Below are positions 1-64,000 of a stretch of 64,000 nt of DNA, in pieces. The stretch covers positions 503,883 through 567,882 of the forward strand of contig NZ_FNZN01000001.1 of NCBI RefSeq assembly GCF_900109345.1. The letters are read 5' to 3'. The stretch's first letter is position 1, and the number at the start of each line of letters is the position of its first letter. The DNA comes from Maribacter orientalis (GTDB lineage Bacteria; Bacteroidota; Bacteroidia; Flavobacteriales; Flavobacteriaceae). Made by a program: the position numbers and the translations under genes. The notes under the pieces are model-generated. The model saw only the letters and a program-made list of their open reading frames with translations, was not told the DNA's origin and ran no database searches.

Positions 1-717
1 ATTAAATTCTTTCTCTTGATAATAATCGGGCTTATCTGCAGTTTTAGGTGCAAACTGAACAACGGTTGGGCCTTTTACAAAAGCCACGTTGTCTTTATAA
101 GCCGAAACTATATCGTTAGGGAATTCCTGTGATGTTTTTTTAATGAGCTTAAAAAGTGAAGTCGGCATCTCTTTACCGTCAATAACAAAAGTGCCGTTAA
201 ATATTTTATGTCTGCAATGCTCAGAGTTAACTTGACTAAATCCGAATACTTCTGAATCGGTTAATTTTCTGCCTATTTTTTCACTAAGATTCTCGAGATA
301 ATCAACCTCTTCATTATTTAAGGCTAAACCTTCTTGTTTGTTAAATGCAGCAATATCTTCAATGTTCAAAATTGGTTTTGGTTCAACCTGAATAGTGAAC
401 ATTTCTTGATTCAGCGAAGTATATTTTTGCGAAATCATTGGGTCAAACCCAACATGATTTACTTCAATCGCATTAAATTCCTCAATCCTAATGATACCAA
501 TAATACCCATGTTTTGAGTAATTTCAGTAGCATTCGTGCTCCATGGGGTAATCATGGCAGCCCTTGGACCAACAAAAAAGGCGTCAAGAGACGCCGCATT
601 TATTTTAGGTTGGTTGCCGAACAACCATATAAGTTTACTTGTATCTTCTGATGAAAGTCCCTTAGCGGTCTGTACCGCAAAAACCTTTGTGCTAGGTTCC
701 CCAAAAAAGTGAATCAT
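1..717 (-). CDS. purL: Phosphoribosylformylglycinamidine synthase PurL (N-terminal part)
   Basis: Partial gene: it starts at ATG 717 and runs off the left edge, leaving 239 residues. PurL makes formylglycinamidine ribonucleotide from FGAR, glutamine and ATP in de novo purine synthesis in the cytoplasm. The start MIHFFGEP and the motif VNSEHCRHKIFNG near residue 180 are typical of the long single-chain PurL, which carries the linker and FGAM synthase domains before a C-terminal glutaminase; those later domains lie outside the window. A -7 promoter box and an inverted repeat lie just upstream (747-782), so purL probably has its own promoter. Another purine gene, purB, is at 44.5 kb but not linked. 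Identity is firm from the motif. Confidence 0.93.
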   Translation of the reverse strand, partial: MIHFFGEPSTKVFAVQTAKGLSSEDTSKLIWLFGNQPKINAASLDAFFVGPRAAMITPWSTNATEITQNMGIIGIIRIEEFNAIEVNHVGFDPMISQKYTSLNQEMFTIQVEPKPILNIEDIAAFNKQEGLALNNEEVDYLENLSEKIGRKLTDSEVFGFSQVNSEHCRHKIFNGTFVIDGKEMPTSLFKLIKKTSQEFPNDIVSAYKDNVAFVKGPTVVQFAPKTADKPDYYQEKEFN

Positions 718-746
718 TTAATGTGTCTGGTATTGATTTTAAAGTA

Positions 747-782
747 CAAAATTAAGGTTTTACCTGTTATCATTAACGGTAA
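747..782 (-). promoter_or_regulatory. purL promoter with overlapping inverted repeat
   Basis: On the minus strand TAATTTTG (754-747) matches the Bacteroidetes -7 consensus TAnnTTTG, about 30 bp before the purL start. An imperfect inverted repeat, TTACC(T)GTTA / TAACGGTAA, covers 760-782, where the -33 element would sit. That placement suits a repressor or activator site, but no protein can be named. No good -33 TTTG is visible. Confidence 0.45.
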
Positions 783-819
783 ATTGAAACACTTTTAAAC
801 AAGGATTGTTAATGAAATT

Positions 820-847
820 AAAGTACTCGAAAGAAAAGTACTTGAAA
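820..847. repeat. Two direct repeats AAAGTACTyGAAA upstream of the HxlR gene
   Basis: AAAGTACTCGAAA at 820-832 recurs as AAAGTACTTGAAA at 835-847, one base different and offset by 15 bp. They lie between divergent purL and the HxlR-type regulator and could be extra binding sites for that regulator. The role is inferred from position only. Confidence 0.4.
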
Positions 848-885
848 TTATTAAGTAGTCTGATAATCATATTAATTATTTAAAT

Positions 886-940
886 AGTATTAAAGTATGT
901 ATTTAATACTTAGTTTAATTTGATTATTTTACTACATTTG
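886..940 (+). promoter_or_regulatory. HxlR-gene promoter with inverted-repeat operator candidate
   Basis: A perfect 9-bp inverted repeat, AGTATTAAA (886-894) and TTTAATACT (902-910), is separated by 7 bp and lies just before a -7 box TACATTTG (933-940). HxlR-family proteins bind such palindromes as winged-helix dimers, so this is a plausible autoregulatory operator. The -7 box also shows that an in-frame ATG at 920 is too far upstream to be the start; ATG 980 is used instead. Confidence 0.5.
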
Positions 941-979
941 AACTTAACAAACATTGTAATAAGAAGTAAAACGAATACT

Positions 980-1345
980 ATGGCGCAGCAAAAATTACAA
1001 ACGAACGCATTATCATACTGCATGGATTTAATAGGAGGCAAATGGAAACCTATTATACTCTTTCATATTTCAAAAGGGATAAATCGATTCAATAAATTGT
1101 TTAATGAGATTGAAGGTATAAACAGGCAAATGTTGAGCAAGCAATTAAAAGAACTTGAGAAATCGGGGATTTTAGAACGTACGCTATTTCCTGAAATTCC
1201 ACCACGAGTAGAATATACGTTAACACCTTTAGGTAAATCACTTATGACCGTTGTTCAGGCGATGAATCGTTGGGGGCTAAAACAACAAGAAGAGGTGAAG
1301 GTTTCAAAAAAGAAAGATACGCAACAGGTAACACTTTTTGAGTAA
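980..1345 (+). CDS. HxlR-family winged-helix transcriptional regulator
   Basis: A 121-residue DNA-binding protein of the HxlR/YodB type. The family core LIGGKWKPIIL lies at residues 17-27, followed by the recognition region (INRQMLSKQLKELE) and the wing with PRVEYTLTPLG near residue 75. The start at 980 was chosen because the -7 box lies at 933-940 and family members begin a few residues before the LIGGKW motif; an in-frame ATG at 920 would add a 20-residue tail with no family resemblance. The only cysteine is Cys14. Some relatives sense electrophiles or oxidants through an N-terminal Cys, but here it is closer to the GKW motif than usual, so thiol sensing is only a possibility. The target is unknown; the M20 gene downstream is a candidate. 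Confidence 0.88.
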   Translation: MAQQKLQTNALSYCMDLIGGKWKPIILFHISKGINRFNKLFNEIEGINRQMLSKQLKELEKSGILERTLFPEIPPRVEYTLTPLGKSLMTVVQAMNRWGLKQQEEVKVSKKKDTQQVTLFE

Positions 1346-1517
1346 CGATATATTTATCTTCTAAGCTTCGTATTTTTTGAAATAGGTAAAAATGTGACCA
1401 TAAAAGTCTTATTAATCTAAATTGTTTCGTTCAATTTTTGAATTACGTAAAAATTGAAGTTGACCTCTTTTTTAAGGTTGATTTTATGTATCTTTTACTA
1501 ACTAATTCAAAACCAAT

Positions 1518-3110
1518 ATGAAACAAAAAACTACACTATTTACTATTGCATGCTGTCTACTCACGCTAAACGGCATCTATTCGCAAAAGAAAAAATCAAA
1601 CAAACAAATTGAAAACCTAAAATCTGAGGTTGCCGCAATTGTTGAAGACAATAAGAAGCAGTCTCAAGTGATGGTTGATAAGATTTTCAGTTTCTCTGAA
1701 CTTGGGTTTCAAGAAATTGAATCTTCTAAATACCTGACTGGAATTCTAAAAGAAAACGGATTTGAAATTGAAAATTCCATTTCCGGGATTCCAACAGCTT
1801 GGTTTGCTACTTGGAGCAATGGGGAGGGACCAGTTATTGCTTTAGGTAGTGATGTGGACTGTATTCCGAAAGCATCCCAATATCCTGGTGTTGCTTACCA
1901 TAAACCTATTGTAGACGGTGCCCCAGGGCATGGCGAAGGTCATAATTCTGGTATACCGATGAATATTTCATCTGCATTGGCTGTAAAACAAATTATGGAG
2001 CGCGAGAATATTGGAGGTACGCTTGTAATTTGGCCTGGTATAGCAGAAGAGTTGGTCGCGGCAAAAGCATGGTATGTTAGGGACGGACTTTTTGATGATA
2101 TCGATATGTGCATTTTTACGCATGTCGGTAATAATCTAGGGGTTTCTTACGGACCAACAAGAGGTACGGGATTAATATCGGTTGAATATGCTTTCGAAGG
2201 GGAAGCAGCCCATTCGGCAGGTTCACCTTGGCGTGGTAAGAGTGCTTTAGATGCCGCTGAACTTATGAATATTGGATGGAATTATAAAAGAGAACATTTG
2301 CATCCTTTAAAAAGATCACATTCAATTTTTACTGATTCGGGTGACCAACCTAATGTTGTTCCATCAAAAGCAGCTATTTGGTTTTATTTCAGAGATATTA
2401 AATATGAGGGAATCATGGAAATGTATGCTTTGGCAAACGATATGGCCAAAGGTGCAGCCTTGATGACAGGTACAACGATGACCTCGAAAGTATTGGGTAC
2501 GGCTTGGCCTCGACATTATAATAAGGTGATTGCCGAAACGATGTATTCTAATATAAAAGAAGTCGGTTTGCCTAAATGGTCTGATGCGGATCAAATATTA
2601 GCAAAGGCCGTTCAGACAGAGGTAAACTCTGAAAAGATAGAAGGTTTGCCACTGAAGTTGGATACTATAGGGCTTCCTGTAATAGATCCAATTAGTGGTG
2701 GGTCAGATGATATAGGTGATATTTCTTGGAAAGTGCCTACGGTAACGTTGAGATATCCTTCAAACATCCCTGGGCTGCAAGGCCATCATTGGAGTAATGC
2801 TATTGCTATGGCAACACCAATAGCGCATAAGGGTGTTGTGGCAGGAGCAAAGGTAGAAGCTATGACAATATTAGACTTTTTATTGAAGCCAGACTTGTTA
2901 AAAGGAGCTTGGAGTTATTTTAATAACGAGCAACAAAAAGAAACCAAGTATCAACCTATGATTTCTGAGAGCGATATGCCTCCTATTTATTTAAATAAGG
3001 ATAAGCAAGACCAATTTAGACCTGCATTAGAAAAATACTACTACGATGAAACGAAGTATGATACCTATTTAGAGCAATTGGGAATAGAATATCCTACTTT
3101 AAAAAAGTAA
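1518..3110 (+). CDS. Exported M20-family amidohydrolase (AbgB-like)
   Basis: A 530-residue metallo-amidohydrolase of the M20D group, nearest in style to p-aminobenzoyl-glutamate hydrolase subunit B (AbgB). An N-terminal signal peptide (about residues 1-22) suggests export to the periplasm. Probable metal ligands are in GHGEGHN (137-143), the EE pair at 177-178 and His202. The dimerisation/lid domain carries HSAGSPWRGKSALDA near residue 232, and a late GGSDDIGD segment suits the final ligand region. The substrate is an amide, perhaps an N-acyl or aminoacyl-glutamate type compound, but it cannot be read from the sequence. The gene stands alone, 172 bp after the HxlR gene, and ends at a strong hairpin. 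Confidence 0.85.
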   Translation: MKQKTTLFTIACCLLTLNGIYSQKKKSNKQIENLKSEVAAIVEDNKKQSQVMVDKIFSFSELGFQEIESSKYLTGILKENGFEIENSISGIPTAWFATWSNGEGPVIALGSDVDCIPKASQYPGVAYHKPIVDGAPGHGEGHNSGIPMNISSALAVKQIMERENIGGTLVIWPGIAEELVAAKAWYVRDGLFDDIDMCIFTHVGNNLGVSYGPTRGTGLISVEYAFEGEAAHSAGSPWRGKSALDAAELMNIGWNYKREHLHPLKRSHSIFTDSGDQPNVVPSKAAIWFYFRDIKYEGIMEMYALANDMAKGAALMTGTTMTSKVLGTAWPRHYNKVIAETMYSNIKEVGLPKWSDADQILAKAVQTEVNSEKIEGLPLKLDTIGLPVIDPISGGSDDIGDISWKVPTVTLRYPSNIPGLQGHHWSNAIAMATPIAHKGVVAGAKVEAMTILDFLLKPDLLKGAWSYFNNEQQKETKYQPMISESDMPPIYLNKDKQDQFRPALEKYYYDETKYDTYLEQLGIEYPTLKK

Positions 3111-3160
3111 TGAACTTTGCTTAATTAGTAGCACAAAGTGTTTTAATAAATTCATTTAAA

Positions 3161-3197
3161 AAACCCTTTCAGTTTCAAAACTGAAAGGGTTTTTATT
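3161..3197. terminator. Bidirectional terminator between convergent genes
   Basis: A perfect 15-bp inverted repeat, AAACCCTTTCAGTTT (3161-3175) and its complement (3178-3192), ends in a T run in both directions. It separates the M20 gene from the leftward methyltransferase gene. Confidence 0.85.
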
Positions 3198-3233
3198 ATT
3201 AACTCCTTATCAAAGAATACTAAATTATTATGT

Positions 3234-4448
3234 TTAGATACTCTTTTCTAATAAGGCCATAAAGAAGCCGTCATAGCCACTTTTTGAGGCATATATTTTT
3301 TTGTCCTTCACTAATTTAAAATCTTTTCCTTCCTCAGAACTTAAAAATGATTTTACTTGATTACTGTTTTCTTGCGGTAGAATAGAGCAAGTTGCATAAA
3401 CCATTTTTCCGCCAGGTTTAACTATTTTACTATAATTCCTAAGAATTTCCTGTTGTGTTTTTACAATTTTATCAAGAAATTCCGGTTGCATTTTCCACTT
3501 AGAATCAGGATTCCTTCTTAAGACACCTAATCCTGTACAGGGGGCATCTATTAAAACTCTATCGGCACTGCCATATAACTTTTTGTAAACCTTAGAAGAA
3601 TCGATTTCACGTACTTCAATATTATGAGCTCCGTTACGTCTGGCGCGTCTTTTTAATTCCTTCAATTTACTTCCGTAAATATCCATAGAAATCAATTGGC
3701 CTTTATTTTCCATTAAGGCAGCCAAGTGTAATGATTTACCACCAGCACCTGCACAAGTATCTACAACTCTTTGCCCTGGTTCAATATCTAAAAACTCTGC
3801 AACCAATTGAGAAGATGCATCTTGAACCTCGAACATCCCTTTTTTAAAGGCTTCAGTTACAAAAACATTTGCTCTTTCCACAAGTTTTAAAGCAGAAGCG
3901 TAACCCCTTATAGGTTCTGCAACAATATTTTCATCTAATAATGCCTTACGTAATTCTTCTTTAGTCGTTCTTAAAGTATTGGTACGTAAGATGACTTCGG
4001 CTGGCTCATTAAGTTTAGCAATTTCTTCTGTCCATAACTTATCGCCCAATGCTTTTTCTCCTAATTCATCAATCCAATCAGGAATTGCTTCTCTGAACTT
4101 TCTTATTTGTGAAAGTTCATCAAATTTTCCTTTGATTCTTCTTTCAGGCGTTGGTTCAATTTGCTTCCAATCAGGTAAATTAATTCCTTTAAGTACAGCC
4201 CAAACAGCCCACATACGAAATAAATCTGGTCTGCTGAAAGGTGCTTTTACCTCTGCTATTTCGGCATATAATCTTTTATAACGAACCATTTCATAGGTCG
4301 TTTCTGCGATAAAGCCACGATCACGTGCTCCCCATCGTTTGTCGAACCGAAGTACTTTTTGAACGACTTTATCGGCGTACTCATTTTCATTGAATATGAG
4401 GTTTAATGCGTCAATTACGGCAAACACCAGATTTCTGTGTAATTTCAT
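3234..4448 (-). CDS. RsmB/NOP2-family RNA (cytosine-5) methyltransferase
   Basis: A 404-residue SAM-dependent RNA m5C methyltransferase. The SAM loop CAGAGGKS is at 232-239; motif IV DAPCTGLG (301-308) holds the general-acid cysteine Cys304; motif VI YATCS (351-355) holds the nucleophile Cys354. Both catalytic cysteines of the NSUN/RsmB class are present. The N-terminal ~130 residues are helical and look like a degenerate NusB-type RNA-binding part. The target is probably a 16S rRNA cytosine, as for RsmB, but RsmF-like activity cannot be excluded. It has a full-length start at ATG 4448 and is a single-gene unit. Confidence 0.9.
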   Translation of the reverse strand: MKLHRNLVFAVIDALNLIFNENEYADKVVQKVLRFDKRWGARDRGFIAETTYEMVRYKRLYAEIAEVKAPFSRPDLFRMWAVWAVLKGINLPDWKQIEPTPERRIKGKFDELSQIRKFREAIPDWIDELGEKALGDKLWTEEIAKLNEPAEVILRTNTLRTTKEELRKALLDENIVAEPIRGYASALKLVERANVFVTEAFKKGMFEVQDASSQLVAEFLDIEPGQRVVDTCAGAGGKSLHLAALMENKGQLISMDIYGSKLKELKRRARRNGAHNIEVREIDSSKVYKKLYGSADRVLIDAPCTGLGVLRRNPDSKWKMQPEFLDKIVKTQQEILRNYSKIVKPGGKMVYATCSILPQENSNQVKSFLSSEEGKDFKLVKDKKIYASKSGYDGFFMALLEKSI

Positions 4449-4552
4449 TTAAAGTGATATTAATTTACTTGGCTAGAAGATTATTGCCGTTACTTGATAT
4501 ACTATCTATTGTAAAATGGCGGTAGTCCTCAAAATTTGTGGCTGCAAAGGTA

Positions 4553-4582
4553 TTGTTTTAGAAGTGATTCCATTTATTTTTG
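4553..4582 (+). promoter_or_regulatory. Promoter of the YCF48-like lipoprotein gene
   Basis: TTG (4553-4555), 19 bp, then TATTTTTG (4575-4582): a good match to the Bacteroidetes -33/-7 promoter. The expected RNA start near 4589 rules out ATG codons at 4580 and 4583 and supports ATG 4604. Confidence 0.6.
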
Positions 4583-4603
4583 ATGAACTTTATACCTTTC
4601 ACT

Positions 4604-5626
4604 ATGCGATATGCCTTTCTAATTATTGTTCTAATGGTTTCATGTTCTAAGAATGTAAAGCCTATTAATTTCACTTCTGTTGCTGTAAGTGATATTTATA
4701 CTGATTCGTTAAGTATCAGAGCGATAGAGATTATGGGTAATAGCTTGGCCTTTGCAGCAAATAAAGGAACCTTTGGTACAGTAGATTTAAGTACAGGTAA
4801 AGTACGCGCTAATATACAAAAGTATCATGTCGTTATACCTGAATTTAGGGCGGTGGCACATACCTCATCAGATTTCTTTATGTTATCGGTCGGTACGCCG
4901 GCTTTGTTATACAAAACAGGAGGAAATGGGAGAATGGAGCTTGTCTATAAAGAAGAGGGAGAGGGAGTTTTTTATGATGCTTTGACCTTTTTGAATGATA
5001 AAGACGGTATTGCAGTTGGAGATTCTGTAGATGGATGTTTAAGTATTATCATAACTTCGGACGGTGGCACAACATGGTCTAAAATACCTTGTTCGCAATT
5101 GCCTGCAGGTATAGAAGGTGAGGGAGCATTTGCTGCCAGTAATACGAACATAGTTACTGTTGGAGATGAAATTTGGGTAGCGACCACAAGCGGTCGTATA
5201 CTTTATTCTTCAGATAAGGGTAAGAAGTGGGATGTTTATACAACTCCTTTACGTAGTAATGAGCCTACCGAGGGAATTTATTCTATTGATTTTTATGATA
5301 ATCAGTTAGGAGTTGTGATAGGCGGTGATTATACAAATCCTAATAATGCCTCAGCAAATAAGGCAATAACTAAAGATGGCGGAAAAACTTGGGAACTATT
5401 AGCCGATGGTAATGCCCCAGGTTATAAGAGTTGTATTCAATTTGTACCTGGGTCTAGCGGAAAAGGTATGGTAGCTGTGGGTTTTAAGGGTATTTCCTAT
5501 TCTTCGGATATGGGTTTGAATTGGAAGGAATTATCTCAAGATTCCTTTTATACCCTACGATTTCAAAATGATTCCGTAGCCTATGCAGCAGGTAAAAATA
5601 GAATTTCAAAGCTAGTTTTTAAATAA
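4604..5626 (+). CDS. YCF48/BNR-repeat beta-propeller lipoprotein
   Basis: About 340 residues from ATG 4604. The start MRYAFLIIVLMVSC is a short lipoprotein signal with the lipidated Cys at residue 14. The rest is a beta-propeller of repeats with SDGGTTW, SSDKGKKWD, TKDGGKTWE and SSDMGLNWKE, the Asp-box (BNR) pattern also used in YCF48 and often labelled oxidoreductase. No catalytic residues are evident, and the protein is probably a periplasmic-side scaffold or binding protein. An in-frame ATG at 4580 overlaps the -7 box, so the shorter start is preferred. Convergent with the leftward gene at 5628, with a single base between them. Confidence 0.8.
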   Translation: MRYAFLIIVLMVSCSKNVKPINFTSVAVSDIYTDSLSIRAIEIMGNSLAFAANKGTFGTVDLSTGKVRANIQKYHVVIPEFRAVAHTSSDFFMLSVGTPALLYKTGGNGRMELVYKEEGEGVFYDALTFLNDKDGIAVGDSVDGCLSIIITSDGGTTWSKIPCSQLPAGIEGEGAFAASNTNIVTVGDEIWVATTSGRILYSSDKGKKWDVYTTPLRSNEPTEGIYSIDFYDNQLGVVIGGDYTNPNNASANKAITKDGGKTWELLADGNAPGYKSCIQFVPGSSGKGMVAVGFKGISYSSDMGLNWKELSQDSFYTLRFQNDSVAYAAGKNRISKLVFK

Positions 5627-5627
5627 A

Positions 5628-6065
5628 CTATTTGCCACCTTTATTATGACGGTATTGCTTAATTAGGTCACGCTTAAAATCTTCTTCCGCTTTTAACAAT
5701 AACAATGCTTTTTTGGAAGATGTAACCTTACTAACCTTTATTAAAAATGCTTTGTCCAATTCTTCTTCATCTTCTTCGATAGAAATCTTAAGTGTCAATA
5801 ATTTTTTAGCATCTTCTTCGGATAAATCGTCACTATTCTCAAGCTTATCTTTTATTTGGCTATGTTCTTTACGAATTAACGCATGCCTTTTTTCTTCATA
5901 CTCATTGTAGATAGGCCAGAATTTTTGAGCTTCTTTGCTGTCCAAAGACAATTTCTCCGTAATATATGCCACTTTTAAGGATTTTATTTTTTCCCAATCT
6001 TTTTTGTGCTGGCCAAACGATATAGCGGTAAAAAGCATAAATAGTGATAGTATATACTTATTCAT
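5628..6065 (-). CDS. Spy/CpxP-like periplasmic sensor protein of an ECF operon
   Basis: A 145-residue exported protein with a signal peptide ending at AISFGQ (residues 14-19). The mature part is highly charged and helical, with LSLDSKEAQKFWPIYNEYE near residue 40, the pattern of the Spy/CpxP/zinc-resistance sensor superfamily. It is the last gene of a three-gene leftward operon and overlaps the preceding gene by 8 bp. It likely works with that anti-sigma-like protein in sensing envelope stress or misfolded proteins. The sensing role is inferred from operon position and fold resemblance; a chaperone role is the main alternative. Confidence 0.7.
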   Translation of the reverse strand: MNKYILSLFMLFTAISFGQHKKDWEKIKSLKVAYITEKLSLDSKEAQKFWPIYNEYEEKRHALIRKEHSQIKDKLENSDDLSEEDAKKLLTLKISIEEDEEELDKAFLIKVSKVTSSKKALLLLKAEEDFKRDLIKQYRHNKGGK

Positions 6066-6564
6066 TTTCTTGTAAATTTAGTTCTTCAAAATCATTCGTA
6101 TTGTCACTTAAATAATCTAAAATGTTTTCATTTTCTATGGATGAATTCAACATATTCGAAAATTCAGTATCTGTAAAGGGAAGTACTTCAGCAATCTCAT
6201 AAGATGTTAAATCAAATTCATTGTTTTCGAAATAGGCTTCTATGTCGGTATTTGCTAAATCACTAATGCTCAGTTCTTCTGTTCTATTCCAATTATAACC
6301 CAAAAAGATTATGGCAATAGCAGCAATAGATGCGGCAATGGCCATGATTTTCTTTATAGGATAAAGAGGTATTACTTTAGTTTCTTTATTAAGTTTACTG
6401 GTCAACTTATCATTAAACGTATCAAAATAGTTATCAGGAACTGTAAATCCTCTAGCCTTCGGCATAACTGATTCTTTAGTTGATAATTTATCCATTAATT
6501 TATCTTCAAAACTATCGAAATAGTTTTGAGGAGTTTTAAACGGATTTTTGATATTCTTTTTCAT
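6058..6564 (-). CDS. Membrane anti-sigma-like protein
   Basis: A 168-residue protein with two copies of a short motif near the start (FKTPQNYFDSFEDKLMDKL at about 8-26 and VPDNYFDTFNDKL at about 42-54), one transmembrane segment (about 89-107, IMAIAASIAAIAIIFLGY), and an acidic C-terminal half. It lies between an ECF sigma gene (33 bp upstream) and the Spy-like gene it overlaps, so it is the probable membrane anti-sigma partner, with the sigma-binding part inside and the acidic part outside. The repeated (P)xNYFDxF(x)DKL motif is plausibly the sigma contact. There is no zinc-type HxxxCxxC motif. The role is inferred from synteny. Confidence 0.65.
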   Translation of the reverse strand: MKKNIKNPFKTPQNYFDSFEDKLMDKLSTKESVMPKARGFTVPDNYFDTFNDKLTSKLNKETKVIPLYPIKKIMAIAASIAAIAIIFLGYNWNRTEELSISDLANTDIEAYFENNEFDLTSYEIAEVLPFTDTEFSNMLNSSIENENILDYLSDNTNDFEELNLQENE

Positions 6565-6597
6565 GATACTAATTTGACTTTCAAAGACATAAAAGGT

Positions 6598-7140
6598 TTA
6601 ATCTGTTTTCAAATACTGTTCCACTTTTTTAACTGCTAAGTGATAAGAAGCTTTTAGGCCACCTACCGAAGTGTCTAATATTTCTGAAATTTCTTCATAT
6701 TTTAATTCCTGAAAATATTTCATGTTAAATACGAGTTTCTGTTTCTCTGGTAAGGTGGCTATTGCTTGTTGAAGCTTTAATTGAATTTGATCACCCTCAA
6801 AATAAACGTCTGCTTGTAAATTAGAGACTAATTTCTCTTGATAATCTATATCGGTTATCCCTTGTAATTTTGCTCTTTGTTTTATGAAACTTAAGGCTTC
6901 ATTGGTAGCAATTCGATACATCCAAGAAAAGAGTTTACTGTCTCCCTCAAACCCATCAATGTTTTTGTAAATTTTAATAAAGGTATTTTGCAGAACATCA
7001 TCTGCATCATCATGATTTAATACTATACCACGAATTTGCCAATACAAACGTTCTTTGTAAGTGTTAACCAATATTTTAAACGCTTGCGCTTGTGTGTTCT
7101 TGGTTTTTAAATCTTGTACTAGTGCTTCCTCTACAATCAA
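6598..7140 (-). CDS. ECF-type RNA polymerase sigma factor
   Basis: A 180-residue sigma-70 family factor with only regions 2 and 4. Region 2 spans about 25-95 with DDADDVLQNTFIKIYKNI and FSWMYRIATNEALSFIKQ; region 4 spans about 125-178 with LPEKQKLVFNMKYFQELKYEEISEIL and the helix-turn-helix TSVGGLKASYHLAVKK. It is the first gene of an operon with a membrane protein and a Spy-like periplasmic protein, so it probably answers an envelope signal. An AAC-N16-CGTC element at 7169-7191 suggests it transcribes its own operon. Confidence 0.93.
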   Translation of the reverse strand: MIVEEALVQDLKTKNTQAQAFKILVNTYKERLYWQIRGIVLNHDDADDVLQNTFIKIYKNIDGFEGDSKLFSWMYRIATNEALSFIKQRAKLQGITDIDYQEKLVSNLQADVYFEGDQIQLKLQQAIATLPEKQKLVFNMKYFQELKYEEISEILDTSVGGLKASYHLAVKKVEQYLKTD

Positions 7141-7168
7141 TTTGAATTGAGGTTTATTTAGGTGGTTA

Positions 7169-7191
7169 GACGATAAAGTTAGCCAAAGGTT
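7169..7191 (-). promoter_or_regulatory. Candidate autoregulated ECF promoter
   Basis: On the minus strand AAC (7191-7189) and CGTC (7172-7169) are separated by 16 bp, about 30 bp before the sigma gene start. This is the usual -35/-10 layout of ECF promoters, and the same AAC-N16-CGTC recurs before the second ECF gene at 40577. Confidence 0.5.
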
Positions 7192-7242
7192 TAATCTTTT
7201 AACAAAGTTTAAGCTATAATTAGGAGTGCAAAAAAATGAAGA

Positions 7243-9069
7243 TTAAGAACCTAATGACTGCATTTGAACTAATTTTTTATATTTTCCATTTAAATCTAAA
7301 AGCTCTACATGAGTACCTTGCTCTACAATTTCACCTTTATGAAGCACCACAATGGTATCGGCATTTTGAATGGTAGATAGGCGATGCGCAATAACGATTG
7401 ACGTTCTATTCTGCATCATTTTTTCTAATGCATCTTGTACTAATCTTTCGCTTTCCGTATCTAAGGCAGAAGTTGCTTCATCCAGAATCATGATTGGAGG
7501 GTTCTTTAATACTGCTCTCGCGATAGATAAACGCTGCTTTTGTCCGCCACTTAATTTGTTGCCACTGTCACCTATATTGGTTTCATAACCTTTAGGTAAA
7601 CTTATTATGAAATCGTGTGCGTTGGCTATTTTTGCAGCTTCAATAATTTCTTCTTCGGTGGCATGTTCCTTACCTAAACCAATATTATTTTTTACAGTAT
7701 CATTAAACAGGATGGAATCTTGGGTTACGAGACCTAACAAACCGCGAAGTGATTTCTTACTAAGATTCTTAATATTGTTGCCATCGATACTAATGTCACC
7801 TTCATTAACGTCGTAAAAACGTGTAACTAGATTAGCAATGGTACTTTTCCCACTCCCAGATTGTCCTACTAAAGCAACTGTATTTCCTTTTTTAACGGTT
7901 AAATTAAAATTCTTGAGCACAAATTCATCCTCATACTTAAAAGAAATATTTCGAAGGTTTATTTCGCTTTTGAATAAAGTTTGTTCAATCGGATTATCAA
8001 TTTCTGAAATAGGATTTTCAGTCTCCAAGATTTCTAAAACACGTTCAGCAGCAGCATTACCTTTTTTAACTCCGTAAGAAGCTTTACTAATTGCTTTCGC
8101 AGGAGTCAAAATATTATATGCCAGTCCCATGTAAGCAATAAAGGATGAGGCATCTAAAGTTCCATCTACTAAAACCATTTTACCACCAAACCATAACAAA
8201 ATACCTATAACTAAAATACCTAAAAATTCACCCGTTGGTGAAGCCAAATTCTGTCGGTTAAGCAGTATGTTGCTGTAGTTGAAAAAGCGTTTGGTTGATT
8301 CAGAAAACGTTTTGTAAAATCGTGATTCTGAATTAAATGCTTTTATTACTCGAAGTCCGCCAAGAGTTTCCTCAATAATGGATAAGAATTCACCTTGCTC
8401 TCTTTGTACATCATCAGATTTTTTCTTAAGAGATTTACCAATTCGGCTAATAATCATACCAGCAACCGGGATGAATAAAAATACAAACAAGGTTAATTTA
8501 GTGCTAATACCAAACATGATAATAATTGTAAAAAATATCGTCAATGGCTCTCTTACAATAAGTTCTAAAACAGATAGAAAGGAATGTTGAATTTCTAAAA
8601 CATCTGAAGTGATTCTTGCAATAACATCTCCCTTTCGTTTTTCTGAGTAATAGGAAATCGGTAGTTCGACAACCTTTTTATAAAGCTTATTTCTAATATC
8701 TTTAAGTACACCATTACGTAAAAAAGTTATGAAATACATGGCTAGGTAATTAAACAGATTCTTTAATAAGAATAAGATGAGAATTAGTCCAATAACCAAA
8801 ACTAAGCCTTTCATCTCATCATCTCCAGAATATGCAGTAACCCTATAATTGATGTATTCCTGTAAGTAATCTTTAAGATGGCCAATATCAGTATATTTCG
8901 GTTCTTCAAAAACCTTTCTGGTTTTATCAAACAATACATCTAACATAGGAATCAGTGCAGCGAAAGAAAGTGCACTAAACAAGGCATAAAGTATATTAAA
9001 GAAAATATTTAAATAACCGTATTTACGATAAGGCTTCGCAAAGCGAAGAATCTTCTTGAAATAATCCAT
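7243..9069 (-). CDS. MsbA-like ABC exporter (fused permease-ATPase)
   Basis: A 608-residue half-transporter. The N-terminal ~330 residues hold about six membrane helices; the ATPase has Walker A GQSGSGKST (402-410), signature LSGGQKQR, Walker B MILDEATSALD and the H-loop IAHRLST. It has the layout of MsbA, the lipid A-core flippase, but also of other lipid or peptide exporters, so the substrate is uncertain. Its start codon overlaps the stop of the phosphohexomutase gene by one base (TAATG), indicating translational coupling. The partners upstream (phosphohexomutase, GT2 glycosyltransferase) fit a role in envelope glycolipid supply. Confidence 0.9.
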   Translation of the reverse strand: MDYFKKILRFAKPYRKYGYLNIFFNILYALFSALSFAALIPMLDVLFDKTRKVFEEPKYTDIGHLKDYLQEYINYRVTAYSGDDEMKGLVLVIGLILILFLLKNLFNYLAMYFITFLRNGVLKDIRNKLYKKVVELPISYYSEKRKGDVIARITSDVLEIQHSFLSVLELIVREPLTIFFTIIIMFGISTKLTLFVFLFIPVAGMIISRIGKSLKKKSDDVQREQGEFLSIIEETLGGLRVIKAFNSESRFYKTFSESTKRFFNYSNILLNRQNLASPTGEFLGILVIGILLWFGGKMVLVDGTLDASSFIAYMGLAYNILTPAKAISKASYGVKKGNAAAERVLEILETENPISEIDNPIEQTLFKSEINLRNISFKYEDEFVLKNFNLTVKKGNTVALVGQSGSGKSTIANLVTRFYDVNEGDISIDGNNIKNLSKKSLRGLLGLVTQDSILFNDTVKNNIGLGKEHATEEEIIEAAKIANAHDFIISLPKGYETNIGDSGNKLSGGQKQRLSIARAVLKNPPIMILDEATSALDTESERLVQDALEKMMQNRTSIVIAHRLSTIQNADTIVVLHKGEIVEQGTHVELLDLNGKYKKLVQMQSLGS

Positions 9070-10778
9070 TAACCTAATTTAAGCTCAGCAAGTATATTTT
9101 TGATTTTTGCATCAAGTTCAGCCGAAACTTTTTTATAATTCTCTGCTTTATCCAGTTTTGTATTAGTGCTAATATAAAATTTCACTTTAGGTTCGGTACC
9201 ACTTGGCCTAGCTGCGATTCTTGTTCCATCTTCGGTTTCATAAATTAAAACGTTAGATTTTGGGATGTCAATAATTTTCTCTTCACCTGTCAGCACATTT
9301 TTGGCGGTTGAAGTATTATAATCTTCTATCCATTTAACCTTAGAACCCGCAACAGATTCCACTGGGTTTTCTTTAAAATCTTTCAGCATTTGCTTTATTT
9401 CTTCAGCTCCGCTAATACCTTTTTTTGTTATAGATACTAAATGCTCTTTGTAGAAACCATAATCAACGTAGCATTGAATTAGGTCTTTATAAAAAAAACT
9501 TCCGTTGGCTTTTGCTTGGCTGGCAATTTCACATGCTAATAGGGTAGAGGTGACCGCATCTTTATCACGAACAAAATCACCTACCATATATCCAAAACTT
9601 TCCTCGCCACCACCAACAAATTTAGATTGTGGAAAATCTTTTATCATTTTACCAATCCATTTGAATCCGGTCAAGGCAGTTTTAAACTCAACTCCATAAG
9701 CCTTCGCCATTTCTTCCATCATTGGGGTAGAAACAATTGTTGTGGCTATAAACTCATTACCTTTAAATCCTTTAGCTTTCTTTTTGTCCAAAAGAAATTT
9801 TGTCATAAGCACCATTGCCTGGTTACCATTAACAATTTCCATTTTACCGTCAAGATTACGAACCGCAATTCCTAAACGGTCACTATCAGGATCAGTACCG
9901 ACAACCATGTCTGCGCCAATTTCTTCAGCCTTTTTAACAGCCATAGATAATGCTTCTGGTTCTTCAGGATTTGGCGATTTCACCGTAGGGAAGTTACCGT
10001 CTGGTTTAGCCTGTTCTTCTATAATAGTTACATTTTTATACCCAGCTCGTTTAAGTACTTCTGGTATGGCTGTAATTGAAGTTCCATGGAGTGATGTGAA
10101 AACAATCTTAAAATCATCTTTCCCATCGGCGTTAAAGTTCCCATTTTGAACAGATTGTTCAATAAAGGCTTCATCTACTTCTTTATCAATAACTTGAATA
10201 AGATCTTCATTTGCTTTAAATTTAATATCTTCAAAATCAAGTGAATTGATCTCAGCTATAATTGCACCATCCTGAGGTGGAACAATTTGTCCGCCATCTG
10301 TCCAGTACACTTTGTATCCATTATATTCAGGTGGGTTATGCGATGCCGTTAATACAATACCGGCATGACATTTTAAGTACCTAACCGCAAATGAAAGTTC
10401 TGGTGTTGTACGCAAATCAGAGAAAAGGTATACTTTAATATTATTTGCAGAGAAAACTTCTGCTACCGTTCGAGCAAGAGTATCACTATTATGGCGACAA
10501 TCGAAAGCAATTACAACTTTGATTTCCCCATCTTTATAGACTTTGTTAAGATAATTACTTAGACCTTGTGTGCTTTTTCCTAAAGTGTATTTGTTAATCC
10601 GGTTTGTGCCAACACCCATGACACCTCGCATACCACCAGTGCCGAATTCCATATTTTTGTAAAAACGGTCTTTAAGTTCTTCTTGATCGTTTGCAATAAG
10701 ATATTCAACTTCTTTTTTAACTGCTGGGTCAAAAAAATCGGTTAGCCAGGTTTTGGCAGTATCGAGGATATTATCCAT
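9069..10778 (-). CDS. Phosphoglucomutase/phosphomannomutase (alpha-D-phosphohexomutase)
   Basis: A 569-residue cytoplasmic mutase that interconverts hexose 1- and 6-phosphates. It shows the four family sites: phosphoserine loop TASHNPP (144-150, Ser146), metal loop DPDSDR, sugar loop GGGEESFG and phosphate loop RPSGTEPK. The length fits the PgcA/phosphomannomutase-2-like branch. It feeds nucleotide sugar pools for glycans. It lies 37 bp after the GT2 gene and overlaps the MsbA-like gene by one base, so the three are very likely one transcript. Whether glucose or mannose phosphate is preferred cannot be read. Confidence 0.93.
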   Translation of the reverse strand: MDNILDTAKTWLTDFFDPAVKKEVEYLIANDQEELKDRFYKNMEFGTGGMRGVMGVGTNRINKYTLGKSTQGLSNYLNKVYKDGEIKVVIAFDCRHNSDTLARTVAEVFSANNIKVYLFSDLRTTPELSFAVRYLKCHAGIVLTASHNPPEYNGYKVYWTDGGQIVPPQDGAIIAEINSLDFEDIKFKANEDLIQVIDKEVDEAFIEQSVQNGNFNADGKDDFKIVFTSLHGTSITAIPEVLKRAGYKNVTIIEEQAKPDGNFPTVKSPNPEEPEALSMAVKKAEEIGADMVVGTDPDSDRLGIAVRNLDGKMEIVNGNQAMVLMTKFLLDKKKAKGFKGNEFIATTIVSTPMMEEMAKAYGVEFKTALTGFKWIGKMIKDFPQSKFVGGGEESFGYMVGDFVRDKDAVTSTLLACEIASQAKANGSFFYKDLIQCYVDYGFYKEHLVSITKKGISGAEEIKQMLKDFKENPVESVAGSKVKWIEDYNTSTAKNVLTGEEKIIDIPKSNVLIYETEDGTRIAARPSGTEPKVKFYISTNTKLDKAENYKKVSAELDAKIKNILAELKLG

Positions 10779-10815
10779 ATGGTAGAGTTTTTATGCTATT
10801 AAGTTAATGAGAATT

Positions 10816-11778
10816 TTACTTTTCTGAAAGAGTGGTATTGATTTCTTCCGACACAATATACCTTTTTTCTTCCTTTTTTGAACGGATTAATATTTCACCT
10901 AGAAAACCAGCTAAGAATAATTGCGTTCCTATTACCATGGCTATTAGTGATATAAAGAATTGTGGTCGATCTGTAATCAATCTCCCAAATGGATTAATAA
11001 ATAATTTATCTATTCCTAAATAGATGGCAAATCCGAATCCGATTAAAAACATTAATACACCCAATGCGCCGAAAAGGTGCATGGGGCGTTTACCGAATCT
11101 AGATACAAACCAAATAGTCAGTAAATCTAGAAAGCCATTAATAAAACGCTCCATTCCGAATTTAGTTTTACCATACTTACGTGCCTGATGTTTAACGACT
11201 TTTTCTCCAATTTTTGAAAAACCAGCGTTTTTCGCCAGTACGGGTATGTATCTATGCATTTCACCAGAAACCTCAATGTTTTTGACAACACCCTTAGCAT
11301 ATGCTTTTAGACCACAATTAAAATCATGTAAACGAACGCCTGAAGTTTTTCTTGCTGCCCAATTAAATAATTTTGAAGGTGTGTTCTTGAAAATGATAGA
11401 ATCATATCGCTTCTTTTTCCATCCAGAAACCAATTCATATCCCTCTATGGCAATCATATGGTAGAGCTCTGGTATTTCTTCAGGATTGTCTTGTAGATCA
11501 GCATCCATGGTAATGATTACATCACCGCTTACGGCTTTAAAACCAGCATGCAATGCTTGTGATTTTCCAAAGTTCCGTAAAAAATGAATTCCTTTAACGG
11601 ATGAATTGTTTTTTGATAATTCGGTAATTATATCCCAAGATTTATCAGTACTACCATCATCTACAAATAGTATTTCATAAGAAAAATGATTGGATTGCAT
11701 TACGGATACAATCCAATCATGAAGTTCTTTAAGTGACTCTTCTTCGTTAAGTAATGGAATTACTATTGATAATTGCAT
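10816..11778 (-). CDS. GT2-family glycosyltransferase with C-terminal membrane helices
   Basis: A 320-residue polyprenyl-phosphate glycosyltransferase of the DPM1/GtrB/ArnC type. The GT-A fold has NEEESL near residue 11, FVDDGSTD (38-45), and the metal/nucleotide motif DADLQD (92-97). Two membrane helices follow (about 235-256 and 275-298). Such enzymes attach a sugar or aminosugar from an NDP donor to undecaprenyl phosphate on the inner face of the membrane. Donor and product are unknown. The neighbours (DUF4199, phosphohexomutase, MsbA-like exporter) support an envelope role. Confidence 0.9.
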   Translation of the reverse strand: MQLSIVIPLLNEEESLKELHDWIVSVMQSNHFSYEILFVDDGSTDKSWDIITELSKNNSSVKGIHFLRNFGKSQALHAGFKAVSGDVIITMDADLQDNPEEIPELYHMIAIEGYELVSGWKKKRYDSIIFKNTPSKLFNWAARKTSGVRLHDFNCGLKAYAKGVVKNIEVSGEMHRYIPVLAKNAGFSKIGEKVVKHQARKYGKTKFGMERFINGFLDLLTIWFVSRFGKRPMHLFGALGVLMFLIGFGFAIYLGIDKLFINPFGRLITDRPQFFISLIAMVIGTQLFLAGFLGEILIRSKKEEKRYIVSEEINTTLSEK

Positions 11779-11825
11779 GTGAGACTTCTGGTGTTGCTTC
11801 CAAAAATACTACAATTACTTAGGTA

Positions 11826-12353
11826 TTAATAAGCGGCTTCTTCTTTTTTCAAAATTAAGCCGCCGATAAATGAAATTATTAGGCCCAGAAATAGGCCTCC
11901 GATTAAACCAATAGCAGCACTTAAGAAAGGTCCAGAAAATTTCTCCATCATAGAAACTGCTTTGTCTATTTCTTCTTGACTCATATTTGGATTTTGTGTA
12001 ATCATTTCCATTTTTTGAGCTTCCATCATGTTAGCCATGAAATCTGGTTCAATTAAATTTATAAATATCATTTGATAAACAATACCTATAATAGCTCCAA
12101 TTAGTGAAATTCCAATACCAACTTTTATAGCCTCGCTAATAGTTAATATATTTCCGTTAGCCTCTCGAAATTTATAAATACCAAACATGATAACCCCTAT
12201 CATAATGCTTAAATTTACAGCAAAAAGAGCAATACTCTGTTCATATTGGAGACCGGCTATATATAACATTATCGCAAAAACGACAGTAAGTAAACCTAAA
12301 ATAATGCCATAATTTCTTGCAAATTTTCCTGTTTTAGGTAGATTTTCTTCCAT
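11826..12353 (-). CDS. DUF4199 membrane protein
   Basis: A 175-residue inner membrane protein with four predicted helices: about 15-32, 40-60, 80-105 and 143-168. The pattern ISEAIKVGIGISL before the third helix and the polar stretch with many Met residues (FMANMMEAQKMEM) before the last helix match DUF4199, a Bacteroidetes family usually found next to a GT2 gene and other envelope genes, as here. No enzymatic motif is visible. It is the first gene of the leftward operon and divergent from rpmE2. The function is unknown. Confidence 0.8.
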   Translation of the reverse strand: MEENLPKTGKFARNYGIILGLLTVVFAIMLYIAGLQYEQSIALFAVNLSIMIGVIMFGIYKFREANGNILTISEAIKVGIGISLIGAIIGIVYQMIFINLIEPDFMANMMEAQKMEMITQNPNMSQEEIDKAVSMMEKFSGPFLSAAIGLIGGLFLGLIISFIGGLILKKEEAAY

Positions 12354-12469
12354 GATATTTATTGATTAAAGTTTAAATAAAGGTTGATTTTCTTATTAGT
12401 ATGTTAATATAAGACATTGTTACAAATGTGACGAAATATTATTTTTATATTTTTTGATGTTTCTGATAG

Positions 12470-12496
12470 TAAATTTGTAGATTTTTACTAAATTTG
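12470..12496 (+). promoter_or_regulatory. rpmE2 promoter -7 elements
   Basis: TAAATTTG occurs twice, at 12470-12477 and 12489-12496, both matching TAnnTTTG. The second would start RNA near 12502, giving a leader of about 45 nt. Leader bases 12511-12530 contain CCC/GGG arms able to form a small hairpin. No clear -33 box is seen. Confidence 0.5.
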
Positions 12497-12545
12497 CACC
12501 CTTAAAATGAGTGCCCGTCGGAATGGGTGCGTTAAAGTTTTTAAA

Positions 12546-12833
12546 ATGAGAAAAGATATACACCCAGAAAATTATAGGATAGTAGCCTTTAAGGACATGT
12601 CCAATGAAGAAGTATTTTTAACAAAATCAACAGCAGACACTAAAGAGACTTTAGAGGTTGAAGGTGTTGAGTATCCATTGGTAAAATTGGAGATTTCAAG
12701 AACTTCTCACCCTTTTTACACTGGTAAAGCTAAATTCTTGGATACTGCAGGTCGTATCGATAAGTTTAAGAACAAGTACAAGAAATTTGTTAAGGAAGAT
12801 AAAGTAGAAGAAGATAAAGAAGAAGAGAAGTAG
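12546..12833 (+). CDS. rpmE2: 50S ribosomal protein L31 type B
   Basis: A 95-residue ribosomal protein. The start [11 protein letters not shown] at ATG 12546 was chosen by family alignment; an in-frame ATG at 12507 would add 13 unrelated residues and lies almost at the expected RNA start. The core [21 protein letters not shown] is the type B hallmark, and there is no CxxC zinc motif, so this is the zinc-free form. The C-terminus has an extra acidic/lysine tail (about residues 82-95). It is transcribed alone and ends at a strong terminator. Confidence 0.95.
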
Positions 12834-12863
12834 TATTTTAGTTTCTATTCTTTCATAGAATAT

Positions 12864-12900
12864 AACGCCCTCGAAAATATTCGAGGGCGTTTCTTTTTTT
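12864..12900 (+). terminator. Rho-independent terminator of rpmE2
   Basis: An 11-bp stem, AACGCCCTCGA (12864-12874) with TCGAGGGCGTT (12881-12891), is followed by a T-rich tract ending at 12900. Confidence 0.9.
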
Positions 12901-12960
12901 TATTCAACTTGATTTTGAGGATGCTTAGCCATAAAATATATGTGCTCTAGAGATATTTGT

Positions 12961-12968
12961 TAATTTTG
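12961..12968 (+). promoter_or_regulatory. -7 box of the GlmU-like gene
   Basis: TAATTTTG matches TAnnTTTG and lies 17 bp before ATG 12985, which implies a very short leader. It also argues against a TTG start at 12976. Confidence 0.45.
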
Positions 12969-12984
12969 ATAAAAATTGTCTTGT

Positions 12985-14160
12985 ATGAACTATATTCTTT
13001 TTGATGGTCCACGTAGGAATCATTTATTACCCTTCACCTTTACTAGGCCAGTTGCTGAAATTCGTGTAGGCATTATGACATTGCGGGAACGTTGGGACGC
13101 CTTTTTAAAAGTTTCCACCTCTTCATTTACCGAAGATTATTTAAGTGTTAAATATCCAATTCGTTTAGAAGATGTTAATGTATTTATAGATGCATCGGTT
13201 TTACCTACTGTTGAATTGGTGAAGGCGGTTCATTCATTGCAAAAAGGTGATAAGTTAATGTCGAATGAGCTTGTGTTAGCATATTCTAGCGATGAACCAA
13301 AAAGCTCAGAAAAAATAAATGAGTTCAATATAATTGAATTTACTGGTGATTTTCTGCAGATTAAAAATACATGGGATATTTTTGATAAAAATGCTGAAAT
13401 TCTGCAGTCCGATTTTAATTTTATTACTAATGGAAGAACTAGTCAGCCAATTTCTAAGACCAATCATTTAATACATCCAGAGCGAATATTTCTTGAAGAA
13501 GGGGCAAAAGTTGAATTCAGCATATTGAATGCTACCGACGGACCCATTTATTTAGGGAAAGACTCTGAAATTTGGGAAGGAAGCTTAATTAGAGGTGGTT
13601 TGGCACTTTGTGAACATGCGATTGTGAAAATGGGAGGTAAACTTTATGGTGCAAATACAATAGGACCATATAGTAAAGTGTGTGGTGAGATTAGTAACTC
13701 GGTAATTTTCGGGTATTCTAGTAAAGGCCATGAAGGTTATTTAGGTAATGCAGTATTAGGTGAGTGGTGTAACATAGGTGCGGATTCAAATAATTCTAAC
13801 CTTAAAAATAATTACGCTAAAGTTCGATTGTGGGACTATGCAACAGAACGTTTTGAACAAACTGGTTTGCAATTTTGCGGGCTTATGATGGGTGATCATA
13901 GTAAGACAGCAATTAATACTATGTTTAATACAGGAACGGTAATTGGGGTAAATTCGAATATTTATGTGCCAGGGTTCCCTAGAAATTTTATTCCTAGTTT
14001 TAGTTGGGGTGGTGCATCTGGATTTACGGCTTATTTGCCAGAGAAGGCTTTTGAGGCAGCTAGGGTTATGATGGCAAGAAGAGGAGTAGAGTTTGATGAA
14101 GTTGAGGCGAACATACTAACCCAAGTTTTTGAAATAACTAAAAAATGGAGAAAATATTAA
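12985..14160 (+). CDS. GlmU-like sugar-nucleotidyltransferase/left-handed beta-helix protein
   Basis: About 391 residues. The start MNYILFDGPRRNHLLPFTFTRP is characteristic of a Bacteroidetes GlmU-related family often labelled glucose-1-phosphate thymidylyltransferase. The N-terminal half is a diverged nucleotidyltransferase: it lacks the usual GxGxRxxP loop and instead has TFTRPVAEIRVG. The C-terminal half (about 185-360) is a hexapeptide-repeat left-handed beta-helix with runs such as IYLGKDSEIWEGSLIRGG and HAIVKMGGKLYGANTIGPYSKVCG. Transfer of an acyl or nucleotidyl group in cell wall precursor supply is likely, but the active site is unclear. It may supply what a canonical GlmU does; no other GlmU is in the window. 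Confidence 0.8.
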   Translation: MNYILFDGPRRNHLLPFTFTRPVAEIRVGIMTLRERWDAFLKVSTSSFTEDYLSVKYPIRLEDVNVFIDASVLPTVELVKAVHSLQKGDKLMSNELVLAYSSDEPKSSEKINEFNIIEFTGDFLQIKNTWDIFDKNAEILQSDFNFITNGRTSQPISKTNHLIHPERIFLEEGAKVEFSILNATDGPIYLGKDSEIWEGSLIRGGLALCEHAIVKMGGKLYGANTIGPYSKVCGEISNSVIFGYSSKGHEGYLGNAVLGEWCNIGADSNNSNLKNNYAKVRLWDYATERFEQTGLQFCGLMMGDHSKTAINTMFNTGTVIGVNSNIYVPGFPRNFIPSFSWGGASGFTAYLPEKAFEAARVMMARRGVEFDEVEANILTQVFEITKKWRKY

Positions 14161-14208
14161 AACAGTAATTCAATTGGTTGGGTCTTTTTAGGCCTAATGA
14201 AGTTTGAG

Positions 14209-14216
14209 TACTTTTG
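14209..14216 (+). promoter_or_regulatory. -7 box of mtaB
   Basis: TACTTTTG matches TAnnTTTG, 22 bp before the mtaB start. No clear -33 element is seen at the right distance. Confidence 0.4.
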
Positions 14217-14237
14217 TGCTTTCAAAAAAAAGATTAG

Positions 14238-15566
14238 ATGAAGAAAAAGGTGGCTTTTTACACGTTAGGATGTAAGTTGAATTTTTCAGAAACTTCAACA
14301 ATAGCCCGTAGTTTTGCAGATGAGGGTTTTGACCGTGTCGATTTTTCAGAAAAGGCCGATATGTATGTTATTAATACCTGTTCGGTAACCGATAATGCAG
14401 ATAAGAAATTCAAGACCATTGTAAAAAAGGCACAAAAAATAAATCCTGATGCTTTTGTAGCTGCTGTTGGTTGCTATGCACAACTGAAACCAGAAGAGCT
14501 AGCTGATGTTGATGGTGTAGATTTAGTTCTAGGTGCTACTGAAAAATTTAAGATTACCGATTATATCAATGACCTTACTAAGAATGACCATGGTAAGGTA
14601 CACTCTTGTGAAATTGCCGATGCCGATTTTTATGTTGGTAGTTATGCAATTGGCGATAGAACTAGGGCATTTTTAAAGGTACAAGATGGTTGTGATTATA
14701 AATGTACCTATTGTACAATTCCACTGGCTCGAGGTATCTCTAGAAGTGATACTTTGAATAATGTTTTGAAAAATGCTGCTGATATTTCTGCACAAGGCAT
14801 TAAGGAAATCGTTTTAACGGGTGTTAATATTGGTGATTATGGTAAGGGTGAATTTGGAAATAAAAAGCACGAACATACCTTTTTAGATTTAGTAGAAGCT
14901 TTAGATGAAGTAGAAGGAATTCATCGCTTACGAATATCTTCGATAGAACCTAATCTTTTAAAGAATGAGACTATAGAATTCGTAGCGCAAAGCAAAACTT
15001 TTGTTCCACATTTTCATATACCCTTGCAAAGCGGGAGTGATTCATTACTAAAATTGATGAAGCGAAGGTATATGACCAATTTATACCAAGAACGTGTTTC
15101 GAAAATTAGAGAAGTAATGCCAAATTGCTGCATAGGTGTTGATGTCATCGTCGGGTTTCCTGGTGAGACCGAGGAGCATTTTTTAGAGACCTATCATTTT
15201 CTGAATGATTTAGATATATCCTACTTACATGTTTTTACGTATTCAGAAAGGGATAATACGCCGGCGGCTACAATGGATGGGGTAGTGCCGATTAAAGTTA
15301 GAAATAAAAGAAGTAAAATGTTACGCGGCCTTTCTGTGAAGAAAAGAAGATCTTTTTATGAAAGTCAATTAGGCAATGAGTTGACAGTATTGTTTGAAAG
15401 TGAAAATAAAGCGGGGTATATTAATGGCTTTACGGAGAATTACGTGAAAGTTAAAACTCCTTGGAATCCTGAATTGGTGAATTCGCTTCATAAGGTGAAA
15501 CTCAAAGAAATAGATAAAGATGGTTTGGTCAGATTTGACTTTTCAAAAGAGACAATAGAAGTATAA
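14238..15566 (+). CDS. mtaB: tRNA t6A37 methylthiotransferase MtaB
   Basis: A 442-residue radical-SAM enzyme that adds a methylthio group to N6-threonylcarbamoyladenosine at position 37 of tRNAs reading ANN codons. The N-terminal UPF0004 domain has Cys12, Cys48 and Cys79 for the auxiliary 4Fe-4S cluster; the radical-SAM motif is CxxxCxxC at 152-159 (CDYKCTYC); a TRAM RNA-binding domain fills about 375-440. All six cluster cysteines are present. The start TLGCKLNFSET is typical of the MtaB (YqeV) branch rather than MiaB or RimO. It is followed directly by a terminator. Confidence 0.95.
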   Translation: MKKKVAFYTLGCKLNFSETSTIARSFADEGFDRVDFSEKADMYVINTCSVTDNADKKFKTIVKKAQKINPDAFVAAVGCYAQLKPEELADVDGVDLVLGATEKFKITDYINDLTKNDHGKVHSCEIADADFYVGSYAIGDRTRAFLKVQDGCDYKCTYCTIPLARGISRSDTLNNVLKNAADISAQGIKEIVLTGVNIGDYGKGEFGNKKHEHTFLDLVEALDEVEGIHRLRISSIEPNLLKNETIEFVAQSKTFVPHFHIPLQSGSDSLLKLMKRRYMTNLYQERVSKIREVMPNCCIGVDVIVGFPGETEEHFLETYHFLNDLDISYLHVFTYSERDNTPAATMDGVVPIKVRNKRSKMLRGLSVKKRRSFYESQLGNELTVLFESENKAGYINGFTENYVKVKTPWNPELVNSLHKVKLKEIDKDGLVRFDFSKETIEV

Positions 15567-15570
15567 AAAA

Positions 15571-15598
15571 AGCCTTTCAAATGAAAGGCTTTTTAATT
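15571..15598. terminator. Terminator between mtaB and the GNAT gene
   Basis: A 9-bp stem, AGCCTTTCA (15571-15579) and TGAAAGGCT (15582-15590), is flanked by an A run and a T run, so it can work in both directions between convergent genes. Confidence 0.8.
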
Positions 15599-15600
15599 TT

Positions 15601-15897
15601 TTAGATTCGAATACCGATAGGTAACATTTCTTTGTACTGTAATCGATTTTTTCTTAAAAATCCTGCAATGTGTGGACTTGTTGGAACAACTCTAAGGTTT
15701 CTTTCTTGAATTGTACTTAGAACGGCTTTGATGAAATTTTCTCTAAAATTTTCATCTGTAATCTCTTCAGGAACTACTAGTTTTGTAAGGAACACTTTAC
15801 GTTCTTGAGAAGAGTATTCTATTCTTGCTAGATGCCCGTTTACTGTAGTTTCAAATTGGCGCAGAAAAGAATTGTCTTTAATAATAACATCGTTCAT
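15601..15897 (-). CDS. Small GNAT-like (YjdJ-type) N-acetyltransferase domain protein
   Basis: A 98-residue protein from ATG 15897 (an in-frame ATG at 15927 would give 108). The features FLTKLVVPEE, a following helix FIKAVLSTIQERNLRVVPTSPHIAGFL and a closing YKEMLP match the compact YjdJ/GNAT-like family, in which the usual long acetyl-CoA loop is replaced here by PEEITDENFRENF. The family is thought to bind acetyl-CoA, but substrates are unknown. The short start is preferred because a 17-nt palindrome arm overlaps 15927. Convergent with mtaB. Confidence 0.75.
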   Translation of the reverse strand: MNDVIIKDNSFLRQFETTVNGHLARIEYSSQERKVFLTKLVVPEEITDENFRENFIKAVLSTIQERNLRVVPTSPHIAGFLRKNRLQYKEMLPIGIRI

Positions 15898-15922
15898 ATA
15901 GATTATTTTAGTGTTGCTACTA

Positions 15923-15960
15923 GACAAAAAAATTACGATGTTCTCATATCGTAATTTGTC
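15923..15960. repeat. Inverted repeat in a divergent intergenic region
   Basis: GACAAAAAAATTACGAT (15923-15939) and ATCGTAATTTGTC (15948-15960) are complementary apart from four extra A residues in the left arm; the inner 10 bp (AAATTACGAT/ATCGTAATTT) are perfect. It lies between the GNAT gene and a rightward hydrolase gene and may be an operator or a hairpin in the GNAT leader. No T tract follows, so a terminator is unlikely. Confidence 0.55.
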
Positions 15961-16072
15961 GTGATTGAAATGCTCTAAATATTATTGCCTAATATTGCTA
16001 GGTGATTTTCATTCTATTCCAAAAGTAGTTAAAAAATCCCTAATTTCCTAGCTTTTACTACGTTTCATAACT

Positions 16073-16735
16073 ATGATTGATAATAGAATTCATGTGTATT
16101 GTATGCCTGGTATGGCAGCTAGTTCTGCTATTTTTGAGTATATTAATCTTCCACCGGATAGATTTGAACTTCATTTTTTGGAATGGACAATACCTATTGT
16201 TGGTATTTCCTTTACGGAATATGCGCAAAATATGTGCTCAAATATAGTGCATGAGAATGTTGTATTGTTGGGGGTTTCCTTAGGCGGACTTTTAGTACAG
16301 GAAATGTCAAATTTTGTTATTGTAAGAAAAGTGATAATAATATCAAGCGTTAAAACTCGATATGAACTTCCAAAACGAATGTTGTTTGCGCGTTACACCA
16401 AGGTGCATAAATTACTACCAACTGGGTTGATAAGTAATGTTGAGTTGTTAGCTAAATATGCCTTTGGGGAAAGTGTTACCAAAAGACTATCATTATATGA
16501 ACGATACTTATCAATTCGAGATAAAAGTTATATAGATTGGTGTATTGATCAATTAGTGAATTGGGAATGTGAAAAACCTTGCGACAATTTAGTGCATATA
16601 CATGGTGAAAAAGATAACGTTTTTCCAATTTCTAATATTACCGATTGTTTACCGGTGGCAAATGGAACACATACCATGATAATACATCGTGCTAAATGGT
16701 TTAACGAGAACTTATCAACAATTATTTTGGAATAA
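16073..16735 (+). CDS. Alpha/beta hydrolase
   Basis: A 220-residue cytoplasmic hydrolase without a signal peptide. The start has CMPGMAASSAIF in place of the usual HG oxyanion strand. The nucleophile elbow is GVSLGG (residues 67-72, Ser at 69), the acid is probably the Asp in HGEKDNVFP (about 185), and the histidine is in NGTHTMI (about 205). The catalytic triad is complete. The substrate is unknown; thioesters and carboxyl esters are both possible. It is a single gene, divergent from the GNAT gene, and the next gene has its own promoter starting inside its last codons. Confidence 0.8.
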   Translation: MIDNRIHVYCMPGMAASSAIFEYINLPPDRFELHFLEWTIPIVGISFTEYAQNMCSNIVHENVVLLGVSLGGLLVQEMSNFVIVRKVIIISSVKTRYELPKRMLFARYTKVHKLLPTGLISNVELLAKYAFGESVTKRLSLYERYLSIRDKSYIDWCIDQLVNWECEKPCDNLVHIHGEKDNVFPISNITDCLPVANGTHTMIIHRAKWFNENLSTIILE

Positions 16736-16757
16736 GAAAGTTGTATATATACCTTTG
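16726..16757 (+). promoter_or_regulatory. Bacteroidetes-type promoter of the lytic transglycosylase gene
   Basis: TTTG (16726-16729), 20 bp, then TACCTTTG (16750-16757): an almost ideal -33/-7 pair. The -33 box is inside the last codons of the upstream hydrolase gene. RNA should begin near 16764, 36 nt before the ATG. Confidence 0.75.
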
Positions 16758-16799
16758 GTTGTAAGAATAAAGGAAGAGATAATTTAAAAAATATAAGTC

Positions 16800-17756
16800 A
16801 TGAAAATCATTAAGAATATATTGATGCTGTTAGGAGTAGTATTTGTTGCGGGAACATTAATATTTGCAGTTCAGAGTACTGATGCTGTTTCTGTAAGTAA
16901 TAATACAGTTGTTAATGATAGTGTTCAAAAAAATGTGGCTAAATCCTATAAAATCTCGTCAATAGATATACCTGAGAATTTAAATTTTGCAGGCGAAGTT
17001 GTTCCTCAAGAGGATCCAGAAATTATGGAGCGTGTTGATCGTGAGTTTTTGGTCAATACTTACTGGCAATCGAATGCTTTGTTATTAATGAAAAGAGCAC
17101 ATAAATTTTTCCCGATTATTGAGCCTATACTTGCTAAAAACGGAATTCCTGATGATTTTAAATATTTAGCGGTTGCTGAAAGTGGTTTAACAAACGTTGT
17201 TTCACCTGCAGGAGCTACAGGATTTTGGCAAATTATGAGAGAAACAGGCAGAGAATATGGTCTTGAGGTAAATTCAAATGTCGATGAACGTTATCATTTG
17301 GAAAAGTCAACTGAAGTAGCTTGTAAGTATTTGAATAAATGGAAAGAAAAATATGGAAGTTGGGCTTTAACAGCTGCATCATACAATGCAGGGCCAGGAG
17401 CAATTAATAAATATATGGGTATTCAGCAAGTTGATAATTATTGGGATTTGTTGTTGGGTGATGAAACAGGTAGATATGTGTTTAGAATTATGGCTATCAA
17501 AGAGATTTTAGCTAATCCTGAAAAGTATGGTTTTCATATCGAGAAAGAAGATATGTACGAAGCCGTACCTACCTTTACAGTTGAAATCGACAAGCCAGTT
17601 AGCGACTTTGCAGATTTCGCACAACAATATGAGATCAATTACAAGATTTTAAAACGCCATAATCCATGGTTGCGAGAACCACATTTAAACAATGGTTCTG
17701 GTAAAAAATACACAGTTGAAATTCCTAATAAAGGTTATTACCGAGAAACGAAATAG
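16800..17756 (+). CDS. Lytic murein transglycosylase (MltD-like SLT domain)
   Basis: A 318-residue exported enzyme that cleaves peptidoglycan between MurNAc and GlcNAc with formation of 1,6-anhydroMurNAc. A signal or anchor helix covers about 8-25. The SLT domain (about 100-235) has the catalytic Glu in AVAESGLTNVVSPAGATGFWQIM, followed by AASYNAGPGA. The C-terminal ~60 residues (DFAQQYEINYKILKRHNPWL...KYTVEIP) resemble a diverged LysM-like peptidoglycan-binding module. The domain order is that of MltD, but with only one binding module. It has its own promoter. Confidence 0.9.
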   Translation: MKIIKNILMLLGVVFVAGTLIFAVQSTDAVSVSNNTVVNDSVQKNVAKSYKISSIDIPENLNFAGEVVPQEDPEIMERVDREFLVNTYWQSNALLLMKRAHKFFPIIEPILAKNGIPDDFKYLAVAESGLTNVVSPAGATGFWQIMRETGREYGLEVNSNVDERYHLEKSTEVACKYLNKWKEKYGSWALTAASYNAGPGAINKYMGIQQVDNYWDLLLGDETGRYVFRIMAIKEILANPEKYGFHIEKEDMYEAVPTFTVEIDKPVSDFADFAQQYEINYKILKRHNPWLREPHLNNGSGKKYTVEIPNKGYYRETK

Positions 17757-17758
17757 AT

Positions 17759-18274
17759 TTATATCTTTTTCATTTGTTGCTGCATCATCTTAATTTGATC
17801 AGTCAACATATTATTCTTATCTAATTTTTTAGCTTCGTTCAATAACGTGGTAGCTTCTCTTTTGCGACGCTTTTGCATGGCGATACCAGCAAGGCTAAGT
17901 TTAGCCATGGCCACATCATAATCCATTGTAAGACCTAATTTCAATGCCTTTTTGAAATACTTCTCTGCTTGTGTTAAGTTGGTTTGAGAAAAAATGATGC
18001 CATGTAGGTAATTGTAATAACCTTGTTGTTTTACAGTTAAAGCTGCTTTTGGGTTCTTGATTTTATCTAACCAATTTTTTGTACCGTTTAAATCTTGCTT
18101 TCGCATTCTTAAAAATGCTAAAAGAATAATTTCATTTCTAAAATAAAGAAAGATAAAAATCGTGGATAAAAGTATAAGAGAAATGCCATTTCCAATGTTA
18201 CCTTCTATAAATTGATAGATAGCAAAGGCTATTATTAGTCCTGCGATAACCAATTTTAAATTTTTATTGAACAT
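17759..18274 (-). CDS. Membrane-anchored TPR-like protein
   Basis: A 171-residue protein with two N-terminal membrane helices (about 7-24 and 27-47) and a cytoplasmic helical part. A tetratricopeptide-like unit is seen at about 85-155 (YYNYLHGIIFSQTNLTQAEKYFKKALKLG, then AMAKLSLAGIAMQKRRKREATTLLNEAKKL). There is no enzyme motif. It probably acts as a scaffold. It ends two bases from the convergent transglycosylase gene. I do not recognise a named family; it recurs beside cell-wall genes as far as I recall, which is weak support. Confidence 0.65.
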   Translation of the reverse strand: MFNKNLKLVIAGLIIAFAIYQFIEGNIGNGISLILLSTIFIFLYFRNEIILLAFLRMRKQDLNGTKNWLDKIKNPKAALTVKQQGYYNYLHGIIFSQTNLTQAEKYFKKALKLGLTMDYDVAMAKLSLAGIAMQKRRKREATTLLNEAKKLDKNNMLTDQIKMMQQQMKKI

Positions 18275-18472
18275 ATAATGTATATTTATATCTGATTGAA
18301 AAAATGTAGTGAAATACTTAAGGTTATAGAAACTCTATTGAAATAAGCAACTATAGCGTTTAATTGTAATTCTGGCAAAATTAGTTAAAAGCTAGGTTTT
18401 CAGACGTACGGATTAATAAAAAAATTTTTTTTCATAACCCTTGCCAAAGAAAAAACTCTTTGTATATTTGCG

Positions 18473-18480
18473 CCCAGTTT
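18473..18480 (+). promoter_or_regulatory. -7 box of rpmH
   Basis: TATATTTG matches TAnnTTTG. RNA would start near 18487, leaving a leader of about 42 nt before the rpmH ATG. A -33 TTTG is not visible at the usual distance. Confidence 0.5.
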
Positions 18481-18528
18481 CACAGAGGATTCTGTAAAAT
18501 ATCAAATATAATAGAAAAGGTTTAAGAG

Positions 18529-18696
18529 ATGCCCGGACAAAAAAGAACATATCAGCCGTCAAAAAGAAAAAGAAAGAACAAACATGGTTTTCGTGAGCGT
18601 ATGGCTTCCGTAAATGGTAGAAAGGTTCTTGCAAGAAGAAGAGCAAAAGGAAGAAAGAAATTGACTGTTTCCTCTGAAACAAGACATAAAAAATAA
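18529..18696 (+). CDS. rpmH: 50S ribosomal protein L34
   Basis: A 55-residue basic ribosomal protein that runs [20 protein letters not shown], then [24 protein letters not shown] and a short tail ending RHKK. The core [20 protein letters not shown] is diagnostic of L34; the three-residue PGQ extension before KRTYQPS is seen in some marine flavobacteria. It is very short and overlaps a longer spurious reading frame on the opposite strand. It sits in a tight cassette with its own -7 box and terminator. It is not next to rnpA or dnaA as in many bacteria, but next to carB. Confidence 0.97.
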
Positions 18697-18721
18697 TGAT
18701 TGCATAGTTTTTAAAATATAT

Positions 18722-18757
18722 AGGTGTTACTTTTCTGAAAGTAGCACCTTTTTTTTG
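18722..18757 (+). terminator. Rho-independent terminator of rpmH
   Basis: A 12-bp stem, AGGTGTTACTTT (18722-18733) with AAAGTAGCACCT (18738-18749) including one G-U pair, is followed by eight T residues. It separates rpmH from carB, whose ATG follows 29 bp later. Confidence 0.9.
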
Positions 18758-18785
18758 ACCAATTCCCAAAATACACAGTTCAAAA

Positions 18786-21638
18786 ATGCCAAAAAGAAAA
18801 GATTTAAAATCAATTTTATTAATAGGATCTGGCCCAATAGTGATAGGTCAGGCGTGTGAATTTGATTATGCAGGTAGTCAGTCATTACGCTCATTGCGTG
18901 AAGATGGTATAGAGACTATATTAATCAATAGTAACCCAGCAACAATAATGACGGATCCGACAATGGCGGATCATGTTTATTTAAAACCGTTGACTACAAA
19001 ATCAATTGTAGAAATTTTAAAAGCTCATCCACAAATTGATGCTGTTTTACCTACCATGGGTGGTCAAACTGCATTGAACTTATGTATAGAAGCTGATAAA
19101 AAGGGAATTTGGGAAGATTTTGGAGTTGAATTGATTGGTGTAGATATCGATGCCATCAATATAACAGAAGATAGAGAACAGTTTAGGGAACTGATGCTAA
19201 AAATCGGCGTTGGAATGGCACCTCAGGCAACTGCCACTTCTTTTCTGAAAGGGAAAGAGATAGCACAAGAATTTGGCTTCCCGTTAGTAATTAGAGCATC
19301 ATATACCTTAGGAGGGGCGGGAGCTTCTATCGTTTATAAGCCAGAAGATTTTGATGAGCTTTTAAGCTATGGATTGGAAATTTCCCCAATTCACGAAGTT
19401 ATGATTGATAAAGCCCTGATGGGTTGGAAGGAATATGAACTTGAGCTTCTAAGGGATAAAAATGATAACGTAGTTATTATTTGTGCGATTGAGAATATGG
19501 ATCCTATGGGTATTCATACAGGTGATTCAATAACCGTTGCACCAGCAATGACTCTATCGGATAGAACGTATCAGAAAATGCGCGATATGGCAATTCATAT
19601 GATGCGTAGTATTGGAGATTTTGAAGGAGGATGTAATGTACAATTTGCAGTTAGTCCAGATGAAAATGAAGATATTATAGCCATTGAGATAAATCCACGA
19701 GTTTCAAGGTCATCGGCCTTAGCCTCTAAGGCCACAGGATATCCTATTGCAAAAGTAGCGACCAAATTGGCAATTGGGTATACTTTAGATGAATTAGATA
19801 ATCAGATTACGAAATCTACATCAGCATTATTCGAACCGACTTTAGATTATGTAATTGTAAAAATACCACGATGGAACTTCGATAAATTCGAAGGGTCTGA
19901 TCGTTCCTTAGGGCTACAGATGAAATCTGTTGGCGAAGTAATGGGTATTGGTCGTTCATTCCAAGAAGCATTACACAAAGCAACTCAGTCATTAGAAATT
20001 AAGCGTAATGGCTTAGGTGCAGATGGTAAAGGGTATAAGAATTATGAACAAATAATTAGTAAACTAACTATTCCAAGTTGGGACCGCGTTTTTGTAATTT
20101 ATGATGCTATTCAAATGGGAATTCCATTGAGCAGAATTCATGAAATCACTAAAATAGATATGTGGTTTCTTAAGCAATATGAGGAATTACATTTCTTAGA
20201 GAAAGAAATTTCAAAATATACCATTGCTACCTTGTCCAAAGATTTGTTACTTGAAGCAAAACAAAAGGGATTTGCCGACAGGCAAATAGCCCATATGTTA
20301 GATTGCTATGAAAGTGAAGTTTATAATAAGCGTACAGAGCTTAATATAAATAGGGTTTATAAATTAGTAGATACCTGTGCCGCTGAGTTTAAAGCGATGA
20401 CACCTTATTATTATTCGACATTTGAGGCAGAAATAGAAAAACCTGATGGCACTCGATATGTTGAAAATGATAGTATTGTAACCGACAAGAAAAAGATTGT
20501 AGTATTAGGTTCTGGACCAAATAGAATAGGACAAGGTATTGAGTTTGATTATTGTTGTGTTCATGGTGTTTTGGCAGCTGCGGAATGTGGCTATGAGACT
20601 ATTATGATTAACTGTAATCCAGAAACGGTATCAACAGATTTTGACACGGCTGATAAGTTGTACTTCGAACCAGTATTCTGGGAGCATATATATGATATTA
20701 TTCGTCATGAAAAACCAGAAGGTGTCATTGTTCAGCTAGGTGGTCAAACGGCACTTAAATTAGCTGAGAAGTTATCTAAGTATGGAATAAAAATAATAGG
20801 GACTAGTTTCGAGTCTTTAGATTTGGCAGAAGATAGAGGCAGTTTCTCAAAGCTTTTGCAGGAAAATGATATTCCATTCCCTCAATTTGGAGTTGCTGAA
20901 ACAGCAGAGGAAGCATTGGCGCTTTCAGATGAGTTAGACTTCCCATTATTGGTAAGACCATCTTATGTGTTAGGTGGCCAAGGAATGAAGATTGTTATCA
21001 ACAAAGAAGAGCTTGAGGAACATGTTGTGGACCTGCTTCGTAAAATACCTAATAACAAGCTCTTACTTGATCATTATCTAGATGGGGCAATAGAAGCTGA
21101 AGCCGATGCTATTTGCGACGGTGAAGATGTCTATATCATTGGTATTATGGAGCATATTGAGCCTTGTGGTATTCACTCAGGAGATTCTAATGCAACTTTG
21201 CCACCATTTAACTTAGGGGAATTGGTGATGCAGCAAATTAAGGATCATACCAAGAAAATAGCATTGGCATTAAATACAGTGGGACTTATCAATATTCAAT
21301 TTGCGATAAAAAATGAAGTGGTTTATATAATTGAAGCAAATCCAAGAGCTTCACGTACGGTACCTTTTATTGCAAAAGCATATAAAGAGCCTTATGTAAA
21401 TTATGCTACTAAAGTTATGTTAGGAGAGAAGAAAGTGAAAGATTTCACTTTTAATCCTCAACTTGAAGGCTTTGCTATTAAGCAGCCGGTCTTCTCATTT
21501 AATAAGTTTCCTAATGTGAATAAGAATTTAGGTCCAGAAATGAAGAGTACAGGAGAAAGTATTCTCTTTATAGATAGCTTGAAAGATGATGAATTTTACA
21601 ACCTTTATGCAAGACGTAAAATGTATTTGAGTAAATAA
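18786..21638 (+). CDS. carB: Carbamoyl-phosphate synthase large subunit (no allosteric domain)
   Basis: A 950-residue synthetase subunit that makes carbamoyl phosphate from bicarbonate, ammonia (from CarA) and two ATP, for pyrimidines and arginine. Two homologous halves are clear: the first begins LLIGSGPIVIGQACEFDYAG and the second, near residue 572, VLGSGPNRIGQGIEFDY, each with an ATP-grasp fold. The chain ends about 120 residues earlier than the E. coli protein (1073), just after the second ATP-grasp domain, so the C-terminal MGS-like domain that binds UMP and ornithine is absent. Shorter CarB proteins of this size are, as far as I recall, usual in Flavobacteriia. carA is not adjacent. Confidence 0.95.
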   Translation: MPKRKDLKSILLIGSGPIVIGQACEFDYAGSQSLRSLREDGIETILINSNPATIMTDPTMADHVYLKPLTTKSIVEILKAHPQIDAVLPTMGGQTALNLCIEADKKGIWEDFGVELIGVDIDAINITEDREQFRELMLKIGVGMAPQATATSFLKGKEIAQEFGFPLVIRASYTLGGAGASIVYKPEDFDELLSYGLEISPIHEVMIDKALMGWKEYELELLRDKNDNVVIICAIENMDPMGIHTGDSITVAPAMTLSDRTYQKMRDMAIHMMRSIGDFEGGCNVQFAVSPDENEDIIAIEINPRVSRSSALASKATGYPIAKVATKLAIGYTLDELDNQITKSTSALFEPTLDYVIVKIPRWNFDKFEGSDRSLGLQMKSVGEVMGIGRSFQEALHKATQSLEIKRNGLGADGKGYKNYEQIISKLTIPSWDRVFVIYDAIQMGIPLSRIHEITKIDMWFLKQYEELHFLEKEISKYTIATLSKDLLLEAKQKGFADRQIAHMLDCYESEVYNKRTELNINRVYKLVDTCAAEFKAMTPYYYSTFEAEIEKPDGTRYVENDSIVTDKKKIVVLGSGPNRIGQGIEFDYCCVHGVLAAAECGYETIMINCNPETVSTDFDTADKLYFEPVFWEHIYDIIRHEKPEGVIVQLGGQTALKLAEKLSKYGIKIIGTSFESLDLAEDRGSFSKLLQENDIPFPQFGVAETAEEALALSDELDFPLLVRPSYVLGGQGMKIVINKEELEEHVVDLLRKIPNNKLLLDHYLDGAIEAEADAICDGEDVYIIGIMEHIEPCGIHSGDSNATLPPFNLGELVMQQIKDHTKKIALALNTVGLINIQFAIKNEVVYIIEANPRASRTVPFIAKAYKEPYVNYATKVMLGEKKVKDFTFNPQLEGFAIKQPVFSFNKFPNVNKNLGPEMKSTGESILFIDSLKDDEFYNLYARRKMYLSK

Positions 21639-21666
21639 GTCTAATTATTAGACCAGTATTATATCT

Positions 21667-21703
21667 AGAAGGAAAACTTTGAACTTAATTAAGTTTTCCT
21701 TCT
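21667..21703. terminator. Hairpin at the convergent end of carB and the acyl-CoA ligase gene
   Basis: AGAAGGAAAACTT (21667-21679) and AAGTTTTCCTTCT (21691-21703) form a perfect 13-bp stem with an 11-nt loop. The right arm lies inside the last codons of the leftward ligase gene. No T run follows on either side, so termination is uncertain, though the position between convergent genes suits it. Confidence 0.5.
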
Positions 21704-23313
21704 GCATATAGTCTTCTAATTTCTTTCTTATCAAATTTTCCAACACTGGTTTTCGGTACTAAATCTATGGTCACATAATTATCGGGAATTTGATAGTTGG
21801 CAAAATCATATGATAAAAATTCTTTTAGTTCATCATCAGAAATCGGCGTAGAATTATCCGTCAAAACAATAGCCGCCAATGGTCGTTCAGACCATTTTTT
21901 ATCAGGTATGGCTATTACTGCTGCTTCCTTAATTTTAGGGTGTGCCATTAATGCTAATTCTAACGCAACACTTGAAATCCATTCGCCCCCACTTTTTATT
22001 AAATCTTTGGTCCGGTCTGTAATTTCCATATATCCATCGGCATCAATAGTGCTTACATCTCCTGTTCTAAACCAACCATCATCTGTAAAATTATCTCTGT
22101 TATTGGTCTTAAAGTATGATTTTATGACCCAAGCACCTTTCACTTGTAACTCTCCCATGGTTTTGCCGTCACGAGGGGCTACCTTTCCATTGTCCCCGAC
22201 AATTCGCATCTCGATACCTGGAAATTCGATGCCTTGTTTTGCTCGTATTTTAATTTGTTCTTTATGAGATAACGCTTTGTGTTTTTTTTGTAGTCTACTA
22301 GCGGTACCAAGGGGTGAGGTTTCGGTCATTCCCCATGCTTGAACACCACTTATACCAAAATCATTTTCAAAATTCTCAATTAAACTAGCTGGTAATGCAG
22401 AACCGCCAACTAAGTACTCTTTTAGTGCTAATTTTTTACTTGGAGGGTTCTGTTTCATTTCCTCGTAAACACCCATCCAAATGGAAGGAACACCGTTAGC
22501 CTTGGTTATCTTTTCGCTTTCCAACATTTTTATTATCGCTTTAGGTTGTAGATGTAATGAAGGCATTACCATATCTGAACCTGTTAAAAGGCACATATAT
22601 GGAAAACCCCATGCCATCACATGGAATTGAGGTACTATTAATAGAATTACATCGTCATTGCTATAATTACCTGCGTTGGGTGATAAAATAGTCATAGCAT
22701 GAAGGTAAGTTGACCTATGGGAATAAAGTACGCCTTTTGGCATACCTGTGGTTCCACTTGTGTAACACATGCCACAAGCATCGTTTTCACTAAGAATAGG
22801 CCAATCTATAGTATCTAGTTGATTTTCAATTAAATTTTCATAATGAATGATATTTAAAAGGGTAGTACTAAAATTTTCTGGAGCGTTTATGATGATATAC
22901 TTTTCTACAGTTTCTAATTTGGGTGCTATTTTTTCTAGTAAAGGAATTAACGTGGCATCTACAAAAATTACTTTGTCTTCAGAATGATTGATAATGAATT
23001 CGGTCTGTTGAGAAGACAATCGGACATTTATAGTATGGCATATAGCTCCGATACCAGGTATTCCGTAGTATAGTTCTACATGTTGATAATGATTCCAAGC
23101 AAAAGTACCTACCATATCACCCTTGGTAATTCCTAATTTGTTTTTAAGTGCATTTGCTAATTGGCATGAGCGTTTTTCAAGTTCATCATAAGTATACTCA
23201 TGTCGGTCTCCATTGGGTAAGTATGAGATTAACTTCTTATGAGGAAAAGCACTTTTAGCATACTTTAAAATAGTAGTTGTGGTAAGTGGGTAATCCATTA
23301 TTAATCCGTTCAT
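21685..23313 (-). CDS. AMP-binding long/medium-chain fatty acid-CoA ligase
   Basis: About 542 residues from ATG 23313 (an in-frame ATG at 23337 adds 8 residues). It activates a fatty acid with ATP to an acyl-AMP and then to acyl-CoA. Seen: adenylation P-loop YTSGTTGMPKG, the conserved WGMTETSPLG, hinge DRTKDLIKSGGEWIS and the C-terminal lysine in TSVGKFDKKEIR. The start MDYPLTTTTILKYAKSAFP resembles AlkK-type ligases. There is no signal or membrane segment. It is a lone gene; the region before it (23340-23520) is rich in inverted repeats and may hold regulation. Chain length preference cannot be read. Confidence 0.9.
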   Translation of the reverse strand: MNGLIMDYPLTTTTILKYAKSAFPHKKLISYLPNGDRHEYTYDELEKRSCQLANALKNKLGITKGDMVGTFAWNHYQHVELYYGIPGIGAICHTINVRLSSQQTEFIINHSEDKVIFVDATLIPLLEKIAPKLETVEKYIIINAPENFSTTLLNIIHYENLIENQLDTIDWPILSENDACGMCYTSGTTGMPKGVLYSHRSTYLHAMTILSPNAGNYSNDDVILLIVPQFHVMAWGFPYMCLLTGSDMVMPSLHLQPKAIIKMLESEKITKANGVPSIWMGVYEEMKQNPPSKKLALKEYLVGGSALPASLIENFENDFGISGVQAWGMTETSPLGTASRLQKKHKALSHKEQIKIRAKQGIEFPGIEMRIVGDNGKVAPRDGKTMGELQVKGAWVIKSYFKTNNRDNFTDDGWFRTGDVSTIDADGYMEITDRTKDLIKSGGEWISSVALELALMAHPKIKEAAVIAIPDKKWSERPLAAIVLTDNSTPISDDELKEFLSYDFANYQIPDNYVTIDLVPKTSVGKFDKKEIRRLYAEGKLN

Positions 23314-23407
23314 ATGAAGAGTATTTAAGTTAAGCAAAAGCTTGTCGCTTAAATTTAGTCATTTAATGAAGAGGTTCAATTAAAATTTATTTTAAGCAAT
23401 TAAGATA

Positions 23408-23519
23408 GCGCAAAGGCGATGATTTAATAATGCTTGCCATTATTATAAAAACTATATCGCTAAAGCGCATTGTGGTTATCAGAATAATAACCTGACTTAT
23501 GTTAGATTAATTTAATCTA
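23408..23519. repeat. Cluster of three inverted repeats between two leftward genes
   Basis: First, an extended hairpin: GCGC (23408-23411) and GCGAT (23416-23420) pair with ATCGC (23456-23460) and GCGC (23465-23468), and inside them TAATAATG (23425-23432) pairs with CATTATTA (23438-23445). Second, GGTTAT (23474-23479) with ATAACC (23487-23492). Third, TAGATTAA (23503-23510) with TTAATCTA (23512-23519). They fill the gap downstream of the GIY-YIG gene and upstream of the ligase gene. No protein-coding potential is evident. A structured leader, operators or a decayed small repeat element are all possible. Confidence 0.5.
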
Positions 23520-23535
23520 GCTAGGTTTATGAAGT

Positions 23536-23886
23536 TTAATTGAACCAAACAGCATACCTTTTTCTTCTTAGCTCGATTGCTAATTGCTCTTCCATTTTTA
23601 AAGCTTCCGCTTTCGTTGATATAGGTCCGATATGATTGTATAGACTACCACGAAGGTATAAGCCATATTTATACACAATTGAGGAAGATAGATTATGTCC
23701 TTTTTTACTAAGCGAACCATTTTTATGTTGCTCAAAACGTTCTTTGGGTTCCTTACTCGTCATTCCTACATACAGACATTCTAAAACGCCATTAAATTGC
23801 GGGTTAGCTTCCCTGAATTTTCTATTTTCAGAGTACACCTTTTTAGATAATTCAATTACGTAAATCGAATATTTATAATTAGGCAT
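23536..23886 (-). CDS. Small GIY-YIG-superfamily nuclease-like protein
   Basis: A 116-residue protein with the pattern SIYV (7-10), LYVGMT (38-43), Arg50 in KERFEQH, His54 and Glu99 in ALKMEEQLA, matching the ordered key positions of the GIY-YIG fold. The spacing between the two strands is longer than in UvrC or intron nucleases. The catalytic Arg and Glu equivalents are present, so it may cut DNA, but free-standing members of this type have no assigned role that I know. It is not linked to a mobile element or repair operon. Called from motif order; the function is open. Confidence 0.6.
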   Translation of the reverse strand: MPNYKYSIYVIELSKKVYSENRKFREANPQFNGVLECLYVGMTSKEPKERFEQHKNGSLSKKGHNLSSSIVYKYGLYLRGSLYNHIGPISTKAEALKMEEQLAIELRRKRYAVWFN

Positions 23887-23958
23887 AATCTATTTTATTT
23901 GTTTGGGATAAGCGTAAAATATACTTACTACCTTTAAATTAAGATTCAAAATAGAAAT

Positions 23959-24765
23959 TTACCCTTTTCTACCCGTAAAATTTTCCATCGTTTTGTAAAC
24001 CCCTAAAACATCTCCTGTAAACCAATCAAAAATTGAAATAGGTAAAATGGCTTGTGCAAACCGAGTAACTCTATAAATATACCCAGGTATAGAAACCATT
24101 TTTTTATTTTTTTCAATAGCCTTTATAATGGTTAAAGCAGTAGTTTCTGGGTCGAGTATAGGAATTTTAGACTTTACCCCATTGAACATACCGGTATTTA
24201 TATAATAGGGCATTATTGTAGTAACATTAATGTTTTTCTTTAACTGTTCCATTTCCAAACGTAGACTATCTGAAAAGCCTATTAGTGACCATTTAGTAGC
24301 TACATAAACAGACATTTTTGGGTTAGAAAGTAATCCGCCAGAAGAGGCAATATTGCATATATGTCCAAAGTTTTTAGATAACATGTTATTAATGAAAGCA
24401 TGGGTAATATATATCGGTGCATTCGAATTAATATTCAAAGTATTCGTAATATCAGCTTCTGAATGTTCATGAAAATAGTTGCCTACGATAATACCTGCGT
24501 TATTAATCAATAGATCTATGCCACCAAAATTATTGATTACTTCTTTGGCAGCGTTATTAATTTCAGAAATACTGGAAACATCAACTTTCATGATCGTAAG
24601 CTTTCCTAATGAGGAATACTTTAATCTTAATTTCTCTAAATTATCACTGTTAATATCCCAAATTATAATACTTGCACCCCGTTCTAATAGCAATCGGCAC
24701 ATGATTTCACCAATACCAGAAGCTCCACCAGTAACTAATACTATTTTGTCTTTTAAGTTTTTCAT
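23959..24765 (-). CDS. Short-chain dehydrogenase/reductase
   Basis: A 268-residue NAD(P)-dependent oxidoreductase. The cofactor loop is TGGASGIG (12-19), the structural motif NNAG is at 88-91, and the catalytic set is Ser141 or Ser142, Tyr154 and Lys158 (YVATK). Asp37 after the second strand (WDIN) suggests NAD preference. It matches the classical SDR group related to retinol/11-beta-hydroxysteroid-type dehydrogenases with a hydrophobic C-terminus (about 230-250) that could touch the membrane. The substrate is unknown. It starts 16 bp after the stop of the 111-residue unknown gene, so the two are probably co-transcribed. Confidence 0.88.
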   Translation of the reverse strand: MKNLKDKIVLVTGGASGIGEIMCRLLLERGASIIIWDINSDNLEKLRLKYSSLGKLTIMKVDVSSISEINNAAKEVINNFGGIDLLINNAGIIVGNYFHEHSEADITNTLNINSNAPIYITHAFINNMLSKNFGHICNIASSGGLLSNPKMSVYVATKWSLIGFSDSLRLEMEQLKKNINVTTIMPYYINTGMFNGVKSKIPILDPETTALTIIKAIEKNKKMVSIPGYIYRVTRFAQAILPISIFDWFTGDVLGVYKTMENFTGRKG

Positions 24766-24781
24766 AATTTAAACAGCTGTT

Positions 24782-25117
24782 TTAAATCTCTTCCACAATA
24801 GATTTTCCGTGAGAACAATCTCCTGAGGTCCATTTCCATTCTTCGTGAAGTCTAATTTTACTATTAGAAAGTACCTCAGGAGTCGATTCACATACCCCTG
24901 TCATCAGTTCTCCTTTAGTATTGACTTGGTGATAACGCATACTAATATGGCCTTCAGAATCTACTATTCCTATTAAATGCCCTTTGAGGATTTTACCTCC
25001 TTGGTAATTAGCCGTTATAATGGAGCCGGATTGCTTGTAATGAAAAATAGTTTCATCTGTTGTTTCTCCGTTTATAGAGGTTTGAACTGGTTTGAAATAT
25101 TTGTTATTGTAATTCAT
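24782..25117 (-). CDS. Conserved small protein of unknown function (lipocalin-like)
   Basis: A 111-residue soluble protein, rich in beta strands, with ETIFHYKQSGSIITANYQGGKILKG, ISMRYHQVNTKGELMTGVC and RLHEEWKWTSGD. I recognise this conserved family in databases, where members often carry the label n-acetylglutamate synthase, but nothing here resembles an acetyltransferase (no P-loop-like acetyl-CoA motif). The repeated strand-turn pattern suggests a small calycin-like barrel. It is probably co-transcribed with the SDR gene. The function is unknown, and the transferred name should not be used. Confidence 0.65.
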   Translation of the reverse strand: MNYNNKYFKPVQTSINGETTDETIFHYKQSGSIITANYQGGKILKGHLIGIVDSEGHISMRYHQVNTKGELMTGVCESTPEVLSNSKIRLHEEWKWTSGDCSHGKSIVEEI

Positions 25118-25162
25118 TAGAGATGGGTAAAATATGATGCTACAAAGAATGAGGCAGTTCGA

Positions 25163-25702
25163 TTATTCTCGTTCTAACTCAATTCCATCTGTCGTGAAAG
25201 AGAATGCTTGCGCTCCTAAACCACCAACCATTACCGCTTGAAATAATGGATTTAATTGCTTTTTAGAATACCAATCTATTAAAAAATTAGCGCCACTACC
25301 ACCAGAATTATCTTGTTGTTCTATAACATAATCAATAGATTCCATTGGTTTAAGGTAGATAGGAGAATCTATATAGCTTCTCACTAAATCGCCTTGGGTA
25401 TTATAATAATCAATTGTACTCACGAACAGACTATCTCGAATACTCGTATTACGAATACTCAAGGTAGCTGTTAGCATTGTTCTAGTATCTCTAGTCTGAT
25501 TATAAATATCAGAATAGATTGGCACATATACCTGTCTTATCAGTGAATCTACTATAGCTGTATTTACACGTCTGTCAAGCATATGCTCGTCGAGTATTTC
25601 TACAGGTATTTCTTCATTCTTTAAGTCCTTGCAAGAACCAAGAAATGTTAAAAATAACACCGATAAACAAACACTAAATACTACAATTTTTGATTTATTC
25701 AA
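25163..25702 (-). CDS. DUF3124 lipoprotein
   Basis: A 179-residue lipoprotein with signal VVFSVCLSVLFLTFLGSC, lipidated Cys near residue 24. The mature part has VYVPIYSDIY, TATLSIRNTS, a YYNTQGDLVRSYI strand and GGSGANFLIDWYSKK, which are the conserved features of DUF3124. It is probably a beta-sandwich domain on the periplasmic side of a membrane. The role is unknown. It lies 10 bp after the end of gnd on the same strand, so it may be co-transcribed, but no functional link to the pentose phosphate pathway is evident. Confidence 0.8.
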   Translation of the reverse strand: MNKSKIVVFSVCLSVLFLTFLGSCKDLKNEEIPVEILDEHMLDRRVNTAIVDSLIRQVYVPIYSDIYNQTRDTRTMLTATLSIRNTSIRDSLFVSTIDYYNTQGDLVRSYIDSPIYLKPMESIDYVIEQQDNSGGSGANFLIDWYSKKQLNPLFQAVMVGGLGAQAFSFTTDGIELERE

Positions 25703-25712
25703 ACTTTAGTTT

Positions 25713-27113
25713 TTATGCTTCCCATTCAGTATGAAAAATGCCTTCTCTATCTAATCGCTCATAAGTATGTGAACCAAAATAATCACGTTGAGCTTGAATT
25801 AGATTTAAAGGTAATTTACTTGATGTGTACGCATCAAAATATGTTAACGAATTTGATAATCCTGGAAGCGGAATTCCGTTTTGTGCTCCAAAAGCAACTA
25901 ATTCTCTAGCGGCACCGACCGAATCTTGTACTTTACTAACAAAGTTTGGTGATAGTAATAGATTTGGTAATGTAGGTTCAGCTTTAAACGCTTCTGTAAT
26001 ATCGGCCAATAAGCCAGCGCGTATAATGCAACCAGCACGCCATATTTTGGCTATTACTGAAATATCTAAATTATAGCCATATTCTTTTGAAGCATCTGCT
26101 AATTGGTGAAGACCTTGAGAATATGTAATGATAAAAGAGAAATACAACGCCTTTTCAGAAAGCTCTTCCAATTTAGCCTTATCCATATGTGCGACTATAG
26201 GTCTACCATATAGTGCATCTGCTTTTATTCTTTCCTCCTTTAAAGCAGAAAGTTCACGCATACTAACGGCAACATCTATTGATGGTACAGGTATGCCTAA
26301 ATCCATTGCATTTTGACTTGTCCATTTTCCAGTACCTTTTTGTTTTGCTTTATCTAATATCTGATCCACCAAGCGACCTTTGGTCAGGTCATCTTCTTGT
26401 TCAAAAATTTCAGAAGTTATTTCGACTAAAAAGGATTGCAACCTTCCTGAATTCCATTTTGCAAAAGTGGAATGTAACTCATCATTAGTATAGTTACCTC
26501 CTTTTTTAAGAACGTCATATATTTCAGAGGTTAATTGCATTAATCCATACTCAATGCCATTATGAACCATTTTTACGTAGTTACCGGCAGATTTAGGGCC
26601 TAAATAGGCAACACATGGTTCTCCTTCGTATTTAGCGGCAACAGCTTCAAAAATCGGCTTAATATGTTCATATGCAGATTTTGAACCACCAGGCATAATA
26701 CTTGGACCTCTACGAGCACCTTTTGCACCACCTGAAACGCCAGCACCAAAAAAGTTAATTGCTCTATTCTGTAATTCACTTTCTCGACGATCGGTGTCGG
26801 TAAAAAAAGAATTTCCACCATCAATAATTATATCTCCTTTGTCAATATGAGGAAGTAATGATTCAATAACTGAGTCAACAATTTTACCAGCAGGTACCAG
26901 CAACATAATTTTACGTGGTTGCTTTAAATTTTTCACAAAGGTTTTGATATTTGTTGACGCATCAACTTTATTTAAATCTCCACCTTCAGTTTTCAAAGAA
27001 TTTACTTTTTCATCATCCAAATCATATCCATAAGCAGAAAATCCATTATCTGCTACATTAAGGATAAAATTACGTCCCATTACCCCAAGACCTACTAAAC
27101 CAAAATCATACAT
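25713..27113 (-). CDS. gnd: 6-phosphogluconate dehydrogenase (decarboxylating)
   Basis: A 466-residue cytoplasmic enzyme: 6-phosphogluconate + NADP to ribulose 5-phosphate + CO2 + NADPH. Cofactor motif GLGVMGRNF (8-16), the family signature GAGVSGGAKGARRGPSIMPGG (about 127-147) with the catalytic Lys in YVKMVHNGIEYG near 184-195, and GTGKWTSQNAMDLGIP near 260. The length is normal for the homodimeric long form. It diverges from zwf-pgl across 183 bp, so the whole oxidative pentose phosphate branch is in one locus and could share control from that gap. Confidence 0.96.
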   Translation of the reverse strand: MYDFGLVGLGVMGRNFILNVADNGFSAYGYDLDDEKVNSLKTEGGDLNKVDASTNIKTFVKNLKQPRKIMLLVPAGKIVDSVIESLLPHIDKGDIIIDGGNSFFTDTDRRESELQNRAINFFGAGVSGGAKGARRGPSIMPGGSKSAYEHIKPIFEAVAAKYEGEPCVAYLGPKSAGNYVKMVHNGIEYGLMQLTSEIYDVLKKGGNYTNDELHSTFAKWNSGRLQSFLVEITSEIFEQEDDLTKGRLVDQILDKAKQKGTGKWTSQNAMDLGIPVPSIDVAVSMRELSALKEERIKADALYGRPIVAHMDKAKLEELSEKALYFSFIITYSQGLHQLADASKEYGYNLDISVIAKIWRAGCIIRAGLLADITEAFKAEPTLPNLLLSPNFVSKVQDSVGAARELVAFGAQNGIPLPGLSNSLTYFDAYTSSKLPLNLIQAQRDYFGSHTYERLDREGIFHTEWEA

Positions 27114-27296
27114 AAATTCAATGTTTTAAAATTAAAATACATAAAAGCCGCACCTTGATTTTATTAAATTTTGATGGACTTAATGCAAATCAAAAATAAT
27201 TTAAAATATTGACTTTATTTCTAAATTCCATCTCAAAAGCAGGGTATAATGGCTTTCTTTTTAAGATATTTGAAGAATAAAGAATAGAAAGGGTTT

Positions 27297-28829
27297 ATGA
27301 AGAATACAGACAATCAAATGCTTATCATTTTTGGAGCATCTGGAGATTTAACAGCGAGAAAATTAATACCTGCAATATTTAATTTATATAAAGGAAATCA
27401 TCTACCTGAAAATTTTGTCGTACTAGGAGTTAGTAGAAGTGATTTGGGCGATTTAAAATTCCGTAATAAAGCGGTTTTAGAAAGTCCATATTTTGATGAA
27501 CACCGTGAACAAAATGACGAAGAATATATTCAAAAGTTTGCTGATAAATTATTTTATGAAGATTTAGGGTCTGATTACGATACATCTTACGAACGTTTAG
27601 AAAAGCGTATTAGTGATCTTGACCAAAAATATGGTACAGATGGTAATCATATTTTTTACCTGTCTACACCACCTAGCTTATATGAGCCAATAGCAAAAAA
27701 CTTGTCGGAGCAAGGATTAAATGATGAGGATACAGGGTGGAAAAGATTAATTGTAGAAAAACCATTTGGTTATAGTTTAGATTCTGCTAAAGAATTAAAT
27801 GATGGTCTTCATACTTATTTTAAAGAAGGTCAAATTTTTAGAATAGACCATTATTTAGGTAAAGAAACAGTACAAAATTTATTAGTTACACGTTTTGCCA
27901 ATAGTATTTTTGAACCACTTTGGAATAGAAATTATATTCATCATGTAGAAATTACCAATGCAGAAAGTGTTGGTGTTGAGAAAAGAGGTGGGTATTATGA
28001 TAAATCTGGCGCATTGAGAGATATGTTTCAAAGTCATCTATTGCAGATTGTAGCTCTAATTGTCATGGAGCCACCGTTAAGTTCAGATGCAGAGGAGATA
28101 CGAAATGAAAAGCTTAAAGCATTGAAGTCTCTTAGAATAATGACTGATAAAAAAACACTTTACAATAATACCATTAGGGCACAATATGTAGCCTCTAAAA
28201 TTGATGGCAAAGAAGTAAATGGATATCGGGAAGAGGACGGAGTTGATGAAAATTCAAAAACGGAAACATTCGCCGCTATAAAATTCTTTGTAGATAATTG
28301 GCGTTGGTCAGATGTGCCTTTCTATGTGAGAACAGCAAAACGTATGCCTACCAAAGTAACCGAAGTGGTAATTCATTTTAAAACACCCCACCATCAGATT
28401 TTCAAAGAATCAGGCATGAGCAATAAGGATAACAAATTAATTATTCGTATTCAACCAGATGAAGGAATATTGATAAAATTTGGTGTTAAAGTACCTGGTC
28501 AAGGTTTTGAAGTAGAGCGTGCCAATATGGATTTTTATTATTCAAGTTTAACAGAAACACGTGTAATGGAAGCATACGAGCGTCTTTTACTTGATGCTAT
28601 GCAAGGCGATGCAACGTTATATGCAAGGGCAGATGAGGTTGAAGCGGCGTGGGCATTTGTTGACCCTATTTTAGATTATTGGGAAAATGGAAAGGATGTT
28701 AAAATGTATGGATATGCTGCTGGTGTATGGGGCCCTGAGAATGCAAATGACTTAATTGAAGGTGTTGCTGAATGGCGTAATCCGAGCGAGAATTTATCAG
28801 ATGATCCTGGATTCTGTGTTATTTGTTAA
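27297..28829 (+). CDS. zwf: Glucose-6-phosphate 1-dehydrogenase
   Basis: A 510-residue enzyme that oxidises glucose 6-phosphate to 6-phosphogluconolactone with NADP. The cofactor loop is GASGDLTARKL (14-24), and the active-site signature is RIDHYLGKETVQNL (about 182-195) with the catalytic His and Lys. The length is usual. An AGAAAGG sequence lies a few bases before the ATG, a better Shine-Dalgarno site than most genes here. It is followed at 29 bp by pgl in the same direction. Confidence 0.96.
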   Translation: MKNTDNQMLIIFGASGDLTARKLIPAIFNLYKGNHLPENFVVLGVSRSDLGDLKFRNKAVLESPYFDEHREQNDEEYIQKFADKLFYEDLGSDYDTSYERLEKRISDLDQKYGTDGNHIFYLSTPPSLYEPIAKNLSEQGLNDEDTGWKRLIVEKPFGYSLDSAKELNDGLHTYFKEGQIFRIDHYLGKETVQNLLVTRFANSIFEPLWNRNYIHHVEITNAESVGVEKRGGYYDKSGALRDMFQSHLLQIVALIVMEPPLSSDAEEIRNEKLKALKSLRIMTDKKTLYNNTIRAQYVASKIDGKEVNGYREEDGVDENSKTETFAAIKFFVDNWRWSDVPFYVRTAKRMPTKVTEVVIHFKTPHHQIFKESGMSNKDNKLIIRIQPDEGILIKFGVKVPGQGFEVERANMDFYYSSLTETRVMEAYERLLLDAMQGDATLYARADEVEAAWAFVDPILDYWENGKDVKMYGYAAGVWGPENANDLIEGVAEWRNPSENLSDDPGFCVIC

Positions 28830-28858
28830 GTTAAAAAAATCAATTTACATTTTAAAAA

Positions 28859-29584
28859 ATGGAAGTAAAAGTATATCAGAATAAGGTTAAGGTTGCCGAG
28901 GAATTTTCAAAGTTCTTGATTAAAAAATCATCGAACAAAAAAGCATTTCATATTGCATTGTCAGGCGGTAGTACTCCTAAAATTGTATTTGATGTTTTAG
29001 CTAAAGAGTTCTCGAATGATGTAAACTGGAGTGCTATTCATTTATATTGGGGAGACGAACGTTGCGTTGCGCCAGATAATGAAGAAAGTAATTATAGAAT
29101 GACGGTAGAACACCTTATTTCTAAGGTTGATATACCAGAAGAAAATATTCATCGCATAAAAGGGGAGAATGACCCTAAATTGGAAGCCAAGCGTTATGGA
29201 GAATTACTAGAGTCAGAATTACCGAAAGAATTAGGTTTGCCTCAGTTTGATATGATTATATTAGGTATGGGCGATGATGGGCACACCGCATCAATTTTTC
29301 CTCATGAATTGAAATTATGGAAATCGCCTGATAATTGCGAAGTAGCTATTCACCCAGAGTCAGGTCAACGAAGAGTTTCACTTACCGGCAGAATTATTAA
29401 CAATGCTAAAACAGTTGCTTTCTTGGTTACGGGTGCTAGCAAAGCTGAAAAGGTAAGAATCATAATAGATAGGGAAGAAGGGTACTTGAAATATCCTGCA
29501 AGCCATGTATCTCCTAAAACAAAAGATTTAATTTGGTTTTTAGATGCTGATGCCGCTGAGCAAATTACTTCAAATCAATCTTAA
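28859..29584 (+). CDS. pgl: 6-phosphogluconolactonase
   Basis: A 241-residue hydrolase that opens 6-phosphogluconolactone, the step between Zwf and Gnd. The family motifs are SGGSTPKIVFDVL (36-48), LYWGDERCVAPDNEESNYRM (about 61-80) and LGMGDDGHTASIFP (about 137-150). It belongs to the DevB/NagB-fold type. It lies 29 bp after zwf. The last 20 bp overlap, tail to tail, the end of a leftward thioesterase gene. Confidence 0.95.
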   Translation: MEVKVYQNKVKVAEEFSKFLIKKSSNKKAFHIALSGGSTPKIVFDVLAKEFSNDVNWSAIHLYWGDERCVAPDNEESNYRMTVEHLISKVDIPEENIHRIKGENDPKLEAKRYGELLESELPKELGLPQFDMIILGMGDDGHTASIFPHELKLWKSPDNCEVAIHPESGQRRVSLTGRIINNAKTVAFLVTGASKAEKVRIIIDREEGYLKYPASHVSPKTKDLIWFLDADAAEQITSNQS

Positions 29585-30110
29585 TATTTTCACTTTCTAA
29601 TTCGAGAATATAATCATTAGAAATAAAAGTTTTAGATTCAAATTTAGTATCACGTTCTTGAGCTTCTAATTTTCTATACTTGCTACGGGCAAAACGTCGT
29701 ACGCCCTGATCATCCGTTACAATTAAGCCCGGTATAGGAACATTTTTACCATCAGATCCTTTCGCTACCATGGTAAAGTAAGAGGAGTTACAATGTTTTC
29801 GTTTTCCAGAAGTTATGTTTTCAGATTCTACACGAACACCAACAACCATAGAGGTACGCCCAGTATAGTTAATGCTGGCTTTTAATGTAACTAACTCTCC
29901 AACTTCGATAGGGTTTAGAAAGTTTACTCGGTTTACTGAAGCAGTAACACAATACTGTTGTGAATGCTTAGAAGCACAGGCAAATGCAATTTGGTCCATA
30001 AGGCTTAAAATATGACCGCCGTGAACTTTGCCACCAAAATTAGAATGGGAGGGAAGCATTAACTCAGTTATTGAAACTCTTGATTCTCTTGACCCTTTAA
30101 ATTTTTCCAT
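29565..30110 (-). CDS. Hotdog-fold acyl-CoA thioesterase (YciA/BFIT type)
   Basis: A 181-residue acyl-CoA hydrolase with one hotdog domain. The active segment FGGKVHGGHILSLMDQIAFACA (about 25-46) has the Asp of the catalytic site and is followed by VTASVNRVNFLNPIEVGE and a late SYFTMVAKG strand. It is likely a cytoplasmic hexamer. The C-terminal ~50 residues (RRFARSKYRKLEAQERDT...) are charged and beyond the domain. It converges on pgl with a 20-bp overlap. Acyl preference is unknown. Confidence 0.88.
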   Translation of the reverse strand: MEKFKGSRESRVSITELMLPSHSNFGGKVHGGHILSLMDQIAFACASKHSQQYCVTASVNRVNFLNPIEVGELVTLKASINYTGRTSMVVGVRVESENITSGKRKHCNSSYFTMVAKGSDGKNVPIPGLIVTDDQGVRRFARSKYRKLEAQERDTKFESKTFISNDYILELESENIKIDLK

Positions 30111-30153
30111 GTACTTGTACTTTTGACCTATTGAAAAATAATTCTGATTTTAC

Positions 30154-30519
30154 TTAATTTCTGAAATGGGGAGATTTTTCCGGTTCTACCGCAGTGATAA
30201 AATATTTGGTGTCACCAAGCCAAAAGAATGTAGCGTATCTTTCGATATAATTTACTTTAACATATTGACCTTGATATTCTTTTAGTTTTTCTATGACATC
30301 TTTGTCTTTATCTAATACCGAGAATGCAAATATTTGAGCACCAGAAATACCTTGGCTGATTTCACCTTCCCAAGTCTTGACAATTACCCCTTTATGACTA
30401 ACTTTTATTAACTCTCCAGAGCGTACTCCTTCACTAAAAGAGACGAAGTAAATAAAAGCATAATAAATACCTCCTATGAGTATTAAGCTTAATAATAGTA
30501 AGGATATAATCTTTTTCAT
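30154..30519 (-). CDS. Small conserved membrane-anchored protein
   Basis: A 121-residue protein with one N-terminal membrane helix (about 4-27, LLLLSLILIGGIYYAFIYFV) and a beta-rich extracytoplasmic part with RSGELIKVSHKGVIVKTWEGEI and VKVNYIERYATFFWLGDTKYFIT. I recognise this as a recurrent flavobacterial protein that in databases is sometimes named 6-phosphogluconate dehydrogenase, apparently by neighbourhood. There is no dinucleotide-binding motif, so that name is wrong. The function is unknown. Confidence 0.65.
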   Translation of the reverse strand: MKKIISLLLLSLILIGGIYYAFIYFVSFSEGVRSGELIKVSHKGVIVKTWEGEISQGISGAQIFAFSVLDKDKDVIEKLKEYQGQYVKVNYIERYATFFWLGDTKYFITAVEPEKSPHFRN

Positions 30520-30643
30520 AATTTAAATATTCTATGTTCTAATGTAAATGAATCATCAAGTGTAAGATGGGGTCAATATATTGACGAATATTCATTTATA
30601 CTAATAAACGTTTAAGATGTTATACGTTTTATATGAAAGTATT

Positions 30644-31993
30644 TTAAAGTTTCAATTTAGGTTCTTCTTCATAATCCGCATCATCTAAAGCGCGCTTTAG
30701 TAAAGATTCTGGAATAGATTTTTTTGCTTTGGCCCCCATCTTTTTTAACTTCTCGATACTATTGACAATATTGCCGCGACCATCGACCAGTTTATTCATG
30801 GCACCTCTATATTCTCCTTTGGCTTCATCCATTTTCTTACCTACTTTCATAAGGTCGCTTACAAACCCTTCAAACTTATCATAAAGTGCACCAGCCTGTC
30901 TTGCAATTTCAATAGCATTTCGCTGTTGCTTTTCATTATTCCACATACTATCTATAGTTCGTAATGTAGCTAGCAAGGTAGAAGGAGTAACAATAATAAT
31001 ATTTTGCTCAAAGGCCTTGTTGTATAAAGAATTATCTTCGTTAATAGCAATCGCAAATGCAGGTTCTATAGGAACGAACATTAATACGAAATCGGGGCTC
31101 TCCATTTCATAAAGATCCTCATATTTTTTTGCAGATAACTGGTCGACATGTCTGCGTAATGAATTGATGTGGTCTTTTAGGTATTTGTCTCTTAGCTCTT
31201 CATCAGCATTTACATAGCGCTCATAATCCGTTAAGGATACTTTTGAATCGACTATCATTTTCTTTCCATCGGGCAGATTGATAATGACATCGGGAAGCAC
31301 ACGACTTCCATCAGCTCTAGTAAAGCTTTGTTGTACTGTGTATTCACGGTCTTTCTCTAATCCCGATTTTTCTAAAACACGTTCTAAAACCAATTCCCCC
31401 CAATTCCCCTGCATTTTACTATCACCTTTTAGGGCTTTGGTTAAATTTTCAGCCTCTTGGGTAATCTTTAAGTTTTGAGATTGCAGATTTAAAAGTTGTT
31501 CTCTTAACGCAGAGTGAATACTTATATTTTCTTTCTGACTTGCTTCTACTTTCTTTTCAAATAGCTGAATTTTATCATTTAGTGGAGTAAGAATGTCCTT
31601 TATGTTCTTTTCATTCCGCTCGGTAAATTTTAGGCTTTTTTCTTCTAGAATCTTATTGGCCAAGTTTTCAAACTCCTTGGTAAACTTTTCCTGTAGTTTT
31701 TCAACCTCTTCTTTCTGTTCTCGGTTCTTGTCGTGCAAATGCTCCATATCGGCTTGCGCTCGTACAATTCTATTGCCAAGTTGTTCTTTTTCAGATTGAA
31801 GGATTTGTCTACTTTGCTCTACCTCTTTTAACCGTTCTTGTAAAACAGATAAATTAGTATGCATTTGCTGTTCACGTTCTTCTAAGGCACTTTGGTTCGA
31901 TTTTGTTTTTAGGTGCCGTATATAATTACCTAGAAAAAAGCCAATAGCAAGGCATAGGATTCCAATGAGGAAGTAAATATAAATTTCGTTCAT
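30644..31993 (-). CDS. rmuC: DNA recombination protein RmuC
   Basis: A 449-residue protein with an N-terminal membrane helix (about 4-24), a long coiled coil (about 30-185), and a PD-(D/E)xK nuclease-like RmuC domain (about 190-420) with KMQGNWGELVLERVLEKSGL, a predicted catalytic strand in LPDVIINLPDGKKMIVDSKVSL and a downstream NIIIVTPSTLLATLRTI. RmuC limits inversion or replication-linked rearrangements in E. coli, and related roles in defence have been suggested. It is a lone gene here, not in a defence cluster. Confidence 0.94.
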   Translation of the reverse strand: MNEIYIYFLIGILCLAIGFFLGNYIRHLKTKSNQSALEEREQQMHTNLSVLQERLKEVEQSRQILQSEKEQLGNRIVRAQADMEHLHDKNREQKEEVEKLQEKFTKEFENLANKILEEKSLKFTERNEKNIKDILTPLNDKIQLFEKKVEASQKENISIHSALREQLLNLQSQNLKITQEAENLTKALKGDSKMQGNWGELVLERVLEKSGLEKDREYTVQQSFTRADGSRVLPDVIINLPDGKKMIVDSKVSLTDYERYVNADEELRDKYLKDHINSLRRHVDQLSAKKYEDLYEMESPDFVLMFVPIEPAFAIAINEDNSLYNKAFEQNIIIVTPSTLLATLRTIDSMWNNEKQQRNAIEIARQAGALYDKFEGFVSDLMKVGKKMDEAKGEYRGAMNKLVDGRGNIVNSIEKLKKMGAKAKKSIPESLLKRALDDADYEEEPKLKL

Positions 31994-32106
31994 GAGTGTT
32001 GTACTGCGATAACGTAAAGATACTGCATCACCTACTAAATTTTAAAATGGCTTTCCAGATTTAATAAATATATAAATGGTACTGGTATATTACACTGAGG
32101 ATAGTT

Positions 32107-32889
32107 TTAGTTTTTAATTTTAAAAGAACCAGAGTTGGCATCAAATGAAATCATATCCGCAGGAAATAGCGTTTCAAAATTTTTATGTTCGATCAGTTTA
32201 CAAGGTTCTTCAAAAGGGTTAGCTTGCCCGTCTAAAATCAACATTTTATCACATAACTGTATTGACAATTCAATTTCATGACTGGTGAAAAGAATTGTTT
32301 TTTCGGTTTTATGTGCTATAGATTTCAAGAGTTTTAAAATTTGAACTTTATGGTACAAATCTAAATGAGTGGTTGGCTCATCTAAAAGTATAATACTCGT
32401 ATCTTGAACTAATGCTCTCGCGATCATAACACGTTGTAATTGTCCGTCACTCAATTCATAACATTTCTTATCTAGAAATGGTTCAAGCTCCAATAATGAA
32501 ACACTCTTAGTAATGAATGAAATGTCATCGGCAGATAATTTCCCTAGCCAATTGGTATACGGTTGTCTGCCTAAAGCCAGTAACTCTTTAACTGACATGT
32601 TTTTTGAAGCAATAGGTTCTGTAAGTACAACGCTAATCTTTGTGGCTAAATCTAAGGTATCGATTGATGCTAATTCTTTTCCTTCAATTTGAATGGAGCC
32701 AGAAATCTTGGATTGAAATCCGCCTATAGTTCGTAGCAATGTAGATTTACCAATACCATTTATGCCAACAATAGCAACAAGTTCCCCTTTTTTTAAGTCA
32801 AATGAAATATTCTTGGCGACGACTTTCTTGTCATATCCAACGGATAAATCACTAATATTTAGTACGCTATTTTGTTTTTCGTATTTGAT
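32107..32889 (-). CDS. btuD: Cobalamin/iron ABC transporter ATPase (BtuD-like), non-canonical start
   Basis: A full ABC ATPase: strand SDLSVGY, Walker A GINGIGKST, signature LSDGQLQR, Walker B ILLDEPTTHLD and H-loop TSHE. Between the in-frame TAA that ends btuC (32910-32908) and the Walker A there is no ATG, GTG or TTG codon; the first in-frame TTG (32739) lies after the Walker A Lys-Ser-Thr and would make a dead protein. I give the end at an ATC codon (32889) as a placeholder; GTT at 32892 or ATT at 32856 are alternatives. The reading frame is intact from the btuC stop onward. Either a rare start codon, stop read-through from btuC, start-codon decay or a sequencing error applies. It energises uptake of vitamin B12 judging by its locus. 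Confidence 0.72.
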   Translation of the reverse strand: MKYEKQNSVLNISDLSVGYDKKVVAKNISFDLKKGELVAIVGINGIGKSTLLRTIGGFQSKISGSIQIEGKELASIDTLDLATKISVVLTEPIASKNMSVKELLALGRQPYTNWLGKLSADDISFITKSVSLLELEPFLDKKCYELSDGQLQRVMIARALVQDTSIILLDEPTTHLDLYHKVQILKLLKSIAHKTEKTILFTSHEIELSIQLCDKMLILDGQANPFEEPCKLIEHKNFETLFPADMISFDANSGSFKIKN

Positions 32890-32907
32890 AACTTTATCTG
32901 GTTTAGA

Positions 32908-33939
32908 TTAAAACATCATTTTCTTTTTGCGCACTAATAACCATATAATCACGGGTGCCCCAAAAATACTAGTTATCGCATTGATAGGAAGTATACTCAT
33001 TGAGCCTGGCAGTTGTGCAATGGTATCGCAAATTAGCATTAAAATAGCTCCGCAGCTAAGTGAAGCGGGTATAAGAATCTTATGATCAGTAGTATGGAAT
33101 AGTTGCCGGGTTAAATGGGGCACAGCTAATCCTATAAAAGCTATGGGTCCAGAAAATGCAGTAATACATCCGGCTAAAAGACCAGTCGCTATAATAATTA
33201 TATAGCGCGATTTTTTCAATTGAATTCCTAAACTCTTGGCGTAATTTTCACCAAGTAAAAAGGCATTAAGTGACTTAATGGAGAGTATGCTTAATATAAT
33301 TCCAATAAAAGTACATAAACATAGAATCGCTAATTGCGTCCAAGAAAGATTACCTAAACTTCCAAAGGACCAATACACATATTGTTGTAGTTTTTCTGCT
33401 TTTGTAAAATAAGAAAGTACACTCACAAGAGCCGCGGTAATACTACCGAACATTAAACCTATAATTAAAAGTGCCATGGTATCCTTTACTCTCACCGCCA
33501 CAGTTAAAACGATAAGTAATACTAGAAAACTCCCAACACTTGATGCAACGGCCAAAGCAATATCGTTAAAAGCGGAAAATGTCATAAACCCTGAAAATAA
33601 AGAAGAGCCCATTATTAAAAGTGCCGCACCTAAACTAGCACCTGAACTTATGCCCAAAACATAAGGACCTGCTAACGGATTTCGAAACAATGTCTGCATT
33701 AAGAGTCCGCTTAAAGAGAGACCACTACCAACCAAGACAGCAGTTAAGGCTTTTGGAATTCTATAATTCCATATGATATAGGAATTTGAAGATTGACCGA
33801 AATCAGAATCGAAAATAACTTTCAGCGTGTCGATAACCGATATGCTTACAGAACCAAGACTTATGTTTACTATAAAACATACAATTAGCCCAAGGAGTAG
33901 AACTAAAAAATGAATTGCGTATGTAGGGTGTTTAGACAA
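32908..33939 (-). CDS. btuC: Cobalamin/iron ABC transporter permease (BtuC/FecCD family)
   Basis: A 343-residue inner membrane permease with about nine to ten helices. It has ALTAVLVGSGLSLSGLLMQTLFRNPLAGPYVLGISSGAS (about 60-98), the hallmark of FecCD/BtuC permeases, and the later GPIAFIGLAVPHLTR ATPase-contact loop. The only possible start is TTG at 33939, because the codon before it is the TAA of btuF and the next Met is far inside. It sits directly after btuF and before btuD in the same reading frame. The B12 role comes from the divergent riboswitch-controlled receptor gene; a siderophore role is the alternative. Confidence 0.88.
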   Translation of the reverse strand: MSKHPTYAIHFLVLLLGLIVCFIVNISLGSVSISVIDTLKVIFDSDFGQSSNSYIIWNYRIPKALTAVLVGSGLSLSGLLMQTLFRNPLAGPYVLGISSGASLGAALLIMGSSLFSGFMTFSAFNDIALAVASSVGSFLVLLIVLTVAVRVKDTMALLIIGLMFGSITAALVSVLSYFTKAEKLQQYVYWSFGSLGNLSWTQLAILCLCTFIGIILSILSIKSLNAFLLGENYAKSLGIQLKKSRYIIIIATGLLAGCITAFSGPIAFIGLAVPHLTRQLFHTTDHKILIPASLSCGAILMLICDTIAQLPGSMSILPINAITSIFGAPVIIWLLVRKKKMMF

Positions 33940-35088
33940 TTAAAGTAAGGGTTTAAAAAAGAACGGTTCATAGTTTGGTAATAAACCAGGATGTAAAATA
34001 TGAATTAAATCTTTTAATACGAGATCGGGTCTTTGCGGTGCCAGTTCGTAATATAGCGTGCCACCAGTATCACCCATAGTATTGGCCGTAGTGAATATCT
34101 TTCTTCTTTTGTAGGCATCAAACTGTAAATAATGTTTGCTTGATAATTCCATTTCCTGATAAGAATCGAATTGAGCAGGGCCAATCCAATATTCAGCATT
34201 TTTGGCTATGTCTAAAACACTTTCCCAACTTAAAGAGAGACTTCCATTATCTGGGTTATTATTCCATAGATAATCAGCATTGGCATCTTTTAGAAAATTT
34301 GCTGCCCAGCTTTTGCCACCAGGTAAGTACCAAACATCTTTATAAAGCGCACCACTAAGTACTGTTGGTTTTACTGTTACAGTTGCGGCCAATTCTTTAG
34401 CATTCAAATATGACAATTCAATGTTCTCAAAAAAGGTATTTGCTTCCTCTATTTTGTCGAAAAATGGAGCGAAAAATTTTATCCATTCTGCTTTTCCTAA
34501 AGGAGTTTCTTCTACCCAATCACCATTATAAATAACAGGTATATTAGAACGTTGTAGCGTTTCATAAGCACTGTTTCCGCCATTAATTGTAAAACCAACC
34601 ACCATCTTCGGTTGTAATGCTAAAACAGCTTCGGTATTTAGGCTTTCGTTGACTCCCAATTCTTTTATTTGCCCATTTTCAATACGTGCTCTGGCCGCCT
34701 TTGATGAAATAAATTTAGTATCTGGAAATCCAATAAGCTTATCTAAAACACCTAATTCCTCTAAAGCGGGTATATGTGTTGTTGAAGTTACCACCACATT
34801 TTCTATGGGTACCATAATAATAGCATCGAATTCATCTTTGTTTAAGGTTATAAGTCCTAGGTTCTCTTTAGGGATCAAAGCATAAGTGTAAGTTGCCTCT
34901 GCGTTCGGCCAAGGTGACAAGACTTTAATTATGGTTATGCCTGATGCCTTATATTCTATTGTAAACCCTTTTGCATAAGTTATCGAAGAACTATTGATGG
35001 GTGTTTGTAATAGTGATGAATCCTTTTTTTGTTCTTTGCATCCGCATAAAAAAAGTAGGAAACTTAAAAAGAGTACGTGTTTAAACAT
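33940..35088 (-). CDS. btuF: Cobalamin/iron ABC transporter substrate-binding lipoprotein (BtuF-like)
   Basis: A periplasmic substrate-binding lipoprotein of about 382 residues. The start MFKHVLFLSFLLFLCGCKEQ is a lipoprotein signal with Cys near residue 16. An ATG 24 bp further upstream (35112) is discarded because a -7 box TACTTTTG overlaps it (35117-35110). The class III binding-protein core begins with VVVTSTTHIPALEELGVLDKLIGFPDTKFISS and includes AVLALQPKMVVGF. There is no riboswitch on this strand before it. It is the first gene of the ABC operon; its TAA abuts the TTG start of btuC. Confidence 0.85.
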   Translation of the reverse strand: MFKHVLFLSFLLFLCGCKEQKKDSSLLQTPINSSSITYAKGFTIEYKASGITIIKVLSPWPNAEATYTYALIPKENLGLITLNKDEFDAIIMVPIENVVVTSTTHIPALEELGVLDKLIGFPDTKFISSKAARARIENGQIKELGVNESLNTEAVLALQPKMVVGFTINGGNSAYETLQRSNIPVIYNGDWVEETPLGKAEWIKFFAPFFDKIEEANTFFENIELSYLNAKELAATVTVKPTVLSGALYKDVWYLPGGKSWAANFLKDANADYLWNNNPDNGSLSLSWESVLDIAKNAEYWIGPAQFDSYQEMELSSKHYLQFDAYKRRKIFTTANTMGDTGGTLYYELAPQRPDLVLKDLIHILHPGLLPNYEPFFFKPLL

Positions 35089-35109
35089 CTTTGATTTACT
35101 TCTATTTTT

Positions 35110-35117
35110 CAAAAGTA
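35110..35117 (-). promoter_or_regulatory. -7 box of the btuFCD operon
   Basis: TACTTTTG on the minus strand (35117-35110) matches TAnnTTTG. RNA would start near 35103, leaving about 15 nt before ATG 35088. This decides the btuF start. No -33 TTTG at the usual distance is evident. Confidence 0.5.
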
Positions 35118-35179
35118 GTATTATAAAAGTTTACTTAGAAAGATTAAACAAAATGTTTATTTTCGCCGTGAATTTTGGT

Positions 35180-35405
35180 TTTCGCTGCTTATGGTGGTGA
35201 AATTAAAAGGGAATCCGGTGCAAATCTGGAACTGTTCCCGCAACTGTAAGTTTATGTCAACTACATCTATTGGCAAATAGATTTCGATTGGTACTTCTGT
35301 AGAGAAGATGTTATTTACTTCAAAGCCACTTTGTCAACTGAACCGGTTCAGAAAACATGGGAAGGCGAAATAACATAAAACAAGTCAGGAGACCTGCCTT
35401 ATTCA
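35180..35405 (+). ncRNA. Cobalamin (AdoCbl-type) riboswitch
   Basis: The conserved core is present in order: GGTG then TTAAAAGGGAATCCGGTG (35195-35220 region), CAAATCTGGAACTGTTCCCGCAACTGTAAG (split over 35221-35250), and the B12 box GTCAGGAGACCTGCC (35384-35398). It lies on the plus strand 80 bp before a TonB-dependent receptor gene. Binding of cobalamin should reduce receptor expression. The hairpin GCGTA...TACGC in the following stretch (near 35440-35464) could be the expression platform. The ABC operon is on the other strand and is not under this riboswitch. Confidence 0.93.
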
Positions 35406-35485
35406 AACAACAATGTTAAACTTTCGGGATAAAGGTTTGCGTATGGGTACAGACATACTACGCTCCCGTTTATGAATTTAAACGA

Positions 35486-37357
35486 ATGAAAAATTATTTT
35501 TTGTGGCCAACGGTCACAATATTACTATGCGCCAAAGTTGGTGGACAGGAGAAACAAGATTCCATTAATACATTACAGTTAGACGAGGTTGTCGTCAGCG
35601 ATTCACGTTTTGAATTAAAGCGTGAAAACTCTGGAAAGACGGTCATTTCCATTTCTCAAAAAGAACTAGAACAGAACCAAGGTCGTTCTATTGCCGAAAT
35701 TATCAATACTAAAAGTGGGATTGAAATAAACGGAACTAGAAGTTTTGCGGGGCAGAACTTATCTACCTATGTTAGAGGAGGTAACAATCGCCAAGTTTTA
35801 GTAATTATAGATGGTATTCAGGTTTCTGACCCATCTGGTACAAGTGCAGAATATGATTTAAGACTATTGAATACTTCTCAAATAGAAAGCATTGAAATTT
35901 TAAAAGGAGCAGCAAGTACACTTTACGGTAATTCTGCAGCAACAGCGGTTATAAATATTACAACCAAACAAGCCAAAAAAGAAGGACTTTCTATGGAAGT
36001 GATTTCGAGTATGGGTACCAACCAATCTCAGGATGACCAAAATTATAATATCTCTGATTTTTCAAACACGGTGAACCTTAATGCTAAGAAGGGGAAGATA
36101 ACATTTTTGGCTTCCGGAGGTCATCAGTTTACAGATGGATTATCTGCAGCTGTAGGTACTGAATCAGATGCATTGTCACGAATAGATGGAAATGTAAAGC
36201 TGGGTTATCAAATTTCTAAACGTTTTGACATATCCGCTTCTGCATATTATAATAAGTTGAACAGTGATTATGATAACGGATTTCCAATAGAAGATGCCGA
36301 TTTTTCATTTACTAGTGAACAGTCACGATTTTCATTGGCTTCTAAGTATAGTTATGAGAAGGGTAGTATACATGTCAATACAGCATTCAATCAAATAGAT
36401 AGATTTTTTATTTCTAGTTTTCCTGCTGCTTACAATTCTCGTTCTTATGTATTAGACGTTTTTAACAAATATACTTTTGCAGAAAAAATTTACACGATAG
36501 TTGGTTTAAATTATATTGATAATCAAACCTTGTTTTTAGAGGAGCAAAATTCGAACACTGTTGACCCCTATGTGAACATGGTATATGTTGGCAATGATGG
36601 CATAAATTTAAATGCAGGAGTTCGTTTAAATAATCATAGTAACTATGGCTCTAATTTTATTTATAACATTAATCCATCTTACAGGATGAATATAAACTCT
36701 GGGTATTTAAAGTTCATGGGCTCATACGCTACTTCGTACATAGCACCAAATTTATCACAATTATACGGTCCTTTTGGAGCCAATCAAGATTTAAATCCTG
36801 AAGAAGATACTACTATAGAAGTTGGTTTAGAATATAAATTGTCAGAAAAGTTTATACTTAACGCTGTTTATTTTAATAGGGCTGAAGATGATAGAATCGA
36901 ATACGTAACGATTGATCCAAATACATTTGAAAGTCAATATCGTAATTCAGCAAATACAGTTCATTTTAATGGAGTGGAGGTAGGCTTTAGTTCAAAACCT
37001 TTTAAATACTTTACATTGGATGCGAACTATACGCTTACAAGTTCTAAAGAAGGCTTGGCATTAAGAGTACCAAAAAATAAAGCTAATGTAAGTTTAGGAT
37101 ACAGTATTGGAGTAAAAACCTATGTAGCACTTACGTATCAATACGTTTCTGACCGAACAGATACTGATTTTGCGACTTTCTCAGAAGTTACTTTAGGTAG
37201 TTTTAGTTTAGCTAACCTACAATTGAAACATGATTTCTCGAATAGATTTGGAGCCTTTATAGCCGTTGATAATATTTTGAATGAGGAATATATAGAGCTA
37301 GTGGATTATACGACTAAAGGAAGGAATTTACGACTAGGATTTAAAATGAGTTTATAA
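35486..37357 (+). CDS. btuB: TonB-dependent cobalamin receptor (BtuB-like)
   Basis: A 623-residue outer membrane receptor: signal peptide (about 1-20, cleavage near GGQ), TonB box region LDEVVVSDSRF near residue 28, plug domain with GRSIAEIINTKSGIEING and ESIEILKGAASTLYGNSAATAVINITTK (about 55-160), and a 22-strand barrel ending in an aromatic-poor MSL terminus (RNLRLGFKMSL). The length is like E. coli BtuB (614). Control by the cobalamin riboswitch upstream and the divergent B12-type ABC operon support vitamin B12 as substrate. A terminator follows directly. Confidence 0.93.
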   Translation: MKNYFLWPTVTILLCAKVGGQEKQDSINTLQLDEVVVSDSRFELKRENSGKTVISISQKELEQNQGRSIAEIINTKSGIEINGTRSFAGQNLSTYVRGGNNRQVLVIIDGIQVSDPSGTSAEYDLRLLNTSQIESIEILKGAASTLYGNSAATAVINITTKQAKKEGLSMEVISSMGTNQSQDDQNYNISDFSNTVNLNAKKGKITFLASGGHQFTDGLSAAVGTESDALSRIDGNVKLGYQISKRFDISASAYYNKLNSDYDNGFPIEDADFSFTSEQSRFSLASKYSYEKGSIHVNTAFNQIDRFFISSFPAAYNSRSYVLDVFNKYTFAEKIYTIVGLNYIDNQTLFLEEQNSNTVDPYVNMVYVGNDGINLNAGVRLNNHSNYGSNFIYNINPSYRMNINSGYLKFMGSYATSYIAPNLSQLYGPFGANQDLNPEEDTTIEVGLEYKLSEKFILNAVYFNRAEDDRIEYVTIDPNTFESQYRNSANTVHFNGVEVGFSSKPFKYFTLDANYTLTSSKEGLALRVPKNKANVSLGYSIGVKTYVALTYQYVSDRTDTDFATFSEVTLGSFSLANLQLKHDFSNRFGAFIAVDNILNEEYIELVDYTTKGRNLRLGFKMSL

Positions 37358-37361
37358 AAAA

Positions 37362-37393
37362 AAAGGACAGCTATTTAGCTGTCCTTTTTTTTT
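37362..37393. terminator. Bidirectional terminator after btuB
   Basis: GGACAGCTA (37365-37373) and TAGCTGTCC (37376-37384) form a 9-bp stem, preceded by an A run and followed by a run of nine T residues. It separates btuB from a convergent S41 peptidase gene. Confidence 0.9.
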
Positions 37394-37406
37394 CGTTTTG
37401 TATGGT

Positions 37407-38876
37407 CTAAAATTCTAAATTATAAACCGTATCATCAATCATTTTATCATAGATAGGATTACGAACTTTAGAACTTATAAAAACTTCCATCGGGTTTAAA
37501 ACGGTAAAATCACGTTTTCCGGTTTGTCCTGTAATGGCTTCTATGGCTCTGGCTAATAATGGCTCGTTCTGTTCCCCTAAAATGCCTAAGTTACCATAAT
37601 CTTCCTTCAAGATAATATCTGGCTGTAAACCGCTAGTAAAATCAAAAAAACCATCTGCATTCTCGTTCCTACCAATTAATGGTTGAATGGCCCATTGATT
37701 ATTTGGGTTAATTTTATTTACTCTAGACGGTGTGTACAAGTAAGAGTTATCACGATCATCGACCAATGTAGTGGAAAACTCGTTTTTACCTCTCGTTACA
37801 TCCCCAATTTGAATAACATCGATATAAGGTTCTAGGCTATTGATCAATAATTCGCTAGCTGACGCAGAACTAGAAGAAGTAAGTACATATAATTTAGTAA
37901 AGCCTAATGAATTGATTGTTTTTCCATTAACCTTATCAGCAAAATACACTTCTAATTGGCTATCGTTAAATTGATTTTGAAGTTTATCATTGTATCTTTT
38001 TCTTAAAAACACATCTGATGTATTTGTACCATAAATCATACTAGCTAATAGACGTGTAGTATTTACCGAACCACCAGGGTTATAGCGCAAGTCCATTACC
38101 AAATTCGTTATTCCGGCAGATTTCAAAGCTTCAATAGCGGCATAAAGGTCATCGTCATATTCATTTGTAAATTGGTTATACATAATATAACCTATATTTT
38201 CACCACCAATTTCGAAGGACTTGGAAATTAAAACTGGGTTTTCTGCAAGAGCTTGCGCTTTGGTAAGTGTTACCTCTTCTTCATTGGGAACAATAGTACC
38301 GTTCACAAAATCTGCCATATTTAGGGTATACGTATCGCTTCCTGTAAAAAGGAGTTCCTCATAATTTGACAATGTTAAAGTTTGCCCATCAACACCAGTA
38401 AACAAATCTCCTCGTAAAATATTTGCAGTAGCAGCATTTGAATTTGGTATGATGTATCGAACAACGCCAAATAATTCTTCACTATCCTGAAAACGAACTA
38501 GTCCGAATTCGAGACCATTACTTTTAGATATACCGGCTAAAGAGTTGGTGAGTTCACGATAATCTTCATTATAAAAACTAAAACGATCTTCAATATACTG
38601 TAGTTTGTTTTCAAAAAAAGCTGCAGGGTTATCTTCTGAATCCAAGAAGGCAGTGTATTCTGCGCGACCTTCTTTGGTATTTACAAAACGATCATCGCCC
38701 AAATCATCAACGTTAGCTTGCCAGAAATACCAAAAGTTCATGGCTTTCCACATGAAATCTTGAACTTCTACATCAGCAGAACCATCTGGGTCAATGGTTT
38801 TGGTTAAGATCAAATCTTCGTCCTTAGAACAAGAAAAAATAACCGTTATAAAAAGTAATACTAAAATCTTCTTCAT
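37407..38876 (-). CDS. S41-family peptidase lipoprotein (second of tandem pair)
   Basis: A 489-residue lipoprotein (lipobox ITVIFSC, Cys near residue 16). After an acidic spacer and an aromatic segment VQDFMWKAMNFWYFWQANV (about 38-57) comes a PDZ-like region, then the S41 protease core with NLVMDLRYNPGG, the nucleophile in SSSSASASELL (about residue 333) and GKNEFS with the general-base Lys. Such C-terminal-processing-like proteases act outside the inner membrane. It is a paralogue of the gene upstream (27 bp apart), and the two are probably co-transcribed. Substrates are unknown; proximity to an ECF operon may be meaningful. Confidence 0.88.
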   Translation of the reverse strand: MKKILVLLFITVIFSCSKDEDLILTKTIDPDGSADVEVQDFMWKAMNFWYFWQANVDDLGDDRFVNTKEGRAEYTAFLDSEDNPAAFFENKLQYIEDRFSFYNEDYRELTNSLAGISKSNGLEFGLVRFQDSEELFGVVRYIIPNSNAATANILRGDLFTGVDGQTLTLSNYEELLFTGSDTYTLNMADFVNGTIVPNEEEVTLTKAQALAENPVLISKSFEIGGENIGYIMYNQFTNEYDDDLYAAIEALKSAGITNLVMDLRYNPGGSVNTTRLLASMIYGTNTSDVFLRKRYNDKLQNQFNDSQLEVYFADKVNGKTINSLGFTKLYVLTSSSSASASELLINSLEPYIDVIQIGDVTRGKNEFSTTLVDDRDNSYLYTPSRVNKINPNNQWAIQPLIGRNENADGFFDFTSGLQPDIILKEDYGNLGILGEQNEPLLARAIEAITGQTGKRDFTVLNPMEVFISSKVRNPIYDKMIDDTVYNLEF

Positions 38877-38903
38877 AAATAGGGAAACTAAAATCTTTTA
38901 ATT

Positions 38904-40427
38904 TTATTTCTTTTGGTTAAGTGAAAATTTTGAGGTAGATACGCTGTTGTTTAATAGTAATGTTGCATTTCTAGGATCATGTAGTTTAGAACTCGAAATA
39001 ACACGCGCAGGAATCATCACATCGAAACTTCTTTTAGCTCCGATACCGGTAATTTCTTGAATTGCTCTTGCTAGAAGAGGTTCGTTAGCATCACCAAGAA
39101 CCCCTAAATTGGTAATATCTTCATCAAGTTCAATATCAGGAATTAATCCGTCAGCATAATCAGAAAAGCCTGCACTATTTTCCACTCTACTAATAATAGG
39201 TTGAAGACCCCATTGTACATTAGGATTTATATTATTTACTCTAGTTTCATCATAAACATTGCCACCTTCTGGATCATCAACAAATAATAGGGAACCTTGG
39301 TTTTTACCAACTGTTGTAGAGCCGATATGAACTACATTGATATAAGGTTCTAAACCGACCATTACTAATTCACTTGCCGAAGCCGAACTTGAAGTAGCGA
39401 TAATATATACTTGGCTTAGATTTAATGTATTTAAAGGAGCGTTCGAATTACCATCGAAAGTACCGGTGGTGCTCACAAAATAATTGTCGGTTGAACTACT
39501 GGCGATTTCTGCCTGTAATTTTGCATTATAAGTAGTTCTAAAAAGTAAATCTGAAGTACTAGTGCCTTTTATTAAACTAGCTAAAATGGTAGCAGTAGTA
39601 CCTCTACCACCTAAATTGTATCGTAGATCTAAAACCAAATCGGTTACACCTTGAGACATAAAATCGGCAAAAACGGCATTCATGGCATCTTCTGAACCGG
39701 ATACAAATTGGTTGTACATGAAATAACCAATTTTTTTATCTCCCGATGTAATAACTTCAGTTACATAAATAGGGTCTTCTTGTAATCCTTCCTGTTTAGT
39801 TAAAGTAACCTCCTTATCAATTGGGCTAATAGTATTATCTACTATTTCTGCCATGTTTAAAGTATAAGTGTCGTTATCACCAAACAGAAGATCTATATAG
39901 TTTGTTCTATTTAAGCTTGTGCCATTTACCCCAATAAATACTTCGCCTCTTTTAATATCTTTATTAGATGCGTCAGAATCTTTAATAATATATTCAACAT
40001 ATCCGAAAACATCATCAGTGTTACCTATTAATGATAATCCGAATTGCAGACCATTACTTTTAGAAACACCTGCAGAATTATTTACTAAATCTGTATAATC
40101 ATTACTATAAAAAGTAAATCTATCTTCAGAAAAAAGCAGTTTATTCTCTAAAAAATCTACTGGTTCTGGGTTGGCAGTAAGAAATTCTTCATAACTGGCT
40201 TGAGTATCATAACGGTCATCTGCCAAATCTGGCACATCACCTTGCCAAAAATAATAGAGGTTTAAAGTTTGCCAAAAAAAGTTTTGAACTTCAATGTCAA
40301 CTACAATTGGTACTTCCTCCTCAGGAACTTCGATTACTTCTTCTTCAAGTATAGGGTCATCATCATTTTTATTACAAGAAATAACAACGAAGCCTAAGCA
40401 TAGGAGGGACAAGAAAAAATTTTTCAT
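38904..40427 (-). CDS. S41-family peptidase lipoprotein (first of tandem pair)
   Basis: About 507 residues from ATG 40427. The start MKNFFLSLLCLGFVVISC gives a lipoprotein signal; an in-frame ATG at 40478 would add 17 residues that spoil it. It has an acidic low-complexity stretch after the Cys (residues 22-45, many Glu and Val), the same VQNFFWQTLNLYYFWQGDV segment as its paralogue, then the S41 core with DLVLDLRYNLGGRG, SSSASASELV and GKNQGS. It shares about the same architecture as the following gene, so the pair arose by tandem duplication. It diverges from an ECF sigma gene. Confidence 0.88.
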   Translation of the reverse strand: MKNFFLSLLCLGFVVISCNKNDDDPILEEEVIEVPEEEVPIVVDIEVQNFFWQTLNLYYFWQGDVPDLADDRYDTQASYEEFLTANPEPVDFLENKLLFSEDRFTFYSNDYTDLVNNSAGVSKSNGLQFGLSLIGNTDDVFGYVEYIIKDSDASNKDIKRGEVFIGVNGTSLNRTNYIDLLFGDNDTYTLNMAEIVDNTISPIDKEVTLTKQEGLQEDPIYVTEVITSGDKKIGYFMYNQFVSGSEDAMNAVFADFMSQGVTDLVLDLRYNLGGRGTTATILASLIKGTSTSDLLFRTTYNAKLQAEIASSSTDNYFVSTTGTFDGNSNAPLNTLNLSQVYIIATSSSASASELVMVGLEPYINVVHIGSTTVGKNQGSLLFVDDPEGGNVYDETRVNNINPNVQWGLQPIISRVENSAGFSDYADGLIPDIELDEDITNLGVLGDANEPLLARAIQEITGIGAKRSFDVMIPARVISSSKLHDPRNATLLLNNSVSTSKFSLNQKK

Positions 40428-40574
40428 AGTTTTTTTTATTTTTATTTGTAACAATAAACATTCCAATTTATAGAACACTCATAAGAATGCAATAATATAT
40501 ATCATTTTAAATACGGATATATTTGTCGTAAGGATGTTAAATTTAGGAACAAGCAATCAAATTAAAAATTAATT

Positions 40575-40599
40575 GTAACAAAAATCGTTCAACTTCGTC
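40575..40599 (+). promoter_or_regulatory. Candidate autoregulated ECF promoter
   Basis: GTAAC (40575-40579), 16 bp, then CGTC (40596-40599), with RNA expected near 40606, 40 nt before the sigma gene. It is the same AAC-N16-CGTC layout as at the first ECF operon. Confidence 0.55.
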
Positions 40600-40645
40600 T
40601 TCTTTTTGTAAACCTGTTAGCAAGCTTACAAACAGCCAAACCAAA

Positions 40646-41155
40646 ATGAAACAAACAGAGTTTTTAAATATTGTATTACCATTTAAGGATAAATTATTCC
40701 GTATGGCCAAAAGGTTATTGGTTTCAACGGAGGAAGCTGAAGATGCAACGCAAGAGATTCTTATAAAGTTATGGGATAAGAAGAATAAAATGGAGACCTA
40801 TAATAATGTAGAAGCGTTTGCGATGACCATGACTAAAAATTTCTGTCTGGACAGATTGAAATCTAAACAAGCCGGTAATTTAAAATTAGTACATAGTAAT
40901 TATACCGATTCTAGTACGTCACTACAAAGTGAGTTAGAAGCAAAGGACAGTATTAGTTGGGTTGAACGGATTATGGACGAATTACCAGAACAACAAAAAA
41001 TGGTATTACAATTGCGAGATGTAGAACAATATGAATATGAAGAAATAGAAAAATTATTGGATATGAAACCTACAGCCATACGGGTAGCTTTGTCCAGAGC
41101 TCGAAAAACCGTAAGGGAAAAATTAATGGAAAAGCACAATTATGGAATTGTATAA
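40646..41155 (+). CDS. ECF-type RNA polymerase sigma factor
   Basis: A 169-residue sigma factor with region 2 (about 10-80: EEAEDATQEILIKLWDKKNKM, then AFAMTMTKNFCLDRLKSKQ) and region 4 (about 108-160: LPEQQKMVLQLRDVEQYEYEEIEKLL with HTH MKPTAIRVALSRARKTVRE). It overlaps the next gene by 14 bp, a usual sigma/anti-sigma arrangement. It heads a run of rightward genes including three DUF4252 proteins. The signal it answers is unknown. Confidence 0.93.
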   Translation: MKQTEFLNIVLPFKDKLFRMAKRLLVSTEEAEDATQEILIKLWDKKNKMETYNNVEAFAMTMTKNFCLDRLKSKQAGNLKLVHSNYTDSSTSLQSELEAKDSISWVERIMDELPEQQKMVLQLRDVEQYEYEEIEKLLDMKPTAIRVALSRARKTVREKLMEKHNYGIV

Positions 41156-41576
41156 AATAGAAAAATTAATAGTGAAATATTTTGAGGCTACCACCACGGT
41201 TGCTGAAGAAGAAACACTAAGGGAGTATTTTTCAAAAGAGAGTATTGCACCTCATTTAGAGCAACATGCGCCTTTGTTTAATTATTTCACCAAAGCAAAA
41301 GAAGAACGCTTTACCAAACAGGTCCCATTAAAACCTAGAATAAATTATTTGAAATGGGTTTCTGTAGCGGCAATAGCAGTCTTTATGTTCGGGTTGTATT
41401 TTTATCAACCAACACCAGCCCCAGTTACTTTAGCAGACGAGTATACACAAGAAGAAATTGAGTCTGCACAAGAGGCTTTTGCCTTATTAGCAATGAATTT
41501 TAATAAAGGTACTGAGCAACTGTATCATTTAGAAAAATTCGAAAAAACAACAAATAAATTTTTAACGAAAAAATAA
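41142..41576 (+). CDS. Small membrane protein, probable anti-sigma factor
   Basis: A 144-residue protein with an N-terminal part typical of short flavobacterial anti-sigma-like proteins (LIVKYFEATTTVAEEETLREYF), one membrane helix (about 70-85, WVSVAAIAVFMFGLYFY) and a short external part rich in Glu and Phe. It overlaps the sigma gene by 14 bp, so the two are translationally coupled. There is no zinc-binding motif. It is probably the membrane tether of the sigma factor; the external part may meet the exported DUF4252 proteins encoded next. The role is inferred from order and topology. Confidence 0.68.
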   Translation: MELYKIEKLIVKYFEATTTVAEEETLREYFSKESIAPHLEQHAPLFNYFTKAKEERFTKQVPLKPRINYLKWVSVAAIAVFMFGLYFYQPTPAPVTLADEYTQEEIESAQEAFALLAMNFNKGTEQLYHLEKFEKTTNKFLTKK

Positions 41577-41581
41577 TTAAA

Positions 41582-42136
41582 ATGAAAAAGATAGTACTAT
41601 TAACAATGTTGGTTTTGGCTCCGATTATTTCAAGAGCTCAAGATATTTTCGATAAATACGAAGATAATGACAAGGTAACCTTTGTTGCCATGCAACCTAA
41701 GATGTTTCAGATGTTAGGTAAAATGAGTGTAAGCTCAGATGATCCAGAAGCAAAAGAGTTTTTTGAACTCGTAAATTCCATAACAAGTTTTAAAGTCATT
41801 ACCACTGATGACGCGGCTATTTCTAAAGATGTAGATAATTGGGTGACCAATCGCTTAAAAAGTTCATCATTTGAAGAGTTAATGCGAGTTAGAGATGGTG
41901 GTTCAAATGTTAAATTTTATGTAAAGGAAGGTAAAGACAGTGATCATGTGAAAGAACTTTTAATGTTCGTAACCGGTATGAAAGATATGGATATAGACAT
42001 TAATGGTAAAAAATTAGAAACGGTTTTACTATCCTTAACAGGAGATATTAATTTACGATCAGTTTCAAAATTGACCGATAAAATGGATCTACCTGGAGGT
42101 GATCAATTAGGGAAAGCATCTAAAAAGGGGAATTAA
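41582..42136 (+). CDS. DUF4252 exported protein (copy 1)
   Basis: A 184-residue protein with signal peptide MKKIVLLTMLVLAPIISRA and mature start QDIFDKYEDNDKVTFVAMQPKMFQML. The DUF4252 pattern continues with SLKSSSFEELMRVRDGGSNVKFYVKEG-like and GKKLETVLLSLTGDINL. It is 5 bp after the anti-sigma-like gene. It is close to the next gene in sequence, so a local duplication is likely. DUF4252 proteins are common in Flavobacteriia next to ECF genes; their role is unknown. It is predicted to be periplasmic. Confidence 0.82.
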   Translation: MKKIVLLTMLVLAPIISRAQDIFDKYEDNDKVTFVAMQPKMFQMLGKMSVSSDDPEAKEFFELVNSITSFKVITTDDAAISKDVDNWVTNRLKSSSFEELMRVRDGGSNVKFYVKEGKDSDHVKELLMFVTGMKDMDIDINGKKLETVLLSLTGDINLRSVSKLTDKMDLPGGDQLGKASKKGN

Positions 42137-42148
42137 ATAATAATCAAT

Positions 42149-42182
42149 AAGCGTTAATCCCCAATTAAATTAACGCTTTTCA
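42149..42182 (+). terminator. Weak terminator-like hairpin between DUF4252 copies
   Basis: AAGCGTTAA (42149-42157) and TTAACGCTT (42170-42178) form a 9-bp stem with a 12-nt loop and a short T run. It may attenuate rather than stop the transcript from the ECF operon. Confidence 0.55.
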
Positions 42183-42253
42183 TAAACAAGTATTCATCAA
42201 TTCATCAATCACTTTTATCCTAAAATAGGGTAGAGGTACTAAAAACAACAATC

Positions 42254-42796
42254 ATGAAAAAAGTAGCAGTAGTATTTTTAATGGCAATTTTACCTGTATT
42301 GGGTTTCTCACAGTCTGTATTCGATAAGTATGAGGATATGGATAACGTAGGTTCAGTAATCGTGAACAAAGGTATGATAGACTTAGTCTCTAAATTAGGA
42401 GGAATGAGTGATGATGCCGAAGCGAAGGAATTTATGGATGTAGCTAGCGGACTTAAAAATATAAAAGTTTTTATGACCGAAGACGCATCGGTTTCGGCGG
42501 ATATGTCTGCAACAGTTAAGAAATATCTTAAGTCTTCGAAATTAGAAGAATTAATGCGTGTAAAGGACAAAGATGTTAATGTTAAGTTCTATGTTAGAGA
42601 TGGCGCAAAAAAGGACCATGTGACAGAATTATTAATGTTTGTGTCGGGATTGGATAATGTAGAAATAGGTGATCATGGTAGAAAATTGGAAACCGTTTTG
42701 GTCAGCCTAACTGGAGATATTGATTTGAATAAAATTGGGTCGATTACCAACAAAATGAATTTACCGCAAGATTTGAATAAAGCTTCTGGTAAGTAA
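42254..42796 (+). CDS. DUF4252 exported protein (copy 2)
   Basis: A 180-residue exported protein with signal MKKVAVVFLMAILPVLGFSQ and mature start SVFDKYEDMDNVGSVIVNKGMIDLV. It is a clear paralogue of copy 1 (shared FDKYED, KLEELMRVKD, VNVKFYVRDG, KLETVLVSLTGDIDL). There is a 117-bp gap with a hairpin before it, and another hairpin after. It is probably periplasmic, function unknown. The conserved FDKYED start directly after signal cleavage suggests the N-terminus of the mature protein is functionally important. Confidence 0.82.
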   Translation: MKKVAVVFLMAILPVLGFSQSVFDKYEDMDNVGSVIVNKGMIDLVSKLGGMSDDAEAKEFMDVASGLKNIKVFMTEDASVSADMSATVKKYLKSSKLEELMRVKDKDVNVKFYVRDGAKKDHVTELLMFVSGLDNVEIGDHGRKLETVLVSLTGDIDLNKIGSITNKMNLPQDLNKASGK

Positions 42797-42805
42797 CTAA
42801 TTTTT

Positions 42806-42843
42806 AGAAAAGGACCTTTCGTAAAACCGGAGGGTTCTTTTCT
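42806..42843 (+). terminator. Terminator-like hairpin after DUF4252 copy 2
   Basis: AGAAAAGGACCT (42806-42817) pairs with AGGGTTCTTTTCT (42831-42843), allowing a G-U pair and a one-base bulge. The T-rich right arm could serve as the release tract. Confidence 0.55.
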
Positions 42844-42863
42844 TCAATTTTAAAAAATGCATT

Positions 42864-43403
42864 ATGAAAAAAGTATATTGGGTTTTAGTAATGGTATTAG
42901 GTTTTACCATTTCATCTTGTTCTTCAGAACAAAGTTTACAGCAATATTTTATTGCAAGTGCCGAAAATCCGAATTTTATGTCTTTCGATTTACCTTCTAG
43001 TCTTTTGAATTTAGAAAAGGCAGAATTAAGTGAAACTCAAAAAAAGGCGGCAAGTTCCCTTAAGAAGTTAAACATTCTAGCTTTTCAGAAAAAGGAGCAT
43101 AACACTGCCGATTATGAAGTGCAAAAGGCAGCTATTAAGACTATTTTAAAAAGTTCAGATTTTAGCGAATTAATGAAGATGAATACATCTTTTGGAAAAG
43201 CTACAATTCAATTGAAAGGAGACGATGATACTATAGACGAAATTGTAATCTATGGCGATAATGACGAAAAGGGATTAATTCTTGTTCGTGTTTTGGGTGA
43301 TGATATGAACCCAGCTAGTTTCGTGCAATTGATACAGGCTATGGAAAAATCTGATTTTAACGGTAAAGGCCTTGAACAACTTGGTAATTTAATAAAAGGC
43401 TAA
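42864..43403 (+). CDS. DUF4252 lipoprotein (copy 3)
   Basis: A 179-residue lipoprotein (signal VYWVLVMVLGFTISSC, Cys at residue 19). It is more diverged than copies 1 and 2: EQSLQQYFIASAENPNFMSFDLPSSLL replaces the FDKYED start, but LKSSDFSELMKMNTSFGKATIQLKGDDDTIDEIVIYG keeps the DUF4252 core. It is the only lipidated one of the three, so it is likely held at a membrane while the others are soluble. Function unknown. A terminator follows. Confidence 0.78.
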   Translation: MKKVYWVLVMVLGFTISSCSSEQSLQQYFIASAENPNFMSFDLPSSLLNLEKAELSETQKKAASSLKKLNILAFQKKEHNTADYEVQKAAIKTILKSSDFSELMKMNTSFGKATIQLKGDDDTIDEIVIYGDNDEKGLILVRVLGDDMNPASFVQLIQAMEKSDFNGKGLEQLGNLIKG

Positions 43404-43432
43404 TCATCCTTCATCATATTAGTTTTAAATAC

Positions 43433-43464
43433 AACCTGTTACGAATATGTAATAGGTTTTTTTT
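43433..43464 (+). terminator. Terminator of the ECF/DUF4252 gene run
   Basis: AACCTGTTAC (43433-43442) pairs with GTAATAGGTT (43449-43458), with one G-U pair, and is followed by a T run. Confidence 0.82.
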
Positions 43465-43571
43465 GTTTTAAATTGTGGTTTAAATGTATTTTTAATGTGA
43501 CCTATAAAAAAAGATTGTGTCCTAATAATTGAGGACAATTAAATAACAACCTAAATAAAAAACTATTTAGA

Positions 43572-44381
43572 ATGGAAGATGCACAAGTATGGATTGAAAA
43601 AGGAATTGATTTTATAATGGTATTTGGACCAAAAATAATTGGTGCGATTCTAATTTATATTATTGGTTCTTGGGTTATAAAGAAGTTAGTTGGTGTTGCC
43701 AGAAAAGGTATGACCAAACAAGAATATGACGAATCACTCAAGAAGTTCTTATTAAGCTTAGTAAAATGGGCACTTACTATCTTTCTAATTATTACCGTTA
43801 TATCAACATTAGGTGTCGAGACTACAAGTTTTGCTGCTGTAATAGCCGCTGCTGGTTTGGCAATTGGTTTGGCCTTACAAGGATCACTATCCAATTTCGC
43901 TGGTGGTGTTTTGCTAATTATTTTTAAACCTTATAAAATTGGAGATTTAGTTGAAGCACAAGGTGTTTTAGGTAATGTAAAAGAAATCGAAATCTTTACA
44001 ACTAAATTGATTACCCCTCAAAATAAATTGGCTATTATACCGAATGGTGCGATGGCAAATGGAAATATAATCAACTATACGGCAGAAGGTAAAATGAGAG
44101 TTGACACCACTGTAGGCGTAAGTTATGATTCTGACCTTCAAAAAACGAAAGATGCTTTATTAGCTATGTTAGTGGCAAACCCTAAAGTATTAAAGGATCC
44201 AGCCCCATCGGTTAATGTATCTGAATTAGCAGATAGTTCTGTGAACCTTGCCGTACGCCCTTACTGTAAGCCAGAAGACTATTGGGATGTATATTTTGCA
44301 ACTATAGAAGGTACAAAGAAAGCCCTGGATAGTGCAGGTATTGAAATTCCTTATCCACACGAAGTTCAAATTAATAAGTAA
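43572..44381 (+). CDS. Small-conductance mechanosensitive channel (MscS family)
   Basis: A 269-residue inner membrane channel that opens on membrane tension. Three helices: about 17-34, 57-80 and 85-105. The third is the Gly/Ala-rich pore helix AAVIAAAGLAIGLALQGSLSNFAGGVLLI, then the beta domain FKPYKIGDLVEAQG and TTKLITPQNKLAIIPNG. The length and layout match E. coli MscS (286). It is a lone gene between two terminators. Confidence 0.94.
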   Translation: MEDAQVWIEKGIDFIMVFGPKIIGAILIYIIGSWVIKKLVGVARKGMTKQEYDESLKKFLLSLVKWALTIFLIITVISTLGVETTSFAAVIAAAGLAIGLALQGSLSNFAGGVLLIIFKPYKIGDLVEAQGVLGNVKEIEIFTTKLITPQNKLAIIPNGAMANGNIINYTAEGKMRVDTTVGVSYDSDLQKTKDALLAMLVANPKVLKDPAPSVNVSELADSSVNLAVRPYCKPEDYWDVYFATIEGTKKALDSAGIEIPYPHEVQINK

Positions 44382-44400
44382 TAATAATAATAGGAAGAAA

Positions 44401-44427
44401 AAAGACCACCGAAAGGTGGTCTTTTTA
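44401..44427. terminator. Terminator after the MscS gene
   Basis: AAAGACCACC (44401-44410), loop GAAA, GGTGGTCTTT (44415-44424): a perfect 10-bp stem with a GNRA-type loop and T run. It also suits the convergent purB transcript. Confidence 0.93.
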
Positions 44428-44462
44428 TATAAGGTAATTTTAAAATTAATACACTACAAATA

Positions 44463-45806
44463 TTATATACCCGTATAATTACTAGGTGATATCTGTTTAA
44501 GTTCTTTCTTTATAGTATCAGAAACTTCTAAGGTATCGATGAAATTAGAAATAGAATCTTTATTTATTTTTTCATTTGTACGTGTAAGTCCTTTCAAAGC
44601 CTCGTATGGGTTTGGATAACTTTCTCGCCTTAAAATAGTTTGAATGGCTTCGGCAACAACCGCCCAATTATTTTCTAAATCTTGCTCAAATTTATCTCTA
44701 TTTAATAATAACTTGTTCAATCCTTTTAAAGTAGATTGAAAAGCAATCATAGTATGGGCAAATGGCACACCTACATTACGAAGCACTGTACTATCTGTTA
44801 AATCCCGTTGTAATCTTGAAACTGGTAATTTTGCGGATAAATGTTCGAAAATAGCGTTAGCAATACCAAGGTTACCTTCTGAGTTTTCAAAATCGATTGG
44901 GTTTACTTTATGAGGCATTGCAGACGAACCAACTTCACCGGCCTTAATTTTCTGTTTAAAATAGTCCATGGATACATATGTCCAAAAATCTCGGTCTAAA
45001 TCTAAAACGATAGTATTAATACGTTTAAGAGCATCGAAAAGTGCGGCCAAATGGTCGTAATGTTCAATCTGCGTTGTTGGAAAAGAATGTTGAAGACCTA
45101 ACTTTTCTTGAACGAAATTTTGACCAAATTCTCTCCAATCTATAGATGGGTAGGCAACCAGATGGGCATTAAAATTACCGGTAGCACCACCAAATTTTGC
45201 AGCACTTGGTATATCGTTCAATAAATTAAATTGTTCTTTTAATCGAACTACATAAACCATAATTTCCTTTCCTAATCTCGTAGGAGACGCAGGTTGACCA
45301 TGTGTTCTTGCTAGCATAGGTATATCTGCCCATTCTAATGTTAGAACATCTAGCTTTTCAAGTAATTCGAAATATTGAGGAACATAAACCTCATTCATCG
45401 CTTCTTTAATAGAAAGCGGAATGGCTGTGTTATTAATGTCTTGTGATGTTAATCCGAAATGGATAAACTCTTTAAATTTTGAAAGCCCTAAAGAATCAAA
45501 AGCCTTTTTTATAAAATACTCAACCGCCTTAACATCATGATTGGTTACTTTTTCTATCTCTTTAATTTCTTGAGCATTTGCTGTAGTAAATTCAGTATAG
45601 ATTTTACGCAGATCTTCGAACTTAGAAGAATCAAAAGAAGATAACTGCTTTAAAGGAATCTCGCAAAGAGCAATAAAATATTCGATTTCTACTCTTACCC
45701 TATACTTAATCAATGCTTCTTCAGAAAAATAAGGAGACAATGAATTGGTTTTTGAACTATAGCGACCGTCGATTGGAGAAATGGCATTTAATGCGTTAAG
45801 AGACAT
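44463..45806 (-). CDS. purB: Adenylosuccinate lyase
   Basis: A 447-residue enzyme with two purine-path reactions: SAICAR to AICAR and adenylosuccinate to AMP, each releasing fumarate. The start MSLNALNAISPIDGRYSSKT at ATG 45806 is typical; an in-frame ATG at 45848 lies upstream of the -7 box and is rejected. Seen: HFGLTSQDINNTA (the fumarase-superfamily TS motif), THGQPASPTRLGKE with the catalytic His, and the flexible signature GSSAMPHKVNPIDFENSEGN with the catalytic Ser. The E. coli-type short-insertion form. It has its own promoter. Confidence 0.96.
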   Translation of the reverse strand: MSLNALNAISPIDGRYSSKTNSLSPYFSEEALIKYRVRVEIEYFIALCEIPLKQLSSFDSSKFEDLRKIYTEFTTANAQEIKEIEKVTNHDVKAVEYFIKKAFDSLGLSKFKEFIHFGLTSQDINNTAIPLSIKEAMNEVYVPQYFELLEKLDVLTLEWADIPMLARTHGQPASPTRLGKEIMVYVVRLKEQFNLLNDIPSAAKFGGATGNFNAHLVAYPSIDWREFGQNFVQEKLGLQHSFPTTQIEHYDHLAALFDALKRINTIVLDLDRDFWTYVSMDYFKQKIKAGEVGSSAMPHKVNPIDFENSEGNLGIANAIFEHLSAKLPVSRLQRDLTDSTVLRNVGVPFAHTMIAFQSTLKGLNKLLLNRDKFEQDLENNWAVVAEAIQTILRRESYPNPYEALKGLTRTNEKINKDSISNFIDTLEVSDTIKKELKQISPSNYTGI

Positions 45807-45831
45807 AATTAATGGTTGAATTAATAAGCGG

Positions 45832-45839
45832 CAAATATA
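45832..45839 (-). promoter_or_regulatory. -7 box of purB
   Basis: TATATTTG on the minus strand matches TAnnTTTG. RNA would begin near 45825, about 20 nt before ATG 45806. Confidence 0.5.
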
Positions 45840-45934
45840 CCTATTCATACCATAGATTAAAACACTATTCGCTTTAAGTTGCAGTCAAAAAGTGATTTTC
45901 AAATAAAGAAAAACGGAGTTGTAATACTATTAGG

Positions 45935-46501
45935 CTAGCTTTTTTCAAGTGCCTTTAAAGTCATTCTTGCGCGTGCTTTATATGCAGCGCTCCCATTTTC
46001 ATAATTCTGATTTAAAATAAGTTTTAGTTCGGGATGAATCCAGGTTATATTTTCACCAAGCAATAAAAGGGTTGTCATTGAATAGGCTTTAGGGGCAACT
46101 TTATGGTCGCCAATGAGCCAATCGAATGCTGCTTCAGCAATAGTATTTAAATGTTGTTTGGTAAGTATTCTTTTTGAAAGAGATGACTTGACAGAATAAT
46201 GATGTTCAACTAGAAGCATGCATATTTTTGAGGCAGGTCGAATTGATGATTCTAAGGTTAAACTAGATAGTGAGCACAAAAATGAATCGATATAAGGGAA
46301 AATAAATTCTAACTTTTTCTTTATAAGAAATTCTAAAACCCAACTTGCTTTACAAGATATAGGGTCTATATCATCTTTAAAAATTTCTATTAAAATAGGA
46401 ATGAGATGGGCATTTTCTTCAATTTTAAATACCATCTTACTACGATTTTCTCGAGTTGCATTAACATAATTCAATGCATGGCAAAGCTCTTCCTTGGTCA
46501 T
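45935..46501 (-). CDS. Alpha-helical HEAT-repeat-like protein
   Basis: A 188-residue, all-helical soluble protein with a repeating pattern (LIPILIEIFKDDIDPISCKASWVLEFLI, then FIFPYIDSFLCSLSSL, then AAFDWLIGDHKVAPKAYSMTTLLLLGEN), like a small HEAT/ARM solenoid. As far as I recall, close relatives beside purB carry the name adenylosuccinate lyase in some genomes, but it has none of the PurB motifs. The function is unknown; it may be a protein-binding scaffold. Its start overlaps, in the opposite direction, an in-frame upstream ATG of the haem-binding gene. Confidence 0.62.
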   Translation of the reverse strand: MTKEELCHALNYVNATRENRSKMVFKIEENAHLIPILIEIFKDDIDPISCKASWVLEFLIKKKLEFIFPYIDSFLCSLSSLTLESSIRPASKICMLLVEHHYSVKSSLSKRILTKQHLNTIAEAAFDWLIGDHKVAPKAYSMTTLLLLGENITWIHPELKLILNQNYENGSAAYKARARMTLKALEKS

Positions 46502-46535
46502 AAAATTGTATCTTTATTCGATATTTCCCCCAAAT

Positions 46536-47009
46536 ATGAAATTACTAAAAAAAAATAGCCTAGGTGTGGTTTTAGTATTGATAGCCATGCAATTTTATAG
46601 TCCTACAAAGAATATTTCCCCTGGTAACCATACTCAAATTTTTATTAAAGAGACTAATCCCTCTCCCAATTTGAAAGCTTTATTTGAAACCTCTTGTTAT
46701 GATTGTCATAGTAATAATACGGCCTATCCATGGTACAATAATGTAGCGCCAATTTCATATTGGATTGATAGCCACGTTAAAGAAGGAAAGAACAATTTAA
46801 ATTTTTCTGAGTGGCAAAATTATTCAATAGATAAGAAAGACCATCTTTTAGAAGAGATTGAAGAAATGGTTGTTCAAGAAAATATGCCATTAACCGAGTA
46901 TACATATTTGCACAGCAATTCTAAAATATCAGATAAGGAAGTAGGTGAAATTGTAGCGTGGGTGAAACAAACAAGAATTATTTACCAATTAGGGAAGCAA
47001 CCAAAGTAG
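46536..47009 (+). CDS. Exported haem-binding-domain protein (CxxCH)
   Basis: About 157 residues from ATG 46536. The start MKLLKKNSLGVVLVLIAMQF is a signal or anchor helix; an in-frame ATG at 46494 would add 14 residues before it. A single c-type haem motif CYDCH (in FETSCYDCHSNNTAYPWYN) is followed by aromatic residues and NMPLTEYTYLH, where the Met may be the second haem ligand. This is the Bacteroidetes haem-binding domain family. It is likely periplasmic with a haem attached by the c-type maturation system. The 3' end overlaps the convergent sirtuin gene by 32 bp. Confidence 0.83.
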   Translation: MKLLKKNSLGVVLVLIAMQFYSPTKNISPGNHTQIFIKETNPSPNLKALFETSCYDCHSNNTAYPWYNNVAPISYWIDSHVKEGKNNLNFSEWQNYSIDKKDHLLEEIEEMVVQENMPLTEYTYLHSNSKISDKEVGEIVAWVKQTRIIYQLGKQPK

Positions 47010-47664
47010 GAACACCTTTTACTGCGTTTTCTGAAATAACGGTTAAATTTCCATTCACAACACCTTTAATTGCTGGTTTTGGATCTATGAAGAATATAGG
47101 TGTATTTGCTTTAGCGTAATCTATTAGGCTTGCCGCCGGATAAACTTGCATTGAGGTTCCTATAATTATAAGATAATCGGCCTTTTCGGTAATATTTATG
47201 GCTTCTTCTAATAAAGGTACAGCTTCACCGAACCAAACAATATGAGGTCTAATTTGATATCCATTTTTGCATTTGTCTCCTAAGCGTATATCGTTTTTAC
47301 AATCAAATACATCATCAGTTGAAGCCATGCTTCTGGCTTTTAATAATTCGCCGTGTAAATGAAGTACTTGAGAACTTCCGGCTCGCTCATGTAAATCATC
47401 AACGTTCTGGGTTATAATATGCACATTATAGTGCTTGTCCAGTTCAACCAAAGCTAGGTGCGCTTGATTCGGATACACGCTTGATAATTCTCTTCTACGT
47501 TGATTGTAAAATTCTAAGACCAATTGTGGGTTGTTATAAAATCCTTGAGGAGTGGCAACTTCCATAACGTCATGACCTTCCCATAAACCATTTGCGTCCC
47601 TAAACGTTTTTAATCCGCTTTCGGAAGATATTCCTGCTCCGGTTAATACAACAATGTTCTTCAT
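46978..47664 (-). CDS. cobB: NAD-dependent protein deacylase (class III sirtuin, CobB-like)
   Basis: A 228-residue sirtuin that removes lysine acyl groups using NAD. NAD motifs: GAGISSESGLKTFR (9-22) and TQNVDDLHERAG (85-96); catalytic His104 in HLHGEL. Tyr53 and Arg56 in FYNQRR match the YxxR set that favours succinyl/malonyl-lysine, as in SIRT5 and CobB. The zinc loop is reduced: only Cys122 and Cys132 lie between the catalytic His and RPHIVWFGE, instead of four Cys. So this protein probably does not bind structural zinc in the usual way. It ends by overlapping the haem-binding gene by 32 bp. Confidence 0.9.
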   Translation of the reverse strand: MKNIVVLTGAGISSESGLKTFRDANGLWEGHDVMEVATPQGFYNNPQLVLEFYNQRRRELSSVYPNQAHLALVELDKHYNVHIITQNVDDLHERAGSSQVLHLHGELLKARSMASTDDVFDCKNDIRLGDKCKNGYQIRPHIVWFGEAVPLLEEAINITEKADYLIIIGTSMQVYPAASLIDYAKANTPIFFIDPKPAIKGVVNGNLTVISENAVKGVPTLVASLIGK

Positions 47665-47712
47665 GGTTTTTTAAAATTAAACTTAAAAATATACTTTTCT
47701 TATCTTGGAAGC

Positions 47713-48369
47713 ATGATGGATGAGAAGCTTTTGGCATATTTAGAAGAATTTATTTCAGAAAAAAGAATTGAGCGGTTTAATGATATATTAGGTCATAGAA
47801 CCAATTTTATAACCGTTGCTATAGAAGATGTTTTTCAAATGCATAATACTAGTGCTGTAATACGCAGTTGTGAATCATTTGGCATACAGCAAGCACATTT
47901 AATAGAAGGTAAATATGGCCAACGTTTAGATGAGGAAATTGCTATGGGTGCCCAAAAATGGGTAGATGTAAAAAGATATAAAAATTCGAATGATGCGGTT
48001 GATGTACTTAAGAATAAAGGGTATAAAATTGTTGCTACCAGCCCACATGCCGATAGCTCATTATTGCAAGATTATGAATTAGATGGAAAAATGGCCTTAT
48101 TCTTTGGTACTGAAAATAAGGGTTTAAGCGACTACGTGCTGAAAAATGCTGATGCTTATTTGAAAATACCGATGGTAGGTTTTACCGAAAGTTTGAATAT
48201 TTCAGTTTCAGCAGCGATTATTCTACAACACTTAACATCTAAATTAAAGTCTTCCAATTTTGACTGGAAGCTGACCCAAGCAGAAATGATGGAGAAACGA
48301 TTAGATTGGACCAAAAAATCTATAAAAAGTATCGATGATATCTTGATTAGGTATGATTCTGATAATTAA
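47713..48369 (+). CDS. trmH: SPOUT tRNA/rRNA 2'-O-methyltransferase (TrmH-like)
   Basis: A 218-residue SAM-dependent SPOUT methyltransferase. Motif 1: FQMHNTSAVIRSCESFGI with the conserved Asn and Arg (about 38-55); motif 2: LFFGTENKGLSDYVL; motif 3: IPMVGFTESLNISVSAAIIL. The length and the MQRI-less, short N-terminal extension fit TrmH (Gm18 of tRNA), with C-terminal KRLDWTKKSI. SpoU-type rRNA enzymes are the alternative but usually carry an N-terminal substrate domain that is absent here. It diverges from the sirtuin gene by 48 bp. Confidence 0.85.
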   Translation: MMDEKLLAYLEEFISEKRIERFNDILGHRTNFITVAIEDVFQMHNTSAVIRSCESFGIQQAHLIEGKYGQRLDEEIAMGAQKWVDVKRYKNSNDAVDVLKNKGYKIVATSPHADSSLLQDYELDGKMALFFGTENKGLSDYVLKNADAYLKIPMVGFTESLNISVSAAIILQHLTSKLKSSNFDWKLTQAEMMEKRLDWTKKSIKSIDDILIRYDSDN

Positions 48370-48410
48370 ATTTTACTTAACTTGTTGTCTAATAACTATT
48401 TGAAAAACAG

Positions 48411-48944
48411 ATGTATTACGTATTAATAATTTTAGGAGTGTTATTGGCAATACTAATTATTCTATCCTTTATTGCCCCAAAGAGTTATCATGTTTATAGG
48501 TCGGTAGAACTAGAACATCCCACGGAAAAAGTTTGGGAACAACTAAAATTTTTAAAGAAACAACAAGAGTGGTCGCCGTGGGCAAGAAAAGACCCGAATA
48601 TGGACCAAAAATTTACTGGTATAGACGGCGAGGTTGGCGCCGTAAGTTATTGGAACGGCAATAAAGAAGTAGGTGAGGGCGAGCAAGAAATAACTAAAAT
48701 AGTTGAAGGTAAGCGAATTGAACAAGATTTAAGATTCTTAAAACCGATTAAATCGGAATCTGATTGTTATATGGACTTGGAGGAACTAGATAATAATAGG
48801 AGTAAAGTGACTTGGGGGTTTACAGGAACCAATAAATTTCCTATGAGTATTATGATGCTATTTATGAGTATGGATAAAATGGTAGGAAAAGATTTTGAAC
48901 AAGGATTACAGAATCTTAAACATAATTTAAGTAGTGAAATATGA
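48411..48944 (+). CDS. SRPBCC/START-like domain protein
   Basis: A 177-residue protein with one N-terminal membrane helix (about 3-22) and an SRPBCC fold: SYHVYRSVELEHPTEKVWEQLKFLKKQQEWSPWA, then MDQKFTGIDGEVGAVSYWNGNKEVGEGEQEITKIVEG. This is the common polyketide_cyc2-like branch with a PWA motif. It probably binds a hydrophobic ligand near the membrane. The stop overlaps the start of the next gene by 4 bp, so the two are translationally coupled. Confidence 0.85.
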   Translation: MYYVLIILGVLLAILIILSFIAPKSYHVYRSVELEHPTEKVWEQLKFLKKQQEWSPWARKDPNMDQKFTGIDGEVGAVSYWNGNKEVGEGEQEITKIVEGKRIEQDLRFLKPIKSESDCYMDLEELDNNRSKVTWGFTGTNKFPMSIMMLFMSMDKMVGKDFEQGLQNLKHNLSSEI

Positions 48945-49306
48945 TAGCATGGTTTGAAATTCCGGTTGCAGATATGCAACGAGCTCAAAAGTTTTACGAA
49001 ACTATCTTAGACATTACAATAACAGTCAATAATTTTGGGCAATTTGTAATGGGACTGTTTCCTGATAAGCCTATTATAGGTCAGGCAAATGGTGCCTTGG
49101 TACAGCATGATCAATATGTGCCAAGTTTAACCGAAGGGGCTTTGGTATACTTTGCCTGTGAAGATACGGCCACTGTATTGGACAAGGTGGAGAAAGCAGG
49201 CGGACAAGTATTACAGCCAAAAACAGAAATTGGTGATGGTCATGGTTTTATGGGTCTGCTGAAAGATACGGAGGGAAATAGGATTGCCCTCCATTCTAAT
49301 GCCTAG
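48941..49306 (+). CDS. VOC-superfamily protein (glyoxalase/bleomycin resistance fold)
   Basis: A 121-residue single-domain VOC protein: WFEIPVADMQRAQKFYETIL at the start, LVYFACEDTATVLDKVEKAGGQVLQPKTEIG in the second half and GFMGLLKDTEGNRIALHS at the end. Metal ligands of glyoxalase I type are not clearly all present (the first position is Glu4). Coupled to the SRPBCC gene by ATGA. It could be an isomerase or a small-molecule binder. Function unknown. Confidence 0.83.
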   Translation: MIAWFEIPVADMQRAQKFYETILDITITVNNFGQFVMGLFPDKPIIGQANGALVQHDQYVPSLTEGALVYFACEDTATVLDKVEKAGGQVLQPKTEIGDGHGFMGLLKDTEGNRIALHSNA

Positions 49307-49318
49307 TATGCTATTTCT

Positions 49319-51010
49319 CTAGTGCTTTGGTTCTAATAAAACGATATCAAAATCATTTTCAAGAACAATTATACCGTTGACTACTGTACTTTCGGTTTCA
49401 GAATATCTGTCAAAAAGTTTTGTACCATCTCCAAATACACCTTTTACCGAAATGGACTTTTTTCCTTTTGGTAAGTCGAGTGCAATAATAACTTTATCAA
49501 CATACTCCTCTTTATTTAAATACCTACTAAAAACATAGGGCTCTTTAGTAATTAGTTTATGAATACCAGCTCCGATGGCCGGGTGGTCATTTCTAAAAGA
49601 ACCAATTTGCTGCCAATGATTTAAAATTTCTTTTGTTTGTGCTAAACTATCAAGCTCATTCCAATTCATAAAAGACCTTAATTTGGCATCACCCTCAGTT
49701 CCTTCAATCGTTAAGTCTCTTGCCGTTTCATCGCCATAATAGATTTGTGAAGCTCCAGGAGTTAAAAGAAGAACATTTGCGGCTCTTTTTGGGTTTGTTC
49801 GTTCTTTGTCGAAAGGCTGTCCATCATCGTGCGATGTAAGGTAGTTTAAAACACTTTTGTCTTTTAAAGTAGTATGCAGCAGTTTGCTATATTTAGAAAA
49901 AATGGATTCGTAGTCCTTTTCAGCGTCTGTCTTTAATTCAAAGTTTATTAAACTTTTGAAACCGTTGGCAAAATAATCTACTTTTTTATCCCCAAAATCA
50001 TATTCTCGACCACCAGAAATTCCGTAATTATATACTTCACCAACCATATAGAAAGGGTTGTTGTCCAAAACCTTATCAGCGTTCTTCTTTTTCCATAAAT
50101 CGAATGCCGCTGATGATTCTTTATAGAGTTCAGCCCAAGCATTTTCATTTGCATGTTTTACGGTATCAACCCTAAAACCATCAACCCCATATTTATTAAT
50201 GTAATCGGTAAGCCATTTCATGATATAAAACCTTGGAGTCCTGGGGTGTCCTGTTCTATCAAAAAATAAATCAAGTTCATCCAATTCCTCACTTAATCTG
50301 CCTTCAGTTTTCCATTTGGCAAGAAGTGCGTCAGGTAAATTTACTGCCGTATCAGATTCTGTTAATATATCTGGTAAATTTGCCACTAAGGTGCAGTTTG
50401 TGGTATTCTCGTATGTAGTGAATTCGCAAGTAGGAGAGGTGCGTACCCATTCTTTTGGCCAAACAGCGTCTTTTTCAGTAACTGGGCCAGTGTGGTTCAA
50501 AACCACATCTAATAGAACGCGAATACCATTTTCATGAGCTGTTTTAACCAGAGTTTCTAAATTTTTTTCGGTTCCAAAATTAGGGTCTAATGCCGTCCAG
50601 TCTTTTGCCCAATACCCATGGTAGGCATAAGTATTGCCTGTGCCTTCATCTGTGGCACCATGAACTTGCTCTATAACTGGAGTAAACCATATAGCGTTTA
50701 CGCCAAGCTTGGTAAAATAACCATCTTTAATTTTTTGAGTTATACCTTGAATGTCACCACCCATAAAGCCTCTTAGCTTTCCGGTTACCTCATCTCTTTC
50801 AAAATTTAAATCGTTTTCTGGGTTACCATTATTAAAACGGTCAGTAAGTAGAAAATATACTGTAGCGGCTTCCCACTGAAAATTAGGATTCTTTTTAGCT
50901 GTTACAACGGTGTCTGTAACCGAAGGTGTAGTTTTGGAAGTATTCTTTGCGTTCGGTTGGCAAGATGCCAGTACAACAGCAAACAGTGCTAAAAAGTATA
51001 AATTTTTCAT
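49319..51010 (-). CDS. GH13 alpha-amylase lipoprotein
   Basis: A 563-residue lipoprotein (signal LYFLALFAVVLASC, Cys17) with a GH13 (beta/alpha)8 barrel. Conserved region I DVVLNH (168-173), II GFRVDTVKH with the nucleophile Asp282, III general acid Glu325 in MVGEVYN, and IV SHDD near 395. The long insertion about 183-255 (with TSPTCEFTTYENTTNCTLV) is in domain B. It is likely a cell-surface or periplasmic alpha-glucan hydrolase. There is no SusC/SusD pair nearby, so it is not in a classic starch locus. Confidence 0.92.
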   Translation of the reverse strand: MKNLYFLALFAVVLASCQPNAKNTSKTTPSVTDTVVTAKKNPNFQWEAATVYFLLTDRFNNGNPENDLNFERDEVTGKLRGFMGGDIQGITQKIKDGYFTKLGVNAIWFTPVIEQVHGATDEGTGNTYAYHGYWAKDWTALDPNFGTEKNLETLVKTAHENGIRVLLDVVLNHTGPVTEKDAVWPKEWVRTSPTCEFTTYENTTNCTLVANLPDILTESDTAVNLPDALLAKWKTEGRLSEELDELDLFFDRTGHPRTPRFYIMKWLTDYINKYGVDGFRVDTVKHANENAWAELYKESSAAFDLWKKKNADKVLDNNPFYMVGEVYNYGISGGREYDFGDKKVDYFANGFKSLINFELKTDAEKDYESIFSKYSKLLHTTLKDKSVLNYLTSHDDGQPFDKERTNPKRAANVLLLTPGASQIYYGDETARDLTIEGTEGDAKLRSFMNWNELDSLAQTKEILNHWQQIGSFRNDHPAIGAGIHKLITKEPYVFSRYLNKEEYVDKVIIALDLPKGKKSISVKGVFGDGTKLFDRYSETESTVVNGIIVLENDFDIVLLEPKH

Positions 51011-51061
51011 TTCCTAAATATTTCTTCTAAAGCTATAACAAGGAAATCAATCTAAAAAATA

Positions 51062-51832
51062 TTATTTTTTTCTATTTAGAACTTTGTATTCTTCGTAGCA
51101 ACTGCTAATGGCATCAAGTATCTGAAGGTCATTAGCTGTAGTAATAAAAGATTTAGAGTAATTACAGTTGTTAAGTATATCTTGAATGTCAACTTTTTCC
51201 AACTGAAGAAATTCTGTTAGAGTTTCACGATCAAACTTAGAAGCCAATAAATTACGAATTTCATCGTCTTCTCTCATTTGCCTAAGTTTACGCATTTGTG
51301 CAGGTTTCTTGCCAAAGAGGTTTCGTAGTAAATCTGCTGGGTTAAGAATAGCGCCTAGCACCTTTGTAACAGCACTAGGGTTTTTATTACCACCCTCATA
51401 ACTAACGCCTAGACCAGAAATACTATATTGATAAGCGTTGTTGATAGGAAGGTTTTTCACGTCAATTTCTAAATAACCGGTAAGCTGATATGGTCTTACA
51501 ATAACCTCCTCCAAAGCATACGCTAGTTCGGTTAAGGCTATTTCAGTATTCTCAAATTTGAACATGTCGTTTGTAACCCTTATTTTTTGGGACTTGAACC
51601 CAAGAAAAGAAAAATAAAGAGTATCATTTACTACAGCTGCAATCGAAAATTCTCCTTTTTCATTGGTAATAGTACCGAAAACTTGGTTCAAGTTAACGAC
51701 ATGAACGCTTTCAAGCGGTTCTTCGGTTTGTGCATTAATAACAACTGCACTTAAGCGTTGATTTTCTTCTGTTTCTTGCGAAAAACCTAAAAGGGAAATG
51801 AAGGTAAATAAGACTGATAAAAAATATTTCAT
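51062..51832 (-). CDS. Exported carboxypeptidase-regulatory-like domain protein
   Basis: A 256-residue protein with a signal peptide (about 1-18, ending FSQ). A CarboxypepD_reg-like beta-sandwich follows: LSAVVINAQTEEPLESVHVVNLNQVFGTITNEKGEF, then DTLYFSFLGFKSQKIRV (about 28-95). This is the domain found at the front of SusC-type receptors, but here it is alone and followed by about 150 residues with a helical KPAQMRKLRQMREDDEIRNLL segment. It is likely periplasmic or outer membrane-associated. Function unknown. It lies between the amylase and the helicase genes on the same strand. Confidence 0.75.
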   Translation of the reverse strand: MKYFLSVLFTFISLLGFSQETEENQRLSAVVINAQTEEPLESVHVVNLNQVFGTITNEKGEFSIAAVVNDTLYFSFLGFKSQKIRVTNDMFKFENTEIALTELAYALEEVIVRPYQLTGYLEIDVKNLPINNAYQYSISGLGVSYEGGNKNPSAVTKVLGAILNPADLLRNLFGKKPAQMRKLRQMREDDEIRNLLASKFDRETLTEFLQLEKVDIQDILNNCNYSKSFITTANDLQILDAISSCYEEYKVLNRKK

Positions 51833-51907
51833 GTTGTTAACGCCAAGTTTAGGGATGCAAACAAAATAAAAAAAATACGCCGAAGCGTATTTTTAATATA
51901 CAATTAA

Positions 51908-53749
51908 CTAAAAGAAATCTCCCTTTCTTTTAGTGGTGCGTCTTTTTCCAGAGTTAGGACTGCTAGCTTCACTTCGACCTCGACTTCTTCCTTTAGATTC
52001 ACGATCGACATCTTTTCTTCCTTTACCACCACGGTCATCATCTCTTCTGGCGCTTCTTTTTCCTTTAAATCCGCCGCCTCCGCCGCTGCTTCTGCGATTA
52101 CCGCCTCCGCCACCGCCAGGGTTTTTGGATACTTCTACATTTACAAATCGTCCGTCAACTTTAAACTCGGTAAACTTGTCAAGAATTTGTTGGGTAGATT
52201 CTGATTCAGTATTAAAAAATGAAAAACTTTCTTTTACATCAACTTTAAAAACATCTTCTTGCCCTAGGCCAACTGTATCTCTAATGAAATCTTTAAGTGA
52301 CATCCAATCATAACCATCTTTTTCACCAACATTTATGAAATAACGAACTGCACCACTAGTTGGTGTTTCGCCACCTCTTCGGCCATCACTTCTATCTCTA
52401 TCGCCATCTCTATCTCTACCACCATCAGAAGAATTTAAATCTTTAGACTTATTGTAATAGTTAGAGAATCGCGTAAATTCTACCGATACAATTTTTTTAA
52501 TTAGTTCTTCACGATCAATACCTTGTAGAACATCATTAATTGCGGGTAAATAATTTTCTACGTCTGCATTGATTTGTGTATCCTTAATTTTGTTAGCCAA
52601 GTGATACAATTGAATTTCGCAGATTTCCATTCCCGTAGGAATTTGTTTGGCAATAAACTTCTGATTGATTTTGTTTTCAATAGCTTTAATCTTACGTTGT
52701 TCGCTTCGTGTGATTATTACCATTGAGATACCTGACTTGCCAGCTCTACCTGTTCTACCGCTACGGTGTGTATAGGTTTCGATTTCATCCGGTAATTGAT
52801 AATTTATTACATGGGTAATATCATCAACATCAATACCACGTGCAGCAACATCAGTTGCGACAAGCATTTGAATCTGCCTTTTTCGAAAAGAATTCATCAC
52901 CAAATCGCGTTGGTTCTGACTTAAATCGCCATGTAAGGCTCCTGCGTTGTAACCATCTTCAATTAAATTTTCGGCAACTTTTTGGGTATCCCTTTTAGTT
53001 CTACAGAAAATAACTGAAAATATATCTGGGTTGGTATCTGCCAATCTTTTTAAAGCAGGATAACGATCTCTACCACCAACAACATAATATTCATGTTGTA
53101 CAGTTGATGCGCCTGAATTTTTTGCACCAACTGTAATCTCTTGAGGGGAGTGCATGAATTTTTTTGCAATTATTGAAACTTCCTTAGGCATAGTTGCAGA
53201 GAACAACCATGTAGATTTATCATTAGGAGTACCCGAAAGAATATCTTTAATATCCTCCATAAAGCCCATGTTCAGCATTTCATCTGCCTCATCTAGAATA
53301 CAGTAATCGATTTTAGAGATATCCACAAGACGTCTACTGATCATATCTTTCATTCGACCAGGAGTAGCTACAATAATTTGAGCACCTTTTTTAATCTGTC
53401 TTGCTTGGTCTGTAATACTAGCACCGCCATAAATGGCAACTACATTAATATTACGTTCGTATTTTGAATACGCTTGCATTTCTTTGGTAATCTGTAAGCA
53501 AAGCTCACGAGTAGGGGATAGTATTAAACCTTGTGTGGTTCTGCTGTTACTATCAATTTTTTGAATTAATGGAAAACCGAATGCGGCAGTTTTACCTGTT
53601 CCGGTTTGCGCCAAGGCAACCAAATCGGTTTCACTTTCCAATAAAATAGGGATTGCTTTTTCCTGTACTTCTGAAGGGGTTTCAAAACCCAAATCAGCAA
53701 CAGCATCTAATAAGGACTTCTGGAGTCCTAGTGCTTCAAACTTTGTCAT
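51908..53749 (-). CDS. DEAD-box RNA helicase with RNA-binding domain and RG-rich tail
   Basis: A 613-residue RNA helicase of the DeaD/DbpA branch. Q motif FEALGLQKSLL, Walker A AQTGTGKT (about 44-51), DEAD box at about 152, SAT, and HRSGRTGRAGKSG. The DbpA-type RNA-binding domain fills about 462-545 after a charged linker (RDRDGDRDRSDGRRGGE). The last ~65 residues are Gly/Arg/Lys-rich (NPGGGGGGNRRSSGGGGG), typical of disordered RNA-binding tails. The likely role is ribosome assembly or RNA unwinding in the cold. A -7 box about 110 bp upstream gives a long leader, as in cold-shock genes. Confidence 0.94.
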   Translation of the reverse strand: MTKFEALGLQKSLLDAVADLGFETPSEVQEKAIPILLESETDLVALAQTGTGKTAAFGFPLIQKIDSNSRTTQGLILSPTRELCLQITKEMQAYSKYERNINVVAIYGGASITDQARQIKKGAQIIVATPGRMKDMISRRLVDISKIDYCILDEADEMLNMGFMEDIKDILSGTPNDKSTWLFSATMPKEVSIIAKKFMHSPQEITVGAKNSGASTVQHEYYVVGGRDRYPALKRLADTNPDIFSVIFCRTKRDTQKVAENLIEDGYNAGALHGDLSQNQRDLVMNSFRKRQIQMLVATDVAARGIDVDDITHVINYQLPDEIETYTHRSGRTGRAGKSGISMVIITRSEQRKIKAIENKINQKFIAKQIPTGMEICEIQLYHLANKIKDTQINADVENYLPAINDVLQGIDREELIKKIVSVEFTRFSNYYNKSKDLNSSDGGRDRDGDRDRSDGRRGGETPTSGAVRYFINVGEKDGYDWMSLKDFIRDTVGLGQEDVFKVDVKESFSFFNTESESTQQILDKFTEFKVDGRFVNVEVSKNPGGGGGGNRRSSGGGGGFKGKRSARRDDDRGGKGRKDVDRESKGRSRGRSEASSPNSGKRRTTKRKGDFF

Positions 53750-53859
53750 AAATATATTATACTAAATCGCAAATATGAATGTTGCATAGAGCGATTATCA
53801 TATATAACCTAGTTAGACTCAGCGCAACACATGCTATACCAGCGGCGTTAATTAATTTG

Positions 53860-53867
53860 CAAAGGTA
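53860..53867 (-). promoter_or_regulatory. -7 box of the DEAD-box helicase gene
   Basis: TACCTTTG on the minus strand (53867-53860) matches TAnnTTTG. RNA would start near 53853, giving a leader of about 100 nt before ATG 53749, unusually long for this window. A structured cold-responsive leader is possible. Confidence 0.45.
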
Positions 53868-53908
53868 CTGCTAATAATTGGACTGGTATAATAAAATGGT
53901 AAGTAATG

Positions 53909-54553
53909 CTATGGGGCCAATAAATAGCCATATATTGATAGGATTGTGCCCGTAATACCAAAGATAATCATCAAAATAATCAGGATTTTTTGTAGAATTG
54001 GGTTATCATAAATAATGATACAAACAGCACCCAGTACAATGCAGATTTGGAAAAAAAGCATACCATAGTCAAATTTTTTAGTAGCATAATCGTAAGTTGC
54101 TGCTAATTGTTGCCATTCTTTGACACCGGTAATTATACCCATTTCACCTTCTATGTCTTGTTTCCAATTTTCTTTACCGACAAAAGCCGAACCATTTAGA
54201 ATCTCGGTTTTTTCTGCACTATATTTATTAATATTTTTTTGAACCGAAGCTATTTTTTCTTCAATAACCTGAACCTTATCATCAGTTACTATTCCACTAC
54301 TTATTAGTGCGGTTAAATAATCAAGTTCACTTTCCTTTAAGCTTTCTTTGATGCTTTTCGATTGATACCAGTTAGAGTAACTAACAACATTATTATGAGC
54401 AATCATCATTTCTTCTTCTAGCTCGCCATTAACCATTTGTGATATGGCCATGAGTGCAGCAAATAGCGCAATTAATACACCACCAACAGCTTCAGCTCTT
54501 TCTGATGCGACAGATACTTCTACCGTTTCTCTATTATTTTTATTCTGAAACAT
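53909..54553 (-). CDS. DUF4337-like membrane protein
   Basis: A 214-residue membrane protein. Helices: about 23-42 (AVGGVLIALFAALMAISQM), 155-175 and 180-205. Between them lies a helical external or cytoplasmic part with AHNNVVSYSNWYQSKSIKE, the hallmark of DUF4337 (WxxxQAKSI-like), and a stretch of Lys and Glu. Function unknown. It overlaps rdgB by 14 bp on the same strand, so it is co-transcribed with it. Confidence 0.72.
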   Translation of the reverse strand: MFQNKNNRETVEVSVASERAEAVGGVLIALFAALMAISQMVNGELEEEMMIAHNNVVSYSNWYQSKSIKESLKESELDYLTALISSGIVTDDKVQVIEEKIASVQKNINKYSAEKTEILNGSAFVGKENWKQDIEGEMGIITGVKEWQQLAATYDYATKKFDYGMLFFQICIVLGAVCIIIYDNPILQKILIILMIIFGITGTILSIYGYLLAP

Positions 54554-55127
54554 TAATGTTGTTTAAATATGCTATCAATTTTTGAACTGCTTGACCACGA
54601 TGACTTATGCTGTTTTTTATAGATAATGGTAGTTCGGCAAATGTTTCTTTATAACCATTCGGCTTGAATATGGGGTCATAACCAAAACCATGATTACCTT
54701 TTTGGCTAGTTGTAATTTCTCCGATTACTTTACCCTCAAATATATGTGTTTCTCCGTTTATATTTAAAGCGATTACTGTTTTGAAATGTGCGGTTCTATC
54801 TTCTTTGTTTTTTAAGTTGTTTAATAATTTTGCCATATTGGCTTGTGAATCATTTTGTTCACCAGCATAACGTGCAGAATATACGCCGGGTTCACCATTT
54901 AGTGAGTTCACTAGTAGTCCTGTGTCATCAGCAAAACAAGGTAGTTGATAGGTGTTGGTTATAAAATCGGCTTTAAGCTTGGCGTTTCCCTCTAAAGTGT
55001 TTGCTGTTTCAGGTATCTCATCCATACATCCTAACATATCTAAACTAATCAGTTCGATGAATTCGGGCAGTAGTTGTTGAATTTCTTTTAATTTATTAGA
55101 ATTGTGTGTTGCGAATACAAGCTTCAT
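54540..55127 (-). CDS. rdgB: Non-canonical purine NTP pyrophosphatase (RdgB/HAM1)
   Basis: A 195-residue enzyme that hydrolyses XTP, ITP and dITP to keep them out of nucleic acids. Start LVFATHNSNKLKEIQQLLP with the SHNxxKxxE-like motif, ADDTGLLVNSLNGEPGVYSARYAGE (about 63-87), GFGYDPIFKP and the closing SHRGQAVQKL. All family sites are present. A -7 box lies at 55167-55174 on this strand. It is the first gene of a two-gene operon with the DUF4337-like gene. Confidence 0.95.
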   Translation of the reverse strand: MKLVFATHNSNKLKEIQQLLPEFIELISLDMLGCMDEIPETANTLEGNAKLKADFITNTYQLPCFADDTGLLVNSLNGEPGVYSARYAGEQNDSQANMAKLLNNLKNKEDRTAHFKTVIALNINGETHIFEGKVIGEITTSQKGNHGFGYDPIFKPNGYKETFAELPLSIKNSISHRGQAVQKLIAYLNNINVSE

Positions 55128-55166
55128 GTTCTTAATTTGGGAACTGGTTTATTGAGTTTTGAATCT

Positions 55167-55174
55167 CAAAAGTA
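55167..55174 (-). promoter_or_regulatory. -7 box of rdgB
   Basis: TACTTTTG on the minus strand (55174-55167) matches TAnnTTTG, with RNA expected near 55160, 33 nt before ATG 55127. Confidence 0.5.
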
Positions 55175-55187
55175 GTAATTTTATAAA

Positions 55188-55640
55188 ATGGAATTAAAGT
55201 TACCACCAGCTATAGTGTTTTTGCTCTTTGGATTTATCATGTATTTGTTATCAGAATTTTTGCCTTTTGGTTATTTTGACTTTTTTGGTAGGTTGTTACT
55301 TTCAAAAATTTTAATAGGACTTGCTATTTTAATAGGTATTATAGCTCTTATTCAATTTTTTAGGGCTAAAACTACTATAGATCCTACCAAACCTGTTAAG
55401 ACTTCTAATTTGGTAAGTAGCGGAGTTTATAAATTTACTCGTAACCCAATGTATCTAGCCCTATTAATTTCTTTATTAGCTTTAGGGGTTGTTTTAGGAA
55501 ATGCCTTTAATACCTTAATAGCCGCCGCTTTTGTAGGGTACATGAATCGTTTTCAGATAATACCAGAAGAGCGTATTCTCTTAAATAAATTTGGACGGTC
55601 CTATAAGGAATATTGTACCTTGACTAGACGTTGGTTTTAG
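55188..55640 (+). CDS. Isoprenylcysteine methyltransferase-family membrane protein
   Basis: A 150-residue membrane protein with four helices and the catalytic core VSSGVYKFTRNPMYLALLISL (about 83-103) plus a C-terminal PEERILLNKFGRSYKEYCTLTRRW (about 125-149). These are the SAM- and substrate-binding features of the ICMT/PEMT family in bacteria. A lipid or small-thiol methyltransferase is likely; the substrate is unknown. It is divergent from rdgB. Confidence 0.86.
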   Translation: MELKLPPAIVFLLFGFIMYLLSEFLPFGYFDFFGRLLLSKILIGLAILIGIIALIQFFRAKTTIDPTKPVKTSNLVSSGVYKFTRNPMYLALLISLLALGVVLGNAFNTLIAAAFVGYMNRFQIIPEERILLNKFGRSYKEYCTLTRRWF

Positions 55641-55740
55641 ACATTTATGGTTGAATCTACATATTAACACTAAAGCTAATATTTTAAAATATTATGTAAT
55701 TAGCTTATAATTTGATATATTAGTTTTTTAATTAATAATC

Positions 55741-56346
55741 ATGATAGCAATAATTACCGGAGATATTATAAATTCTGAAGATCATCCTAGTTCTCAATGG
55801 ATAGATTTATTGAAGGAATACTTTAACCAGTTTGGTGCTTCTCCAATGAATTGGGAGATTTACCGTGGCGATGAATTTCAACTAAAGGTAACTGAGAAGA
55901 ATGCTTTGTTTTCTGCAATCCGTATTAAGTCAATGTTAAAAGCTATAAGAGGCTTAGATGTAAGAATGGGTATAGGTATAGGTTTAGAGACTTATGTTGG
56001 TGCAGGAGTTACCGAATCGAACGGGCCGGCATACCAACGATCAGGGCGAAATTTTGAATCGCTTAAAGAAAGTAAGGTTAATCTTAGCATTACAACAGGA
56101 ATCGAAGAAAAAGACCGCACACTTAATTTGATTTTGCGATTGGCACTTGATTTTATGGATGATTGGAGTGTGGTGTCTGCCGAAATTGTTACTTTGGTTT
56201 TAGACCATCCTACGTATTCACAAAAAGTAATTGCACAAAAATTAGGAATAAAACAATCTGCTGTAAGTCAAAGATTAAAAAGAGCTAGATTAGACTTGGT
56301 TTTAGATGTATTGTCTTATTATGAAGAAATAATAACAGATAATTAA
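55741..56346 (+). CDS. SatD-family protein with C-terminal helix-turn-helix
   Basis: A 201-residue cytoplasmic protein. The N-terminal part (MIAIITGDIINSEDHPSSQWIDLLKEY, WEIYRGDEFQLKV, GLDVRMGIGIG) has the look of the SatD family, with a nucleotide-cyclase-like fold (IYRGDEFQ). The C-terminal ~50 residues form a helix-turn-helix (VIAQKLGIKQSAVSQRLKRARLD), so the protein can bind DNA. The SatD family was named from the Streptococcus SAT operon, where it is linked to acid tolerance. Coupled to the DUF3307 gene by 1-bp spacing. Confidence 0.82.
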   Translation: MIAIITGDIINSEDHPSSQWIDLLKEYFNQFGASPMNWEIYRGDEFQLKVTEKNALFSAIRIKSMLKAIRGLDVRMGIGIGLETYVGAGVTESNGPAYQRSGRNFESLKESKVNLSITTGIEEKDRTLNLILRLALDFMDDWSVVSAEIVTLVLDHPTYSQKVIAQKLGIKQSAVSQRLKRARLDLVLDVLSYYEEIITDN

Positions 56347-56347
56347 T

Positions 56348-57043
56348 ATGTTGATATTCATCAAACTAATTTTAGCACATTTAATAGGTGATTTTATTCT
56401 TCAGCCTATTAAATGGGTGGTACACAAACAATCACATAAGATTGCATCAAAATATTTGTATATCCATGTAATACTGCATTTTGCACTTTATATGCTCTTC
56501 TTGTGGGATTTGTCTTTATGGAAAATAGCATTAATTATAACTATAGGTCATTACTTCATCGACTTACTAAAACTTTATACCGATTCATTATTTAAAAAAA
56601 AAAGTATTCCGTTTTTTATAGACCAGGCTTTGCATATAGTGCTTATATACTGTTGTGTTTTTTATGATAATTTATTTGAACATACCCTAACACTTTTTCG
56701 AAATTTAGATTGGTCTCTGATAACGGCAATTGTTTTTGTGACCTACCCAGCGTCTATTATTATGGGTGTAATTCTCGAGGGTATGTCCAACCAGATAGAA
56801 ACAGATCATAAATCTTTACCAAATGCAGGTAAATATATCGGCATAATAGAAAGGTTATTCGTGCTAATTTTTATAGTAATTGGTAGGTGGGAAGTTATCG
56901 GACTTTTAATAGCTGCAAAGTCTGTATTTAGATTTAATGACTTAAAGGAGCGAAATAACAGAAAGCTTACTGAATATATATTGATAGGTACGTTAGTTAG
57001 TTTCGGATTGGCTATTTTGTCCGGACTATTATACATTTCTTAA
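56348..57043 (+). CDS. DUF3307 membrane protein
   Basis: A 231-residue inner membrane protein with about six helices. The start LILAHLIGDFILQPIKWVVHKQSHK and the later GHYFIDLLKLYTDSLFKKKSIPFFIDQALHIVLIY carry the conserved His and Asp of DUF3307 (HLxGDFxLQ, HxxxDxxK), which could be metal-binding or catalytic in the membrane. It follows the SatD gene by 1 bp, an arrangement I recall as recurrent. Function unknown. Confidence 0.83.
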   Translation: MLIFIKLILAHLIGDFILQPIKWVVHKQSHKIASKYLYIHVILHFALYMLFLWDLSLWKIALIITIGHYFIDLLKLYTDSLFKKKSIPFFIDQALHIVLIYCCVFYDNLFEHTLTLFRNLDWSLITAIVFVTYPASIIMGVILEGMSNQIETDHKSLPNAGKYIGIIERLFVLIFIVIGRWEVIGLLIAAKSVFRFNDLKERNNRKLTEYILIGTLVSFGLAILSGLLYIS

Positions 57044-57054
57044 TACATTTATCT

Positions 57055-57843
57055 ATGGTACAAAAGAACTATTCATTTTGCATATTCCTATTATTTTTCA
57101 CATCAATATGTTTTTCTCAATCCGAAAATTTCAAGTCTTTCGATGATGTAAAAATTGTTTTTTCAGATGAAGGAGAAGGTGAACCGGTATTATTGATTCA
57201 CGGTTTCATAAATTCAAGAAAATCATGGGATAACACACAATTGAAACAAGATTTACTTGATAAGGGATATAGGGTGATTGTGCCAGATTTAAGAGGTAAC
57301 GGGGATTCTGATAAACCCCAAGATAAAGAAGCCTATGAAAATGATGCAGAAGTTAAAGATTTAAAACTACTAATGAACCATTTGAATATTCAAAGTTATA
57401 AGGCCGTAGGGTATTCTAGAGGGAGTATTGTTTTAGCAAAACTATTGACTACTGATAAGCGAATAGAAAAAGCGGTTTTAGGGGGTATGGGTATAGATTT
57501 TACGAATCCAGATTGGGATAGGAGAATTATGTTCGCCAAAGCCTTTGATGGCGAGGTTAATGAAACTACCAAAGATGCGGTAGACTATGCAAAATCTATA
57601 TATGCGGATTTGCGTTCGCTGCATTTGCAGCAAAAATATCAACCTGTAACCTCAAAGAAGAAATTAGGAAAAATTAAGATTGACATCATAGTGATTTGTG
57701 GAGATGAGGATTTGGATAATGGAAATGCCAAAGAGTTGAGTAATGCATTTGTTAATGGAATATTAGTAAGAGTGCCAGGAGATCATAATGGCACATATAA
57801 AACAGCAGATTTTTCTGACGAGGTACTTCGGTTTTTGCTCTAA
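57055..57843 (+). CDS. Exported alpha/beta hydrolase
   Basis: A 262-residue hydrolase with a signal peptide (about 1-22, ending CFSQ). Oxyanion strand LLIHGFINSRKSWDN (about 47-61), nucleophile elbow GYSRGS (about 118-123), acid Asp in GDEDLDNG and the catalytic His in PGDHNGTYK (about 243). Periplasmic esterase or lipase-like activity is likely. It starts 11 bp after the DUF3307 gene and may belong to the same operon, but its function may be unrelated. Confidence 0.87.
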   Translation: MVQKNYSFCIFLLFFTSICFSQSENFKSFDDVKIVFSDEGEGEPVLLIHGFINSRKSWDNTQLKQDLLDKGYRVIVPDLRGNGDSDKPQDKEAYENDAEVKDLKLLMNHLNIQSYKAVGYSRGSIVLAKLLTTDKRIEKAVLGGMGIDFTNPDWDRRIMFAKAFDGEVNETTKDAVDYAKSIYADLRSLHLQQKYQPVTSKKKLGKIKIDIIVICGDEDLDNGNAKELSNAFVNGILVRVPGDHNGTYKTADFSDEVLRFLL

Positions 57844-57930
57844 TTCGAATAGCATTTGATTGTTTTACATCATAACCGATCATTTTTGTTTTATTTACGA
57901 GATAACATTAATCAGGATAAATTAAATTTT

Positions 57931-57938
57931 TACTTTTG
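57931..57938 (+). promoter_or_regulatory. -7 box of the serB-serA fusion gene
   Basis: TACTTTTG matches TAnnTTTG, 42 bp before ATG 57980. RNA is expected near 57945. Confidence 0.5.
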
Positions 57939-57979
57939 CTTCTTATTTTAATCGCAAGAATACAAAACAAAAGGTAGAA

Positions 57980-59872
57980 ATGGTCGAATTGAGTAGAAAA
58001 TACGTTTTTGATTTTGATAGTACGTTAACTAGGGTAGAAGCCTTAGATGTGCTTGCGGAAATGACTTTAAATGGAAAGTCAGACAAAGAGAAGATTATAA
58101 AGGAAATTCAAAAAATCACTAATCTCGGTATTGATGGTGATATTTCTTTTACTGAATCTTTAGAACGCAGAATTAAACTTTTACATGCCAACAAAGATGA
58201 TTTAGAGGGTCTTGTAAAAGAGCTTCGTAGTAAAATATCGAAGTCTATAGAATCTAATAAAGAATTCTTTGAAAAGTATGCGGATGATATTTATGTAATA
58301 TCATGTGGTTTTAAAGAGTTCATTGACCCAATAGTTAAAGAATATAATATTCCGTCGGATCGCGTGTATGCAAATACATTTAAGTTCGACGAAGAAGGAA
58401 ATATCATCGGTTTCGATGAGAATAATGTGCTGTCCCAACATAATGGCAAAATAGATTGCCTAAGACAAATGGACTTGGAAGGAGAAGTTCAAGTTATTGG
58501 GGATGGTTACAGTGATTATGTAATGCGCGAAGCAGGTATAGCCCATAAGTTTTTTGCTTATACTGAAAACGTACATAGAGAAAAGGCCGCTAATAATGCG
58601 GATTATGTTACACCAAGTTTAGATGAATTTTTATTTGTGAACAAATTGCCAAGAAATATCTCGTACCCAAAAAATAGGATTAAGGTCCTACTATTAGAAA
58701 ACGTGCACACAGCTGCATTTGAAAATCTTTCAGAAGATGGATTTTCCGTTGAATTAATTAAGAACAGCTTATCTGAAGATGAGCTAATTGAAAAAATAAA
58801 GGGCGTACACGTTTTAGGTATACGGTCAAAAACACAAGTAACACAAAAAGTTTTAGATGCTGCCGACAAACTTTTGGTAGTAGGTGCTTTTTGCATTGGT
58901 ACAACACAGATAGATTTAGAGAACGCTAAGAAAAAGGGTGTTGTTGTTTTTAATGCGCCTTATAGCAATACAAGATCGGTTGTAGAATTGGCGATAGGTG
59001 AGATTATTATGCTAATGCGCAGTGTATTTGACCGTAGTAGAGAGATTCATGAGGGACAATGGCAAAAAACAGCTGCAGGATCCCGAGAGGTGCGTGGTAA
59101 AAATTTAGGAATAGTTGGTTATGGTAACATAGGTAAACAATTATCTGTATTAGCTGAAGCTATGGGTATGCGTGTATACTATTACGATGTCGACGATAAA
59201 TTGGCTCTAGGTAATGCGGTAAAATGTGGAACACTTGAAGATTTATTGAACGTTTCAGATGTTGTTACCTTACATATAGATGATAATAAAGCGAATAGGA
59301 ACTTCATTGGTGAGCGTGAAATAAAGCAAATGAAAAAAGGTGCAATGCTAATTAACCTTTCAAGAGGTTTTGTGGTAGATATTGATGCACTTGCTGAAGG
59401 TCTAAAAAGCGGACATATTGGTGGTGCAGCTATTGATGTATATCCTGATGAGCCTGCTAGTAATGGTGAGTTTCACACTAAATTACAAGGTTTTGCAAAT
59501 GTGATTTTGACACCGCACGTTGGTGGAAGCACAGAAGAAGCACAACGTGATATTGCGGACTTTGTACCGAATAAGATTATGGATTATATCAACAGTGGTA
59601 ATACAGTTGATGCTGTAAATTTCCCGAATATTCGTTTGCCGAAACAGAATAAAGCGCACCGCTTTCTTCATATTCATAAGAACGTACCTGGTATTATGGC
59701 TAAAATCAATAAGGTTTTGGCGGAGTACGAGTTAAATATTTCTAGTCAATATCTTTCTACTGATAATGAAGTTGGTTATGTGATAACAGATTTAGATAAA
59801 GAATATAATAAAGATGTTTTAAAAGCACTGAAAAAGGTAGATAATACGATTAAGTTCAGAGTATTGTACTAG
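57980..59872 (+). CDS. serA: Fusion of phosphoserine phosphatase (SerB-like) and 3-phosphoglycerate dehydrogenase (SerA)
   Basis: A 630-residue two-enzyme protein. Residues 1-220 are a HAD phosphatase: motif I DFDST (11-15, Asp11 nucleophile, Asp13 acid), motif II VISCGF with Ser108, and motif IV GDGYSDYVM (174-182), as in SerB. Residues about 232-550 are SerA: GYGNIG (380-385 region), Arg462, Glu491 and His513 as catalytic residues. Residues 555-630 are an ACT domain for serine feedback (NVPGIMAKINKVLAEYELNIS). The two activities are the first and third steps of serine synthesis; the second, SerC, is absent here. All catalytic residues of both halves are present. Confidence 0.92.
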   Translation: MVELSRKYVFDFDSTLTRVEALDVLAEMTLNGKSDKEKIIKEIQKITNLGIDGDISFTESLERRIKLLHANKDDLEGLVKELRSKISKSIESNKEFFEKYADDIYVISCGFKEFIDPIVKEYNIPSDRVYANTFKFDEEGNIIGFDENNVLSQHNGKIDCLRQMDLEGEVQVIGDGYSDYVMREAGIAHKFFAYTENVHREKAANNADYVTPSLDEFLFVNKLPRNISYPKNRIKVLLLENVHTAAFENLSEDGFSVELIKNSLSEDELIEKIKGVHVLGIRSKTQVTQKVLDAADKLLVVGAFCIGTTQIDLENAKKKGVVVFNAPYSNTRSVVELAIGEIIMLMRSVFDRSREIHEGQWQKTAAGSREVRGKNLGIVGYGNIGKQLSVLAEAMGMRVYYYDVDDKLALGNAVKCGTLEDLLNVSDVVTLHIDDNKANRNFIGEREIKQMKKGAMLINLSRGFVVDIDALAEGLKSGHIGGAAIDVYPDEPASNGEFHTKLQGFANVILTPHVGGSTEEAQRDIADFVPNKIMDYINSGNTVDAVNFPNIRLPKQNKAHRFLHIHKNVPGIMAKINKVLAEYELNISSQYLSTDNEVGYVITDLDKEYNKDVLKALKKVDNTIKFRVLY

Positions 59873-60048
59873 AAGTGTGTTTTTAGATATTCTCCATTCA
59901 AAATATTAGGTTTTATAAAACTTGAGAGTTTATAACTACACTAGTGTTATTAGTGCGTACACCATAGTTTAAGTCGTAATCACAACATAAGTATTTTTAC
60001 AACCATACATTATTGTATTTTCGAATTTTGTAGGAAATATCTTTATTA

Positions 60049-60867
60049 ATGGTAAAAAACCTTTTTAAAAAATTAAAACAGAGCAAAAGTTTTAATAACT
60101 ATTATTTATTAGTATTTACAGTAATCGTATTGACTATTGCCATACAGTCAATAATTCAATTTTCTTTAGCACAACAAAGACGTGATGCATTAAGAATTAA
60201 TATTGCAGGTAGACAACGAATGTTATCTCAAATGCTGGTAAAAAATGTATACCAATGCAAGTATGCTACTTGTGATTATGGCAAAATGCGATTAGCGATC
60301 AATAAGTTATCTTCCGTAAATGATGCATTGCAAAAAGGTAGTGATGCTATGGGTTTAGAGCCTTTGGACAATGTTGAAATTCAAAATAATTTTGATAAAT
60401 TACAGCCTCACTTATATTATATTCTTGACACTTTAGAAAACTTTAATCAGTTAGAGGAGGTTTCTATAGAAGATTTGTCGGCCGAGGTAGACCAATTTTT
60501 GTTTATAATGGATACTATTGTGACTCAGTTTCAAAAAGCATCCGAGAAAGATATCAAAGCCTTAATGATTATTGAATTAGAATTGGCTGTATTTTCTTTG
60601 GTAATACTTATTGTTGAGATATTCTTTTTCATAAATCCTTCCATAAAAAAAATAACTGTTCAGAATAAAAAGCTAAAAGAGATTTCATGGCATCAAACCC
60701 ATGCTTTTAAATCTCATATGACCAATATTAAAAACTTTAACCATGTTTTAGGAATTGAGAAAAATATGGAACATAAAAAAGAGATAATATCATTTTTAAT
60801 GAAGGAGCTTAAAGATTTAGAAGATGTTTCAAATAACATGGTCAAATCTTTAGAAAAGGAACAGTAG
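60049..60867 (+). CDS. PilJ-type sensor membrane protein with degenerate kinase-like tail
   Basis: A 272-residue protein. Helix 1 (about 20-40), an external domain with AQQRRDALRINIAGRQRMLSQMLVKNVY (about 43-70), which is the PilJ/type IV pilus MCP N-terminal domain, then helix 2 (about 175-200). The cytoplasmic tail (about 205-272) reads KKLKEISWHQTHAFKSHMTNIKNF, which resembles the HisKA phosphoacceptor helix of flavobacterial kinases (WIQSHxxRAPL) with His kept but Arg-Pro lost. No ATPase domain follows; the stop is clean. It may be a receptor without kinase activity, or a phosphotransfer partner. A lone gene. Confidence 0.72.
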   Translation: MVKNLFKKLKQSKSFNNYYLLVFTVIVLTIAIQSIIQFSLAQQRRDALRINIAGRQRMLSQMLVKNVYQCKYATCDYGKMRLAINKLSSVNDALQKGSDAMGLEPLDNVEIQNNFDKLQPHLYYILDTLENFNQLEEVSIEDLSAEVDQFLFIMDTIVTQFQKASEKDIKALMIIELELAVFSLVILIVEIFFFINPSIKKITVQNKKLKEISWHQTHAFKSHMTNIKNFNHVLGIEKNMEHKKEIISFLMKELKDLEDVSNNMVKSLEKEQ

Positions 60868-60897
60868 TATCAATAATATCCTATTTTATGGCTATTT

Positions 60898-61371
60898 TTA
60901 ATTATGATGATATGGTTCATTCTTTAGTATGGTAAATGCTCTATAAAGTTGTTCGGTAATAAATAAACGAACCATTTGGTGGGAAAAAGTCATTTTTGAA
61001 AGACTTATTTTTCCCGATGCTTTAGCATAAACATCATTGCTGAAACCATAAGGACCCCCAATTAAGAAGACTACTTGTTTTATCCCAGAATTCATTTTCT
61101 TCTGCAGATATTGTGAAAATTCAATTGAAGTAAAATGTTTTCCCTTTTCATCAAAAAGAATTAGAACATCGGTTGGTGCCAATTTTTTTAAAATTAATTG
61201 GCCTTCCTTATCCTTTTGTTGTTCTTCGGATAAATTTTTAGTTTTCTTTAAATCAGGTATAAGCTCAATTTCAAAATTGATATAATGTTGTAATCTTTTT
61301 TGATAAACTTCAATTAGCTCTTGTAGTTGAGAGCTGTCAGTTTTACCAATGGCTAAAAGTTTTATAGTCAT
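60898..61371 (-). CDS. rlmH: 23S rRNA m3-pseudouridine1915 methyltransferase RlmH
   Basis: A 157-residue SPOUT methyltransferase acting on helix 69 of 23S rRNA in assembled ribosomes. Start MTIKLLAIGKT, the SAM knot VFLIGGPYGFSNDVY (about 101-115), and the family-typical C-terminus FITEQLYRAFTILKNEPYHH. The length is as in E. coli (155). The -7 box TACTTTTG (61383-61376, minus) is so close that the RNA start would be at or beside the ATG; the mRNA may be leaderless. Confidence 0.96.
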   Translation of the reverse strand: MTIKLLAIGKTDSSQLQELIEVYQKRLQHYINFEIELIPDLKKTKNLSEEQQKDKEGQLILKKLAPTDVLILFDEKGKHFTSIEFSQYLQKKMNSGIKQVVFLIGGPYGFSNDVYAKASGKISLSKMTFSHQMVRLFITEQLYRAFTILKNEPYHHN

Positions 61372-61375
61372 ATTT

Positions 61376-61383
61376 CAAAAGTA
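61376..61383 (-). promoter_or_regulatory. -7 box of rlmH, nearly leaderless
   Basis: TACTTTTG on the minus strand matches TAnnTTTG. The expected start point, 6-7 nt downstream, falls at about 61370, that is on the ATG at 61371. Confidence 0.4.
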
Positions 61384-61435
61384 AATCAATTTCGCAAATG
61401 TCTTTGTAATTTAGCAAAGCATTAGATAATATAAT

Positions 61436-62293
61436 ATGATTTCAGAAGAACAGTTTAAAGAAGAGATTACATTGATCATAGCGAATGCCATTCGTGAAGA
61501 TGTTGGCGATGGCGACCACAGCTCTATGGCTTGTATACCAGAAACGGCTGTTGGTAAAGCAAAATTGTTGGTTAAAGATGACGGTATTATTGCAGGGGTA
61601 GATTTTGCGGAGTTGGTATTTTATTTTGTTGATCCTAAATTGAAAATTGATGTACGTATAAAAGATGGCTCACCTGTAAATCATGGAGATATTGTTTTTT
61701 ATGTAGAAGGTAGCGCTCAAAGTATTTTGAAAGCTGAACGTTTGGTGCTAAATGCAATGCAACGAATGAGTGCAATTGCCACAAAGACCAATATGTTCGT
61801 TAATTTACTAGAAGGTACTGGAACAAAAATATTAGATACACGAAAAACAACACCAGGTATACGAGCTCTTGAAAAATGGGCGGTAAAAATCGGTGGAGGG
61901 GAAAACCACAGGTTTGCTCTTTATGATATGATAATGCTAAAGGATAACCACATAGATTTTGCTGGTGGTATTACAAAGGCAATAGACAAGACTAAAAGAT
62001 ATTTAAAAGAAACGGGAAGAGACTTAAAAATAATAGTTGAAGCTAGAAATTTAGATGAGATAAGGGAAATATTGGAATCTACTGGTGTGTATCGAATATT
62101 AATAGACAACTTTAATTATGAGGATACCCGAAAGGCTGTAAAATTAATAGGCGATACTTGTTTAACAGAATCTTCTGGTGGAATTAACGAGAAAACAATT
62201 CGGGAATATGCGGAATGTGGTGTTGATTATATTTCTTCAGGTGCACTGACACATTCGGTCTACAATATGGATTTAAGTTTAAAAGCAGTTTAA
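61436..62293 (+). CDS. nadC: Nicotinate-nucleotide pyrophosphorylase (quinolinate phosphoribosyltransferase)
   Basis: A 285-residue enzyme that converts quinolinate and PRPP to nicotinate mononucleotide with loss of CO2, in de novo NAD synthesis. Seen: AIREDVGDGDHSS near the start, LDTRKTTPGIRALEKWAVKIGGGENHRFALYDMIMLKDNH (about 138-178) with the substrate-binding Arg, Lys and His, and a closing SSGGINEKTIREYAECGVDYISSGALTHSV. The length is usual. Its TAA is directly followed by the ATG of the YihY gene, so the two are translationally coupled. Confidence 0.96.
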   Translation: MISEEQFKEEITLIIANAIREDVGDGDHSSMACIPETAVGKAKLLVKDDGIIAGVDFAELVFYFVDPKLKIDVRIKDGSPVNHGDIVFYVEGSAQSILKAERLVLNAMQRMSAIATKTNMFVNLLEGTGTKILDTRKTTPGIRALEKWAVKIGGGENHRFALYDMIMLKDNHIDFAGGITKAIDKTKRYLKETGRDLKIIVEARNLDEIREILESTGVYRILIDNFNYEDTRKAVKLIGDTCLTESSGGINEKTIREYAECGVDYISSGALTHSVYNMDLSLKAV

Positions 62294-63262
62294 ATGTCTC
62301 TAGAGGTCGAGGAAAAACTAGATAAGATTCCTATTATAAATTGGGGTGTCAGGCTTCTGAAAAAAGTCAGATTACCCGGTTTGGAGGGGCTTTCAGTATA
62401 TGATCTGTTAGAGATGTATGTTTTTGGTATTTTAAGAGGAACATTGTCCACGCGTGCCAGCGCTATCGCATTTAGTTTATTTATGGCATTGTTTCCATTG
62501 TTAATTTTCATGGTAACCCTTGTACCTTTTTTAGTATCCTATATTAGTATTGAACATGGTGATTTTGACGTTCAATTTCAATTGTTCTTAGAATCTTTTT
62601 TGCCAAGTGCAACAGGTGACTATTTCGGTGAAGTGTTTCAACAAATTAAAGATCAAAAAAGTGGTGGATTACTTTCATCGGCCTTTATACTTTCTATTTT
62701 TTTAATGGCAAATGGCGTACATTCTATTTTTGGGGGTTTTGAAACGTCTTATCATATTGAATTGACTCGTAATTTTTTTAAACAATATTTATATGCTTTA
62801 TTGGTAGGTCTCATTTTGGCGATATTGATAATTTTAGGTTTTGTAGCTTTTATATATTTTGAGTTTTATGTGCTTGGCTATCTTTCTGAATTTGCAGCAA
62901 GACAAGGTGGATATGTCTTGGAGGAAGAAGAGTTAGTAGGCGTTCAGATTGCCAAGGTGCTGTTTTTTATAATTCTTTCGTATTTTACTACCGCAATTTT
63001 ATATTATTCTGGAACAAGGGAAGGAAAGCAAGCCCGTTTCTTTTCTATAGGAGCATTGATGACGACTATTTTATTTTTGATTACATCTTATCTTTTTGGG
63101 ATCTATGTTGAAAAATTTGCTCGGTACAATGAATTATATGGGGCTCTTGGAGGATTATTGATATTAATGGTTTACATCTGGTTAAATTCTAATATATTGC
63201 TACTTGGGTTCGAGTTAAACGCATCCTTAAATACCTTAAGAAAAATCACTAAAAAAGAATGA
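62294..63262 (+). CDS. YihY/virulence factor BrkB-family membrane protein
   Basis: A 322-residue inner membrane protein with about six helices, including ASAIAFSLFMALFPLLIFMVTLVPF (about 57-82) with the family's AxxxAxxxxxxxFPL pattern, and a C-terminal GALGGLLILMVYIWLNSNILLLGFELNA. The family was once thought to be RNase BN, but that was a mix-up; the activity is unknown. It abuts nadC (no gap) and overlaps the DUF2147 gene by 4 bp, so it is in one operon. Confidence 0.9.
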   Translation: MSLEVEEKLDKIPIINWGVRLLKKVRLPGLEGLSVYDLLEMYVFGILRGTLSTRASAIAFSLFMALFPLLIFMVTLVPFLVSYISIEHGDFDVQFQLFLESFLPSATGDYFGEVFQQIKDQKSGGLLSSAFILSIFLMANGVHSIFGGFETSYHIELTRNFFKQYLYALLVGLILAILIILGFVAFIYFEFYVLGYLSEFAARQGGYVLEEEELVGVQIAKVLFFIILSYFTTAILYYSGTREGKQARFFSIGALMTTILFLITSYLFGIYVEKFARYNELYGALGGLLILMVYIWLNSNILLLGFELNASLNTLRKITKKE

Positions 63263-63699
63263 TAAATCAAACTATTCAATTAAGTATTCTATTCTTCCTT
63301 TTACTAGCTATGAATGTTTCGGCACAATCTGTTTTTGGAAAATGGAAAACTATTGACGACCGTACTGGATTGCCTAAAGGCGTAATCGAGATTTATAAGA
63401 AAGATGGGTTAATGTATGGTAAGGTGATTAAAATTTTAGAAGAAGGAATGGAAGGTGTAACCTGTGTAAAATGTGATGGAGAATTAAAGGATAAGCCTGT
63501 TGAAGGTATGGAAATAATTACTGCAGGTGAAAAGCATGAAGATGGTGAATGGAAAGGGAAAAGATTGTTTGATCCACAACAAGCGATGACGTTTAGATTC
63601 AAAATATGGTTGAATCCAGATAATCACAATGAATTAAAAGTAAGAGGATATTTAGCATTCATCTTCAGAACCCAGACTTGGTTGCGAGTGGAAGGATAG
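63259..63699 (+). CDS. DUF2147 exported protein
   Basis: A 146-residue protein with a signal peptide (about 1-22, ending SAQ). DUF2147 features: VFGKWKTIDDRTGLPKGVIEIYKKDGLMYGKVI (about 24-56), CVKCDGELKDKPVEGMEII (about 69-87) with two Cys, and FRFKIWLNPDNHNELKVRGYLAF at the end. A beta-rich periplasmic protein of unknown function. It starts within the last codons of the YihY gene (ATGA overlap) and is followed at 3 bp by priA. Confidence 0.86.
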   Translation: MINQTIQLSILFFLLLAMNVSAQSVFGKWKTIDDRTGLPKGVIEIYKKDGLMYGKVIKILEEGMEGVTCVKCDGELKDKPVEGMEIITAGEKHEDGEWKGKRLFDPQQAMTFRFKIWLNPDNHNELKVRGYLAFIFRTQTWLRVEG

Positions 63700-63701
63700 T
63701 T

Positions 63702-64000
63702 ATGGGAAATTTTATTAATGTAATATTACCAATTCCTCTAGAGCGAAGTTTTACTTATAGTATTACAGAAGAGGAAGCAACACTTTTGCAGCCAGGCATG
63801 CGTGTTGCAGTTCCTTTTGGCAAAACAAAAATATATACTGGGATTGTTCATAGTGTTCATCAAAAACCTCCTGAAGCCTATGAAGCAAAAGAAATACATC
63901 AGCTATTAGATGATTACCCGATTATAAATCCAATTCAGCTCAAACACTGGGAATGGATTGCTTCTTATTATATGTGCACATTAGGGGAAGTTGTACGTAG
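63702..64000 (+). CDS. priA: Primosomal protein N' PriA (N-terminal part)
   Basis: Partial gene: it starts at ATG 63702 and runs off the right edge, leaving 99 residues. The visible part is the PriA 3'-DNA-end-binding domain: FINVILPIPLERSFTYSI, GMRVAVPFGKTKIYTGIV and WEWIASYYMCTLGEV. These are typical of full-length PriA, which restarts stalled replication forks with a helicase domain that lies outside the window. It is the last visible gene of the nadC-yihY-DUF2147 run, 3 bp after the preceding stop. Confidence 0.94.
   Translation, partial: MGNFINVILPIPLERSFTYSITEEEATLLQPGMRVAVPFGKTKIYTGIVHSVHQKPPEAYEAKEIHQLLDDYPIINPIQLKHWEWIASYYMCTLGEVVR

Follow-up and report, generated by a model that had tools for sequence, protein, structure and literature searches.

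A predicted conserved AUH start codon of the transporter ATPase gene btuD in Maribacter and other Flavobacteriaceae

A predicted vitamin B12 import locus

The window, which is the whole stretch of 64,000 nucleotides of Maribacter orientalis DNA that was analysed, contains three adjacent minus-strand genes for a binding protein, a FecCD permease and an ABC ATPase. All three match their Pfam families above cut-off, and together they have the composition of a BtuCDF-type operon. The following features were assigned.

32107..32889, minus strand: btuD-like ABC transporter ATPase, 260 amino acids when read from ATC (Pfam ABC_tran above cut-off)
32887..32889, minus strand: proposed btuD start codon ATC (AUC), 17 codons before a conserved Gly-Tyr
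32890..32907, minus strand: spacer of 18 nt from the btuC stop to ATC, apparently not BtuD-coding
32908..33939, minus strand: btuC-like permease (Pfam FecCD above cut-off; best NCBIfam match, BtuC, below cut-off)
33940..35088, minus strand: btuF-like substrate-binding lipoprotein (Pfam Peripla_BP_2; ATG 35088, TAA 33942-33940)
35159..35415, plus strand: cobalamin riboswitch (Rfam RF00174, score 80.9 bits, cut-off 31.5)
35486..37357, plus strand: TonB-dependent receptor, btuB-like (Pfam Plug and TonB_dep_Rec_b-barrel), downstream of the riboswitch

The riboswitch precedes the divergently oriented TonB receptor gene and shares its strand. Since a cobalamin riboswitch adjoins the three transporter genes, and was also found in 15 of the 16 relatives' loci searched, the predicted function of btuF-btuC-btuD is likely to be the import of vitamin B12. 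The btuF gene likely starts at ATG 35088 rather than at TTG 35112, and its product carries a putative lipoprotein signal. The btuD frame encodes a complete ABC ATPase domain (109.8 bits to Pfam ABC_tran, over profile positions 2-137 of 137). NCBIfam matches of the FecE/BtuD type to its product remain below their equivalog cut-offs, and its relatives in the PDB include FhuC (7lb8).

The TTG start of btuC (33939-33937) directly follows the TAA of btuF, in frame. From the TAA of btuC (32910-32908) the btuD frame is open down to 32107. A previous sequence-only reading of the locus had placed all three genes in one frame at these minus-strand positions. It had also counted 56 sense codons after the btuC TAA before the first ATG, GTG or TTG (hereafter NTG) of the btuD frame, namely the TTG at 32739, downstream of Walker A. 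Our analysis reproduced each of these observations. Among the 54 open reading frames of at least 150 amino acids in the window, btuD has the longest run from stop to first NTG (56 codons), the next longest being 34. A gene finder limited to ATG, GTG and TTG would miss or truncate BtuD, because the next such codon lies beyond Walker A.

The same reading spoke of two missing ATG starts. The btuC gene starts with ATG, GTG or TTG in all 113 btuC genes in which the anchor could be mapped, directly after an in-frame stop in 92 of them, and its TTG in the window is an ordinary, conserved start. The missing standard start of btuD, as judged by comparison, is real and conserved in many marine relatives of Maribacter, and it looks like a preserved trait rather than an error.

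Codon -17 among the relatives of btuD

We collected 218 btuD loci, which represent 198 distinct genes, and numbered the codons backwards from the conserved Gly-Tyr that precedes Walker A. Maribacter species are the closest relatives with a name, and the BtuD of M. arcticus is 92% identical. In 134 of the 198 genes an NTG codon occurs 10-24 codons before Gly-Tyr, with a peak at 16-17 codons. The other 64 genes have no NTG codon near the expected start. Exactly at codon -17, 58 of these 64 have ATH (ATC 35, ATA 12, ATT 11); we refer to them as AUH genes. This is the place where ATG, GTG and TTG peak in the other 134. The background of ATH at nearby codons is 33/544, and the excess at -17 survives clustering (26 of 31 clusters at 75% identity, 10 of 13 at 70%). 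There are six exceptions among the 64: L027 and L029 have ATC at -18, L144 at -19 and L190 at -14, while L151 and L182 have no ATH in the start region. Conversely, ATH at -17 also occurs in five of the 134 NTG-class genes, and the start of those five is ambiguous.

The three bases of codon -17 carry 1.66, 1.73 and 0.63 bits in the 64 genes, which were not selected for ATH. In these same genes, no base of codons -20 to -18 and -16 to -13 reaches 1 bit. The figures of 2.0 bits at -17 refer only to the 58 genes chosen for having ATH, where A and T are fully conserved and G is absent in part because the class was defined that way. The counts in two clades, picked on the tree without regard to the codon, are free of this effect. 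One is a Maribacter clade of 20 genes, which holds the window; the other consists of 13 genes of Arenibacter and kin.

In the Maribacter clade, ATC occupies -17 in all 20 genes, flanked by variable codons at -16 and -18. The spacer from btuC to this ATC measures 15, 16, 17 and 18 nt in 11, 5, 1 and 3 genes, respectively. Hence, with a fixed ATC behind spacers of 15-18 nt, this clade does not preserve the frame ahead of the codon. In the clade of Arenibacter and kin, ATH occurs at -17 in 13 of 13 genes (ATA 8, ATC 3, ATT 2), so its third base drifts without becoming G.

These results bear on the rare start codons proposed in the sequence-only reading, which were GTT 32892, ATC 32889 and ATT 32856. 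An alignment with close relatives had been put forward as the check, with the question whether they have ATG or GTG at the GTT and ATC positions and the same one-frame gene order. The one-frame order was not kept among relatives. The ATC position was kept as ATC, and not as ATG or GTG, throughout the Maribacter clade, which favours ATC 32889 among the three candidates. The codon at GTT 32892 varies among the same 20 genes (GTC 6, ATC 4, GAC 3, and others), and the codon of ATT 32856 (codon -6) is ATH in only 27 of the 64 NTG-less genes, compared to 58 of 64 at -17.

In an alignment of 15 Maribacter junctions, ATC is invariant whereas the sequence around it varies. This is complemented by the entropy per codon position in 20 close Maribacter genes, which is 0.93, 0.69 and 1.21 after the AUH codon and 1.28, 1.07 and 0.86 before it. 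Codon position 3 is thus the most variable one downstream of AUH, but not upstream. Comparison therefore shows a predicted start in the position of the AUH codon, in its conservation between more variable neighbours, and in the frame-breaking length changes just upstream of it. On these grounds, translation of btuD very probably begins at a near-cognate AUH codon (AUC 32889 in the window) instead of AUG, GUG or UUG.

By named genus, AUH was found in 13 of 14 distinct named genes of Maribacter, 11 of 11 of Arenibacter and 2 of 3 of Cellulophaga, and AUH btuD genes also occur in Kriegella, Ulvibacterium and Muriicola. All 19 Flagellimonas and 12 Allomuricauda btuD genes read have ATG. The 30 loci from the genus search comprise 22 AUH, 3 TTG, 2 ATG, 1 GTG and 2 other cases. 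Among the 107 loci drawn from the family, which are best-scoring matches and no random sample, 7 are duplicates of named loci; the remaining 100 contain 56 ATG, 16 AUH, 15 GTG, 9 TTG and 4 other cases. When the search was extended to the order, 25 of 148 genomes had a match, and 21 of these 25 belong to the same family. A FastTree protein tree built from the 198 genes requires at least 16 changes between the AUH and NTG states, and well supported branches force 8 of these.

Spacing from btuC and alternative explanations

The distance from the btuC stop to the btuD start differs widely among AUH genes. Spacers of at most 60 nt, the shortest being 10 nt, were found in 37 of 55 genes and spacers of 61-250 nt in 17, while one spacer measures 1058 nt. 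For spacers up to 250 nt, phases 0, 1 and 2 occur in 25, 20 and 9 genes. The sequence-only reading had named the one-frame order of the three genes in its title. Because the spacers between the btuC stop and btuD fall in all three phases among relatives, the single-frame order in the window is rejected as a signal and is a coincidence, a by-product of its 18-nt spacer.

None of the 55 AUH btuD genes starts within 4 nt of the btuC stop, against 82 of 103 ATG btuD genes (67 overlapping, 15 within 4 nt). Moreover, btuC itself has a non-ATG start (TTG or GTG) in 46 of 49 operons with AUH, compared with 12 of 54 operons with ATG. On independent pairs of the tree, the relation between start type and nearness of btuC was not significant (4.4 pairs to 0, median p of 0.125), and the relation between the btuC start codon and btuD start type gave no signal. 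Shared ancestry may therefore lie behind both associations, and the link of btuD start type to gene order is suggestive.

Several other explanations for the missing start deserve consideration. A sequencing error or a decayed start in this one genome has nothing in its favour beyond the missing ATG itself. The same absence, with AUH at the same place, recurs in separate assemblies of many species, where the codon is kept and the ATPase frame is intact, which reduces this explanation to a practically negligible one. Another view is that ribosomes ending btuC read through its TAA, slip or restart in the same frame, and so produce a BtuC-BtuD fusion, as the sequence-only reading had considered. 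It is true that btuC and btuD of the window share a frame with one TAA between them. Yet, this frame changes in close relatives, and each of the three possible relative frames of the two genes occurs. Several species have additional in-frame stops between btuC and btuD, spacers of more than 100 nt exist, and the spacer is not conserved as codons. A fusion is highly improbable on this evidence. Alternatively, AUH could be an internal isoleucine codon, conserved as such, while a longer protein starts at some other unusual codon upstream. Three of the 58 AUH genes (L032, L178, L184) do have an in-frame ATG within the btuC region, but 49 of the 58 have in-frame stops 2-10 codons upstream of AUH. 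Furthermore, spacers vary from 15 to 18 nt within one clade, codons -22 to -18 lack comparable conservation in the 64 genes, and the NTG peak of the relatives aligns at the same codon. A longer protein is therefore very unlikely.

Termination-reinitiation is harder to dismiss. In this scenario, a ribosome that ends btuC would start again at an AUH close by, bypassing complete de novo initiation, which would couple the synthesis of BtuD to that of BtuC. The many spacers of at most 60 nt agree with such coupling, whereas the longer ones, and especially that of 1058 nt, are far for simple coupling. The btuC-btuD junction also showed no consensus RNA structure across 15 Maribacter sequences. We consider reinitiation a serious possibility, with a likelihood somewhat short of even. 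Reinitiation agrees with an AUH start and could contribute alongside it in Maribacter. A conserved hairpin over the start was considered as well and rejected: the start region of the window, taken by itself, has a folding energy of -14 kcal/mol (z -1.86), but the 15 Maribacter sequences share no consensus structure.

Initiation context and comparison with known AUH starts

No SD-like motif (AGGA, GGAG or GAGG) occurs at -22 to -5 in any of the 58 AUH genes. The motif is also rare in NTG genes, with 2 of the 38 that are separated from btuC and 0 of the 92 near btuC. AUH genes are enriched for an A-rich box some 12 bases ahead of the codon: A occurs at -12, -11 and -10 in 79, 82 and 68% of them, compared to 34, 47 and 39% of the 38 separated NTG genes. 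At -12 this amounts to 46 of 58 against 13 of 38 genes (p = 1e-5). Closer to the codon, 48 of the 58 AUH genes have A or G at -3 and 44 have C or T at -1. In the window itself, positions -13 and -6 are A and position -3 is G, but -12 is C rather than A. A passage on Flavobacterium johnsoniae, which lacks SD sequences, describes the use of A at -3, -6, -12 and -13 (PMC6847099).

A special initiator tRNA that reads AUH was sought in the genome of M. orientalis. ARAGORN found none in seven loci covering 8 of the 17 matches to an anticodon-arm pattern, and reported one tRNA-Met (CAT) with an initiator anticodon arm over those loci. The reversed pattern matched as often.

By analogy with other bacteria, the initiator tRNA would presumably read AUC as fMet. 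An A-rich stretch upstream, which is typical of these SD-less bacteria, may help to pick the AUH codon. If the precedents from E. coli and S. aureus apply, the weak codon would hold down the synthesis of BtuD, which would also become IF3-sensitive. Where btuD has a normal ATG, its start in most species overlaps or abuts the btuC stop, and coupling to btuC may there play a similar part. One could go further and imagine an AUH-start regulon of Flavobacteriaceae, in which infC and genes such as btuD keep AUC, AUU or AUA starts with the effect that less of their products is made at a high ratio of IF3 to ribosomes. Vitamin B12 import would thus be tied to translation capacity, in bacteria that use an A-rich box in place of Shine-Dalgarno sequences. 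We regard such a regulon as rather unlikely.

Our best reading is that btuD joins the small class of conserved, infC-type AUH starts, with a predicted AUC, AUA or AUU start in many Flavobacteriaceae. It has a conserved AUH at the start position and, in the window, no usable AUG, GUG or UUG before Walker A. A transporter ATPase gene that keeps such a start across many species is notable in bacteria without Shine-Dalgarno sequences. Moreover, one gene with a natural series of AUC, AUU, AUA, GUG, UUG and AUG offers a tool for the study of start codon strength in such bacteria.

Natural genes with a conserved AUH start are few in the literature searched (infC, pcnB, ccpN and cvfC1), infC being the best known. 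Our searches of the open-licence literature found nothing on the btuD start in Flavobacteriaceae, on ATC starts in Flavobacteria or on non-AUG starts of Bacteroidetes ABC transporters, and, among the titles and passages on bacterial AUC start codons, none on a case of the btuD type. Genes that prefer non-AUG starts are reportedly the subject of an arXiv survey by Gvozdjak and Samanta from 2020.

As to function, the locus has the same parts as E. coli BtuCD-F (binding protein, FecCD permease, ABC ATPase), with a riboswitch-linked TonB receptor alongside. It differs in that its NCBIfam BtuC and FecE/BtuD-type matches are below cut-off, and in the start codon of btuD. In E. coli, an inefficient AUU start is said to limit the expression of pcnB, according to the title of a 2002 study by Binns and Masters. 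The AUU of pcnB resembles the AUH of btuD in a different gene and in a host that uses SD sequences.

Conserved starts described for S. aureus include AUA of ccpN and AUU of cvfC1, besides AUA of citZ and infC, according to passages of one study (PMC13009471). In poor medium, the starts of ccpN, cvfC1 and citZ yielded ~10% of the output of AUG, a share that reached up to 30% for ccpN when the medium was rich (PMC13009471). Like btuD, ccpN (in Staphylococcus and also Bacillus) and cvfC1 (in Staphylococcus) are examples of conserved AUH starts outside infC. However, the ccpN and cvfC1 sites are described as carrying extended Shine-Dalgarno pairing (PMC13009471), whereas 58 of 58 AUH btuD genes lack an SD-like motif. 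A passage on in vitro work states that IF3 disfavours weak third-base pairs (PMC10158994).

The closest likeness within the same bacteria is infC, which encodes translation initiation factor IF3 and, like btuD, has a conserved AUH start. The infC start reads AUA in each of 30 Maribacter loci and in all 22 readable loci among 30 of the wider family, the other 8 being unreadable with the anchor used; this AUA is mostly preceded by GTC or GCC. In E. coli, infC is autoregulated by its own product. In contrast to infC, btuD encodes a transporter ATPase, and it appears to use all three AUH codons, mainly AUC.

The btuF-btuC junction and the cobalamin riboswitch

An in-frame stop codon immediately precedes the btuC start in 92 of the 113 btuC genes that were read, comprising the gene in the window (33937-33942) and those of its relatives. 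The btuF stop abuts the expected btuC start codon, with a gap of zero, in 84 of 112 cases, and the codon that follows is ATG, TTG or GTG. The riboswitch near these genes is oriented towards the btuB-like TonB receptor gene, which is divergent from them, and not towards btuFCD on the minus strand:

35159-35415, plus strand, cobalamin riboswitch

Other genes in the window that may lack a usual ATG start

Two further genes of the window may deviate from the usual ATG start:

6598-7242, minus strand, sigma-70 family factor, whose start region contains no ATG
25163-25705, minus strand, DUF3124 protein, with an upstream stop and then TTG one codon on

For the sigma-70 family factor, the first NTG codon (ATG, GTG or TTG) is a TTG located 34 codons past the stop, which possibly serves as the start. 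The first ATG of the DUF3124 gene appears only 41 codons in.

Start codons of btuD and infC

Two btuD loci (L151 and L182) have neither NTG nor ATH (ATC, ATT or ATA) at the expected start; a GTC is found close by.

AUA was present at the start of infC, which encodes IF3, in 52 of 60 loci (30 from Maribacter, L112-L141, and 30 from the wider family, L256-L285), while the remaining 8 were unreadable with the anchor used. In these 52 loci, the start context is mostly GTC or GCC followed by ATA GCA.
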